Assembly (NCBI GenBank): GCA_003165235.1
Contig: PLSV01000347.1
Span: forward strand, 5,809 to 50,178
Direction: 5' to 3'
Length of the DNA stretch: 44,370 nt
Source: Syntrophobacteraceae bacterium
Lineage (GTDB): Bacteria > Desulfobacterota > Syntrophobacteria > Syntrophobacterales > Syntrophobacteraceae
Shown piece by piece: positions 1-44,370 of the stretch. How positions within the stretch are numbered: the first letter of the stretch is position 1; the number at the start of each line of letters is the position of its first letter. The position numbers and the translations under genes are program-made. Below the pieces are notes generated by a model. It did no database searches. It worked only from the letters and a program-made list of their open reading frames with translations, and had not been told where the DNA came from.

Positions 1-41
1 CCAGTGCACTTGTCCTTGTCAACCGTCACTTTGAAGCTCAT
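1..41 (-). CDS. ferredoxin, N-terminal fragment cut by window edge
   Basis: Reading the minus strand from 41 gives MSFKVTVDKDKCTG before the window ends. This is the usual opening of a small [4Fe-4S] ferredoxin, ending at the first cluster cysteine (C12). A strong ribosome binding site GGAGG (complement of 47-51) sits 5 bases before the ATG. Ferredoxins are low-potential electron carriers in the cytoplasm, and a ferredoxin gene downstream of a dsr operon is common in sulfate reducers. Only 13 complete codons are visible, so cluster number and length cannot be judged. The family call rests on the N-terminal pattern alone. Confidence 0.7.
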   Translation of the reverse strand, partial: MSFKVTVDKDKCT

Positions 42-130
42 TTTTTCCTCCACTAGAGTTTAGAGAATTCGGGCACAATCGCTTCAGGAATTGTTATCAA
101 TTCCGTTGCTTCCTTTGACTGATAGGCCTT

Positions 131-159
131 TTCGTACCCCCATCCAAACTTAAAGTCAA
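131..159 (-). promoter_or_regulatory. candidate sigma-70 promoter for the ferredoxin gene
   Basis: On the minus strand TTGACT (complement of 154-159) is followed after 17 bases by TACGAA (complement of 131-136). The -35 matches consensus at five of six positions; the -10 is weak (three of six). It lies about 90 bases upstream of the ferredoxin start. It would let that gene be transcribed separately from the dsr operon. Confidence 0.35.
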
Positions 160-392
160 GCCGGAAATAGCAAAATATATCCGGCATGGACGGGGACAAA
201 AAACAGCTCGACAGGGGGGTAGCGGCAAGGCCGTGCACAGCCCGGAACAGCCCTTGCGTGAAAAAAAATACAAAATCTCGCCAAAGTTCTTTTACACTGC
301 TTTTGTCAGGGTGAAAAGAAAAAAACGATGAACGGCTGATGAGCCAATGAGTGAAACCGGGGGCAGCAGAGAGCAGGGAATTCTTCGGAGAT

Positions 393-414
393 GGGAAGGT
401 GTCTCCACCTTCCC
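393..414 (-). other. stem-loop downstream of dsrC
   Basis: GGGAAGGTG and CACCTTCCC form a perfect 9-bp stem around a TCTC loop, about 115 bases past the dsrC stop. No T-run follows immediately on either strand, so it is not a textbook intrinsic terminator. It could protect the 3' end of the abundant dsrC mRNA or assist termination. Confidence 0.45.
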
Positions 415-530
415 GCTGTCTCCTTATCTAGCTTTTCCCCACCCCCTGCCGGCGTGGTCGTGGGTGAACCACGGAGCATTGGCTGATTTGCGCTGCCCAC
501 TTCATCCGTGGCCGCCATCCGCAGTTCGAT

Positions 531-848
531 TTAAACGCAGCCGGTCGGTTTGGGCAGCCCGGCCATTTTGCATGCGCCCTTGCCCGGTCCCGATGGAAAC
601 AGCTCATAGATGTACTTGAGCTTGTAGCCGGTGACCTTGGTGAGTATCCGGACCATCGGAGCGATTCCGTGCTTCTTGTAGTAATCCTGGAGCACATGAA
701 TCACCTGCCAGTGCTCATTGGTCAACTCGCTGATACCCTCGGAAGACTTTACATAATCAACCCACTCCGGGCACCATGATTCGAAGTTGGCAATGAAACC
801 GTCCTCGTCCACCTCAAAATTCTTACCTTGAAATTCAACTAGGGCCAT
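531..848 (-). CDS. dsrC: DsrC, sulfur-carrier protein of dissimilatory sulfite reduction
   Basis: DsrC is the small protein onto which DsrAB loads sulfite-derived sulfur as a trisulfide, which is later reduced by the membrane complex DsrMKJOP. The 105-residue protein matches the family length. It ends in the flexible C-terminal arm ACKMAGLPKPTGCV, whose two redox cysteines C93 and C104 are both present, so it is the true DsrC rather than a TusE-like paralogue. The N-terminal MALVEFQGKNFEVDEDGF is also typical. The start is set by a strong AGGAGG site just before the ATG. The gene lies 12 bases after the dsrN stop, so it is the last cistron of dsrDABNC. It acts in the cytoplasm. Confidence 0.97.
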   Translation of the reverse strand: MALVEFQGKNFEVDEDGFIANFESWCPEWVDYVKSSEGISELTNEHWQVIHVLQDYYKKHGIAPMVRILTKVTGYKLKYIYELFPSGPGKGACKMAGLPKPTGCV

Positions 849-860
849 TAACTTCCTCCT

Positions 861-2330
861 TCAACAGACCGTGGGGATGCTCTGAGATTCCGGCCGGACC
901 CGGTCCAATCCGGAATCACCAGAAATTGATGTTTTAAGCCTCTTATATGATTCCGCGGCGGCTATCATTGCATCGGCCCAGAGCTCGTTTCCGGCCGCGT
1001 GCAGGTGCGAGTAGCCCGCAAGGACGTTCTTATAACATATGCCGTCCCAGCCAGCCACGATTCCGTGCCCCTTCTTCAACCTGAAGACGAAGTGGAAGGA
1101 GCCTGGGTCCAGACGGCTGGCAATTCTCGAATAATGGAATTCATGTCCACGAACAGTCGTTCCTGTCGGGAAAAAAGGATTGGGGCTTACGCATTCCATG
1201 ACCGTATAGCCGTGCCCCTGGGGTTTTGCACCAAGAATTATCTCGAAAGGAAACACACCCACCATCGGATGGAGTTTTTCCCCATGACGAATTCCACGAC
1301 ACAAAAACATCAGGCCACCGCATTCAGCATAGACCGGCAAGCCAGCCTCCACGGCGGATTTGACTGAATCGCGAAAAACTTTATTGGCGGCAAGCTTCTC
1401 CAGATGCGTTTCCGGAAATCCACCGCCAATGTAAAGCGCATCGACTTCAGGCAAGGGCGCGTTCTCCAGGCTGGAAATCCGGACAAGAGATGCGCCTCTT
1501 TCTTCGAGCGCTTCGAAATTCTCCGGGTAATAAAACTGGAACGCGGAATCCCGGATTACACCAATTTTAAGCGGCGGGGCCGCAGCCAACGTCGCCGCTG
1601 CCTTCGGCGGCGGCAGAGGACAACCCAGAGGAGGGGCCGCAACCGCCAATTTCCAGAGCGCCTCGATATCGAGGTGCCCGCTCATTTTGGCGGCAGCAAC
1701 CGAAAGGGCCTCCAGGCTGTCTTCGGCTTCTTCGGGCGGAACCAGTCCGAGGTGACGCTCGGGGAAAAAGTTGCGGGTTTGCCTGGGGACCACACCCAGG
1801 ACCGGAATCCCACACCACCGCTCGATTGATTCTCTGAGCACCTGCTCATGCCTCTTTCCGGCCACCCGGTTCAAAATGACACCGGCGATGTTCACATCGG
1901 CATCGAGCCTCTGGCATCCCAGAACCATCGCGGCGGCCGTGCGCGTCACCTTCGTTGCGTCCAAAATCAGCACAACCGGACACCTCAGAAGTTTGGCAAG
2001 CTCGGCAGTCGAATAGCTGCCATTTGCGTCAACTCCGTCGTAGAGGCCCCGGTTCCCTTCAATCAGGCTCCCATCCGCTCTTGCGGAGCGCATGACAAAT
2101 GAGCGCAAGATCTGCTCCGGGTTCATGAGAAACGGGTCAAGGTTATAGCAGGAACCGCCCGCAGCCGCGCTCAACCAGCCCGCGTCAATATAATCAGGCC
2201 CTTTCTTGAAAGCGACGATACGCAGCCCAAGATGGCGCTTCCATGCGGCGCTGAGGCCCACGGAGATAAGCGTTTTCCCTGCGCCCCCGCGCATAGCCGC
2301 TACTATCAGGCGGGATCTGTTAAATTCCAT
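861..2330 (-). CDS. dsrN: DsrN, siroheme amidase of the CbiA/CobB family
   Basis: A 489-residue glutamine-dependent amidotransferase of the cobyrinate a,c-diamide synthase family. The N-terminal ATPase half has a deviant P-loop (AMRGGAGKT, residues 12-20). The C-terminal type-1 glutaminase half has the nucleophile in YAECGGLMFL (C337) and histidines in GHEFHYS (H396/H399) and SHLHA (H442/H444). By sequence alone it could be CobB/CbiA of cobalamin synthesis. Its place between dsrB and dsrC argues for DsrN, which amidates siroheme to the siroheme amide of DsrAB. ATG 2330 is preferred: an upstream start near 2420 would run through a stem-loop and overlap dsrB. The ribosome binding site (AGGG) is weak. 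It is co-transcribed with dsrC. Confidence 0.88.
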   Translation of the reverse strand: MEFNRSRLIVAAMRGGAGKTLISVGLSAAWKRHLGLRIVAFKKGPDYIDAGWLSAAAGGSCYNLDPFLMNPEQILRSFVMRSARADGSLIEGNRGLYDGVDANGSYSTAELAKLLRCPVVLILDATKVTRTAAAMVLGCQRLDADVNIAGVILNRVAGKRHEQVLRESIERWCGIPVLGVVPRQTRNFFPERHLGLVPPEEAEDSLEALSVAAAKMSGHLDIEALWKLAVAAPPLGCPLPPPKAAATLAAAPPLKIGVIRDSAFQFYYPENFEALEERGASLVRISSLENAPLPEVDALYIGGGFPETHLEKLAANKVFRDSVKSAVEAGLPVYAECGGLMFLCRGIRHGEKLHPMVGVFPFEIILGAKPQGHGYTVMECVSPNPFFPTGTTVRGHEFHYSRIASRLDPGSFHFVFRLKKGHGIVAGWDGICYKNVLAGYSHLHAAGNELWADAMIAAAESYKRLKTSISGDSGLDRVRPESQSIPTVC

Positions 2331-2343
2331 CAAAAACCCTGAA

Positions 2344-2377
2344 AGCGGGAAGCAGGAAGTACTTCCCACTTCCCGCT
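2344..2377 (-). other. large stem-loop in the dsrB-dsrN gap
   Basis: AGCGGGAAG at 2344-2352 pairs perfectly with CTTCCCGCT at 2369-2377. Inside it, after a 2-base mismatch, lies the palindrome GGAAGTACTTCC at 2355-2366. The whole 34-base element fills most of the 59-base gap between the dsrB stop and the dsrN ATG. No T-run follows, so it looks like an mRNA processing or stability element rather than a terminator. It could set a lower level for dsrN than for dsrAB. Confidence 0.65.
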
Positions 2378-2389
2378 CTTCCCTTCTTT

Positions 2390-3490
2390 CTAAAACTTGA
2401 ATCGGGTCGTCGTTCTCCAAGTCGTCATGGCAAGACGGTAGTCGTCAATGTGCTCATGGCCGAACTCCAGACCGGTCTTCTCGAAGAAACGCTCCCAGCC
2501 GATCCTGTTTATCCACTCTCCGATTCGCTCGTAACGCCGGGCGCCCGCAGCGTAGACCTCGACGATCGTCTTGATAGTCTTGACCGTGGTTGGCCACCTG
2601 GGCGGTTCGTTGGGGATAAAGGGAACGGCCAGCTTCGAGAACATCGGGTTCGACAACACGTTGGAAACCTTGCCGCCCACCCAAATGGCGATCCCGTCGC
2701 CCTCTCCATCCGCCAGGGGCAGGGCCGGGCACATGGTGTAACAGTTTCCACAAAACATGCACCGGTCGTTGTTGATTTCGATGCTCCGCTGCTCGCCGAC
2801 CTTTTTGGGCTTGATTGCAGCCGTCGGGCATGCGGCGATCACCAGAGGAATTTCACACACGTTCTGGACTCGATCGTGCTCGATCAAGGGGGGTTTTCTG
2901 TGAACGCCTAGAATGGAGATATCCGAGCAGTGAACAGCGCCGCACATGTTGAGGCAGCACGCCAGGGCAATGCGGATCTGCGCGGGCAGTTTGTGGCTTC
3001 CAAAATAATCAAAAAGCTCGTCCATTACTGATTTTACGACGCCGGAGGCGTCTATGGCCGGGGTGTGACAGTGTGCCCAACCCTGCGTATGGACGATATT
3101 GGTGATGCAGTTTCCGGTCCCTCCGATGGGGAACCAGTTGCCTCGGCTGCGCAGGTCGGCCAAAAGCGGCTGGAGCTTGCTTTTGTCGCTTACCAGAAAC
3201 TCGATGTTGTTTCTGGTTGTCCAGCGCAGGTGTCCGCCGCTGTACTTATCGGCCAGATTACACACTTCACGGATGTAGTCGACGCTGATCAGACGGGCTG
3301 AACCGATGCGGACCGAGTAGATTTGCGCGCCGGATTCAGACACGTGCATTAAAACGCCCGGCTCCAGGATTTCGTGGTATTTCCACTTGCCGAAATTCTC
3401 CTTGATAACGGGCGGAAAGTGCTTGTCATATTTCGGGGGACCAATATCGGTAATGCGATCTTGCATGAGATTGTTCGGATCAAAAGCCAT
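2390..3490 (-). CDS. dsrB: dissimilatory sulfite reductase beta subunit
   Basis: DsrB carries the catalytically active siroheme in the alpha2-beta2 DsrAB enzyme, which reduces sulfite in the last stage of sulfate respiration. The protein has 366 residues. The siroheme-coupled [4Fe-4S] ligands are visible as C141, then C178, C179 and C183 in CCLNMC. The inserted ferredoxin domain has C221 and the run RCMFCGNC (C244, C247, C250). Spacings agree with the Desulfovibrio enzyme. The start is fixed by AGGAGG 8 bases upstream; the dsrA stop TAG is part of that site, showing tight coupling. It lies between dsrA and dsrN. Confidence 0.98.
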
Positions 3491-3502
3491 CTTTTTAACC
3501 TC

Positions 3503-4777
3503 CTAAGCTTGATGCCGTTGACGGAACGCCGCGCCATCATGCTCCCAGCCACCGGGAACTGCCGCCGGATCGTAGAAAATGTAGGGGTTGAACCTCGGGG
3601 TATTAACCATGCGTGGATCGGGTTCAAGCTCGCACACCTTGAGAAATTCGCGCAGACTGAGGCGCTGAATGGTCTCGCCAAGGCGTTCACGGTTCTTGCC
3701 TTCCTCCATCCACCAATCCCACATTTTCTCTACGAATCCCTTGAACTCTGTGTAGGGCGACTCCATCTTGATAAACGGAATAACAACGCTCGAAAGCTGT
3801 GCGCCGTCGAGAATGGGCGCCTTGGCGCCCACGAGAATCGTTGCGCCCTGATCAATGCCGGGCCGAAGAGCCCGCGGCATTACACGGATACAGTGCATAC
3901 AGCGAATGCAGTCCTCGTTGTAGATCTTGAGCGATTTGCCGTCATATTCCATGCACTGGGTTGGGCAAAGATCGATCACTTCGGCCTTGATGTCGAAATC
4001 CTTGCGCTCGCCGTCGGCTCCGGCATGGGGGGCAAGCTCGCCGCCGGCATAGGCTTTGACCGCTGCCTGGTCAATACGGATATCGTCGCGCCAGGTCCCG
4101 ATAATCGAGCAGTCGGAACGCGCGATGGCCGCAACGCAGTCCATCGGGCAGCCGGATGACTTGAACTTGAACTTGTAAGGGAACATCGGCCTGTGGAGTG
4201 CGTCCTGGAATTCCTGCGTAATGTTGTAAATGATGTCCTGAGTGTTGATGCAGGACCATTCGCAACGCGACATTCCCAGGCAGCTCTCGGGGGTCCTCAT
4301 GTTCGAGCCCGATCCGCCGAGGTCCATACCCAGCTCATGGGTCAGTTCGTAGAAAATAGGCTCAAGCTGGTCGGTAGTCGTACCCAGCAAAACGATGTCT
4401 CCCGTTGAACCGTGCATATTGGTCAGCCCGCTGCCGCGCGCTTCCCATATATCGCAAAGCTTGCGCAGGACTGCGGTGTCGTAGTACTTGCTCGCAGGCT
4501 GGTTGACGCGCATAGTGTGGAAATGCGCAACGCTGGGGAAAAGGTCCGGCCGGTCGCAATAGCGGCCGATAACGCCTCCGCCGTATCCGAGGACCCCAAC
4601 GATACCGCCGTGTTTCCAGTGGCCTTCCTTGTCCTTGAAGGACATCTCCATCAGGCCCAGCCAATCCTCGCACATGCGGTTGCCTTTGGCCGCCATTCTC
4701 TTTACATCACTTACGAAACTCGGCCATGGGCCTTTATCGAGTTCGTCAAGCATAGGGGTTGCATGTTTCAGTGCCAT
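3503..4777 (-). CDS. dsrA: dissimilatory sulfite reductase alpha subunit
   Basis: DsrA is the 424-residue alpha subunit of sulfite reductase. The siroheme-side cluster cysteines are C166, C172, C210 and C214 (motifs ESCLGMSRC and GCPMDC). The ferredoxin-domain ligands are C271, C290, C293 and C296 (DCIRCMHC). The spacing agrees with structurally defined DsrA, so the protein should be functional. A clear GGAGG site precedes the ATG. DsrB follows after 12 bases. Upstream, 188 bases separate it from dsrD and contain a second GGGAGG sequence with no usable start codon behind it. The reductive type is supported by dsrD alongside and by the absence of dsrEFH in the window. Confidence 0.98.
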   Translation of the reverse strand: MALKHATPMLDELDKGPWPSFVSDVKRMAAKGNRMCEDWLGLMEMSFKDKEGHWKHGGIVGVLGYGGGVIGRYCDRPDLFPSVAHFHTMRVNQPASKYYDTAVLRKLCDIWEARGSGLTNMHGSTGDIVLLGTTTDQLEPIFYELTHELGMDLGGSGSNMRTPESCLGMSRCEWSCINTQDIIYNITQEFQDALHRPMFPYKFKFKSSGCPMDCVAAIARSDCSIIGTWRDDIRIDQAAVKAYAGGELAPHAGADGERKDFDIKAEVIDLCPTQCMEYDGKSLKIYNEDCIRCMHCIRVMPRALRPGIDQGATILVGAKAPILDGAQLSSVVIPFIKMESPYTEFKGFVEKMWDWWMEEGKNRERLGETIQRLSLREFLKVCELEPDPRMVNTPRFNPYIFYDPAAVPGGWEHDGAAFRQRHQA

Positions 4778-4965
4778 TCGTTTACCTCCGTTAGTGTTTC
4801 TCTTTAACTTTCACTCGTACATGATCCGCCACGGAATCGGTCCGTTAACTTTTTTCACCTCCCTTTCACAGTGCGTATTTGTGCTTCTCTGAAATATCGC
4901 AAGTTCCGGTCTTCGTGCAAATACCCAATGGGAAGAACTCATCGGCAGGTTGGGGGAAGGCAGGG

Positions 4966-5202
4966 TTAGTTCATTCCCTTTTCTTCTTTTGCCACATCAC
5001 CTTCGCTGGGAAGCATGTACATTGTCGTGCTGCCGCTCGACCAGTACTTGAGTTTCCCTTCGCTGACCAGTTCGTTTACGAACTTCTTTGCCTGCATCAT
5101 CTTGATTTCGGGAACGGCCTTGCAAAGGTCGTTGAAATAAAGCTTGCTCTTCTTCTGCTGTTTCACCCAGTCCAGAATCCTCTCTTTCACATCATCGCTC
5201 AT
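4966..5202 (-). CDS. dsrD: DsrD, small winged-helix protein of the sulfite reductase operon
   Basis: The 78-residue product has the DsrD signature YWSSGSTTMY near residues 53-62, after a winged-helix region. DsrD occurs in reductive sulfite/sulfate reducers and has been reported to stimulate DsrAB activity; it is used as a marker for the reductive pathway. An AGGAGA site 8 bases before ATG 5202 fixes the start; a longer frame upstream has no such support. Here dsrD is upstream of dsrA, whereas the familiar order is dsrA-dsrB-dsrD. The 188-base gap to dsrA may hold a second promoter. Confidence 0.93.
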   Translation of the reverse strand: MSDDVKERILDWVKQQKKSKLYFNDLCKAVPEIKMMQAKKFVNELVSEGKLKYWSSGSTTMYMLPSEGDVAKEEKGMN

Positions 5203-5299
5203 GCGTTTTTCTCCTGTGGCGTCAACGTTGAATATAAAGGGGGATAACGTTTTCAACCCCCACTTAAAGTCGAAATTTGCCCGATCCTGAAGGCTCGCA

Positions 5300-5314
5300 A
5301 GAAGTGACACTTCT
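5300..5314. promoter_or_regulatory. 15-bp perfect palindrome, candidate operator of the dsr operon
   Basis: AGAAGTG-A-CACTTCT is a perfect inverted repeat of two 7-base arms around one base. It sits immediately downstream of the candidate -10 of the dsrD promoter, where a bound repressor would cover the transcription start. It does not resemble the Rex or FNR/HcpR consensus as I know them, so no regulator is assigned. Confidence 0.5.
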
Positions 5315-5317
5315 CGC

Positions 5318-5346
5318 CAGTTAACTCCGTAGTGACCCTTTGTCAA
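5318..5346 (-). promoter_or_regulatory. candidate promoter of the dsrDABNC operon
   Basis: A perfect -35 hexamer TTGACA (complement of 5341-5346) is followed after 17 bases by TAACTG (complement of 5318-5323). The -10 is poor, which would fit an activator-dependent or moderately used promoter. The transcript would start near 5311 with a leader of about 110 bases before dsrD. Confidence 0.4.
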
Positions 5347-5522
5347 TAAGAAAACCCCGATATTTCAACACTATCAAAGCATTGGGCAAAACGCGCGGTG
5401 CGGTCACAGGTATTTGAACGGCTAAAAGCTTTCCAACGAGGAGCGTATGAGTTAAAATGAAGTGTTTTCTACCTCTTTTTACCCGAACCTTACTTATATA
5501 CTCCATAGGAAGAGAAAACACA

Positions 5523-6122
5523 ATGGCAAATACTCACAATGACACAGACCCCAAACTTAACCTTTATATCAAGTTTTTGAAGGAACGACTTGCCTTCGAA
5601 CCCCACTCTGCAACGTTGCACTACAATCTTGGACTGGCCTACACTCAAAAGGGTCTCATTGCTGAAGCCATTTCGGAATTCAAACAGGCCCTTGAGTGCG
5701 ACCCGAATCTGGCTCAGGCTTACGTGAACCTGGGCGGCCTGTACGCAGATGTCGAGCCTGCGAAAAGCATCGAGGCCAACATGAAAGCCCTTGAAATAAA
5801 TCCGGACATGGGCCCCGCTCACAGCAATCTCGCCTTTGGCTACCTTCGAGGAGGCGAGCCGGACAAAGCCATCGCGCACGGGAAAAAAGCGCTCGAACTC
5901 ATGCCCGGCTCCACAAAGGCCTACCAACTGCTTGCCGCAGCATATCTTGAGGCAGGGCAGGCGGAAGCCTCTGCCGAACTTTCCATGAAAATGATCGAGG
6001 CCGACAGTTCGGTTGCGTCGGCCCACTTCAACCTGGCGATCGCCCTTCGCGCATTGGGCAAAGAACAGGAGGCCGAAGAACACGTTCGAAAAGCCCAACA
6101 ACTGGGTTATGGACCCACATAA
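5523..6122 (+). CDS. tetratricopeptide-repeat protein
   Basis: A soluble 199-residue protein made almost entirely of TPR helices. Five consecutive 34-residue repeats are visible from about residue 30, with the usual pattern LHYNLGLAYTQKG, AYVNLGGLY, AHSNLAFGYL and AHFNLAIAL. There is no signal peptide or membrane segment. TPR proteins act as protein-protein interaction scaffolds; the partner cannot be read from the sequence. ATG 5523 is chosen because AGGA lies 12 bases upstream and the TPR homology starts shortly after; an upstream frame extension to 5457 has no binding site. It diverges from the dsr operon and lies 61 bases before an SlyD-like isomerase, so the two may form a small folding-related operon. 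Confidence 0.85.
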   Translation: MANTHNDTDPKLNLYIKFLKERLAFEPHSATLHYNLGLAYTQKGLIAEAISEFKQALECDPNLAQAYVNLGGLYADVEPAKSIEANMKALEINPDMGPAHSNLAFGYLRGGEPDKAIAHGKKALELMPGSTKAYQLLAAAYLEAGQAEASAELSMKMIEADSSVASAHFNLAIALRALGKEQEAEEHVRKAQQLGYGPT

Positions 6123-6183
6123 GTCCTATAAGGCTGTTACACCCTATCATTGTTTCCATCCCAGTCGAATTTTTGAGGTAACG

Positions 6184-6681
6184 ATGCAAATAGCCAAAGA
6201 TGCTTTTGTTGTCATAGAATACAGTCTGCGTCTCGATGACGGTTCGTTGGTAAAAGGTGAAAACACTCCGGCGTCGATGAATTTCATTGTCGGTTACGGC
6301 CAGATTCTTGAGGCCCTTGAAAAAGGACTCATCGGTCTTGAGCAGGGGGCGCAAAAGGAACTGATGATTGCTGCCCGCGACGGCTTTGGCGAACATGACG
6401 AAAGTCTCGTCCGGACCATGGCTCTTTCCGAATTTCCCCCGGGCCGATCTCTGGAGCCCGGCAGGTGGGCGATAGCCAAAAACAAAGAGACCGGGGCACA
6501 GTACAGCTATCTTATCAGGGAAAAAACCGATTCAACCATTACGCTCGACTACAATCATCCCCTGGCGGGAAAAGACCTCTATTACCACGTAAATGTGGTG
6601 CTGGTGAGACCGGCGCTTGCCGAAGAACTGGAATTTTTGTGCCCTTGCGAGTACGGAGAGGCGTCCTCTCGGGAAGATTAG
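6184..6681 (+). CDS. SlyD-like FKBP-type peptidyl-prolyl cis-trans isomerase
   Basis: A 165-residue FKBP of the SlyD type, which catalyses proline isomerisation and has chaperone activity in the cytoplasm. It opens with the FKBP strand VVIEYSLRLDDGSLVKG and has the typical FIVGYGQILEALEKGLIGL segment (residues 34-52). The inserted chaperone flap lies at about residues 70-120. The SlyD hallmark LDYNHPLAGKDLYYHVNV is at residues 121-138. The metal-binding His-rich tail of E. coli SlyD is absent; instead there is a short CPC near the C-terminus. GAGGT 5 bases before ATG 6184 supports the start. It follows the TPR gene on the same strand. Confidence 0.9.
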   Translation: MQIAKDAFVVIEYSLRLDDGSLVKGENTPASMNFIVGYGQILEALEKGLIGLEQGAQKELMIAARDGFGEHDESLVRTMALSEFPPGRSLEPGRWAIAKNKETGAQYSYLIREKTDSTITLDYNHPLAGKDLYYHVNVVLVRPALAEELEFLCPCEYGEASSRED

Positions 6682-6836
6682 CCCTTTTCCCGCAATATCT
6701 ATATTGGCCAACCAGTTTAAAAATCATCGCTCATGTCTTAGAGTACTGCTTTCCGGCTGACCGCGATTGTCTTGTCTCTGTCGGTCCGGTCTCCTTGCGT
6801 CATCCTCGGTCCTATCCCTTAAAACGAAGGATAAAA

Positions 6837-8075
6837 ATGATGGGGAAAAGAGTTCTGATTGCTATTGTCGCCGGTTTGCTGTCGGTTGGCGCATCGGGGG
6901 CATGGGCGGATGCAACCGTTCATGAAGAATGGGTGGCGGTCCCGGAACAACAGCGGGTGACCGGTGGGCCCGAAGGGTGGAAGGCAACCCCCCAGCATCG
7001 GGTCCTCAAGAGCGGGATCGCTCCGGAGGACGTTCGACCCGAATACATAACCGGCCAGGGTTACACGTTTTCACAGATCAGCGAAGCCTATGAGTTGAGC
7101 GGGCTTAAGGCGGATGGAACCGGACAGGCGGTCGCCATTGTCGTTGCGTGCGGGAGCCCGACTATTAATGCCGATCTGGCGGCGTTTATCTCGGCATTTC
7201 ATTTGCCGTCCGCGAACTTGAATATAACCCATATGCCAGGGGGCGCCTGCGCCAATCCCGATTGGGGCTTCGAAACGAGCCTGGATGTCGAATCCGTGCA
7301 TGCCCTTGCGCCCGGCGCAACAATCGATCTTGTGATCGCGCCGAGCGACAATTTTTCGGACCTGCTCACCGCTGTTCAGTATGCAGCGCAGACGCTGAAC
7401 GCCCAAGTCGTCAGCATGAGTTGGAGCGGCGATGAATTTTCTTATGAAACCTATTACGACCAAATATTCCAAAACACCGGAACCGTATTCATTGCGGCGA
7501 CCGGGGACTATGGGTCGGGGGCGGTGTACACTGCCGCCTCCCCGAGTGTAGTGGCCGTGGGCGGCACGTCCCTTTACCTTCAACCAGGAACAGGCGCGCT
7601 CAAGTTCCCTGAGGTCGCATGGGAAGAGTCCGGAGGCGGCGCAAGTCAATTTGAGGCCGTGCCCGCTTACCAAGTCGCGTTTGGTATTTCCGGCGCCAGA
7701 CGCTGCATCCCGGATTTGGCTTTTGCAGGCGACCCATATACAGGGGTCCTGATATATGACAGCAATTATACTCCCGCTGGCTGGTGGATAGCCGGCGGGA
7801 CCAGTCTATCGGCGCAATCATGGGCGCCGATCATAGCCCTTGTCGATCAGCTCCGCACCGCCGCCAAGGCGGCGCCCTTGACGGACGGCCACAACGCCCT
7901 ATACACTCTGGCCGGGTCCAGAGCCAGGTATAATGTCCATGTCCCCCCTTATTATCGGGACATTACCTGGGGATACAACGGAAATTATGCCGCAACTAAA
8001 GGTTACGACCTTATTACCGGTCTTGGCTCTCCAATGGCCGGCAGCCTTGTCCCGGCCCTGGCAGTCGGTAAGTAA
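6837..8075 (+). CDS. secreted S53 (sedolisin) family protease, first of a tandem pair
   Basis: A 412-residue sedolisin-type serine-carboxyl protease with an N-terminal signal peptide (cleavage expected after about residue 24, SGAWA). The catalytic residues are visible: E146 and D150 in ETSLDVE, oxyanion-hole D224 in ATGDYG, and S323 in GGTSLSAQS. Calcium ligands D375 and D391 lie in YRDIT and GYDLITGLGSP. Sedolisins usually carry a prodomain of about 180 residues; here only about 50 residues separate the signal peptide from the catalytic domain. Such enzymes act outside the cell, usually at low pH. The start is ATG 6837 or 6840, with GAAGGA upstream. Roughly 60 percent similar by eye to the next gene, so a tandem duplication. 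Confidence 0.85.
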   Translation: MMGKRVLIAIVAGLLSVGASGAWADATVHEEWVAVPEQQRVTGGPEGWKATPQHRVLKSGIAPEDVRPEYITGQGYTFSQISEAYELSGLKADGTGQAVAIVVACGSPTINADLAAFISAFHLPSANLNITHMPGGACANPDWGFETSLDVESVHALAPGATIDLVIAPSDNFSDLLTAVQYAAQTLNAQVVSMSWSGDEFSYETYYDQIFQNTGTVFIAATGDYGSGAVYTAASPSVVAVGGTSLYLQPGTGALKFPEVAWEESGGGASQFEAVPAYQVAFGISGARRCIPDLAFAGDPYTGVLIYDSNYTPAGWWIAGGTSLSAQSWAPIIALVDQLRTAAKAAPLTDGHNALYTLAGSRARYNVHVPPYYRDITWGYNGNYAATKGYDLITGLGSPMAGSLVPALAVGK

Positions 8076-8137
8076 AACCGGTCCGGCGCCTGAGCGTAAT
8101 GGGCCTTTCAAAGCATTGGAGTGAAGGAGCGAAAACA

Positions 8138-9307
8138 ATGAGGATGACAGTGCTGATTGCTATTGTCACCGGTCTTTTGCTGGTGAGCGCGTCCAGCTTA
8201 TGGGCGGGACATCCGCCCGGCGCCCCCGAGGGGTGGGTGGCGACCCCGAAGCTGCACATCAAAGGCCAGGGTCCTGTTAAGAATATCCGGCCGGATTATA
8301 TAACCGGCTACGGTTACTACCCTTCCCAGATTAAGGCTGCTTACGGGATAAGCGGTAATGGCGCCGGACAGACGATCTCCATTGTCGATGCTTATGGAAG
8401 TCCGACTATAACCTATGACCTGCTGTACTTCTGCTATGCGCTCAGGTTGCCGCCGGCAGATTTGATGATCTACTACCCGGGTGGGCTGCCTGCCGGCTCC
8501 GATCCCGGCTGGGCTATGGAGACCACTCTTGATGTGGAATGGGTGCATGCCCTTGCCCCCGGCGCAACAATCGCGCTCGTGATCGCGCCAACCAACGCCG
8601 CTGACGATTTGTTCAACGCTGTGCGGTATGCGGCGCAAACCCTGCATGCCCAGGTCGTAAGCATGAGCTGGGGCGGCGATGAGTTTTCCGATGAAGCCGG
8701 TTACGACACCTATTTTCAGAACGCCGGAACAGTATTCGTTGCAGCGAGCGGGGACTCGGGGTCCGGGGGCCAGTACCCGGCAGCGTCCCCGAATGTGGTG
8801 GGTGCGGGTGGCACGGCCCTTTACCTTCAACAAGGGACCGGTACGCTCAAGTTCCCTGAAGTGGCGTGGGAGGGATCCAGCGGCGGAGTCAGCCAGTACG
8901 AACCTATGCCCTCTTACCAGGCCTCGTTCGGACTCACAGGAGGAATGCGCTCTGTTCCGGATGTGGCTTTTGTAGCCGACCCCAATACCGGGGTGTGGGT
9001 TTATGATTCTGTCAATGGCTGGTATGTTGTGGGCGGCACAAGTGTGTCGGCGCAATCGTGGGCGGCGATCGTGGCCCTCGCCAATCAGTTCCGCGCCGCC
9101 GGCAAGCTCGCGCCTTTAACTGACGGCCACCAGGCGCTCTACACTCTGGCCGGATCCAGCGCCAGATATAATGCCAAGGGCTATTATCGTGACATCACAG
9201 CGGGATATAATGGAGACTTTGCGGCGCTTGTAGGCTATGACTTTATCACAGGACTTGGCTGTCCAAGAGCAGGCATGCTTGTCCCGGCTTTGAAGCTCGG
9301 TAAATAG
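8138..9307 (+). CDS. secreted S53 (sedolisin) family protease, second of a tandem pair
   Basis: A 389-residue paralogue of the preceding gene. A signal peptide covers residues 1-23 (cleavage near LWAG). The catalytic set is complete: E128 and D132 in METTLDVE, D206 in ASGDSGSGG (closer to the family consensus than the first copy), and S302 in GGTSVSAQS. Calcium-site D352 and D368 are in YRDIT and GYDFITGLGCP. It also lacks the classical prodomain; the N-terminal segment before the catalytic domain is shorter than in the first copy. ATG 8138 has AAGGAG 8 bases upstream; an earlier ATG at 8099 lacks one. It is 62 bases after the first protease and probably co-transcribed. Confidence 0.87.
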   Translation: MRMTVLIAIVTGLLLVSASSLWAGHPPGAPEGWVATPKLHIKGQGPVKNIRPDYITGYGYYPSQIKAAYGISGNGAGQTISIVDAYGSPTITYDLLYFCYALRLPPADLMIYYPGGLPAGSDPGWAMETTLDVEWVHALAPGATIALVIAPTNAADDLFNAVRYAAQTLHAQVVSMSWGGDEFSDEAGYDTYFQNAGTVFVAASGDSGSGGQYPAASPNVVGAGGTALYLQQGTGTLKFPEVAWEGSSGGVSQYEPMPSYQASFGLTGGMRSVPDVAFVADPNTGVWVYDSVNGWYVVGGTSVSAQSWAAIVALANQFRAAGKLAPLTDGHQALYTLAGSSARYNAKGYYRDITAGYNGDFAALVGYDFITGLGCPRAGMLVPALKLGK

Positions 9308-9384
9308 ACGGATCAAGGACGTCCGATTTCTCGCCTCTCACGTGGAGGGCGACCAGTCAAGATCGATAAGATGTAACTTCGATT

Positions 9385-10896
9385 CTACTTTGCCGCTACC
9401 GGGGCAGTCGCAGAAGCAGCCGGCTGCTCATTGGCGGCGATGGTTTCCCAGCCGCCTCCTAAAGCTTTGTAGAGGGCGATTAGATCGGTGGTGATGCTGC
9501 AGTTGCTCTGCACCAGCGCGTTTTCGGCTGCGAAGAGCGAGCGTTGGGCGACCAGTACGTTAAGGAATTCGAGCAGTCCCTCCTTGTAGAGTTTCAACGA
9601 CAGGTCAACGGCGATAGTGTTAGCGGCAACTGAGTCTTTGAGAGACTTGTAGTGCTCCTGTTCCTTGGTAAATGCAATCAGCGCATTTTCCACGTCCTGG
9701 AATGCGCCCAACACGGTTTTGCGATAGGTGATGAAGGCCTGATCGGTCAACGCTTCCTGCACTCGGATATTGGATAAGATCGCACCGCCCTGGAAGATCG
9801 CCCAGGTCGCTGACGGGCCGAAGGAATACGCTCGGCTTGCAGCAGCCCACCAGGCATTCAGCAGGTTGCTTTGCCAGCTCACCGTGCCGGTCAGCGAAAA
9901 CTTGGGGAACAGATCCGCGGTGGCGACTCCGATCTGCGCCGTGGCGGCATGCAGTTGCGCTTCGGCCTGGCGGATGTCGGGACGACGGCGCAACAGGTCA
10001 GAGGGCAGACCGGCGGGAATTTGCGGCGGCACGCCGGGGATGTTGTCCTTCGGCGTCAACTGCTCGAGCAGGTCGGCCGGAGGTCTGGCCAGCAGCACGC
10101 TTAAAGCGTAGATCGACTGCTTCGCGGAGGTCTCGAACACGGGAATCTGCGCTTCGGTCGTTGCAACGTTTGCATCCGCGTTGGCGATGTCCAGGGCGCA
10201 GTTAAACCCCGCTTTCGCTTTCTGGCGGGTGATTAGCGCCGAGTTTTGCATTGATTTCAGATTTTTTTGCGCGACGACTATCTGCTGTTGGTAACCACGG
10301 AGTTGAACATAGTTTAGCGCCACTTCGGCGGCAAGGCTGACCTGCGCCAGGCTGACGCCTTCGGTCGAGGCCTGGACGTTGGCGTCGGCCGATTCCACGT
10401 TGCGGCGCTGCCCGCCGAACAGGTCGATCTCCCACGCTGCATCGAAGCCTGCCTGATAGAGATTTTGGGCCTGGCCCGCCTGAGCCTGTGAGAGCAGGGT
10501 GGTTTCCCGCTGATATTGGGCGGCGGCGCTGAGCGAGGGCCACAGAGCTGCAACGACGATGCCGCGCGCGGCTCGAGACTGTCGCAGAACAGCCACCGCA
10601 AGTTGCAGGTCGAGGTTCGTTTTCAGTGCATCTTCGACCAGTTGAGTCAACACAGGATCATCGAACTGTTTCCACCATTGCGTCAGTTCGGCCGGTTGCG
10701 CCGTCGGGACTGAAGGATGCTTTGCCGGCGCTTCCGGCACGCCGGCCCAACCGGAGGGCGCAACAGGGTGCGGAGGGTGATAATCAGGACCGACCATGCA
10801 GCCGCTTGTCGCCATTGCAATCCAACCGCAGATCGCCAAGAAGATCGGCGCGAAATGCAGTTGCCGGTTCGTTTTCACAAGCGCCGCCCTATTCAT
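9385..10896 (-). CDS. TolC/OprM-family outer-membrane efflux lipoprotein of the MacAB operon
   Basis: A 503-residue outer-membrane channel of the NodT/OprM type, which carries substrates from the periplasmic adaptor across the outer membrane. It has a lipoprotein signal ending in ATSGC (C33) followed by MVGPDYHPP, the usual start of this family. Two outer-membrane efflux repeats follow, including LRRRPDIRQAEAQLHAA in the second half. The ATG at 10896 overlaps the permease stop (ATGAATAG) with GAGG upstream. A longer frame to 10953 lies inside the permease gene and is not preferred. It is the last gene of a four-gene efflux operon. Confidence 0.92.
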   Translation of the reverse strand: MNRAALVKTNRQLHFAPIFLAICGWIAMATSGCMVGPDYHPPHPVAPSGWAGVPEAPAKHPSVPTAQPAELTQWWKQFDDPVLTQLVEDALKTNLDLQLAVAVLRQSRAARGIVVAALWPSLSAAAQYQRETTLLSQAQAGQAQNLYQAGFDAAWEIDLFGGQRRNVESADANVQASTEGVSLAQVSLAAEVALNYVQLRGYQQQIVVAQKNLKSMQNSALITRQKAKAGFNCALDIANADANVATTEAQIPVFETSAKQSIYALSVLLARPPADLLEQLTPKDNIPGVPPQIPAGLPSDLLRRRPDIRQAEAQLHAATAQIGVATADLFPKFSLTGTVSWQSNLLNAWWAAASRAYSFGPSATWAIFQGGAILSNIRVQEALTDQAFITYRKTVLGAFQDVENALIAFTKEQEHYKSLKDSVAANTIAVDLSLKLYKEGLLEFLNVLVAQRSLFAAENALVQSNCSITTDLIALYKALGGGWETIAANEQPAASATAPVAAK

Positions 10897-12265
10897 AGCG
10901 AAGCGCCTCGATGGGATCGAGCCGGGAAGCTTTATAGGCCGGGTAAAAACCAAAGGCGATGCCTACACTGGCCGAAACGAGCACGGCGGCGATAATCGCT
11001 CCTGCAGAAACCGCCGTAGGCCAGTGCAGCACCAGAGACACCACGTACGAACTCCCGCGCCCTATAATGATGCCCATCGTCCCGCCGAGCAGGCACAATA
11101 TAACGGCCTCGGTCAAAAAATGGCGCAAAATGTCGCCCGGCTCCGCACCGACCGCCATACGCAACCCAATCTCGCGGGTTCGTTCGGTTACCGAGACGAG
11201 CATAATGTTCATGATGCCGATACCGCCAACCACCAGCGAAATCATGGCCACGCAAAGGAGCAGTTTGGTCATCATCTCCGCTGTCGCGCTCATCGTCTTG
11301 GTAATCTCGGTCATGTCGCGGATGTTAAAATCATCCGGGTCGGAACTGCGAAGGCGGTGCCGCTGCCGCAGCAAGGAGCTGAGTTGTTGGATTGCAGGGG
11401 AAACATGATCGGCGGAATGCGCGGCGGTCAGGATTTGATCTACGTTCGGGAATCGCAACTGGTGTGTCGTGTCGGTCTGTTCTATGGTGGTTGGAACCAC
11501 ATAAAGATTTTGTGACAGCTCCGGGTAGATCATGTTAAGCGTATTGACTTCGGCGGTGCTCGCGTTGGTCGTAGAGCTCTGGTTGCCGCCGGAAAGCGCC
11601 GAAGCTACCACGCGATATTTGATCGTCGTCCATGGGGCCAAGAGAATGTCGTCCTGGTCCATGCCCATCAGATTGGCGCCTTTTTTACCCAACACGCCTA
11701 CGACCTTGAAATCCACGTTCCTGATGCGCACGTGCTTGCCGATGGGCGACTGGCCGCCAAAAACCTCTCTTACGATAGTCTGGCCGACCAGGCACACTTT
11801 GCTCGAGTTAAGGACTTCATGTTCGGTGAAGGCCTCCCCTTCAGCCATTTCGGTCCAATCCCGTATATCGAGAAACGAGGGAGTGGTGCCGTAGACGTAA
11901 GTCGGCACCCAGTTCCGGTTACCGTACACCACCTGGGCCCGGGCCCGCACGATCGGCGCCGCCCAGGCCACGGACGAGCATTCTTTCAGGATCGCATCCT
12001 TATCCTGCGGGGTTAATGTCATCATGGTCCCGGCGCCGTTGTTGACACCGGCGGTGGTGATGGCCCCCGGCAGGATCACCAGAGTGTTGGCGCCCATGCT
12101 GGCCATGGTGCGCTGGATGGCCACCTTGGCCCCATTGCCGATCTCCACCATCGTGATCACCGCCGCCACACCAATGACAATTCCCAAAGTCGTCAGCGCA
12201 GCGCGCATGACGTTGCTGCGCAGCGCACTAAAGGCCATCTTCAACGTGCGGGAAAATATTCTCAC
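10889..12265 (-). CDS. MacB-type ABC transporter permease (FtsX fold)
   Basis: A 458-residue permease with the MacB/FtsX topology. One transmembrane helix lies at about residues 20-42, then a large MacB periplasmic core domain. Three helices follow towards the C-terminus, including the family motif GGIGIMNIMLVSVTERTREI. The C-terminus ends in the characteristic SRLDPIEALRYE. The protein works with a separate ATPase, an adaptor and a TolC-like channel to drive substrates out of the periplasm by a mechanotransmission mechanism. E. coli MacB fuses ATPase and permease; here they are split, as in many LolCD/YknYZ-like systems. The ATG overlaps the ATPase stop as ATGA, showing translational coupling. 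Substrate unknown. Confidence 0.92.
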   Translation of the reverse strand: MRIFSRTLKMAFSALRSNVMRAALTTLGIVIGVAAVITMVEIGNGAKVAIQRTMASMGANTLVILPGAITTAGVNNGAGTMMTLTPQDKDAILKECSSVAWAAPIVRARAQVVYGNRNWVPTYVYGTTPSFLDIRDWTEMAEGEAFTEHEVLNSSKVCLVGQTIVREVFGGQSPIGKHVRIRNVDFKVVGVLGKKGANLMGMDQDDILLAPWTTIKYRVVASALSGGNQSSTTNASTAEVNTLNMIYPELSQNLYVVPTTIEQTDTTHQLRFPNVDQILTAAHSADHVSPAIQQLSSLLRQRHRLRSSDPDDFNIRDMTEITKTMSATAEMMTKLLLCVAMISLVVGGIGIMNIMLVSVTERTREIGLRMAVGAEPGDILRHFLTEAVILCLLGGTMGIIIGRGSSYVVSLVLHWPTAVSAGAIIAAVLVSASVGIAFGFYPAYKASRLDPIEALRYE

Positions 12266-12972
12266 CGGGCGCCTCCAAGTCTGGATGACTCAGGGCCGGT
12301 GTCGATCAGGCCGTCCCTGATGCGGATGATGCGCTCCGCATGTTGAGCGACGCCGGGATCATGGGTTACTATGACCAGCGTGATGCGGTCCGTGTGGTTG
12401 AGTTCCTGAAACAGAGCGAGAATTTCCTCGCTGGTGCGCGAGTCGAGATTGCCGGTCGGCTCGTCGGCGAACAGCACTTGCGGCTGGCTGATCAGAGAAC
12501 GGGCGATCGCCACACGCTGCTGTTCACCTCCCGAGAGTTGCGAAGGCCTGTGATGAAGGCGGCCCGATAATCCGACTCTTTCGAGCAATTCAGCGGCGCG
12601 CCGTTGCATCTCGCGTTCGGTGAGGTTATCCCTGCAGTACATGAGCGGCATCACTACGTTTTCAAAAGCCGTCATACGCGGCAGCAGGTTGAAACTCTGG
12701 AACACGAATCCGATCATGCGGTTACGCAACCTGGCGCGTTCTTTTGCCGCCAGCCTGGAGATTTCACGGCCGTCGAGCCAGTATTCGCCAGAGGTCGGAT
12801 GATCCAGGCAACCCATAATGTTCATCAGGGTGCTCTTACCGGAGCCGCTGGCCCCCATCAGCGCCACGAACTCGGAGCGGGCGACCTGCTGGGAAATACC
12901 TCTTAGCACCGGCAGATCCAACTCACCAAGGCTGTAAGTCTTGCAGATGTCGTGAAGCTCGATCAATTCCAT
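12262..12972 (-). CDS. ABC transporter ATPase of the MacB/LolD type
   Basis: A 236-residue ATPase of the LolD/MacB class. Motifs in order: Walker [10 protein letters not shown] (about residues 40-48), Q-loop [18 protein letters not shown], signature [15 protein letters not shown], Walker [14 protein letters not shown] and the H-loop VTHDPGVA. It powers the permease encoded next to it from the cytoplasmic side. The stop codon overlaps the permease ATG. The start ATG 12972 has an AGGGGG element about 14 bases upstream, so initiation may depend on coupling from the adaptor gene, which ends 24 bases earlier. Confidence 0.94.
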
Positions 12973-12996
12973 ATCAGGAGTACCCCCTGACCGTGT

Positions 12997-14337
12997 TCAG
13001 CGTGGTCCGCGAAAGCCCCCTCTTTGCGGTATGAATGGACTGGCGCCCTCGCTTTGACTGCCCCCGGATTCCCGTTTGCCTTCGTCGGTGACCACTCTCA
13101 GGCCCTCAGTCAGTCCGTCGCCGCTGACTTCGGTCCATACGCCGTCCGTCAACCCAACGTGCACATTGATCGGCCGAACGGTATCGCCCTGGGGGACCCA
13201 GACGGTTCCGTGGGATTCGGGCCCCCCGCTCGCGGCAACCTCCCCCTCGCCGCGCCTGGACGCAACAGCCGCTGTATTGGGCGCCCCGCCTGATTCAAAG
13301 GCTGTCCGGTTGAACCGAGGGGTCCAACGTAGTGATGCATTTGACGCCAGCAGCACGTTCTGACGGCGGCCGATTTCGAATAGCAGGTTAGTGGTCAGAT
13401 AGGGCAGCAGTTTGCCATCGGAATTATCGTAGTTGACCTCAACCGTGTAGGTGACGACGTTCTGGGACATGGTGGCGTTTAGACGTATCTTGCCGACAAC
13501 GCCCCGAAAAACCTGATCGCCAAAAGCGTCAACTGTGAAAGTCACAGGCTGGCCGGGGTGAATATTGCCGATGTCGGCTTCGTTGACCGATGCCCACACC
13601 TGGATGCGCTTCAGGTCTTTGGCGATCAGGAACAGGCTTGGAGTGCTCGTGCTGGAAACGACAGTCTGGCCGATATTGACTCGCCGGTCAACGATTACTC
13701 CGGCGACCGGCGACTTGACGGTGCAGTATGCGAGGTTTTCTTCATCCTTTTTCAGTGTGGCCGCCGCCAGCGATACACCCGCTGACGCCATATCCACACT
13801 GGCCGAGGCTACTGCAAGGTTGGCCTTTGCCGCCTCGTAATTCGCCTTGTATTGATCGTAGGTGGTCGGGGCCAACGCCTGGCCCGGTCCGAGCGTCTGG
13901 GCGCGGCGCCAGTCCGCCTCAGCCTCCCACAGCTTGGCCTTCATCTGAAGTACGTTGGCTTTGGCGTTGACTAGGTTGGCGCGGGCCTGCTCCAATTGGG
14001 CCTTATCAATTTCGACGGCAGCCACATAAAGAGTGTCGTCTATTCGCGCCACCACACCGCCCGCGTTCACTTCCGACCCATAGTCGACAGAATTGCCGTT
14101 CACGTCCTTTCCGAAAGCGACAAGCATACCGTTAACCTGCGCGCCGACGTCGACGACCTGCTCCGGCTCGACAGTTCCCGTCGCGCTGATCACGGCAACA
14201 AGATCGCCCCGTTTCACCGCCGCCGTGTGGAACATCGGCGCCCTGTCGCGCTGGCGCAACATCCACCAGGCGCCGGCGCCCCCTATCAAGGCCATACCGG
14301 CTAACACCAGCGCTCCTATTCGAAAAGCCCGTCGCAT
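12997..14337 (-). CDS. MacA-type periplasmic adaptor (membrane fusion protein)
   Basis: A 446-residue adaptor anchored by an N-terminal transmembrane helix (about residues 5-25). A barrel-sandwich segment follows (VKRGDLVAVISATGTVEPEQ), then a long alpha-helical hairpin (about residues 105-200, rich in KANLAVASA-type heptads). A beta-barrel region with VNEADIGNIHPGQPVTFTVD comes next. It links the MacB-type permease to the TolC-like channel. The C-terminal 100 residues carry a Gly/Ser-rich linker and a tail ending in GGFRGPR. ATG 14337 is preferred because GGGGAG lies 4-5 bases before it; an in-frame GTG at 14349 would place this site inside the gene. First gene of the four-gene operon. Confidence 0.9.
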   Translation of the reverse strand: MRRAFRIGALVLAGMALIGGAGAWWMLRQRDRAPMFHTAAVKRGDLVAVISATGTVEPEQVVDVGAQVNGMLVAFGKDVNGNSVDYGSEVNAGGVVARIDDTLYVAAVEIDKAQLEQARANLVNAKANVLQMKAKLWEAEADWRRAQTLGPGQALAPTTYDQYKANYEAAKANLAVASASVDMASAGVSLAAATLKKDEENLAYCTVKSPVAGVIVDRRVNIGQTVVSSTSTPSLFLIAKDLKRIQVWASVNEADIGNIHPGQPVTFTVDAFGDQVFRGVVGKIRLNATMSQNVVTYTVEVNYDNSDGKLLPYLTTNLLFEIGRRQNVLLASNASLRWTPRFNRTAFESGGAPNTAAVASRRGEGEVAASGGPESHGTVWVPQGDTVRPINVHVGLTDGVWTEVSGDGLTEGLRVVTDEGKRESGGSQSEGASPFIPQRGGFRGPR

Positions 14338-14595
14338 TATTCTCCCCACACTTCTATGGATTCTAATTGTTTAGACCGATACAATTCCGATCCACGCAGC
14401 CGGTTACAGCAACAATTAACCTGAAGGGGCGAGCAGATAGTAGTTAAGAATTGTTAAATTTGGTGAGTATTTTTATCTTTGATTGCTGTAAGAGTAAAAT
14501 CGGTAATATGGCAAGGTCATGCAAGGCCTCTTCAATGCCTCGAATGTCATTGATCCAGCAAAGCCCGTGCATGCGGTCTCGATTTGCCTTCCGCA

Positions 14596-15675
14596 TCAGT
14601 CTGCCCTGCCGAAAAGCTCTCTTATGCGCGGCAGCAAAGACATGTCGCCGGAAGCCTTATACTTCCGCCGCATATACAACCATTTCCCTCCCGATTTTCC
14701 TGTTGTCACATCCATCCAGGTCCCAAAGGGCGACTCAACAATCAAATCCGCGTTCGCCAAAGCCCCCAGTTTGGCCTCGATTCTCCCATTATCGATCCTG
14801 AAATGACAACTCCCCTCTACCTCGCCTGAAAAGGTAAACTGTATCACGGCCTTGGTCTGTGCGGCGCACTCGGGTTTGAAGCCCCTTAGCATTACCATCA
14901 TGAACGTCTCGATCGAATCAGGACGCGGAATCAGATTGCGTTGATGAAACTCCCTTGGCGTTAACCCTTCCTGGATGCAGGACTTCCAAAACAGATTCGA
15001 CATCGCTGAGAACGAGTCAAAATCCCCTCCGATGGGCTGTGTTATCCGTTCCATACCCCTGGCGCAGATGCTTCCGGATTGCACGATTTCACGGCCCGCC
15101 TGGACGGTTGCCTCCAAAATGTCTTTCTTTGTCTTGGCCAGTTCGGGCAGAGTCAACATTTCGGCTCCCGGCCGGTAGATCTCGGCCAGTAGGCCCTTGC
15201 CGAACAGGGAGTTTACATATAGGGAGAGTTGGTCAAAAACTGACGGCTCAGGGAACCCTGCCACGGACAGGACCACACTGCGCGGAGGGTTGAGATTTTG
15301 TCGCAGGGGGTGAAAGGTCTTACCGTCAACTCTGAGGAGAAAAGGCTCCAAAACCGGCAGAGTGCGCTCGATGAAAGCCTTCATGGAAGCGTTCACTGTG
15401 AAGTGGTACAAGGGGGTGGCATACACCGCGATGTCGGCCTCCAACCACTTTGGGAACAACTCACGGGTCATGTCGTCTTTGTGAATGCAGACCCCAGGGG
15501 ACTTGGTCCAGCAGGTGAAGCAGCCCATGCAGTTGTTTATCTTCTTTTGGCGCAGGTGAATTGTCTCGACCTCCGCTCCGGCCTCGCGCATGCCTGCCGC
15601 CAATGCGTCCAGCAACACGCCGGTCTTGCTGATACCCTCACCTCTGGGGCTGGAGTTGAGAGCTATCACCTTCAT
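14596..15675 (-). CDS. iron-sulfur flavoprotein fused to an SCP2-like lipid-binding domain
   Basis: A 359-residue two-domain protein. The N-terminal half is an NADPH-dependent FMN reductase/flavodoxin fold: MKVIALNSSPRGEGISKTG binds the FMN phosphate. It is followed by the compact cluster motif C49-x2-C52-x2-C55-x7-C63 seen in archaeal-type iron-sulfur flavoproteins (ISF). The C-terminal 100 residues (from about QFTFSGEVEGSCHFRI to LLPRIRELFG) resemble the SCP2 sterol-carrier fold, which binds hydrophobic ligands. The combination suggests electron transfer to a lipophilic substrate; that is inference. Start ATG 15675 has AAGGAG upstream. It follows the PadR gene by 106 bases and is probably controlled by it. 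Confidence 0.82.
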   Translation of the reverse strand: MKVIALNSSPRGEGISKTGVLLDALAAGMREAGAEVETIHLRQKKINNCMGCFTCWTKSPGVCIHKDDMTRELFPKWLEADIAVYATPLYHFTVNASMKAFIERTLPVLEPFLLRVDGKTFHPLRQNLNPPRSVVLSVAGFPEPSVFDQLSLYVNSLFGKGLLAEIYRPGAEMLTLPELAKTKKDILEATVQAGREIVQSGSICARGMERITQPIGGDFDSFSAMSNLFWKSCIQEGLTPREFHQRNLIPRPDSIETFMMVMLRGFKPECAAQTKAVIQFTFSGEVEGSCHFRIDNGRIEAKLGALANADLIVESPFGTWMDVTTGKSGGKWLYMRRKYKASGDMSLLPRIRELFGRAD

Positions 15676-15781
15676 GTCAGTCTCCTTGTGAAAATTCTTA
15701 AGGACCCGCTGGCCGCGCCAGTCCTGTAAGGCGCCGGGCAGCTCTGCGTGAGGGTGGCCTTTGCTGAAGGAACAGATCGAT

Positions 15782-16306
15782 TCACCCGTTCTCATCTTGT
15801 AGGGCCTCGACCATCATGGAGAGATCGTCGGCCAGGTTCTCAAAATAGCGGAGACCAATCTGAAAGCAGAGATGCTGGAAGCGGTCCGCGCGGGCCTCAA
15901 TCTCAGGGCGGACCGACTCAAGTTCTTTGCGCAGCCGCTGGACGGAATCGAGTTGTGCGAGTGCAGTCGCCCCCCGCTCTTCGGGGGAAAGATGCGCGAA
16001 AAAGAAAAGCCTCATCAGAAAAGCGTTCTTGGGTTGTTCGGGGACAAATGGCGATCTCAGGGCGTCGAGGAAAACCCTCTTTCCAGCTTCGGTTATAGTG
16101 TAAACTTTACGGTTTGGAGCGCCGTCCTGGATCTCAACATGTTTGGAGATCAGCCCCTTGGACTCCATCTTCTTGAGGCTCGGGTAAATGGAACCGTAGC
16201 TTAGTCCGGAAAAAAACGAGAACGATATTGAGAAAGCCTTCCTGAGATCGTAGCCCGTCATGCTTGATCGCATAAGAAAACCGAGCAGAACTGATTGAAC
16301 GTCCAT
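15782..16306 (-). CDS. PadR-family transcriptional regulator
   Basis: A 174-residue PadR regulator. The winged helix-turn-helix (residues 1-75) shows LLGFLMRSSMTGYDLRKAF, LSYGSIYPSLKKMESKGLI and VYTITEAGKRVFLDAL, all typical. The C-terminal part (about 85-170) is the helical dimerisation domain. PadR proteins are mostly ligand-responsive repressors that bind AT-rich palindromes and often control themselves and a neighbouring enzyme or pump. ATG 16306 has AGGAAGG upstream. The promoter carries a matching palindrome. The likely target is the downstream flavoprotein gene; the MacAB operon lies further on. Confidence 0.92.
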   Translation of the reverse strand: MDVQSVLLGFLMRSSMTGYDLRKAFSISFSFFSGLSYGSIYPSLKKMESKGLISKHVEIQDGAPNRKVYTITEAGKRVFLDALRSPFVPEQPKNAFLMRLFFFAHLSPEERGATALAQLDSVQRLRKELESVRPEIEARADRFQHLCFQIGLRYFENLADDLSMMVEALQDENG

Positions 16307-16330
16307 AATGCCTTCCTTTTTTGCATCAAT

Positions 16331-16359
16331 AGGATATATAGCGCTACGATATATGTCAA
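16331..16359 (-). promoter_or_regulatory. padR promoter with overlapping operator-like palindrome
   Basis: TTGACA (complement of 16354-16359, perfect -35) is followed after 17 bases by TATCCT (complement of 16331-16336). Lying over the spacer is ATATAT-AGCGCTACG-ATATAT (16334-16354), centred on the palindrome AGCGCT. This has the size and AT-rich arms of known PadR operators. Binding would block RNA polymerase, which predicts negative autoregulation. The transcript would begin about 18 bases before the ATG. Confidence 0.65.
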
Positions 16360-16493
16360 GAAAAAAATGCTGCCTGCAAAGTTTCACTGCGAAGGGGACG
16401 TCAAAGAAAAAACCTTGCGGAGCTCAAAGATATAATAAAGTCCAAATATCTTCTCTGGGTGCGTCTATGCTGAGGATCTTTTTCGGGGCTGCC

Positions 16494-16832
16494 TTAAAGC
16501 TCACCCACTCCGGTCCTTTGCTTCAGCCAGGCGCAAAAATCCACAACGGTTTTTGCCCTGCCCTCACCCCGGAGCAGGCCGAGGCACAGTTCGAAGAGCT
16601 CCCTGTGGACCGCAACCGACTCCTCTTTGCCTCCGGCCGACTCGTAGTATTCCCGGACGAGGGCGCCTGCCTTGACGCTGCCGGCGCTGAAGATCCTTTC
16701 CCTGGGGTCTTTGGGCTTCTCGAACGGGTCCCAGTTTTCGTATCCGATCTTGAGGACCCGCTCCTGACCGCGCCTGGACATGCCATCGAAAATGGCTTTC
16801 TTTTTGAATTCGTACTCTTCCCTGTCATCCAT
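16494..16832 (-). CDS. small conserved-looking protein of unknown function downstream of ahbAB
   Basis: A 112-residue soluble, charged, probably all-helical protein with no signal peptide, membrane segment or recognisable motif. The stretch RVLKIGYENWDPFEKPKDPR is distinctive. I do not recognise the family. It starts 43 bases after the ahbAB stop on the same strand, and its reading frame uses codons like its neighbours, so it is probably a real second gene of that operon. ATG 16832 is preceded only by a weak GGGG element; an extension to 17003 would overlap ahbAB and is unlikely. A role linked to siroheme decarboxylation is suggested only by position. Confidence 0.65.
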   Translation of the reverse strand: MDDREEYEFKKKAIFDGMSRRGQERVLKIGYENWDPFEKPKDPRERIFSAGSVKAGALVREYYESAGGKEESVAVHRELFELCLGLLRGEGRAKTVVDFCAWLKQRTGVGEL

Positions 16833-16875
16833 TTCAAACCCCGAGCGACATATGACGTGTGTCTCTCCGATTAAC

Positions 16876-17880
16876 CTACCAGAAGAGTTTAAGCCTTTTT
16901 TTCTTGAATTCCTTCGTGCTGAAAAGAATCCGGAAGTTGTCAAGCCCGGTGGCAGCCGTGAGCTTGCCCGCAATGGACTCGCATTCCTGCCTGCTGCGTC
17001 CATGGATCATTGCATACAGGTTATACGGCCACTCAGGATAGGCAGGCCTGCTGTAACAATGGCTGACCTCCGGGTATGAGGCCAGGATGGCTCCGATCCG
17101 GTCGATCCGGTCCTGGGGACAGTTCCAGACGACCATTCCATTGGCGCTAAATCCAACCTGGCGGTGATTGAGCACGGCCGCGAATCGCCGAATCGTACCC
17201 TGGCGCATCCACTCAGAAACGGTCCTCAGAAGCTCGGACTCCTCCATTCCGAGTGAATCGGCCCACACGCCAAAAGGCTTTGGCACAAGGGGCAAGTCCT
17301 CCTGGATGCATTTGACGATTCCAATATTTGCGGGGGTGGGACTGAAGTTCCCATTTGGTTCGGTGGGCGGCGGCTCCGTTTTTTCTTCGGTGTGCTCCCA
17401 GTCCCCCTCTTCCAAAACGTCGAGCACCACGGCCAGCTTATATTTCTTGACGGCAGGCAAAACCAGCGCGGGCATGGCGACGGGGCCGCCCCCAACGCAT
17501 GCGGCTTTGGAGGAAAGCTCAGAAACTACCGCATCGAGACTCTGGCCGGGAGGCGCCGCAATCGTAAACCACATATTGAAGGCGCCCGGGCGCAGATAAT
17601 TGTGGCTTACTCCGGGGTATCCGTTTATGATTTGAGCGGCTTGCTCCAGCGCCTCTTGCGGTACGGCCATAGCCACAAGGCTGCTCCGGTATCCGAGCGC
17701 CCCCGTATTGAAGATGGCGCTGATCTGGCGGATTTTCTTATCCTTTTTCAAAATTCCGATTCGTTCCCGTACTTCCCCCTCGGAGATATCCATCCCTTCG
17801 GACAGAACCCGATAGGGGTCCGGGACTATTGGAAATGAACGCTGGACCCTGTCAAGCAGAACCCGACTCGTGGAATCCAA
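16876..17880 (-). CDS. siroheme decarboxylase, fused AhbA-AhbB
   Basis: A 334-residue fusion of two Lrp/AsnC-like modules. The N-terminal half (about 1-150) has a helix-turn-helix-like region, then FNTGALGYRSSLVAM and HNYLRPGAFNMWFTI. A charged, proline-rich linker follows (about 160-185), then a second module with VLNHRQVGFSANGMVVWN and WPYNLYAMIHGRS. These are signatures of AhbA/AhbB and NirD/NirL, which decarboxylate siroheme to didecarboxysiroheme. In sulfate reducers this opens the alternative heme pathway, so the enzyme shares its substrate with DsrAB assembly. The start is a TTG with AAAGGAG 7 bases upstream. In many sulfate reducers the two subunits are separate genes; here they are one, as in some NirDL proteins. 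Confidence 0.88.
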   Translation of the reverse strand: MDSTSRVLLDRVQRSFPIVPDPYRVLSEGMDISEGEVRERIGILKKDKKIRQISAIFNTGALGYRSSLVAMAVPQEALEQAAQIINGYPGVSHNYLRPGAFNMWFTIAAPPGQSLDAVVSELSSKAACVGGGPVAMPALVLPAVKKYKLAVVLDVLEEGDWEHTEEKTEPPPTEPNGNFSPTPANIGIVKCIQEDLPLVPKPFGVWADSLGMEESELLRTVSEWMRQGTIRRFAAVLNHRQVGFSANGMVVWNCPQDRIDRIGAILASYPEVSHCYSRPAYPEWPYNLYAMIHGRSRQECESIAGKLTAATGLDNFRILFSTKEFKKKRLKLFW

Positions 17881-18083
17881 GACGATGCTCCTTTAATGAA
17901 AAGTGAGCAGTGAAAAGAAAAAGCCAAACCGGGCGGCGATCGGATGTCGGGAAGCACGGTTTTCTGTTCAGCGCTCGTAAACCTGGTGAATATATATCCA
18001 ACCCTCTTTCAGGACAAGCAATGCTTTGCTATTATCCTTGAGAGGGCGAAAGCCGGCCCACCGATTACCCAAAGGATGCGCGC

Positions 18084-19220
18084 ATGCCGAACAACCGTAT
18101 GAAGCTGAAGCATCTGAACCTGAAAGGTTTCAAGTCTATTGACAGTGAAGGGCAGTCGATAACCTTCGGAGATATTACCGTCTTTTTGGACGCCAATGGC
18201 GCCGGGAAAAGTAACCTTGTATCTTTCTTCAAGCTGTTGAACTACCTGACCACAGGGGGACTTCAAACTTTCATCGGCGAACAAGGATTTGCCGACTCAC
18301 TGCTTTATTACGGCTCCTCTACGACATCCCGGATTCAGGCTGAATTGAGTTTCCAGCAAGATGGCGCAGACAAACATACTTACAGTTTCACACTTTCCCA
18401 TGCGAGCGGCGATACGCTCATTTTTACGAAAGAATATGTGACGTGGGATAGAGCCGGACGGCTACACCTGAGGACGATCGATCTGGGCGCCGGTCACAAG
18501 GAAACGAAACTCCTCGACGATACGGCGCCAGACAGTTTGACAAGGCGGATCGTTTTCAATTTTCTCAGATCATGCCAACTTTACCACTTTCACGATACAT
18601 CCAGTACAGCGAAGATCCGGAATCAAGGTTATATAGGTGACACAGACTGTTTGCGGGACAATGCCGGCAATTTGGCTGCCTTCCTTTTCACGATGGCTAA
18701 CAACGGGGAATGGAAAAAACATTACGACCGCATTGTTCGCAATATTCAGTTGGTTTTGCCCCAGTTCGGTGATTTCGTATTGAGGCCTTCGCCATTGAAT
18801 AAAGATTATATCCGTCTGGATTGGCGTGAAAAACGAAAGGATTACCTTTTCGGCCCTCATTTGCTGTCGGACGGGTCGCTCCGCTTCATGGCGTTGGCAA
18901 CGCTTTTGTTGCAGCCTGCCGAGTCTCTTCCCAAAGTCATAATTCTCGACGAGCCGGAGCTCGGGTTGCACCCCACCGCGATATCCTCTCTGTCAGGCAT
19001 GATTCGGACGGCGTCGGTAAACTCTCAGGTTATTTTGGCGACTCAGTCACCTCGGCTCGTGGACGAGTTCAATATCGATCAGATCGTTATTGTCGAAAGG
19101 GATGAAACAAAAGATCGCAGCCTGGTCAAACGCCTCGATGAGAAAAACCTCGCCGAATGGTTGGAACGATACAGTCTATCCGATCTCTGGGAAAAGAACG
19201 TTCTGGGAGGCCGGCCATGA
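18084..19220 (+). CDS. AAA-family (RecF/SMC-like) ATPase, Walker A altered
   Basis: A 378-residue ATPase of the AAA_21/RecF-like class, as found in PARIS-, Septu- and OLD-like defence pairs. It opens with KLKHLNLKGFKSI. The P-loop reads DANGAGKS (residues 36-43) where GxxxxGKS is expected: the first glycine is aspartate, a single-base change from GGC to GAC. The signature-like LLSDGSLRF, Walker B VIILDEPELGLHP (D289, E290) and the switch ATQSPRLV are intact. ATG 18084 has AAAGGA upstream. The stop overlaps the next gene as ATGA, so the pair is one unit. Function unproven; a link to phage defence is by analogy. Confidence 0.85.
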   Translation: MPNNRMKLKHLNLKGFKSIDSEGQSITFGDITVFLDANGAGKSNLVSFFKLLNYLTTGGLQTFIGEQGFADSLLYYGSSTTSRIQAELSFQQDGADKHTYSFTLSHASGDTLIFTKEYVTWDRAGRLHLRTIDLGAGHKETKLLDDTAPDSLTRRIVFNFLRSCQLYHFHDTSSTAKIRNQGYIGDTDCLRDNAGNLAAFLFTMANNGEWKKHYDRIVRNIQLVLPQFGDFVLRPSPLNKDYIRLDWREKRKDYLFGPHLLSDGSLRFMALATLLLQPAESLPKVIILDEPELGLHPTAISSLSGMIRTASVNSQVILATQSPRLVDEFNIDQIVIVERDETKDRSLVKRLDEKNLAEWLERYSLSDLWEKNVLGGRP

Positions 19221-19904
19221 CTTTCATCCGGCTTCACGTAACCTCGGAAGCCCAGACGGAGGAAGCGTTCGTCAAAAGGATTCTTGCACGCCATCTCGGT
19301 GCTTTCAATGTATTCGCCGACGCTCGATCAGTCCTGACGAGCAGGGACAAGAAGGCCCACGAGCATTATCGGGGAGGGCTTGTCAGCTATTTAAAAGCGA
19401 AGGCCGATAGTCAAAACCTGGATGAAAGAGGATGGACACGCCGAGTGCCGGTTCACTACCATGTTCGATCTATACAAACTTCCCGGCGATTTTCCAGGGC
19501 ACACCGATGCAGGCAGAGAAAACGACCCATATCGAAAAGTGCAAGTTTTTGAAAATGCATTGAAAGACGATATCGACGATCGCCGTTTCATCCCATACAT
19601 TCAACTGCACGAATTCGAGGCGCTGATTCTTGCCGATCCCGGAAAACTGGACTGGGAATACCTCGATCACGATGCGCCGATTCAATGCCTCGTCGATATG
19701 GTTGGAAACCAAAACCCGGAAATGATCGACGATACGCCTGAGGGTGCCCCATCCAGGAGGATTCTTCACGAACTGCCGGAATACGACAAGGCCAATTCAG
19801 GTGTGCTGGTCGCAGAAAAGATAGGACTGCAGACCATGAAAACGAAATGCTCTCATTTCCGAACGTGGGTAGAGTTGCTGGAAGGATTGGCGAAAGCGCG
19901 ATGA
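19217..19904 (+). pseudogene. DUF4276-family partner of the ATPase, broken by a +1 frameshift
   Basis: The first frame (from ATG 19217) encodes MTFIRLHVTSEAQTEEAFVK, matching the acidic N-terminal motif of DUF4276 (usually EGxTEE). The homology then moves to the next frame, which reads WMKEDGHAECRFTTMFDLY, LPGDFPGH and YIQLHEFEALILADP, all typical of the family. Skipping one base near 19409 joins the two parts smoothly (AD then VKTWMKED) into about 228 residues, the usual family length. Left uncorrected, the first frame stops at 19552. No slippery sequence is evident, so this is a mutation or sequencing error rather than programmed shifting. DUF4276 proteins often pair with AAA ATPases and may be TOPRIM-like nucleases (inference). 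Confidence 0.8.
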
Positions 19905-19929
19905 AGTCACTTTCCGGCACACGAAGAAT

Positions 19930-21087
19930 ATGAACAAAGAGAAACCGGGCCACACTATTCCATCAATTGAATGTTTTATAAGCACCGGCTCGAAACTGGT
20001 CCCGCTTGACGCGGCATCCGAACGGCTTGCTTTACCCGGCGGAAGACTGCCCGCCGCCCCGCAGGCCGATCATGCGCCCATAACGTACGGCCAATACATG
20101 AGTTCGGTTGCGCGCCTGCTTTCCGAAAACTCTTTCATGGTTTTGAGAAAACTTCTCAAAAGGCAACTCAAACCCACCCCGAAACTTGAGGCGGCATCGA
20201 ACATCGAACTTATCGCCGAAAAACACGGAGCGCTCTATAGCGTTTTGCGCCTTCGCATACGTTTTGCCGATGATGAGCGTTCATTTGCCGTAAATTGCGC
20301 CTTCTCGCCAGATCGGCAGGCTTTCCTCAAGGTCGAAGCAAAGCTCCTTGCCAACCTTCACGCGAGATTCGGCCTCCCGTACCTCCCGCTGCCCTTTGTT
20401 TCAGCAAAAGCCCCGGAACTCATGCTCTTGATTGCCGAGTGGTTCGAAAACCATTGCGAATTCCACCTTTCCCCGGACGCATCGGGAGCCCCCGCCATAA
20501 ATGTATGGAGACAGAGCGGAGAGCCGCGATTCCTTGACGCCGAAAAGATCGGTGAACTCTACGCACAGGCTTCCAAAATCCTGACATTATACCTCGATAG
20601 CCGGACCTTTTCACAAATCTACCCATGGCACCATGCGGCGGGTGATTTCGTAGTGGACGAAAGCCAAAATCCCCTGAGCCTCCGGTTGATAACCGTTCGA
20701 GGCTACCGGCCGTTGCTTGCCCGAAAATCCGATTGCAGAGACAAGATGTTGGGGTCGCTGCATTTTTTTGTGAATCTGGCCATAAGGATGAGGATCGACA
20801 GGCTGGACGGGACCGGCAAGTTGGCATGGGCGGGACCGCAGTGCATGCCCGGGGTGATTCGAGGGTTTGTGGAGGCTTGGGAAACCAGGCGGGACAATGC
20901 CCATTTGCCAAAAGCCCGCGAGATCTTCTCGCTGTTTTTGGACTTCTCCCCTGATGAAAGGTTGGCGTTTGCCGAAATCGCAGCCGCAGATGGGCGTGTC
21001 GAAGCCGACGAGAGCAGTTTTTTGCTTGCCCGCCTGCCCGGGCGCGTGACCGAGCTTTCGGACGCCTTAGGAAATTTTGTATTTTAA
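19930..21087 (+). CDS. protein of unknown function, possibly a divergent kinase-like fold
   Basis: A 385-residue protein without signal peptide or membrane helix. I do not recognise a named family. The middle contains EAKLLANLHARFGLPYLPLP, then LLIAEWFENH, then IYPWHHAAGDFVVD and LSLRLITVRGY. In order and spacing this recalls the helix, hinge, catalytic HGD-type loop and metal-binding segment of aminoglycoside-phosphotransferase-like kinases, but the metal-site aspartate is not evident. Treat the kinase idea as a weak inference. The C-terminal 60 residues are helical and acidic (EIAAADGRVEADESSF). It starts 25 bases after the DUF4276 gene and could be its operon partner, though its ribosome binding site (GAAGA) is weak. 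Confidence 0.75.
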   Translation: MNKEKPGHTIPSIECFISTGSKLVPLDAASERLALPGGRLPAAPQADHAPITYGQYMSSVARLLSENSFMVLRKLLKRQLKPTPKLEAASNIELIAEKHGALYSVLRLRIRFADDERSFAVNCAFSPDRQAFLKVEAKLLANLHARFGLPYLPLPFVSAKAPELMLLIAEWFENHCEFHLSPDASGAPAINVWRQSGEPRFLDAEKIGELYAQASKILTLYLDSRTFSQIYPWHHAAGDFVVDESQNPLSLRLITVRGYRPLLARKSDCRDKMLGSLHFFVNLAIRMRIDRLDGTGKLAWAGPQCMPGVIRGFVEAWETRRDNAHLPKAREIFSLFLDFSPDERLAFAEIAAADGRVEADESSFLLARLPGRVTELSDALGNFVF

Positions 21088-21184
21088 CTTTAAAGATTTA
21101 GATTGTAAGATTCAGACCTCTACAAAGATGCCGATGGGCTGCTCAGCATTTGAACCTTAAAACTTCTAAAGGTTAAAAAAGAAG

Positions 21185-21979
21185 ATGACCCCTTTGCCTC
21201 CTATGGATTATTCTGCGCTTGACGGGCCGGAAATCTCACTCCGCATTTTCCATCCAAGACCTGAATGGAGTTCGTCAGCAAATACCAGCACAAATGACAT
21301 CTCCATTCCGGTGGGAGACCAGATCGCTATAGGCGCCCGTTTCTACATTGCGAACAAGGAGGCGCCAAATATCATTTTTTTCCATGGAAATGGCGAAATC
21401 GTGGCCGATTACGAAGACATTGGACCTATCTTCAACCGGATGGGCATAAATTTTCTGCCCGTGGACTACCGCGGGTATGGCCGTTCGGGGGGAGAACCGA
21501 CGGTGAGTTCGATGATGCGCGACTGCCACACGATCTACGATTTCACCAAAAAATGGCTGAGCGATAACGGCTGCACAGGACGGTTTATAGTAATGGGCAG
21601 GTCTCTTGGCAGCGCTCCGGCGCTGGAGCTGGCCTCCGCGCATGAGGACAAAATTGACGGGCTTATAATCGAGAGCGGGTTCGCTTTGGCCGAACCTCTC
21701 CTGAAGCTTCTCGGGGTCGATCTGCGCAGTTTGGACTTCACAGAAAGCAAAGGTTTTAGAAACATCGAAAAAATAAAACAATTCCACAAGCCTGTGTTGA
21801 TCATTCACGCCGAGTACGACCATATAATTCCTTATTCAGACGCTTTGGAATTCTACAAGGCGTCTCCCTCGCCGGACAAGATGCTCTTGAAGATCCCCGG
21901 CGCAAATCACAACGACATCTTCTCCAGAGGACTGAGGGAATACATGTCGGCGATCAAATCGTTCCTGGGACGTCTATAA
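21185..21979 (+). CDS. alpha/beta-hydrolase (BEM46/serine-aminopeptidase-like)
   Basis: A 264-residue cytoplasmic alpha/beta hydrolase. The oxyanion segment is FFHGNGE (H67-E71). The nucleophile elbow is GRSLGS with S140. The acid is D212 (HAEYDHIIP) and the histidine H242 (GANHND). VDYRGYGRSGGEPT at 93-106 is typical of the BEM46/YqkD-like group. Substrate unknown; esterase or thioesterase activity is plausible. The ribosome binding site before ATG 21185 is a weak AAGAAG. The 97-base gap to the preceding gene contains a short AACCTT/AAGGTT inverted repeat. It is flanked by unrelated genes, so context is uninformative. Confidence 0.9.
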   Translation: MTPLPPMDYSALDGPEISLRIFHPRPEWSSSANTSTNDISIPVGDQIAIGARFYIANKEAPNIIFFHGNGEIVADYEDIGPIFNRMGINFLPVDYRGYGRSGGEPTVSSMMRDCHTIYDFTKKWLSDNGCTGRFIVMGRSLGSAPALELASAHEDKIDGLIIESGFALAEPLLKLLGVDLRSLDFTESKGFRNIEKIKQFHKPVLIIHAEYDHIIPYSDALEFYKASPSPDKMLLKIPGANHNDIFSRGLREYMSAIKSFLGRL

Positions 21980-22017
21980 GGTTTAATTTTTCAGCGCGAA
22001 GCGTCGGGATTGGCTTT

Positions 22018-22047
22018 TTGACACTGCCGGGGCCGAAAAGCTAAGAA
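22018..22047 (+). promoter_or_regulatory. candidate promoter for the small membrane protein gene
   Basis: TTGACA at 22018-22023 is a perfect -35. TAAGAA at 22042-22047 follows after 18 bases and is a poor -10. It lies about 55 bases before the ATG at 22101. Confidence 0.35.
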
Positions 22048-22100
22048 ACCCTTTCCGGATGGGAAACAGGCTATTTCAGGACGCTTCTTCGGAGGGCGCC

Positions 22101-22556
22101 ATGGCTTATCGAACTGCATCTTCGGACTATCGGGCACGGATTTTGTTTGGCTTTATCGCGGGCTTTCTGGCCACTTTGTCTTTTCATCAACTGAGTGTAT
22201 GGGTGCTTTGGATTGTGGGTTTGGCGCCTTTCGCGCCTTTTTCGATGGCGCTCACCAAACCGTTTGGAATACCGGCTGTGATTTCTCTGGCCGCCTGGGG
22301 CGGAATCTGGGGGATTCTGTTCGCCCTGATTGACCGCAAATTTCCGGCCGGCGGCGGCTATTGGGTAGTGGCTTTTCTGTTTGGGGCCATCTTCCCTTCC
22401 CTGGTCGCTCTTTTGATGGTGCTTCCGCTCAAGGGCCGCCCACTGGGAGGCGGCTGGCGCCCGCCCCTTCTGCTGACGGTATTTCTCATAAACGGTGCCT
22501 GGGGTGCCGGCACGGGTCTGATCCTCAGGGTCCTGTCAGGTTGCTGCAGAAGGTAG
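22101..22556 (+). CDS. small integral membrane protein of unknown function
   Basis: A 151-residue protein with four predicted transmembrane helices (about residues 15-38, 52-75, 85-107 and 122-145). Conserved-looking loops are PFAPFSMALTKPFGIPAV and LPLKGRPLGGGW. I recall similar uncharacterised membrane proteins in other proteobacteria but know no function. ATG 22101 is preferred over 22059 because GGAGGG lies 4 bases before it. It appears to be a single-gene unit between a candidate promoter and a strong terminator. Confidence 0.78.
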   Translation: MAYRTASSDYRARILFGFIAGFLATLSFHQLSVWVLWIVGLAPFAPFSMALTKPFGIPAVISLAAWGGIWGILFALIDRKFPAGGGYWVVAFLFGAIFPSLVALLMVLPLKGRPLGGGWRPPLLLTVFLINGAWGAGTGLILRVLSGCCRR

Positions 22557-22648
22557 CGCCATTACCGGCTTGACTATGGGAAATAGCTGATTATAATAAA
22601 AGAAGGTAACGCACAGTGGGTGCTTTATCTAATTCGGTGACCATTCTG

Positions 22649-22682
22649 AGGGGTGAGCAGGTTTTTTGCTTACCCCTTTTTT
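22649..22682 (+). terminator. strong rho-independent terminator
   Basis: AGGGGTGAGCA (22649-22659) pairs with TGCTTACCCCT (22667-22677) over 11 positions with one G-T wobble, and a run of six T (22677-22682) follows. It lies about 90 bases after the membrane-protein stop on the same strand. Confidence 0.9.
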
Positions 22683-22796
22683 ATGCGCCCGGCGCGCTTA
22701 CATGGAGGCGCAAGTTCCGGGCAGGCGTAATAGCGGGAACTGCAGCGGCAGTTTTGGCGATGGCTCAACTGAACTAAACAGACGAGCCTCCGGCTT

Positions 22797-23195
22797 TCAT
22801 TCAGCCCTGGGGATCACGCTGTTGCATGATTCCGAGCCGGGCCTGGCGCCAACGGAATTGCTGGCCGTTACCGTAAAAGTATAGGTTATTCCGTTAGTCA
22901 GCCCTTTTATGGTTATCGGGCTTTGCTTGCCAGAGACTGTGATGTTGCCGGGGTGGGCTGTTACAGTATAGCGGATTATGGGGCTCCCGCCGTCCGATTT
23001 CGAAGGGTTGAAGCTGACGGTCGCCTGTCCGTCCCCTGCGGTCGCCATTACGTTAGTTGGCGGGCTCGGCATAAGTTGGTTCATAGTGGCGACGCCAAAC
23101 GCCCAGCCAGCCGTGGCCGTAAGCAGCAGAGCGAAAATAGCGGTTATCATTCCAAAGCCGGTCATCGCATTAGTTTCTGTTCGGTATGTTTCCAT
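22797..23195 (-). CDS. small secreted protein with one fibronectin type III domain
   Basis: A 132-residue protein. A hydrophobic N-terminal segment (about residues 11-36) acts as signal peptide or membrane anchor. A single fibronectin-III domain follows (about 42-130), with PTNVMATAGDGQATVSF, GSPIIRYTVTAHPG, ITIKGLTNGITYTFTVTA and NSVGARPGSES. Such domains mediate extracellular binding; alone they tell nothing of a ligand. The start is uncertain: ATG 23195 gives the longest product, but neither it nor ATG 23165 has a clear ribosome binding site. The gene stands alone, convergent with the terminator of the neighbouring membrane-protein gene. Confidence 0.75.
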   Translation of the reverse strand: METYRTETNAMTGFGMITAIFALLLTATAGWAFGVATMNQLMPSPPTNVMATAGDGQATVSFNPSKSDGGSPIIRYTVTAHPGNITVSGKQSPITIKGLTNGITYTFTVTASNSVGARPGSESCNSVIPRAE

Positions 23196-23296
23196 ATAGT
23201 TTAATAATAATCACCGTGAATAGATGCATCAACTTATCAGTCTCAGAGCTTTTATAGTTGTTGATTCTCTGTACCCATTATCAGTTGAGAATTTTA

Positions 23297-24625
23297 ATGG
23301 ACGAGAAGACAAAAGAGACTCTCCGGGAGATTTTTATGGCCGGGGTCCGGGCCGTTGACCCCGAAGAGGCCGTCAAACGCCACATTGAGCTGAGCGGGAA
23401 CGAATTGAGGGTCGGCGGCTGTTCCTACCAGCTTGAGCGTTTCAAAAGAATCTTCGTAACGGGGTTCGGAAAGGGAACTGCGCCGATGGCGAAGGCACTG
23501 GAGCAGATCCTGGGAGATCGCCTCACCGGGGGCTGGATTACCGTAAAGTACGGTCACGGCCTGCCTTTGAAGAAGATCCGTGTGATGGAAGCCGGGCACC
23601 CGGTCCCGGACCAGGCCGGATTGGAAGCTGCACGATATATCCTGGAGCGTCTGAAAGTTTGCACGGAACAGGACCTGGTTTTGTGCGCATTTTCGGGCGG
23701 AGGAAGCGCGCTTTTTCCGGCGCCGCGTCCGCCTCTTCTGCTCGGGGAAAAGCAGGTGACCACTCGGCTTCTGCTGGAGTGCGGGGCGTCCATATTCGAA
23801 CTCAACTCATTGCGCAAGCACATGTCCCTCGCCAAAGGAGGGCAACTGGCAAGGATTGTCTGTCCAGCCAGGGTCGTTTCTCTATTTCTGTCGGACGTTG
23901 TCGGGGATTCCCTGGATGTGATCGCCTCCGGCCCGACGGTTGCCGATCCGAGCACCTTCGCCGATTGCATTCGGATCGTCGAGAAATACGGGCTTTCCGA
24001 AAAACTTCCACCTTCCGTGCTTAAGCTGCTGCAAAGCGGCGCAAGTGGGCTTATCGAAGAGACCCCCAAGCCGGGTGACGCCGTGTTCGAAAGGGTTCAG
24101 AACCTTGTTGTCGGAAGCAACCGCGCCGCTTTACTCGCTTCGGCGCACAAGGCTTCCGAGCTTGGATATGCCCCGCTGATTCTCTCCTCTTTTGTTCAGG
24201 GCGAAGCCCGCGAAATCGCGCAGGCCTTTACGGCGATAGGAAAGGAAATCGTGTTCTCCGGACATCCTGTTTCTGCGCCTGCTTGTGTTCTGGCCGGGGG
24301 AGAAACGACGGTTACGATCAGAGGAGAGGGTAAAGGCGGCCGGAACCAGGAATTTGCCCTGGCCGCTGCGCTCAGCCTGGAGGGATGGCCTAAGATTTCG
24401 GTGCTAAGCGCCGGGACCGACGGCTCAGACGGACCGACAGACGCCGCCGGCGCTTTTGCCGACTCGAATACCTGCCGTAACGGCGCACTGAGGGGTTTAA
24501 ATCCCTTCGATCACCTTTCGAGAAATGATTCCTATAATTTTTTCGAAGCGATCGGAGACCTCCTCATCAGCGGCCCCACCCGCACGAATGTAATGGACGT
24601 GCTTTGCATGATCGTAGAAACTTAG
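23297..24625 (+). CDS. glycerate 2-kinase (GckA/TtuD type, MOFRL family)
   Basis: A 442-residue type-II glycerate kinase, which phosphorylates D-glycerate to 2-phosphoglycerate with ATP. The N-terminal DUF4147 domain has VTGFGKGTAPMAKALEQIL, VKYGHGLPL, EAGHPVPDQAGLEAAR and FSGGGSALFPAP; K59-type and SGGGSA glycines bind nucleotide and substrate. The C-terminal MOFRL domain has GGETTVTIRGEGKGGRNQE and LSAGTDGSDGPTDAAGAF. Length matches the family. ATG 23297 is chosen because homology begins there; the upstream site is weak. It is not in an evident operon; in this kind of organism it may serve glycerate or serine-cycle metabolism. Confidence 0.93.
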   Translation: MDEKTKETLREIFMAGVRAVDPEEAVKRHIELSGNELRVGGCSYQLERFKRIFVTGFGKGTAPMAKALEQILGDRLTGGWITVKYGHGLPLKKIRVMEAGHPVPDQAGLEAARYILERLKVCTEQDLVLCAFSGGGSALFPAPRPPLLLGEKQVTTRLLLECGASIFELNSLRKHMSLAKGGQLARIVCPARVVSLFLSDVVGDSLDVIASGPTVADPSTFADCIRIVEKYGLSEKLPPSVLKLLQSGASGLIEETPKPGDAVFERVQNLVVGSNRAALLASAHKASELGYAPLILSSFVQGEAREIAQAFTAIGKEIVFSGHPVSAPACVLAGGETTVTIRGEGKGGRNQEFALAAALSLEGWPKISVLSAGTDGSDGPTDAAGAFADSNTCRNGALRGLNPFDHLSRNDSYNFFEAIGDLLISGPTRTNVMDVLCMIVET

Positions 24626-24670
24626 CAGGCTAACCCAAAACTCGAAACAAAAAAGCAGAGGCTGCGGTCA

Positions 24671-24745
24671 TTGCCCGATATCGGCGCCAAAAACATCACT
24701 CTTCATTATGAGGCGACAGGTCAGGGGCATCCGCTGATTCCTTAA
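24671..24745 (+). pseudogene. N-terminal fragment of an alpha/beta hydrolase
   Basis: From a TTG at 24671 the frame reads LPDIGAKNITLHYEATGQGH then PLIP and a stop at 24743. This is the usual opening strand pair of small alpha/beta hydrolases, ending just before the HG oxyanion motif. No continuation exists in another frame. The match is short, so the call is tentative. Confidence 0.4.
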
Positions 24746-24814
24746 GAGCACGGAACGCTGGAGCTGTCAAGGTTGCGACCAACGGGAGCACCCGTAGGGC
24801 TCGAGTAATGAAAA

Positions 24815-24978
24815 ATGCCCGATCTGATTATGAGCAGGAAGTTTCTTCAAGATCTCGACCGGTTAAAATCAAGAAAACAGATCATACTAAAGGTCGCTAA
24901 GACCTTGGCCCGCCTGGAAGCAGACCCATCGCACATTGGTCTGCACATCGAGCGAATAAAAAACGACCAAACCAATGG
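24815..24978 (+). pseudogene. truncated RelE/ParE-family toxin gene
   Basis: MPDLIMSRKFLQDLDRLKSR and onwards to GLHIERIKNDQTNG resembles the first two thirds of a RelE/ParE-type toxin (the part with the long helical hairpin). Such toxins normally continue with a beta-strand run of the type WSARV...YRI that carries catalytic residues. Here the frame instead runs into the complement of the cobO 3' end. The break lies within a few bases of the cobO stop at 24979. No antitoxin gene is evident upstream, although a short open frame ends just before the ATG. The gene is therefore dead. Confidence 0.65.
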
Positions 24979-25506
24979 TCAGAACTCAATTCCCTTCCTG
25001 GCCTTTAGCCCCTGGTCTCGAAAAGGATGCTTTATCTCCTTCATCTCGGTCACCAGGTCTGCAATTGCAATGAGTTCGTCAGGGGCATTTCTCCCGGTAA
25101 CCACTATGTGAGAGCCGGCCGTTCTGTTTTCAAGGGCCTCGATGACCGCCTCCCTGGACAGAAGCCCGTAGGACAGGACTACATTGAGCTCATCGAGAAC
25201 GATCATGTCGTAATATCCACGCTTCATTTCGGAGACGGCCTCCTCCCAGCCTGCTTCGGCCAGGCGGCGGTCTTCTTCCAGACTCTCCTTTTTCCAGGTA
25301 AAGCCGCTTCCCAGAGGCTTGATTTCAACCTCTGCGATCTTCTCGAATGACTGAAGCTCGCCGTAAGCCCACGCGCCCTTTATAAACTGCAGGATGAGCA
25401 CTCTCATGCCGTGTCCTGCCGCACGCATAGCCATACCGAGGGCTGCGGTGGTCTTTCCTTTTCCGTGCCCTGTAAAGACGATTAAAAGGCCTCTTTCGGA
25501 ATTCAC
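24979..25506 (-). CDS. cobO: cob(I)yrinic acid a,c-diamide adenosyltransferase
   Basis: A 175-residue CobA/CobO/BtuR-type corrinoid adenosyltransferase, which attaches the 5'-deoxyadenosyl group from ATP to cobalt. The P-loop is the family's GHGKGKTT (residues 13-20). ILQFIKGAWAYGE, YDMIVLDELN and VVTGRNAPDELI (residues 134-145) are further signatures. The start is GTG 25506 with GGAG 7 bases before it; an ATG is not available nearby. Upstream, TAGAAT (complement of 25548-25553) is a possible -10. The terminator of fmdB separates it from that gene, so it is its own unit. Adenosylcobalamin would serve methylmalonyl-CoA mutase and similar enzymes. Confidence 0.93.
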   Translation of the reverse strand: MNSERGLLIVFTGHGKGKTTAALGMAMRAAGHGMRVLILQFIKGAWAYGELQSFEKIAEVEIKPLGSGFTWKKESLEEDRRLAEAGWEEAVSEMKRGYYDMIVLDELNVVLSYGLLSREAVIEALENRTAGSHIVVTGRNAPDELIAIADLVTEMKEIKHPFRDQGLKARKGIEF

Positions 25507-25591
25507 TCTTTGCTCCGGCTTCGGTCAAGTCCGCTTATTGTCAACTTATTCTATCTTGGGTGATTGAATTCCAAGACCAAGTCCATACCCC

Positions 25592-25617
25592 AAAAAAAAA
25601 GCGGGCCGCCGCCCGCT
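25592..25617 (-). terminator. rho-independent terminator of fmdB
   Basis: On the minus strand AGCGGGC (complement of 25611-25617) pairs with GCCCGCT (complement of 25600-25606) across a 4-base loop, followed by a run of nine T (complement of 25592-25600). It lies 25 bases past the fmdB stop. Confidence 0.93.
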
Positions 25618-25641
25618 CCACCCATTTCAAAACTGCTGAAC

Positions 25642-25929
25642 TCAGCAATCCTTATCTGCGCCTGACGGGTGCTTTGTTGAAGATGCCCCCTCTGTTTTGC
25701 TCTCAGGCTTCTCAGGGTGGCTGTCCACCGGCTTGGCCGTGCTTTGGTTTTTACCGGCATAGTCGGTTGTATACCAACCTGAACCCTTAAGGTGGAAAGT
25801 GCTCATGGAAATGAGTTTTCGGAGCCGACCCTCACAGTGTGCGCATTTCGTCAGTGGCTGATCGGAAAATCTTTGCATCGCTTCAGTGGTCTTCCCACAT
25901 TTCAAGCATTCATACTCATAGATTGGCAT
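25642..25929 (-). CDS. FmdB-family zinc-ribbon protein
   Basis: A 95-residue protein of the FmdB/CxxC_CxxC_SSSS family. The N-terminal zinc ribbon is MPIYEYECLKCG with C8/C11 and CAHC with C29/C32. FHLKGSGWYTTDY follows (residues 45-57). The C-terminal half is a disordered, charged tail rich in Lys, Ser and Glu. FmdB was named as a possible regulator of formamidase; the general role of the family is not established. The start is set by AGGAGAAGG before ATG 25929. It has its own consensus promoter and terminator, so it is a monocistronic unit. Confidence 0.93.
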   Translation of the reverse strand: MPIYEYECLKCGKTTEAMQRFSDQPLTKCAHCEGRLRKLISMSTFHLKGSGWYTTDYAGKNQSTAKPVDSHPEKPESKTEGASSTKHPSGADKDC

Positions 25930-25991
25930 ATTTCCTTCTCCTGGAACGCTTCATATTTCAACTTTTGCTACCTTAAAGCTTAACCTTATAT

Positions 25992-26019
25992 ATTATACAA
26001 CCAGTCGATTTTCTGTCAA
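25992..26019 (-). promoter_or_regulatory. perfect-consensus sigma-70 promoter for fmdB
   Basis: TTGACA (complement of 26014-26019) and TATAAT (complement of 25992-25997) are both perfect, separated by 16 bases. Transcription would start near 25985 with a leader of about 55 bases. It starts 11 bases downstream of the stop of the preceding lipoprotein gene. Confidence 0.88.
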
Positions 26020-26029
26020 GCCTTTCCAT

Positions 26030-27964
26030 TTATTGCCCCTGCGGATAAACTTGATTCAGAGACCCGTTAACGACCTGGAGAATGGTGTATTGCCGCTCGA
26101 GATCTCCCCTCGAGTTCACGGTGTAATTCCCTGCGACTCCCTGGAAACCCTCCGATTGAAGCAGAGTCTGGAATACGGCATTGCGGTCGGCTTTCGCCGG
26201 TGAGGCGCTCCTGGCCTGAAGCAGCATCATGAGCGCATCGTAGGCCTGCGCTTCAAGATAAGAAGGCTGCGAGTTGTAGAGGGAGGCGAATTTTTCACTA
26301 AATGCCCGCACTTTCGGATTCTGGCTTTCCGGGAAAAAGGAAGTGGCGAATAGGGCCTGGTCGACATATACACCCCCCGCCTGCACAAGGGGCGCCTCGC
26401 TCCAGAGATTGGTCCCCAGCAGAGTGACCCCGACTACGTTATTATGCGGAAGCTGCGGGGCTATGAGAGAAACCGCGCTCACCTGGTCGGGTATGAATAG
26501 GGCATCGAAGGGAGTCCCTTCGATCACCGACAGCGGTGCGTTTTTTTTGGCTATATTCATAAGTTTCTGGAGAGGCTCGGTGAAATCGGTGCTCTTTTCC
26601 TTGTAAGAAGCGCTTGCCATCATTGTTCCGCCCTGCTCCTGCACTGTTTCGGCGAAGATCTTGGACAGCCTTTGCCCATAGCGGTCATCAGGGAAAAGAC
26701 ACGCAAAACGTTCGTATTTGAGTTTCTCACGGCAGTAGCGCACAAGGGTCTTAACAAGATCCCGGCTGTCGATGAATACGTGCAGTACGAAAGAGTTGTC
26801 CGTGGCGTCGTCTTCTTTTTGGGTCAGGGACAGCAGAGGGACCCCGTCACGGTTTGCCAACGGAACCACCGTCTTGTTTGCCTGGGCGCCAAGCGGCCCC
26901 ACTACGGCCAGGACTCCCTCCTTCCTGACCAGCTCTTTAAACGACTGGGCGGCTACTTCCGGCTCCGAGCCGGCGTCCTTTATAACCAGGGTGACTTCCT
27001 GACCCTCATGGCCCTGGTTCCAATCGGAAACCGCCAGGCTGATCCCACGGATCACCATGTCCCCGTATTTTGCGTTGGGCCCGTTCAGTGGCGCCAGGAC
27101 GCCGATCTTACCAGGATTGAGAGGTATGCCGGTTCCGGCGACTGTCGCACCCCTGATGGCTGCCTGAATCTCTGCGGCAAGCGGATGGCCGGGATTTTGG
27201 GCAAGGATTGCTCTGAATTGCTCCCGGCCCGTTTCGCCCTGCCCCTTTTGAACTTGGATCTCAGCGGAGCGGAAATCCAGGAAAACCTTCATAAAATCGG
27301 AAGGATTTCTCTTATAGAGTCTTTTGACAAGACCTTCGTCCGCTCTGTCCAGGATCTCCTTTGTCAGTGAGGTCAGGACTCTTTTCTGTTCGGGAGCATT
27401 TGCGACCGAAAAGCCGGAGGAGCTCCAGTCAAAAGCAGTCTCAATGTCGTTTTCCGAGCTGTAGATTCCAATCATCAGCTCAGCCAGGCCAAAGCGCACT
27501 TCTGGTCGATTCGCAGCCAGTTCCCAAAGCGCAACCGCCTCTTTCATCACCTGTTTTTTCTTGCCCGTCTGCGCCAGGAGCTTAAGTTGGTTGAGTTTGG
27601 CAGAGGGAATGCCGTCCCAGGTGGGGTAAGCGTAAACGAGGTAATCAAAATACCGTGCAGCCTTGTCGGGTTGGCCTTGTTCAAGGGAGATCTCACCGAT
27701 TCTGTTGAGTGATTTCGCAGCAACGGCTGTACTCGGGTACTTCTCGACGATCCGTTCCCACAGGCTGATTGCGTTGGCGATCTTTCCGGCGTGATACGCG
27801 CTCTCAGCCTGCCGATACATGTCTTCGGCTTCCCGCTGGTAGGTGGTCGAGAAGCTGGGCGACAGGTTGGGAGGCTGGCCCTTTTCGCCGCTCCCCGCAC
27901 AACCGGTGAGCAGCAGGATCAAAATAAGGAAAAAAACCGATGCGCCTTTGTTGTCTATTTTCAT
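26030..27964 (-). CDS. lipoprotein with TPR repeats and a type-1 periplasmic-binding domain (LpoA-like)
   Basis: A 644-residue lipoprotein with signal peptide and lipobox LLTGC (C22). Residues 45-240 are helical TPR-like repeats, with AESAYHAGKIANAISLWERI and GQPDKAARYFDYLV. Residues 285-635 form a Leu/Ile/Val-binding-type periplasmic domain: IGVLAPLNGPNAKYGDMVIR, VLAVVGPLGAQANKTVVPLA and CLFPDDRYGQRL. This architecture is that of LpoA, the outer-membrane activator of penicillin-binding protein 1A; homologues in this phylum are usually annotated as substrate-binding proteins. GAGG precedes ATG 27964. It lies 40 bases after dnaK and may be read through from the heat-shock operon. Confidence 0.85.
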   Translation of the reverse strand: MKIDNKGASVFFLILILLLTGCAGSGEKGQPPNLSPSFSTTYQREAEDMYRQAESAYHAGKIANAISLWERIVEKYPSTAVAAKSLNRIGEISLEQGQPDKAARYFDYLVYAYPTWDGIPSAKLNQLKLLAQTGKKKQVMKEAVALWELAANRPEVRFGLAELMIGIYSSENDIETAFDWSSSGFSVANAPEQKRVLTSLTKEILDRADEGLVKRLYKRNPSDFMKVFLDFRSAEIQVQKGQGETGREQFRAILAQNPGHPLAAEIQAAIRGATVAGTGIPLNPGKIGVLAPLNGPNAKYGDMVIRGISLAVSDWNQGHEGQEVTLVIKDAGSEPEVAAQSFKELVRKEGVLAVVGPLGAQANKTVVPLANRDGVPLLSLTQKEDDATDNSFVLHVFIDSRDLVKTLVRYCREKLKYERFACLFPDDRYGQRLSKIFAETVQEQGGTMMASASYKEKSTDFTEPLQKLMNIAKKNAPLSVIEGTPFDALFIPDQVSAVSLIAPQLPHNNVVGVTLLGTNLWSEAPLVQAGGVYVDQALFATSFFPESQNPKVRAFSEKFASLYNSQPSYLEAQAYDALMMLLQARSASPAKADRNAVFQTLLQSEGFQGVAGNYTVNSRGDLERQYTILQVVNGSLNQVYPQGQ

Positions 27965-28004
27965 AAAAGCCTCATGAAAGATTCAGACAATCTCGTCCTA
28001 ATCC

Positions 28005-29924
28005 TTATTTCTTCACCTCCTCGAAGTCGGCGTCAACCACGTCCTCATCCGGTTTTTTCTGCTGCTGAGATTCTCCGGGCACCTCCTGTTGCCCCTGTGC
28101 TCCGGCCTGCTGGCCGCCGGCGGCCCGTTTGTACGCCTCTTCGGCTACCGCATGAGAGAGTTGCATCAAGGCGTCGACATCCCGCTGGATGGCGTCTTTG
28201 TCATCGCCCTCCATGGTAGTCCTGAGCTTTGCGATTTGTGACTCGATGTCTGACTTTGTCTTCTGATCGATCTTATCACCCATATCGCGCACAGTTTTTT
28301 CAGTGCTGTAGATCAGAGTATCCGCATGGTTTCTCGCCTCTACGAGTTCGCGCTTTTTCTTGTCGTCTTCGGCATGCTGCTCGGCCTCACGCACCATGTT
28401 CTTTATTTCCTGGTCGCTAAGCCCGCTGGAGGCCGTGATCTGGATCGACTGTTCTTTCTGGGTCGCCAGATCTTTTGCCGAAACGTGCACTATGCCGTTG
28501 GCGTCTATGTCGAAGGTGACCTCAATCTGCGGGATGCCTCTGGGCGCGCTGGGGATACCTACCAGTTCAAACCTGCCAAGGGTCTTGTTATCAGCGGCCA
28601 TCTCACGCTCGCCCTGAAGCACATGAATCGAGACAGCGGTCTGGTTGTCGGTTGCGGTCGAGAATATCTGGCTCTTGCGGGTCGGGATCGTGGTGTTTCG
28701 TTCGATAAGCTTCGTCATGACGCCCCCGAGAGTCTCGATGCCGAGCGACAGTGGGGTCACGTCGAGCAGCAGAATGTCTTTTACGTCACCTCTCAACACG
28801 CCGCCCTGAATTGCCGCCCCAATCCCGACAACTTCATCGGGGTTCACACCCTTGTGAGGCTCCTTGCCAAAGAATTCCTGCACTTTTTGCTGAACTCGGG
28901 GCATCCGCGTCATTCCGCCCACCAGTATCACCTCATCGATCTCGTTGCGGGGAAGGCCGGCATCCTTGAGGGCCTGCTGCATGGGAGGGAGCACGCTGTC
29001 GATGAGTTCTTCAACCATTGCTTCGAGTTTGGCCCTGGTGAGCTTTATGTTCATATGCTTTGGCCCCGAAGCATCCGCGGTGATGAAGGGCAGATTGATT
29101 TCGGTCTCCATCGTAGTCGAGAGCTCTATTTTTGCCCGCTCAGCGGCTTCTTTCAATCTCTGGAGGGCCATCTTGTCGGTCCTCAGATCTATGCCATAGT
29201 CTTTCTTGAACTCGGTGGCCAGCCAGTCGATTATTCGCTGGTCAAAGTCTTCCCCACCCAGGTGCGTGTTGCCGTTGGTGGATTTGACCTCAAATACCCC
29301 TTCGCCGATTTCCAGAATGGAGATATCGTAGGTCCCGCCCCCAAGGTCAAACACTGCGATCTTCTCTTCCTTTTTCTTATCCAGACCGTAGGCAAGCGAG
29401 GCGGCGGTCGGTTCGTTGATAATGCGCAAAACGTTCAACCCGGCGATTTTGCCCGCATCCTTGGTGGCCTGCCTCTGGCTGTCATTGAAATAGGCCGGCA
29501 CCGTAACGACGGCGTCTGTGACTTTTTCCCCCAGGTAATCTTCCGCCGTTTGCTTCATTTTCATCAGGATGAAAGCCGAAATCTCCGTCGGGCTGTAATC
29601 ACGGCCCCGAATCTGAATATGCGCGTCTCCATTAGGAGCGCGGACGATTTTGTAGGGAAGAACTTTTATGTCGGCCTGGATTTCCGGTGAATCGAACTTG
29701 CGGCCGATAAGCCTCTTTACCGCGAAAACGGTATTCTCGGGGTTGGTTATGGCCTGTCGCTTGGCAACCTGCCCCACCAGCCGCTCGCCGCTTTCGGTGA
29801 CGGCCACCATGGAAGGGGTGATCCGGCTGCCTTCCGCATTGGTCAAAACCTTCGGCTCTTTTCCCTCCATGATTGCTACCACTGAATTGGTAGTCCCGAG
29901 GTCGATTCCTATAACTTTACTCAT
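28005..29924 (-). CDS. dnaK: molecular chaperone DnaK (Hsp70)
   Basis: A 639-residue Hsp70. The ATPase domain opens with [18 protein letters not shown] and contains [35 protein letters not shown] and [15 protein letters not shown]. The substrate-binding domain holds [14 protein letters not shown], and the C-terminus ends in [14 protein letters not shown], the usual EEVD-like tail of bacterial DnaK. It refolds proteins with GrpE and DnaJ. AAGGAGG precedes the ATG. grpE is 88 bases upstream, with a small stem-loop between. dnaJ does not follow, unlike in many genomes. A very long open frame on the opposite strand is a known coding artefact of hsp70 genes. Confidence 0.98.
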
Positions 29925-29969
29925 TTAATTGCCTCCTTGGGGTTACCTGTAATCCTACCTCTCAAACCG

Positions 29970-29988
29970 TGGAGTATAAAAAACTCCA
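29970..29988 (-). other. small stem-loop between grpE and dnaK
   Basis: TGGAGT and ACTCCA form a 6-bp stem around a 7-base A/T loop in the 88-base intergenic gap. There is no T-run after it. It may mark mRNA processing that raises dnaK over grpE, as seen at hairpins in other heat-shock operons. Confidence 0.4.
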
Positions 29989-30012
29989 GGCTTCGCCATG
30001 TGTGAATGTTCA

Positions 30013-30579
30013 TCAGGTGTCGTCTTTTGCATTTCTTGACACCCCGACCCTTGCAGGTCTGAGGAGCCTGTCCCTTAAAGTGTATCCTTTTTGAAATTCC
30101 CTTGTCACGGTCATATCCGGATAGTCGGGATTCTGTTCCTGGATTACCGCCTCATGCCGGTTAGGGTCGAAACCGCAGCCCACCGATTCGAAGGGCGCCG
30201 CACCGAACCTGGCAAGCACATCTGTGAAGCTCTTGAGAGTCATCCGCACGCCATCCAGAAGGCCTTCACAGTTCTCATCCCTTTCGCCATGCTCGATCGC
30301 CCGCTCAAGGTTGTCCACCACATCGACGAGCTGGCGCATTATGCTTTCATTAGCGTAGGCTATCCCCTCGGATTTCTCCCTCTCAATGCGTTTCCTGGTG
30401 TTGTCCAACTCCGCAGCAAGCCGCAGTATCCGGTCCTGCGCCTCCTTGAGCTCCTCTTCGCGTTTTGAGAGCAGTTGCCGGCAATCTTCTTCTTCAATAT
30501 TCTGCGAAGCCTCGACCTGGGTTTCAACCTGATCCCCCGGACAGGGGTTCTTGCTGGTCGGCTTTCTTTCAACAGGCAT
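30013..30579 (-). CDS. grpE: GrpE, nucleotide exchange factor of DnaK
   Basis: A 188-residue GrpE. The N-terminal tail is disordered, followed by a long coiled coil (about residues 35-95, with EEELKEAQDRILRLAAELDN and RKRIEREKSEG). The beta domain has NRHEAVIQEQNPDYPDMTV and FQKGYTLRDRLLRPARVGVS, which are family signatures. It speeds ADP release from DnaK. ATG 30579 is chosen over the preceding TTG; GGAGGG lies about 10 bases upstream. Second gene of hrcA-grpE-dnaK. Confidence 0.96.
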   Translation of the reverse strand: MPVERKPTSKNPCPGDQVETQVEASQNIEEEDCRQLLSKREEELKEAQDRILRLAAELDNTRKRIEREKSEGIAYANESIMRQLVDVVDNLERAIEHGERDENCEGLLDGVRMTLKSFTDVLARFGAAPFESVGCGFDPNRHEAVIQEQNPDYPDMTVTREFQKGYTLRDRLLRPARVGVSRNAKDDT

Positions 30580-30675
30580 CAAACTGTTCCCTCCATTTCA
30601 TGCTGCTCGATAATCCTGACAATATAAGTTCAACTTTCGGCAAATGTTGCATCGCCATATGCAAAAGTCGATTTT

Positions 30676-31722
30676 TTAATTCTCATCAGGGATTTCCAGG
30701 ATCTGGCTCAGAAACTGCGCGGTAAACTCGACGATCGGAATGATTCTGGAATAATCCATGCGCAGAGGACCAAGCACGCCGAGCACGCCCAACGGGGTGC
30801 TCCCCCGCCAGTAGGGAGCTGAAATCAGGCTCATTTCCTGCCACTCCTGTAACTCGCCCTCGGTCCCTAGCATTATCTGGATTCCCGTCGAAGCCTTCAA
30901 GGTCTCGTCGAGCAACCGTATCATCTTGGATTTATCCTCGAACGTCCGAAGTATCCGCCTCATTTGTTCAACATCGGCGAACTCCGGATTGTCCAGAAGA
31001 TTGGTCCTGCCTTCTATGTAAACCTCGCTCTCGTCAATCGTATCCTGAATCGCCTGGTGCGCCATTTTCAGAGCGCGCGAAAAAAGCTGGTCAAAAAGCG
31101 CCTTCTCGCTTTCCATTTCCTCAAGGATGCGCTCCTTTACCTTGGACAGAGGCACATTGCGAAGAAGCTCGTTTATATACCGGCTGAATTTGTCAAGTTC
31201 GACCTGCGTAACCTCTTGAGTTGATTCGATGTGTGTCTGATGAATAAGGCCCGCCTTTGATATGAGAATCACCATTATGTCAAAAGGCCCAAGTCGAAGG
31301 AATTCGATATGCTTGAAGGATGTAATCGAAAGCTTGGGCCACAGTACGACTCCAGCCTGCTTGCAGTATTGGGAAAGCAGTTTCGATGTCCCGCGCAGCA
31401 GTTCCCTTATGTCTTGAGGCTTGGTTTTCAATGCGACCCGAATCCGTTCCTTTTCCGATCCTTCGAGCTGCCTGGACCGCATTATCCAATCGATGTAAAA
31501 CCTCAGCCCCTGCACCGTTGGAACTCGACCGGCCGATGTGTGCGGTTGGTGGAGCAGTCCCATTTCCTCAAGATCAGCCATCACGTTGCGGATAGTAGCC
31601 GGGCTGGCGTTCATGACGCTTCTTTTGGAAATGGTCCTGGAGCCCACTGGTTCGCCAAACTCGATATAATCGGTAATAACGGCTTCCAGAACGACCTGAT
31701 CGCGTTGCGTAAGCTCGAGCAC
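30676..31722 (-). CDS. hrcA: HrcA, heat-inducible transcription repressor
   Basis: A 348-residue HrcA, which binds CIRCE and represses chaperone operons; its folding depends on GroEL. The winged-helix N-terminus shows DYIEFGEPVGSRTISKRS and ASPATIRNVMADLEEMGLL. The middle holds the GAF-like HrcA domain, and FLSQILEIPDEN ends the protein. GTG 31722 is preferred as start because AGGAG lies 7 bases before it; TTG 31728 in the same frame is only 2-3 bases away from it. It leads the operon hrcA-grpE-dnaK and is autoregulated through the CIRCE just upstream. Confidence 0.96.
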   Translation of the reverse strand: MLELTQRDQVVLEAVITDYIEFGEPVGSRTISKRSVMNASPATIRNVMADLEEMGLLHQPHTSAGRVPTVQGLRFYIDWIMRSRQLEGSEKERIRVALKTKPQDIRELLRGTSKLLSQYCKQAGVVLWPKLSITSFKHIEFLRLGPFDIMVILISKAGLIHQTHIESTQEVTQVELDKFSRYINELLRNVPLSKVKERILEEMESEKALFDQLFSRALKMAHQAIQDTIDESEVYIEGRTNLLDNPEFADVEQMRRILRTFEDKSKMIRLLDETLKASTGIQIMLGTEGELQEWQEMSLISAPYWRGSTPLGVLGVLGPLRMDYSRIIPIVEFTAQFLSQILEIPDEN

Positions 31723-31740
31723 GCCCAAACTCCTTTATTG

Positions 31741-31767
31741 GTAGCACTCACCACAAAAGAGTGCTAA
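31741..31767. promoter_or_regulatory. CIRCE element (HrcA operator)
   Basis: GTAGCACTC (31741-31749), nine spacer bases, then GAGTGCTAA (31759-31767). It matches the CIRCE consensus TTAGCACTC-N9-GAGTGCTAA with one mismatch. It sits between the promoter and the hrcA start, over the predicted transcription start. Confidence 0.96.
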
Positions 31768-31770
31768 ACA

Positions 31771-31799
31771 AACCTAGTCCTATTTACCCCGTTTGTCAA
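31771..31799 (-). promoter_or_regulatory. promoter of hrcA-grpE-dnaK
   Basis: TTGACA (complement of 31794-31799, perfect) and TAGGTT (complement of 31771-31776) are 17 bases apart. The CIRCE begins 3 bases downstream of the -10, the standard arrangement for HrcA repression. Confidence 0.75.
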
Positions 31800-31848
31800 G
31801 ACGCCAACTACCATATCTAAACTTTAATAATGGGCTGTCCGCTGCTGC

Positions 31849-32916
31849 TCACTCGCCCCGCCGTATTATCCGGCAAAATTTTTCGAGCAGATCGAGCACC
31901 CGTGCGGCGTAGTCTTCCGGCAGGCTGCCGCAGCCGCAGCTCGGGGTGAAAAGCGAGTGAACAATTACCTCCTCTATCTCCATCTTACCTGCGGCAAGCT
32001 CCCGGATCTGGCCTGTCCACCTGCCGACAAGGCTTTCGGGGGTTTCGGCCCGAATCGCATCGAGGTCCGACGTAGGAACTACGCCCCAGGCTATGTTACC
32101 GCCCTGGGCCATGAATTGAAGGCATTCTTTCCTGTAGAGGGCGAACTTATCGAAATAGCCATATGAATCGAAATTGATGATGTCGAAATTTGATTGAAAC
32201 GCCAGCAGCCAATCAGTGTTGGCGCAGACGTGAAGCCCTGCGATCCCTCCGGCTGTGTGGACGGCGTCGACCGCTTCGCTTAGAAGCCTCAAAACCAGTT
32301 CGGCGGAAACGGTAATTAAGGCCGAAGAGCCGAACCCGGCAAGCCCGGGTTCGTCCAGAAAAATTATTACCGGAACCCCGAATGTCTGCATGAGTTCAAT
32401 CTGCCACTTGGCTTTGAGGCCGAGAAGCTTGGGTATGACGTCCAGGAAGCGTTCGTCGTAAATCAGCGCGCGGCCGTCCTGGTCCTTCAGGCCTGTTAGA
32501 AGGGTAAATGGACCCGCTATCTGGCCCTTCAGGGCGCGAAGAGGCAAATTGACGCCCTTGATGGTCTCAAGGAAACAGCGGAAGGTTGCGCTGGTTTCTT
32601 CACCCATCCTGAAGCGCGAAGCTTCGATCTGGACCGGTCTCTCGTCAAGAGCAAGGTATCGTTCATAAAAAAGAAGGACCTCCTGGTCGAATTCCGGCGT
32701 ATCGGTCCTCACAAATTGCCTGCCCTGTTCGGTTACCAGGCCTGGCAGACCCTCGATATATTGCGCCATCATCTGCTCGGCGGGATATGCAGGCAACTGG
32801 GGCCATGCGGGTATCTCAGGGGCGGCCTGAAGCACAAGCCCGATCGCCCTTTCTCGGTCCCTTTGAGGCATACTGCCGATGAGAGTGGCGGACCCAAGTC
32901 CCTGTAAGCTTTTCAC
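31849..32916 (-). CDS. core MetE-like (cobalamin-independent methionine synthase fold) methyltransferase
   Basis: A 355-residue protein related to the C-terminal catalytic barrel of MetE/UroD. It has GSATLIGSMPQ at the N-terminus, VIIFLDEPGLAGFG (residues 183-196), the metal motif GLHVCAN (H229, C231) and SCGCGS near the C-terminus (C327/C329). The position of the third MetE zinc ligand, normally Glu, appears to be D250 (INFDSYG). There is no N-terminal MetE half. Such core enzymes in anaerobes can take the methyl group from a corrinoid protein rather than from folate; that is inference here. GTG 32916 fits the family start; a longer frame to 33042 has no site or homology. Confidence 0.75.
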   Translation of the reverse strand: MKSLQGLGSATLIGSMPQRDRERAIGLVLQAAPEIPAWPQLPAYPAEQMMAQYIEGLPGLVTEQGRQFVRTDTPEFDQEVLLFYERYLALDERPVQIEASRFRMGEETSATFRCFLETIKGVNLPLRALKGQIAGPFTLLTGLKDQDGRALIYDERFLDVIPKLLGLKAKWQIELMQTFGVPVIIFLDEPGLAGFGSSALITVSAELVLRLLSEAVDAVHTAGGIAGLHVCANTDWLLAFQSNFDIINFDSYGYFDKFALYRKECLQFMAQGGNIAWGVVPTSDLDAIRAETPESLVGRWTGQIRELAAGKMEIEEVIVHSLFTPSCGCGSLPEDYAARVLDLLEKFCRIIRRGE

Positions 32917-33238
32917 AGTGCGGCGCCTTTCTATCGTGGTTATCGTATTTGCTGAATGAACAGTTCCCTGGAGCAAGCTTTCAAACCAGGGCAAAAACCA
33001 GAAACGCAATTTGGAAATAATCCCATCCTTTGCGTGTATCAAGTTTTATTTGCTTTTCGGTCTTTTAGTGTTTTACAAATGCCGCAACTTTATCACCCAG
33101 GCCTCCCGCCAACGCCCCGTCCCGCGGAACGTCGAGAATGTCGCGCGGTCGGCCTGCCCGCTACGCGCTCCCACGACGCAGAGTGGTTATTTTTTTCGGT
33201 AGGGTGCTTTATAAGTCTATCATACGAGGGAGGAATCA
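32917..33238. other. divergent intergenic region between the MetE-like gene and purH
   Basis: About 320 bases with no convincing gene. The right end carries GAGGGAGG as the purH ribosome binding site and an AT-rich GGTTATTTTTTTCGG then TTTATAAG stretch that may include its promoter. I see no hairpin or repeat. Confidence 0.5.
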
Positions 33239-34528
33239 ATGGCCGAAGACCTCAAAAAAATGTACCGCACGGTAATGGAGGACCATTTCCCGGACTCGCT
33301 TCGTGTGAGCTTCGGGGACCAGACGCTCGTCTACAAAAAGCGCTCATGGAAGTTTGCAGACGACAAAACTGGTGAGTTGATCGAAAAGGGGCTGCGTTAC
33401 GGGGAAAATCCCGGTCAGGAAGCGGCCCTCTACGAACTGGCCGGCGGCAATTTGAGGTTGGGCGCATGTCAGTTTATCGATCCCCAAAATGGTCTGGTCA
33501 GCGCCGTTAGCGAGGAGGATATGCTCCAGGAAGGCAAGCATCCTGGAAAAATCAATCTGACTGACCTGGACAACGGACTCAATATAGTGAAGTTCTTAAT
33601 GGACCAGCCCGCCGCGGTGATCCTCAAGCATAACAATCCCTGCGGTGCGGCTCTGGGCGCAGACCTTTCAGCGGCATATTATCGCGCAAACCGCGCAGAC
33701 CGGATTGCCGCTTTCGGAGGATGCCTCGTGGTCAACCGACCGGTCGATAAGACTACGGCCCAACTTATTTCGGAAACCTACCTCGAGGTGGTCGCCGCTC
33801 CCGACTATGAGGAGGGCGCTCTCGCAGTCCTGAAAAAGCGAGCCAACCTGCGCATTATCCGGATATCCAGGATAGACCGGCTCCAGGATTTCATCGATAT
33901 GAGGTTCGTAGATTTCAAGTCTTTGATCGACGGCGGCCTGATCGTTCAACAGTCGCCACTCAATAAGATCAGGGACGCCAGGGATTTCGAACTTGCCCAA
34001 ACCGTCTACCAGGGCAAAACATACAAAATCGACAGAGCGCCGACCGACCGGGAAATGGCGGACCTGCTTTTCGGCTGGTTTGTCGAGCAGGGCGTAACCT
34101 CCAACTCTGTAATATACGTAAAAGATGAATGCACGGTCGGAATCGGCACAGGCGAACAGGATCGCGTCGGGGTCGCCGAAATAGCCGTATATAAGGCCTA
34201 CCAGAAATACGCGGACTCGCTCTGTTTCGACAGGCACAAAATCTCGTACAAGGACCTGGAGCTTGCCATAGAGAAGGGAGAGCGCCCCAAAGAGCAAAAA
34301 GAACAAATCGATACTCTCACCTGCGAAGCCAGGGCGGGCCTTATAGGCGCCGCCATGGTTTCGGATGCCTTTTTCCCGTTCAGAGACGGGGTGGACGTCG
34401 GGATCCGCCAGGGGATAAAAGCTGTTGTGCAGCCAGGGGGCTCTATGAGGGACTGGGAAGTGATCGAGGCATGCAATGAAGCGGGAGTCGCCATGGTGTT
34501 AACAGGACAGCGCGCGTTCAAGCACTGA
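33239..34528 (+). CDS. stand-alone AICAR formyltransferase (PurH C-terminal half)
   Basis: A 429-residue AICAR transformylase, which adds the formyl group in the penultimate step of purine synthesis. In most bacteria this domain is fused to IMP cyclohydrolase in PurH; the N-terminal cyclohydrolase half is absent here, and the protein starts directly with the transformylase region. The catalytic KHNNPCG (K130, H131) and the substrate loop RYGENPGQ (residues 53-60) are present, as is QPGGSMRDWEVIEACNEAG near the end. GAGGGAGG precedes the ATG. It is transcribed alone, with a terminator after it. The cyclohydrolase must be encoded elsewhere. Confidence 0.93.
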   Translation: MAEDLKKMYRTVMEDHFPDSLRVSFGDQTLVYKKRSWKFADDKTGELIEKGLRYGENPGQEAALYELAGGNLRLGACQFIDPQNGLVSAVSEEDMLQEGKHPGKINLTDLDNGLNIVKFLMDQPAAVILKHNNPCGAALGADLSAAYYRANRADRIAAFGGCLVVNRPVDKTTAQLISETYLEVVAAPDYEEGALAVLKKRANLRIIRISRIDRLQDFIDMRFVDFKSLIDGGLIVQQSPLNKIRDARDFELAQTVYQGKTYKIDRAPTDREMADLLFGWFVEQGVTSNSVIYVKDECTVGIGTGEQDRVGVAEIAVYKAYQKYADSLCFDRHKISYKDLELAIEKGERPKEQKEQIDTLTCEARAGLIGAAMVSDAFFPFRDGVDVGIRQGIKAVVQPGGSMRDWEVIEACNEAGVAMVLTGQRAFKH

Positions 34529-34554
34529 CGCCGGGCGCTGCGCGGCCGCCGGAG

Positions 34555-34585
34555 ACAGACGCCTACGTGCCGCGGCGTCTGTTTT
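34555..34585 (+). terminator. terminator after the AICAR formyltransferase gene
   Basis: ACAGACGCC (34555-34563) pairs with GGCGTCTGT (34574-34582) in a 9-bp stem with a 10-base loop, followed by four T. It lies 27 bases past the stop and before the convergent efflux lipoprotein gene. Confidence 0.75.
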
Positions 34586-34612
34586 GGCTCGCCGCAGATT
34601 ACTAATCGCTGT

Positions 34613-36085
34613 TCACCACGGGAACCCTTTATAGTGTTTCTGGCCGACAAACTTATCGGAGGCCAAATCAGCCGTGCTCCAGCCCCCACCCAGGGCTTGG
34701 ACCAGGAGCACGTCAGAGGTCAGGCGGCGGCCCAGGACGTTGACGGCGGTCAACTCATCATTGAGCGCTATGGCTTCAGTCACTATGACATCCAGGGCGC
34801 TTGCCGTCCCCACCTTGTATTGATTGATGGTTATAACCACATTTTTTTTTGCCGAATCGGCTGCGGCGTCCGCAGCTTTCCCCTCCTGCTCCAGAATGCG
34901 AAGTGCGGCCAGGTTGTCTTCAACCTGCTGAAATCCAGCAAGCACGGTCTGGCGGTAAGTGGCCGCACTCGCATCATAGGCCGCGCGGGCCTGTTCGGTC
35001 TGAGCACGCCTGAGTCCACCGTCTAACAAAGTTTCCTGAACTGCGGCCGGCCCAAGCGTCCAGAATCGGCTGGGCCACAAGAACCACTGTGCAAGAGAGG
35101 ATGCCTCGAACCCGCCCGTTGCGCTGAGAGTAACGTTTGGATAATAGGCGGCTTCGGCTACTCCTATCAGCGCATTTGCGGCTGCGGCCTGTCTTTCGGC
35201 GGCGGCGATGTCGGGCCTGCGTTCGAGAAGTTCCGAAGGTATCCCCGATGGTATGTCAGGCGGCGTCAAGTCGAGCGGCGTGGCAGGAATAGTCAGGTCC
35301 GACGGCGCTTTGCCCATCAGAACGGCTATTGCGTGCTCCAGTTGCGCCCGCTGTACCCCCGTGTCAATCAGTTGGGCCTCGGCTGTCTCGACCTGAGTTT
35401 GCGCCGTAAGCACGTCGGACTGCGCCGCCACGCCGGTTGCGTACCTGTTCTTGGTCAGCGCGAGAAACTTCCTGTAGTTGCCAACGGTTGTCGTGAGTAT
35501 CTGGTTCTGGGAATCCAGGGTGCGAAGCACGAAATAGTCCTGGGCAAGCTGGCCCTGCATGGAGAGGCGCACTCCCTCGAGGTCCGCGTCACTGGCCTGG
35601 GCGCTTGCTTTACTCGACTCGACCTGCCGGCGGACCTTGCCCCATAAGTCGGGCTGCCAGGTCACCTGGCCCGAAAGAAGGTAGTCAGAGCTCGTATCAG
35701 ATACCCCCTGGGATCCCCGAGCATTGGCGGATGTGCGGGATCGAGAGACGCTGGGGCCTGCCGTAACCGTGGGAAAATAGGCCGCCCGGGCGACCTGCAC
35801 CAGGGCGAGCGCCTGCCTGTATTGCGCTTCGGCGGCGGCAAGGTTCTGGTTCGAGATATTGACCTGTGCTTCAAGCGCATTCAACTGCTCGTCGTTATAG
35901 ATCGTCCACCAGGACCCGCGGGAAATACTGTCCTGCGGCTCTGCTTTCTTCCATCCCTCGACTTCCTTGTAAGAGGGCGGGGTCTCAACCTTGGGCTTTA
36001 CGTAATCGGGGCCGACCGTACACGCCGAGAGGACCGCAAGCAGCAAAGCAACCGTTGCATGCTTTATGAGTTGTAGTCGAGCCAT
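34613..36085 (-). CDS. TolC/OprM-family outer-membrane efflux lipoprotein of the MdtABC operon
   Basis: A 490-residue outer-membrane channel of the NodT family. The lipoprotein signal ends in VLSAC (C22), then TVGPDYVKP. Typical channel motifs are YFPTVTAGPSVSRS, LERRPDIAAAERQAAAANA and VLAGFQQVEDNLAALR. ATG 36085 starts the protein at the signal peptide; GGAG lies 12 bases upstream. A longer frame from a GTG at 36163 adds a charged segment without site. It is the fourth gene of mdtA-mdtB-mdtC-channel, 94 bases after mdtC. It is distinct from the channel of the MacAB operon. Confidence 0.92.
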   Translation of the reverse strand: MARLQLIKHATVALLLAVLSACTVGPDYVKPKVETPPSYKEVEGWKKAEPQDSISRGSWWTIYNDEQLNALEAQVNISNQNLAAAEAQYRQALALVQVARAAYFPTVTAGPSVSRSRTSANARGSQGVSDTSSDYLLSGQVTWQPDLWGKVRRQVESSKASAQASDADLEGVRLSMQGQLAQDYFVLRTLDSQNQILTTTVGNYRKFLALTKNRYATGVAAQSDVLTAQTQVETAEAQLIDTGVQRAQLEHAIAVLMGKAPSDLTIPATPLDLTPPDIPSGIPSELLERRPDIAAAERQAAAANALIGVAEAAYYPNVTLSATGGFEASSLAQWFLWPSRFWTLGPAAVQETLLDGGLRRAQTEQARAAYDASAATYRQTVLAGFQQVEDNLAALRILEQEGKAADAAADSAKKNVVITINQYKVGTASALDVIVTEAIALNDELTAVNVLGRRLTSDVLLVQALGGGWSTADLASDKFVGQKHYKGFPW

Positions 36086-36179
36086 ACTTGTCACTTTCTC
36101 CGCGCTCGCGGGGTGTTCAGCCAAATGCCCCGCCAAGCGCCGTTCGAGTCTGCAGAATTTCACCTGATGGGGCCCGCGG

Positions 36180-39100
36180 CTACAGGTCCTCTGCTCTAGG
36201 AAAAGACTCTCCCTTCACTGGTCGTGCTCCCCGCCTGTTTAAAAACCGGAGCCGCAAGCGGTCCATATAAAGGTAAATGACCGGGGTCGTAAAAAGGGTC
36301 AGCATCTGGCTGAAAATCAGGCCGCCTACTATGGATATCCCGAGCGGCCGCCGCAGCTCATACCCGATGCCACTGCCGAGCGCCAGGGGCAGCGCCCCCA
36401 GGAGCGCAGCCATCGTGGTCATCATGATCGGCCGGAACCTCAGCAAACAAGCCTGATAAATCGCCTCGATAGGGCTCTTGCCTTCGTTTCGCTCAGCTTC
36501 CAGCGCAAAATCGACTATCATGATGCCGTTTTTTTTGACCAGGCCGATCAGAAGGATAATTCCGATTACTGCAATCAGGCTGAGATCGGTCCGGCAGATC
36601 AGCAGGGCGACAAGCGCCCCTACGCCTGCGGATGGAAGCGTAGAGAGGATGGTGACCGGGTGGATGTAGCTTTCGTACAACACTCCCAGCACTATGTAGA
36701 CCGAAATCAGCGCAGCCAGGATCAAAATGGGTTCATTGGCCAGAGAGGCCTGGAATGCCTGGGCCGTGCCCAGAAAAGTCCCATGAATGCTTTCAGGCAA
36801 TCGCAATTTGGCAGTCGCCTTTTCAATCGCCTCTACTGCATCCCCGAGCGCCACGCCGGCAGCCAGGTTAAACGAGATCGTTATCGCGGGGAACTGGCTC
36901 GCATGGTTGACGGAGAGCGATGTGGACGATGGTCTGAATTTGGTGAATGCGCTCAAGGGCACTTCGGCCCCGGTGGATGTGTGAACATAAACATCGCGAA
37001 GGGTCTCAGGCCGTTGCCAAAAGCGCGGGGCGAACTCCATCACCACATGATACTGGTTTAACTGGGTGTAGTTAATGGAGACCTGGTCCTGGCCGAAAGC
37101 GCCGTAGAGAGTATTGTCAATGAGCTGCGCGGAGATGCCGAGACGCGACGCGGTGGAGCGGTCGATCTCCACCAGGGCTTGCTGCCCCCTGTCCTGCTGA
37201 TCGCTGCTGACATCCACCAACTGGGGCAATCTAAGGACCTCTTCCAGTATGCGGGGCGCCCATGCATTGAGGTCCGCCAGGTTTTCACCACGCAGGGTGT
37301 ATTGATATGCGGCATTGCTCGACATTCCGCCAATCCTCAGTTCCTGCACCGGTTGAAGATAGGTAGGGGCGCCCGCCACCAGCACGAGCTTTTTGCGCAG
37401 CCGCGCCATAATCTCCGTCACTGTTGCTTTCCGCTCTTCAAAAGGCTTGAGCGCAATGAACATTCGCCCGGAGTTTGTGGTGGAACCGCCCGGTCCTGAC
37501 CCGCCGGTAAACCCGGTCACATCGGCTGCATCGGGATCGGTTCTGATGATGTCCACCACTTCCGTCAATTTCTTGCTCATGGCCTGAAAAGAGATATCCT
37601 GCGCCGCCTGCATTCGGCCGCTGATGCGTCCGGTGTCCTGGTCGGGGAAAAAACCCTTGGGAATAAACCAGAACAACAACACATTTGTCCCGAGAGTGAG
37701 CACCGTAATGAAGAGCATAGTTAGAGAATGCCGGAGCGCCCAACGCAGACTTTTGTCGTAAGTGCTCCGCAATTGGTCGAACATCCACTCCGTTGCCCGG
37801 TATATAAAGCCATGAGCGCGGGTTGTCTCTTTCTTGAGGATGGTTGCGCACATCATTGGGGTTGTTGTAAGAGAGACTACAAGAGAGATCAGGATGGCCA
37901 CGGAAAGAGTGACCGCAAACTCGCGGAATAAACGGCCCACCATTCCCCCCATCAAAAGAATGGGAGTGAATACTGCGACCAGGGAAATACTCATCGACAG
38001 CACGGTGAAGGCAATCTCACGGGCGCCCCTCAGGGCCGCCTGCAGGGGAGATTGCCCTTTTTCCATGTACCGTGTGATATTTTCGAGCACAACTATAGCG
38101 TCGTCCACCACAAACCCGGTGGCGACGGTAAGGGCCATGAGAGAAAGGTTATCGAGGCTGTAGCCTAAAAGATACATAACCCCGAAGGTGCTGATGAGCG
38201 AGACCGGAACGGCGATGCCCGGAATGAGTGTGGCGCGCGGGTTGCGCAGGAAGGCGAACACGACGAGAATGACGAGTATGCCCGAGATGACGAGAGTGCG
38301 TTCGACATCCAGCAGAGAACCGCGGATTGGCGGACTGCGATCGAGAACGACCGATAGATCGATGCTCTGGGGTATCGTAGTCGCCAACTGGGGAAGCATT
38401 CCGCGAACCCGGTCCACCGTAGCGATAATGTTGGCCCCCGGCGACCTGAACAAGACCAGCATTATTGCAGGTTTGCCGTTTACCGAGCCCGCCGCCCTCA
38501 AATCTTCAACCGAATCCACTACAGTCCCGAGGTCCGACAGGCGGACCGGCGCTCCATTTTTATAACTGACGATAATGGAACGGTATTCCTCGGCTTTATG
38601 CAGTTGATCGTTGCATTGGATTTCCAGGGCTTCGGACCCATTGGCAAACTGTCCTTTGGGCCGGCTTACGCTGGTGGTTTGCAGTATGGCGGCGGTCTGA
38701 TCCAGGCCGATTCCGTATCTGTTCAATGGTCCGGGATCCAATTCCACACGGACCGCAGGCAGAGACCCTCCCCCCACGAAAACCTGGCCGACCCCCTGCA
38801 CCTGTGAGAGTTTCTGCGAAAGTATCGTCGAAGCTGCATCGTACATCTGCGCCTTGCTCACAATGTGGGAAGTAAGCGCCAGGATGAGGATCGGCGCATC
38901 CGCCGGGTTGACTTTGCGATAGGTTGGATTGCTCGGCAGCGTGGTGGGCAGGTAACTTCGCGCCGCGTTGATTGCAGCCTGCACGTCGCGTGCGGCGCCA
39001 TCGATATTGCGGTCCAGGTCGAACTGGATGATGATGGACGTCGAGCCCAGGGAACTGCTCGAAGTCATCTCGGTAATCCCGGCAATATGCCCGAACTGCC

Positions 39101-39305
39101 GTTCCAGGGGAGCGGCTACCGATGTGGCCATGGTCTCGGGGTCCGCTCCAGGCAGGGCCGCCGAGACGCTGATCGTGGGAAAATCGGTTTGGGGCAGTGG
39201 TGATACCGGCAAAAAACGAAGCGCGACAAATCCGGCCAGAGTAATTCCCAGCGTTAAAAGGGTCGTGGCGACGGGGCGTCTTATGAAAATCTCGGAAACG
39301 TTCAT
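36180..39305 (-). CDS. RND efflux pump subunit, MdtC-like
   Basis: A 1041-residue inner-membrane proton antiporter of the AcrB/MdtBC family, with twelve transmembrane helices and two large periplasmic loops. [19 protein letters not shown] is the first helix. The proton-relay helix reads [20 protein letters not shown]. Later signatures are [19 protein letters not shown] and [20 protein letters not shown]. The pairing with a second, different RND gene immediately upstream is that of MdtB/MdtC, which form a hetero-trimer exporting bile salts and other drugs in E. coli. Its ATG overlaps the upstream pump stop as ATGA. The substrate in this organism is unknown. Confidence 0.94.
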
Positions 39306-42300
39306 GCCGGCCCCGCCCCGTGGTCATCATTGGAATCTTTGGAACGAACCCTGCCCAGGCGCCTGGCCAAACGATCGAACCAAAGGTAAATAACCGGAGT
39401 GGTGTAAAGCGTGAGCACCTGGCTGAATATGAGGCCACCCACTATGGAAATGCCCATGGGCCGCCTCAACTCGGAACCCAGCCCTCCTCCCATAGCCAGG
39501 GGAAGCGCCCCCAGAAGGGCGGCCATCGTAGTCATCATGATCGGCCGGAACCTGAGCAGACTTGCCTGATAAATAGCCTCGACAGGTTCTTTCCCCTCCT
39601 CTCGTTCGGCCGCCAGGGCGAAGTCGACCATCATGATGGCGTTTTTCTTGACGATTCCTATCAACAGGATAAGCCCGATCAGCGCAATCACGCTGAACTC
39701 GGTGCGAAAGAGCAGTAGCGCGAGAATGGCCCCTACACCGGCGGAAGGCAGTGTCGAAATTATGGTGATCGGGTGTATATAGCTCTCGTACAATACCCCG
39801 AGCACAAGGTAGACCGTTATCAGCGCCGCCAATATAAGGATTGGTTCGTTGACCAGAGCGGCCCGGAAAGCCTGGGCAGTGCCCTGAAAGCTTCTTTGAA
39901 TGCTGGCCGGCATGCCGAGTTTGGCTGCGGTTGCTTCGATGGCGTCAACCCCTTCTCCAAGCGAGGTCCCCGGGGCCAGATTGAATGAGACGGTCGTGGC
40001 CGGAAATTGCGCCTGGTGGCTTATGACCAATGGTCCCGTCGTTTTTGAAAGGCGCGTGATCGTGCTCAGAGGGACTTGCACCTGCGGGGCGGCAGCGGTT
40101 GCAGCCGCAGCCGCAGTCCCGGTGGCGGTCGACTTTGCGACCCCGGTCGCGGCCGTGGCTGCAATCGTCGCCCCGGCTGCGCTCGCCGTCCCCATGGCAG
40201 TCGCGGTCGAGGTCGGAATGTAGATGTCCTGGAGTTTGGAAGGGCTTTGCTTGAATTCGGGTTTGACCTCGAGAACAACCCGGTACTGGTTCAACTGGGT
40301 GAAAATGGTCGATATCTGCCGCTGGCCGAAAGCATCGTAGAGAGTATCGTCTATAAGCTGTGTGGAGATCCCGAACCGGGAAGCGGTGGTGCGGTCAATT
40401 TCCAGCCGCGCCTCCAGTCCCAGGTCCTGTTGATCGCTGCTCGTATCGCGAAGCTCCGGCAATTTTTTCAAGGCCTCGACAAACTTGGGGGTCCATGTGT
40501 TCAGTTCGGTAATATTGGGGTCCTCGAGGCTGTACTGAAATTGCGTCCGGCTCACGCGGTCTTCCACCGTAAGATCCTGCACCGGCTGCATGTAGAGCGT
40601 AATGCCCTGAAGTTTCGCCAGCGCCGGCTGGAGGCGGCGAATTACCTCGCTTGCGTTCACACGGCGATCTTCGAGCGGTTTCAAGTTTATCAGGACCCTG
40701 CCTGAGTTCAGAGTAATATTGGTCCCGTCTATTCCGATGAACGTGGACAGGCTCTGGACCGCGGGGTCCTCGAGAATTATTTTGGCAAGCGCCTGTTGCC
40801 TTTCCGCCATAGCTGCAAAAGAGATCGATTGAGGCGCGTCCGAGATGCCCAGAATAATGCCGGTGTCCTGAACCGGGAAGAAGCCTTTGGGCACGATAAC
40901 ATACAGGAATATGGTGAACACCAGGGTCGCCGCCGCCACCAGCAGGATAGCCACCTGCCTGCCTAGGACCCAACGCAGCGTTTTTCCATAGAACGCGATA
41001 ATACTGTCGTATGCACGCTGAGATTGCCGGTAGAGCCTTCCCTGCTCTTCCTCGGGTGTGTGGCGCAAAAGACGGGCGCACATCATCGGTGTCAGTGTGA
41101 GTGAGACAACCGCTGAGATCAGGATTGTAACGCCAAGGGTGATGGCGAACTCACGGAACAGCCTTCCCACCACGTCGCCCATGAAAAGCAGAGGAATGAG
41201 AACGGCGATAAGTGAAATCGTAAGGGACATGATCGTGAAAGCGATCTGCTCTGACCCCTTCAGGGCAGCCTGAACGGGTGAGTCCCCCTGTTCGATGTAG
41301 CGAGTGACATTTTCGATCATAACAATGGCGTCATCGACCACGAAACCCGTAGAAATGGTGAGGGCCATCAGGGAAAGGTTATTGAGGCTGAACCCGAGCA
41401 GATACATCAAGCCAAAGCTGCCGACCAGGGACAAGGGGACGGCTACGCTGGGGATGATCGTGGCCCAGAGATTTCGTAAAAACAGGAATATCACCATGAC
41501 AACCAGCACTACGGCCAGCATCAGCTCGAACTGAACGTCCTCGACCGAGCTGCGAATGGTGGTGGTGCGGTCAGTCAGGACCTGAATGCGCACGGTTGAA
41601 GGCAAGGTGCTCTGCAACTGGGGCAGCAGCCTCTTCACCCTGTTGGCGACCTCGATAACGTTGGCCCCGGGCTGCCTCTGTATATTGAGCAACACTGCGG
41701 GGGCATCATTCATCCACGCCGCCTGGTTCACATTCTCGGCGCCATCGATCACGTCTGCGACGTCGGACAACAATACCGGGGCGTTGTTGCGGTAGGCGAT
41801 GATCAGAGGACGGTATTCCTTGCTGGTCAGAAGCTGATCGTTTGCCCCTATTATTGAAGACTGCCGCGGGCCGTCGAACGCCCCTTTGGCCTGATCCACA
41901 TTTGCGGCGGCAACAGCCGCGCGAAGGTCTTCCAGACCAAGGCCGTAGGCTGACAGAGCCGTCGGGTTAGCCTGAATCCGCACCGCGGGCCTCTGGCCTC
42001 CGCTTATACTTACCAGCCCTACGCCCGGCAACTGGGAGATCCTCTGAGCAAGCCTCGTGTCGGCCAAATCCTCAACTTTGGGCAGAGGAAGAGTCTCCGA
42101 GGTGAGCGCCAGAGTCAGAATCGGCGCGTCAGCCGGGTTGACCTTGTTGTAGATCGGCGGGTTTGGAAGGTTCGGAGGCAGGAAAGTGGACGCAGCGTTG
42201 ATGGCCGCCTGAACCTCCTGCTCGGCGACGTCCAGGCTGATCTCCAGGCTGAACTGGAGTATTATCACGGAACTGCTGCTCGAGCTGTTGGAGGTCATCT

Positions 42301-42535
42301 GCTTTAGACCCGGCATTTGCCCGAACTGGCGCTCGAGGGGCGCCGTGACCGTTGACGCCATTACGTCAGGGCTGGCGCCCGGGAAAAAGGTCAGTACCTG
42401 GATAACGGGATAGTCCACCTGCGGCAGGGCGGAAACGGGCAGTTGATGGTATGCTACTGCGCCGGCAAGAAAAATGGCCACCATCAGCAGCGTGGTCGCA
42501 ACCGGCCGGAGAATGAAGGTACGTGAAGGATTCAT
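39302..42535 (-). CDS. RND efflux pump subunit, MdtB-like, with an Ala/Thr-rich insertion
   Basis: A 1077-residue RND transporter, partner of the MdtC-like pump. It has [39 protein letters not shown] and [19 protein letters not shown]. It is about 36 residues longer than its partner; the extra length is a low-complexity Ala/Thr/Gly segment at about residues 771-817 (complement of about 40085-40224) between DIYIPTST and VQVPLSTIT, where the partner has only a few residues. ATG 42535 overlaps the adaptor stop in TGATG; the preceding TTG is not needed. It forms the pump core together with the MdtC-like protein. Confidence 0.94.
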
Positions 42536-43752
42536 CAATTACCCTTGCCGGAGGAACCCGGGCCTTGCGTTTGCACTACGACCCTGCTGCCTTCTTTCAG
42601 CCTTTCGGCGCCCTCCACTACAACGAGCTGGCCGGGTGAAAGTCCTTCTTCAATGGATACGCTGTCCCCTTCGCTGGTCCCGAGCTTAACCCAGCTCACC
42701 GTTACGGTCTGGTCATCCTTCACTATGTAGACGTATGTCCCCTTTGGGCTGCGCTGTACGGCGGCGGAAGGGACCACCGTCACGCCGCGCAATGTGTCCA
42801 TAAGAAGCCTGGCATTGACGAACTGGTTGGGAAAAAGAGCATTGTCTTTATTTTCAAACACGGCTTTGAGCCGGTCTGTCCCGGTGGTGGTGTCGATCTG
42901 ATTGTCGGCTGTCAGCAAATGCCCCGTGGCGATTTTTCCCGTTTGTGCACGATCGAAAACTTCGACTTGCAGGGTTTCTCGGGCCCTAAGCTTCTTCAAA
43001 ACGGACTGCAGGTTGTCTTCCGGAATGGGAAAAATGACTGTAATGGGCTGCTCCAGAGTCATAACGGCTACCCCGGTGGTATCGGTTGTCTGAATGATAT
43101 TTCCAGGGTCCACGAGCCGCAACCCGATTCGCCCGGTGAAAGGGGCAGTAATACGCGTGTAAATGAGATTCACTTTTGCAGCGTCGAGATTTCCCTGATC
43201 GAGCTTGACCGTCCCCTCATACTGATGCACCAGGTACAACTGGTCATCCCTTATCTGCTGTGATATCGAATCCTGCTTGGCGAGGATGTCGTACCGCTTG
43301 AAGTCCCTTTTGGCTTGTTCAAGCAGCGCCTTGTCCCTTGCCAATTGGCCCTCCGCCTGGAGCACCGCCGCTGCGTAGGGCCTTGGGTCTACCTCCACCA
43401 GCAACGCCCCGTTCTTTACGATGTCCCCTTCCGTGAACGGGACCTTCATTACCTGGCCGTCAACCCTGGTGTGTATTGTAGCGGTATAGAGCGCAGTCAC
43501 TGTCCCAAGCCCTGTAATGTATACGGGGATGTCTCCCTGCTTGGCGGCTACGGCGACAACCGGAACGCTCGGTGGCGAGGGGGGCGCCTGCCCGGCTGCG
43601 CGAGTTCCATTACCGAAAAGCATCCAACCGGCGTAGACGCCAAAACCCGCCAGAAGCGCCGCAAACACGCCAACCCGCCATCTCCTGCGCCCGGCATGGG
43701 TTATTTCCATCCCTGAATTTCTCTTATCTTCTGTATCCAATGGGAACTCCAT
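42535..43752 (-). CDS. RND periplasmic adaptor, MdtA-like
   Basis: A 405-residue membrane fusion protein with an N-terminal helix (about residues 25-45). Signatures are [39 protein letters not shown] and [19 protein letters not shown], with [20 protein letters not shown] in the membrane-proximal part. These are typical of MdtA. It bridges the RND trimer and the outer-membrane channel. ATG 43752 is preferred to GTG 43758 because AAGGG lies about 10 bases upstream of it. First gene of the operon. The leader upstream carries a terminator-like hairpin. Confidence 0.92.
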
Positions 43753-43856
43753 CGCCACTTACCCTTCGCCCGGAATGTCTTGGTGAATACGCGGTTCGCG
43801 GCCCCCCATGCGCCTGAATACTTTGAATTTCAGTCTCCCGGAGAACCATCCTGCAG

Positions 43857-43924
43857 CAAAAAGACGCCTCTTTCCCGCAAGCTGCCTGAATTGCAGACTC
43901 GCTATCTAAAGAGGCGATTTTTTG
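43857..43924. terminator. bidirectional terminator-like hairpin in the mdtA leader
   Basis: CGCCTCTTT (43865-43873) pairs with AAAGAGGCG (43908-43916). Outside it, CAAAAA on the left and TTTTTTG on the right give each strand a T-run after the stem. The 34-base loop contains its own CTGC/GCAG stem. On the minus strand it would end transcripts about 105 bases before the mdtA start. Confidence 0.7.
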
Positions 43925-44243
43925 ATGCCTTTTAGCATTTCGCTAATTTTGACGCAAGCACAGCTTTTGGATTCTAACAGTCTCCTCCCCCCCGCTGGCG
44001 AATAGATTTTTGTAAAGAGTTGTCAATTCGCTTTACTTTTCTTAACGCAAATCTTCCTTAGCGAGACACTTCGCGGATTAAGACCATTTCCATCGAGTCC
44101 TGATCCGTACAGTTTTTGCGCAGTATTGGAAAAGTCAGGGTTAAAGATTGGCCGGGCGACTAAAGGATATCCGGCCAGGGGGCGTGACCGTTGATTTCGC
44201 CGGGGGAGATGTCAGTCATGCCGAGTTGTGCCCATGAAAGTAA

Positions 44244-44281
44244 AATTCCCCCTGCTCAAACAAAATTGGACAGGGGGAATT
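44244..44281 (-). terminator. terminator of the Gly/His-rich protein gene
   Basis: AATTCCCCCTG (44244-44254) and CAGGGGGAATT (44271-44281) form a perfect 11-bp stem with a 16-base loop. On the minus strand a TTTTACTTT tract follows. It lies about 40 bases after the stop at 44322. Confidence 0.85.
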
Positions 44282-44321
44282 ATCAAGAACTCATTATATT
44301 CTATTTAGTGAGAGCGCGTAT

Positions 44322-44370
44322 TTATTTCTTGCCCCCACCGTGACCGCCGCCATGACCGCCACCATGACCG
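44322..44370 (-). CDS. C-terminal end of a Gly/His-rich protein, cut by window edge
   Basis: Minus-strand translation gives a tail of repeated GHGG units: HGGGHGGGHGGGKK then TAA (complement of 44322-44324). The stop is followed by a strong terminator on the same strand, which supports a real gene end. Gly/His tails often bind nickel, zinc or copper and are seen at the end of small periplasmic or secreted proteins. The rest lies outside the window, so neither family nor length can be given. Confidence 0.65.
   Translation of the reverse strand, partial: GHGGGHGGGHGGGKK

What the first reader, a model, noticed from the sequence alone, without database searches (positions are those of the whole stretch)
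18084..19904. Decaying ATPase/DUF4276 two-gene module
An AAA ATPase overlapping a DUF4276 gene by ATGA has the layout of ATPase-nuclease defence pairs such as PARIS or Septu. Both genes look damaged: the Walker A glycine is aspartate (GAC for GGC) and the partner has a +1 frameshift near 19409. Two independent lesions suggest the module was silenced because it is costly or toxic. If the ATPase change is native to the family, it would be an unusual P-loop.
Basis: partly seen in the sequence, partly recalled or inferred. Interest (0 to 1): 0.6.

Follow-up and report, generated by a model that had tools for sequence, protein, structure and literature searches.

The report
Broken copy of HEC-01 defence module
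This is a recently inactivated copy of an already catalogued candidate anti-phage gene pair (HEC-01: an ABC-type ATPase plus a DUF4276 protein that models as an OLD-type Toprim nuclease), inserted between two conserved host genes; intact copies exist in sister species, so it is mostly ordinary.

Summary
An AAA_21/OLD-type ABC ATPase (18084-19220) overlaps by ATGA a DUF4276 gene (19217-19904). Residue 36, the first P-loop position, is Asp; the partner is frameshifted between about 19406 and 19421. The pair is PADLOC's HEC-01A/B, not PARIS or Septu. Asp36 is not native: all 65 other distinct homologues with a readable P-loop have Gly, including two congeners 71% identical. 57 of 69 assessable modules have an unbroken DUF4276. 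The window copy also has Ala for a Gly found in 62/62 homologues beside the putative catalytic Glu. Otherwise the proteins show no faster evolution, so inactivation is recent, or the indel is an assembly error that only reads can exclude. The site is empty in six congeners; the module sits between a conserved promoter region and that promoter's gene. DUF4276 models closest to the Toprim domain of Class 2 OLD nucleases (Z 9.4), with matching conserved E, E, D, E, K but DxY for DxD. Best reading: a dead copy of a split-OLD, PARIS-like pair. Silencing because of toxicity is untested; neutral loss fits equally. Degraded member of a known kind; interest low to moderate.

The parts
18084..19220 (+). 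HEC-01A: OLD-type ABC ATPase (AAA_21), 378 aa
   Evidence: Pfam AAA_21 5e-20; PADLOC HEC-01A PDLC04175 9.4e-132 over 6-378
18189..18212 (+). Walker A codons 36-43, DANGAGKS in place of GxNGxGKS; Asp36 is the lesion
   Evidence: 65 of 65 readable homologues have Gly at the first position
18867..18884 (+). ABC signature region SDGSLR, intact
   Evidence: columns D263, G264, R267 invariant
18948..18974 (+). Walker B DEPELGLHP, intact
19217..19552 (+). HEC-01B (DUF4276) 5' piece, frame of ATG19217; homologous to about codon 64, then out of frame to stop 19550-19552; holds the putative catalytic Glu11 and Glu15 and the G12A change
19422..19904 (+). HEC-01B (DUF4276) 3' piece, +1 frame; holds the putative catalytic D84, E132, E134, K194 (numbering of L045)
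   Evidence: Pfam 5.8e-35; PADLOC HEC-01B 5.6e-51; alignment
16876..17880 (-). Left flank: siroheme decarboxylase (AhbA/NirDL-type) gene, conserved across the family
   Evidence: Pfam NirdL-like_HTH and AsnC_trans_reg2; 24 of 26 family genomes
19930..21087 (+). Right flank: conserved 385-aa gene without Pfam match, normally adjacent to and divergent from the left flank
   Evidence: 21 of 26 family genomes; 152-194 bp between the two genes in six congeners
17989..18017 (-). Promoter-like TTGTCC-17-TATATT for the left flank gene
   Evidence: region conserved in congeners
18007..18035 (+). Conserved promoter-like TTTCAG-17-TATTAT (TTCCAA-17-TACTAT in congeners), natively ahead of the 385-aa gene, now ahead of the ATPase
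   Evidence: alignment of empty sites; hexamers assigned by eye, not found by the consensus scan

Best explanation
A recently inactivated HEC-01 defence pair. The intact system is, by anatomy, a split OLD nuclease: an ABC-type ATPase sensor or gate and a separate Toprim-fold nuclease (DUF4276), translated in tandem (ATGA coupling). Inferred mechanism: the ATPase binds ATP, assembles and holds the nuclease in check; an infection cue releases or activates it to cut nucleic acid, as AriA/AriB does in PARIS. In the window the ATPase has Asp at the first P-loop position and the nuclease gene is frameshifted so that its putative metal ligands (E11, E15 versus D84, E132, E134, K194) fall on two different polypeptides, so neither product should work. 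Shown here: family membership, the uniqueness of both lesions, empty sites in sister species, the OLD-Toprim-like fold of an intact homologue. Inferred: nuclease activity, infection sensing, loss of function.
For: PADLOC HEC-01A 9.4e-132 and HEC-01B 5.6e-51. The two closest relatives, in congeners, have Gly36 and one unbroken DUF4276 frame. Gly in 65/65 readable homologues, 57/69 assessable modules with full DUF4276. G12A against 62/62 Gly. No excess amino-acid change on the window lineage (Tajima chi2 0.08 and 0.82 for the ATPase, at most 1.33 for the two DUF4276 pieces; pN 0.16-0.21 with pS 0.75-0.85), and only one of 43 otherwise invariant ATPase columns broken. Site empty in six congeners. 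Model of intact DUF4276 (pLDDT 75.8) best matches Class 2 OLD C-terminal Toprim regions 6nk8/6njx/6njv/6njw, Z 8.5-9.4 over 175-184 residues, against 7.5 for the next unrelated fold. Elsewhere the pair lies inside or next to restriction-modification genes on plasmids.
Against: Loss of function is inferred, not measured; Asp at P-loop position 1 has not been assayed in this family. The genome is a 424-contig assembly of 7.07 Mb at 8.9% contamination, larger than all ten congeners (3.7-5.5 Mb), so an assembly error or strain mixture could create the frameshift. The structural model rests on three sequences, with rmsd 4.5 A and 11% identity to OLD. No sequence-level PDB match for DUF4276.
Confidence: 0.8

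Rival explanations
1. The frameshift (and perhaps the Asp36 change) is a sequencing or assembly error, and the organism carries an intact HEC-01.
For: 424-contig assembly, 8.9% contamination, oversized genome; no reads are at hand; protein evolution of the module is not relaxed.
Against: Three separate departures at otherwise invariant sites (G36D, G12A, frameshift) cluster in one 1.8-kb module; the 20 other long window ORFs scanned show no split Pfam domain.
Confidence: 0.15
2. The module was actively selected against because the nuclease became toxic once the ATPase gate was damaged (loss of the gate first, then of the toxin).
For: Ordered loss would explain two lesions; in 11 of 68 other assessable modules the DUF4276 partner is broken or missing beside an ATPase gene; in PARIS, AriA sequesters AriB and activated AriB kills the cell (PMC12409363).
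Against: No order of events can be read from one sequence; neutral loss predicts the same; no control rate of gene decay was measured; some 'missing' partners may be divergent.
Confidence: 0.3
3. The frameshift is read through (programmed +1 shift) or the 160-aa piece from ATG19422 is a functional truncated protein.
For: An ATG lies in frame at the break.
Against: 57 homologous modules have the full protein in a single frame; no recognisable shift site or ribosome-binding site at 19401-19425 (by eye); the piece lacks the invariant E11 and E15.
Confidence: 0.04
4. Asp36 is a native, unusual P-loop.
For: The rest of the ATPase is intact and constrained.
Against: 65 of 65 readable homologues, including 71%-identical congeners, have Gly.
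Confidence: 0.03

Closest known systems
HEC-01 (Hma-embedded candidate 1; PADLOC HEC-01A + HEC-01B)
   Same: Both proteins match over their length; same gene order, ATGA or near overlap; found in several phyla, on plasmids and beside restriction-modification genes
   Different: This copy has a damaged P-loop and a frameshifted nuclease; it stands alone between housekeeping-type genes, not inside an Hma or RM locus
PARIS (AriA/AriB)
   Same: ABC ATPase plus separate Toprim nuclease encoded in tandem (PMC10568477, PMC12409363)
   Different: ATPase matches AriA only weakly (3.9e-20 against 9.4e-132 for HEC-01A); the partner is DUF4276 and matches no AriB model
OLD family nucleases, Class 2 (GajA-type)
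   Same: ATPase is OLD-like (best PDB profile match 6p74); DUF4276 model best matches OLD Toprim regions; conserved residues in the order E, E, D, E, K with similar spacing to E400, E404, D455, E508, K562 (PMC6755086)
   Different: ATPase and nuclease are separate genes; DxD is DxY (Tyr in 60/65, never Asp); the Thr506 position appears to be Glu; no GajB helicase beside it
Septu (PtuA/PtuB)
   Same: ATPase similar (PtuA 2.2e-12)
   Different: Partner is not an HNH nuclease

Membership tests
HEC-01 | HEC-01A-type ATPase | tested here: met
   PDLC04175 9.4e-132 over residues 6-378
HEC-01 | HEC-01B (DUF4276) gene directly downstream, same strand | tested here: met
   PDLC04188/04190 on both pieces, ATGA overlap; frame broken
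HEC-01 | Intact reading frames in both genes (a functional system) | tested here: not met
   Frameshift in DUF4276; so it is a degraded copy by descent, not a working system
HEC-01 | Antiphage activity | not testable with these tools
   No bench data; the source paper on HEC systems is not in the library held
PARIS | AriB (DUF4435-type) Toprim partner | tested here: not met
   Partner matches DUF4276 and HEC-01B models only
Septu | PtuB HNH nuclease partner | tested here: not met
   No HNH match in the partner
OLD/Toprim nuclease (for DUF4276) | Toprim fold with helical OLD extension | tested here: met
   AF2 model of intact homologue L053: 6nk8 Z 9.4, 184 of 198 residues, rmsd 4.5; Foldseek E 2.1e-4, probability 1.00; medium-confidence model
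OLD/Toprim nuclease (for DUF4276) | Catalytic Glu motif plus DxD | tested here: inconclusive
   E11, E15, D84, E134 and K194 conserved in order, but the second Asp of DxD is Tyr; residue mapping by motif order, not by coordinates

The most novel reading that the evidence does not exclude
HEC-01 is a split OLD nuclease with a variant Toprim centre (DxY for DxD, E-x-E for T-x-E), and this copy is a natural loss-of-function allele in which gate and nuclease were lost in a fixed order because the ungated nuclease is toxic.
Probability: 0.15. Interest if true: 0.5.

Novelty: new member of a known kind. Interest (0 to 1): 0.25.

Why it matters
It adds little as a defence system: HEC-01 is already catalogued. 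What is useful: it settles that Asp36 is a lesion and not a new P-loop; it gives a structural assignment for DUF4276 (still 'unknown function' in Pfam) as an OLD-type Toprim domain with named residues to mutate; and it gives an empty-site and filled-site pair in one genus where the module appears to have been dropped between a promoter and its gene.

Tried and rejected
PARIS or Septu membership: partner is not AriB-like or HNH. Native Asp P-loop: rejected, 65/65 Gly. Programmed frameshift: rejected, homologues are in one frame. Long-standing pseudogene: not supported, no rate excess. Phage carriage: no match among 50,697 phage records; two IMG/VR contigs carry intact modules. Same site in congeners: G414 and G413 carry modules at a shared but different site. 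R211K was first counted as a lesion but K, E and others occur there. DUF4276 has no sequence match in the PDB even at E 1 and only a chance-level Pfam hint to OLD-like_TOPRIM (E 0.2, 1 of 20 members). Literature: no paper in the held library names DUF4276; HEC-01 is named in passing in Desulfovibrio piger (PMC12724379).

Full report
OBSERVATION. The ORF at 18084-19220 encodes 378 aa and its stop overlaps the ATG at 19217 as ATGA. Codon 36 is GAC. Pfam finds AAA_21 in the first product and DUF4276 in two frames of the second, profile positions 2-49 and 50-192. The ATG19217 frame is homologous to DUF4276 for about 64 codons and ends at 19550-19552; the remainder continues in the +1 frame, with an ATG at 19422.

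WHAT IT IS. PADLOC assigns the pair to HEC-01 (HEC-01A E 9.4e-132; HEC-01B E 5.6e-51 and 3.1e-14 on the two pieces). HEC stands for Hma-embedded candidate, systems found between genes of the Hma system (PMC12111858; PMC12988326). Similarity to AriA (PARIS), PtuA (Septu), AbiLi and GajA is far weaker. Homologues were fetched from 395 genomes of the same phylum, the order, two other groups of 398 and 350 genomes, plasmids and viral contigs. On plasmids the pair stands between an SNF2-type protein and a DNA methyltransferase in Aeromonas media, and between a helicase, a methyltransferase and an Mrr protein in Ideonella, as expected of a defence module.

ARE THE LESIONS REAL TO THE FAMILY? In all 65 distinct modules where the P-loop could be read, its first residue is Gly (alignment of 20). 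The two closest relatives, in congeners G414 and G413 (71% identity), read FLGANGAGKSN and have DUF4276 in one unbroken frame. Of 69 modules with enough downstream sequence, 57 have a full DUF4276, 8 (the window included) a broken one and 4 none within 1.2 kb. The window copy also has Ala where 62 of 62 homologues have Gly, next to the invariant Glu11. In leave-one-out tests G36D is the only one of 43 otherwise invariant ATPase columns that it breaks.

HOW OLD IS THE DAMAGE? Against the two congeners and an outgroup, the window proteins show no excess of amino-acid change (ATPase 26 versus 24 and 25 versus 19 unique changes; DUF4276 pieces not significant), with pN 0.16-0.21 and pS 0.75-0.85. 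Synonymous sites are saturated, so a branch dN/dS cannot be given. The plain reading is purifying selection until recently, or an assembly error for the indel. The assembly has 424 contigs, 7.07 Mb and 8.9% contamination, larger than any of ten congeners at 3.7-5.5 Mb; the 20 other long window ORFs scanned show no split Pfam domains. No reads are available.

THE SITE. The left neighbour (siroheme decarboxylase type) and the right neighbour (385 aa, no Pfam) are conserved in 24 and 21 of 26 family genomes. In six congeners they are adjacent and divergent with 152-194 bp between. In the window 2.05 kb separates them. The conserved intergenic block, including a promoter-like TTCCAA-17-TACTAT element (TTTCAG-17-TATTAT in the window, 18007-18035), lies left of the module, and the 385-aa gene starts 25 bp after the module's end. 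So the module appears to have entered between that gene's promoter and its ORF; that it uses this promoter and that the downstream gene depends on read-through is inference. The hexamers were picked by eye; the consensus scan found only the divergent minus-strand promoter. G414 and G413 carry their modules at a shared but different site. Module G+C is 0.49-0.51 against 0.55-0.57 for the flanks, which agrees with horizontal gain.

HOW IT LIKELY WORKS. The ATPase profile's best PDB matches are OLD, SMC, PtuA, retron ATPases, GajA and AriA. An AlphaFold2 model of the intact DUF4276 protein of viral contig locus L053 (three-sequence alignment, pLDDT 75.8, pTM 0.77) matches the C-terminal Toprim regions of Class 2 OLD proteins best: 6nk8 Z 9.4 (184 of 198 residues, rmsd 4.5), 6njx 9.0, 6njv 8.6, 6njw 8.5; the next, unrelated folds reach 7.5, and Foldseek ranks the same OLD entries first with E 2e-4 to 6e-4. 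In Class 2 OLD the metal ligands are E400, E404, D455, D457, T506 and E508, with K562 assisting (PMC6755086). DUF4276 has, in order, E11 (62/62), E15 (61/62), D84 (65/65), E132 (63/64), E134 (65/65) and K194 (62/66), with Tyr at the second DxD position (60/65). Spacing D84-E134 is 50 (OLD 53) and E134-K194 is 60 (OLD 54). The mapping is by motif order and is not proven. The pair is therefore best seen as a split OLD system, like PARIS, in which the AriA hexamer sequesters the AriB nuclease until a phage protein triggers it (PMC12409363). By analogy the ATPase gates the nuclease. In OLD-type systems the Walker A Lys is needed for P2 Old killing and for Retron-Eco8 defence (PMC10568477), so a P-loop lesion should matter; the effect of Asp at position 1 itself is not known here. 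In the window the frameshift parts the putative ligands onto two polypeptides.

WHY WAS IT LOST? 'Silenced because toxic' is possible but not shown. Among the 68 other assessable modules 11 have a broken or missing DUF4276, which shows that loss of the partner recurs, but no control rate was measured and some partners may be divergent. Neutral loss after relaxed phage pressure explains the same data.

VERDICT. A real, correctly read, probably dead copy of a known candidate defence system. The structural reading of DUF4276 is the most useful by-product.

Noticed in passing
window 19930-21087: A 385-aa protein without Pfam match is conserved in 21 of 26 family genomes next to, and divergent from, a siroheme decarboxylase gene; function unknown.
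   Followed up: partly
L186 (Tolypothrix plasmid), L163, L132, L152: HEC-01A-type ATPases without a recognisable DUF4276 within 1.2 kb; L186 is followed by two hypothetical genes and a VWA protein.
   Followed up: no
L133: DUF4276 is split by roughly 260 extra bases (profile 1-128, then 125-217), possibly an insertion element.
   Followed up: no
G414, about 1420-1490 of query L049:11700-13500: A short sequence of about 40-80 bases recurs dozens of times in G414 and in congeners, a dispersed repeat.
   Followed up: no
own genome C252:99403-100539 and C410:15550-16722: Two further, distant ATPases related to HEC-01A (20-25% identity over most of the length); one C410 match has an internal TGA.
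   Followed up: no
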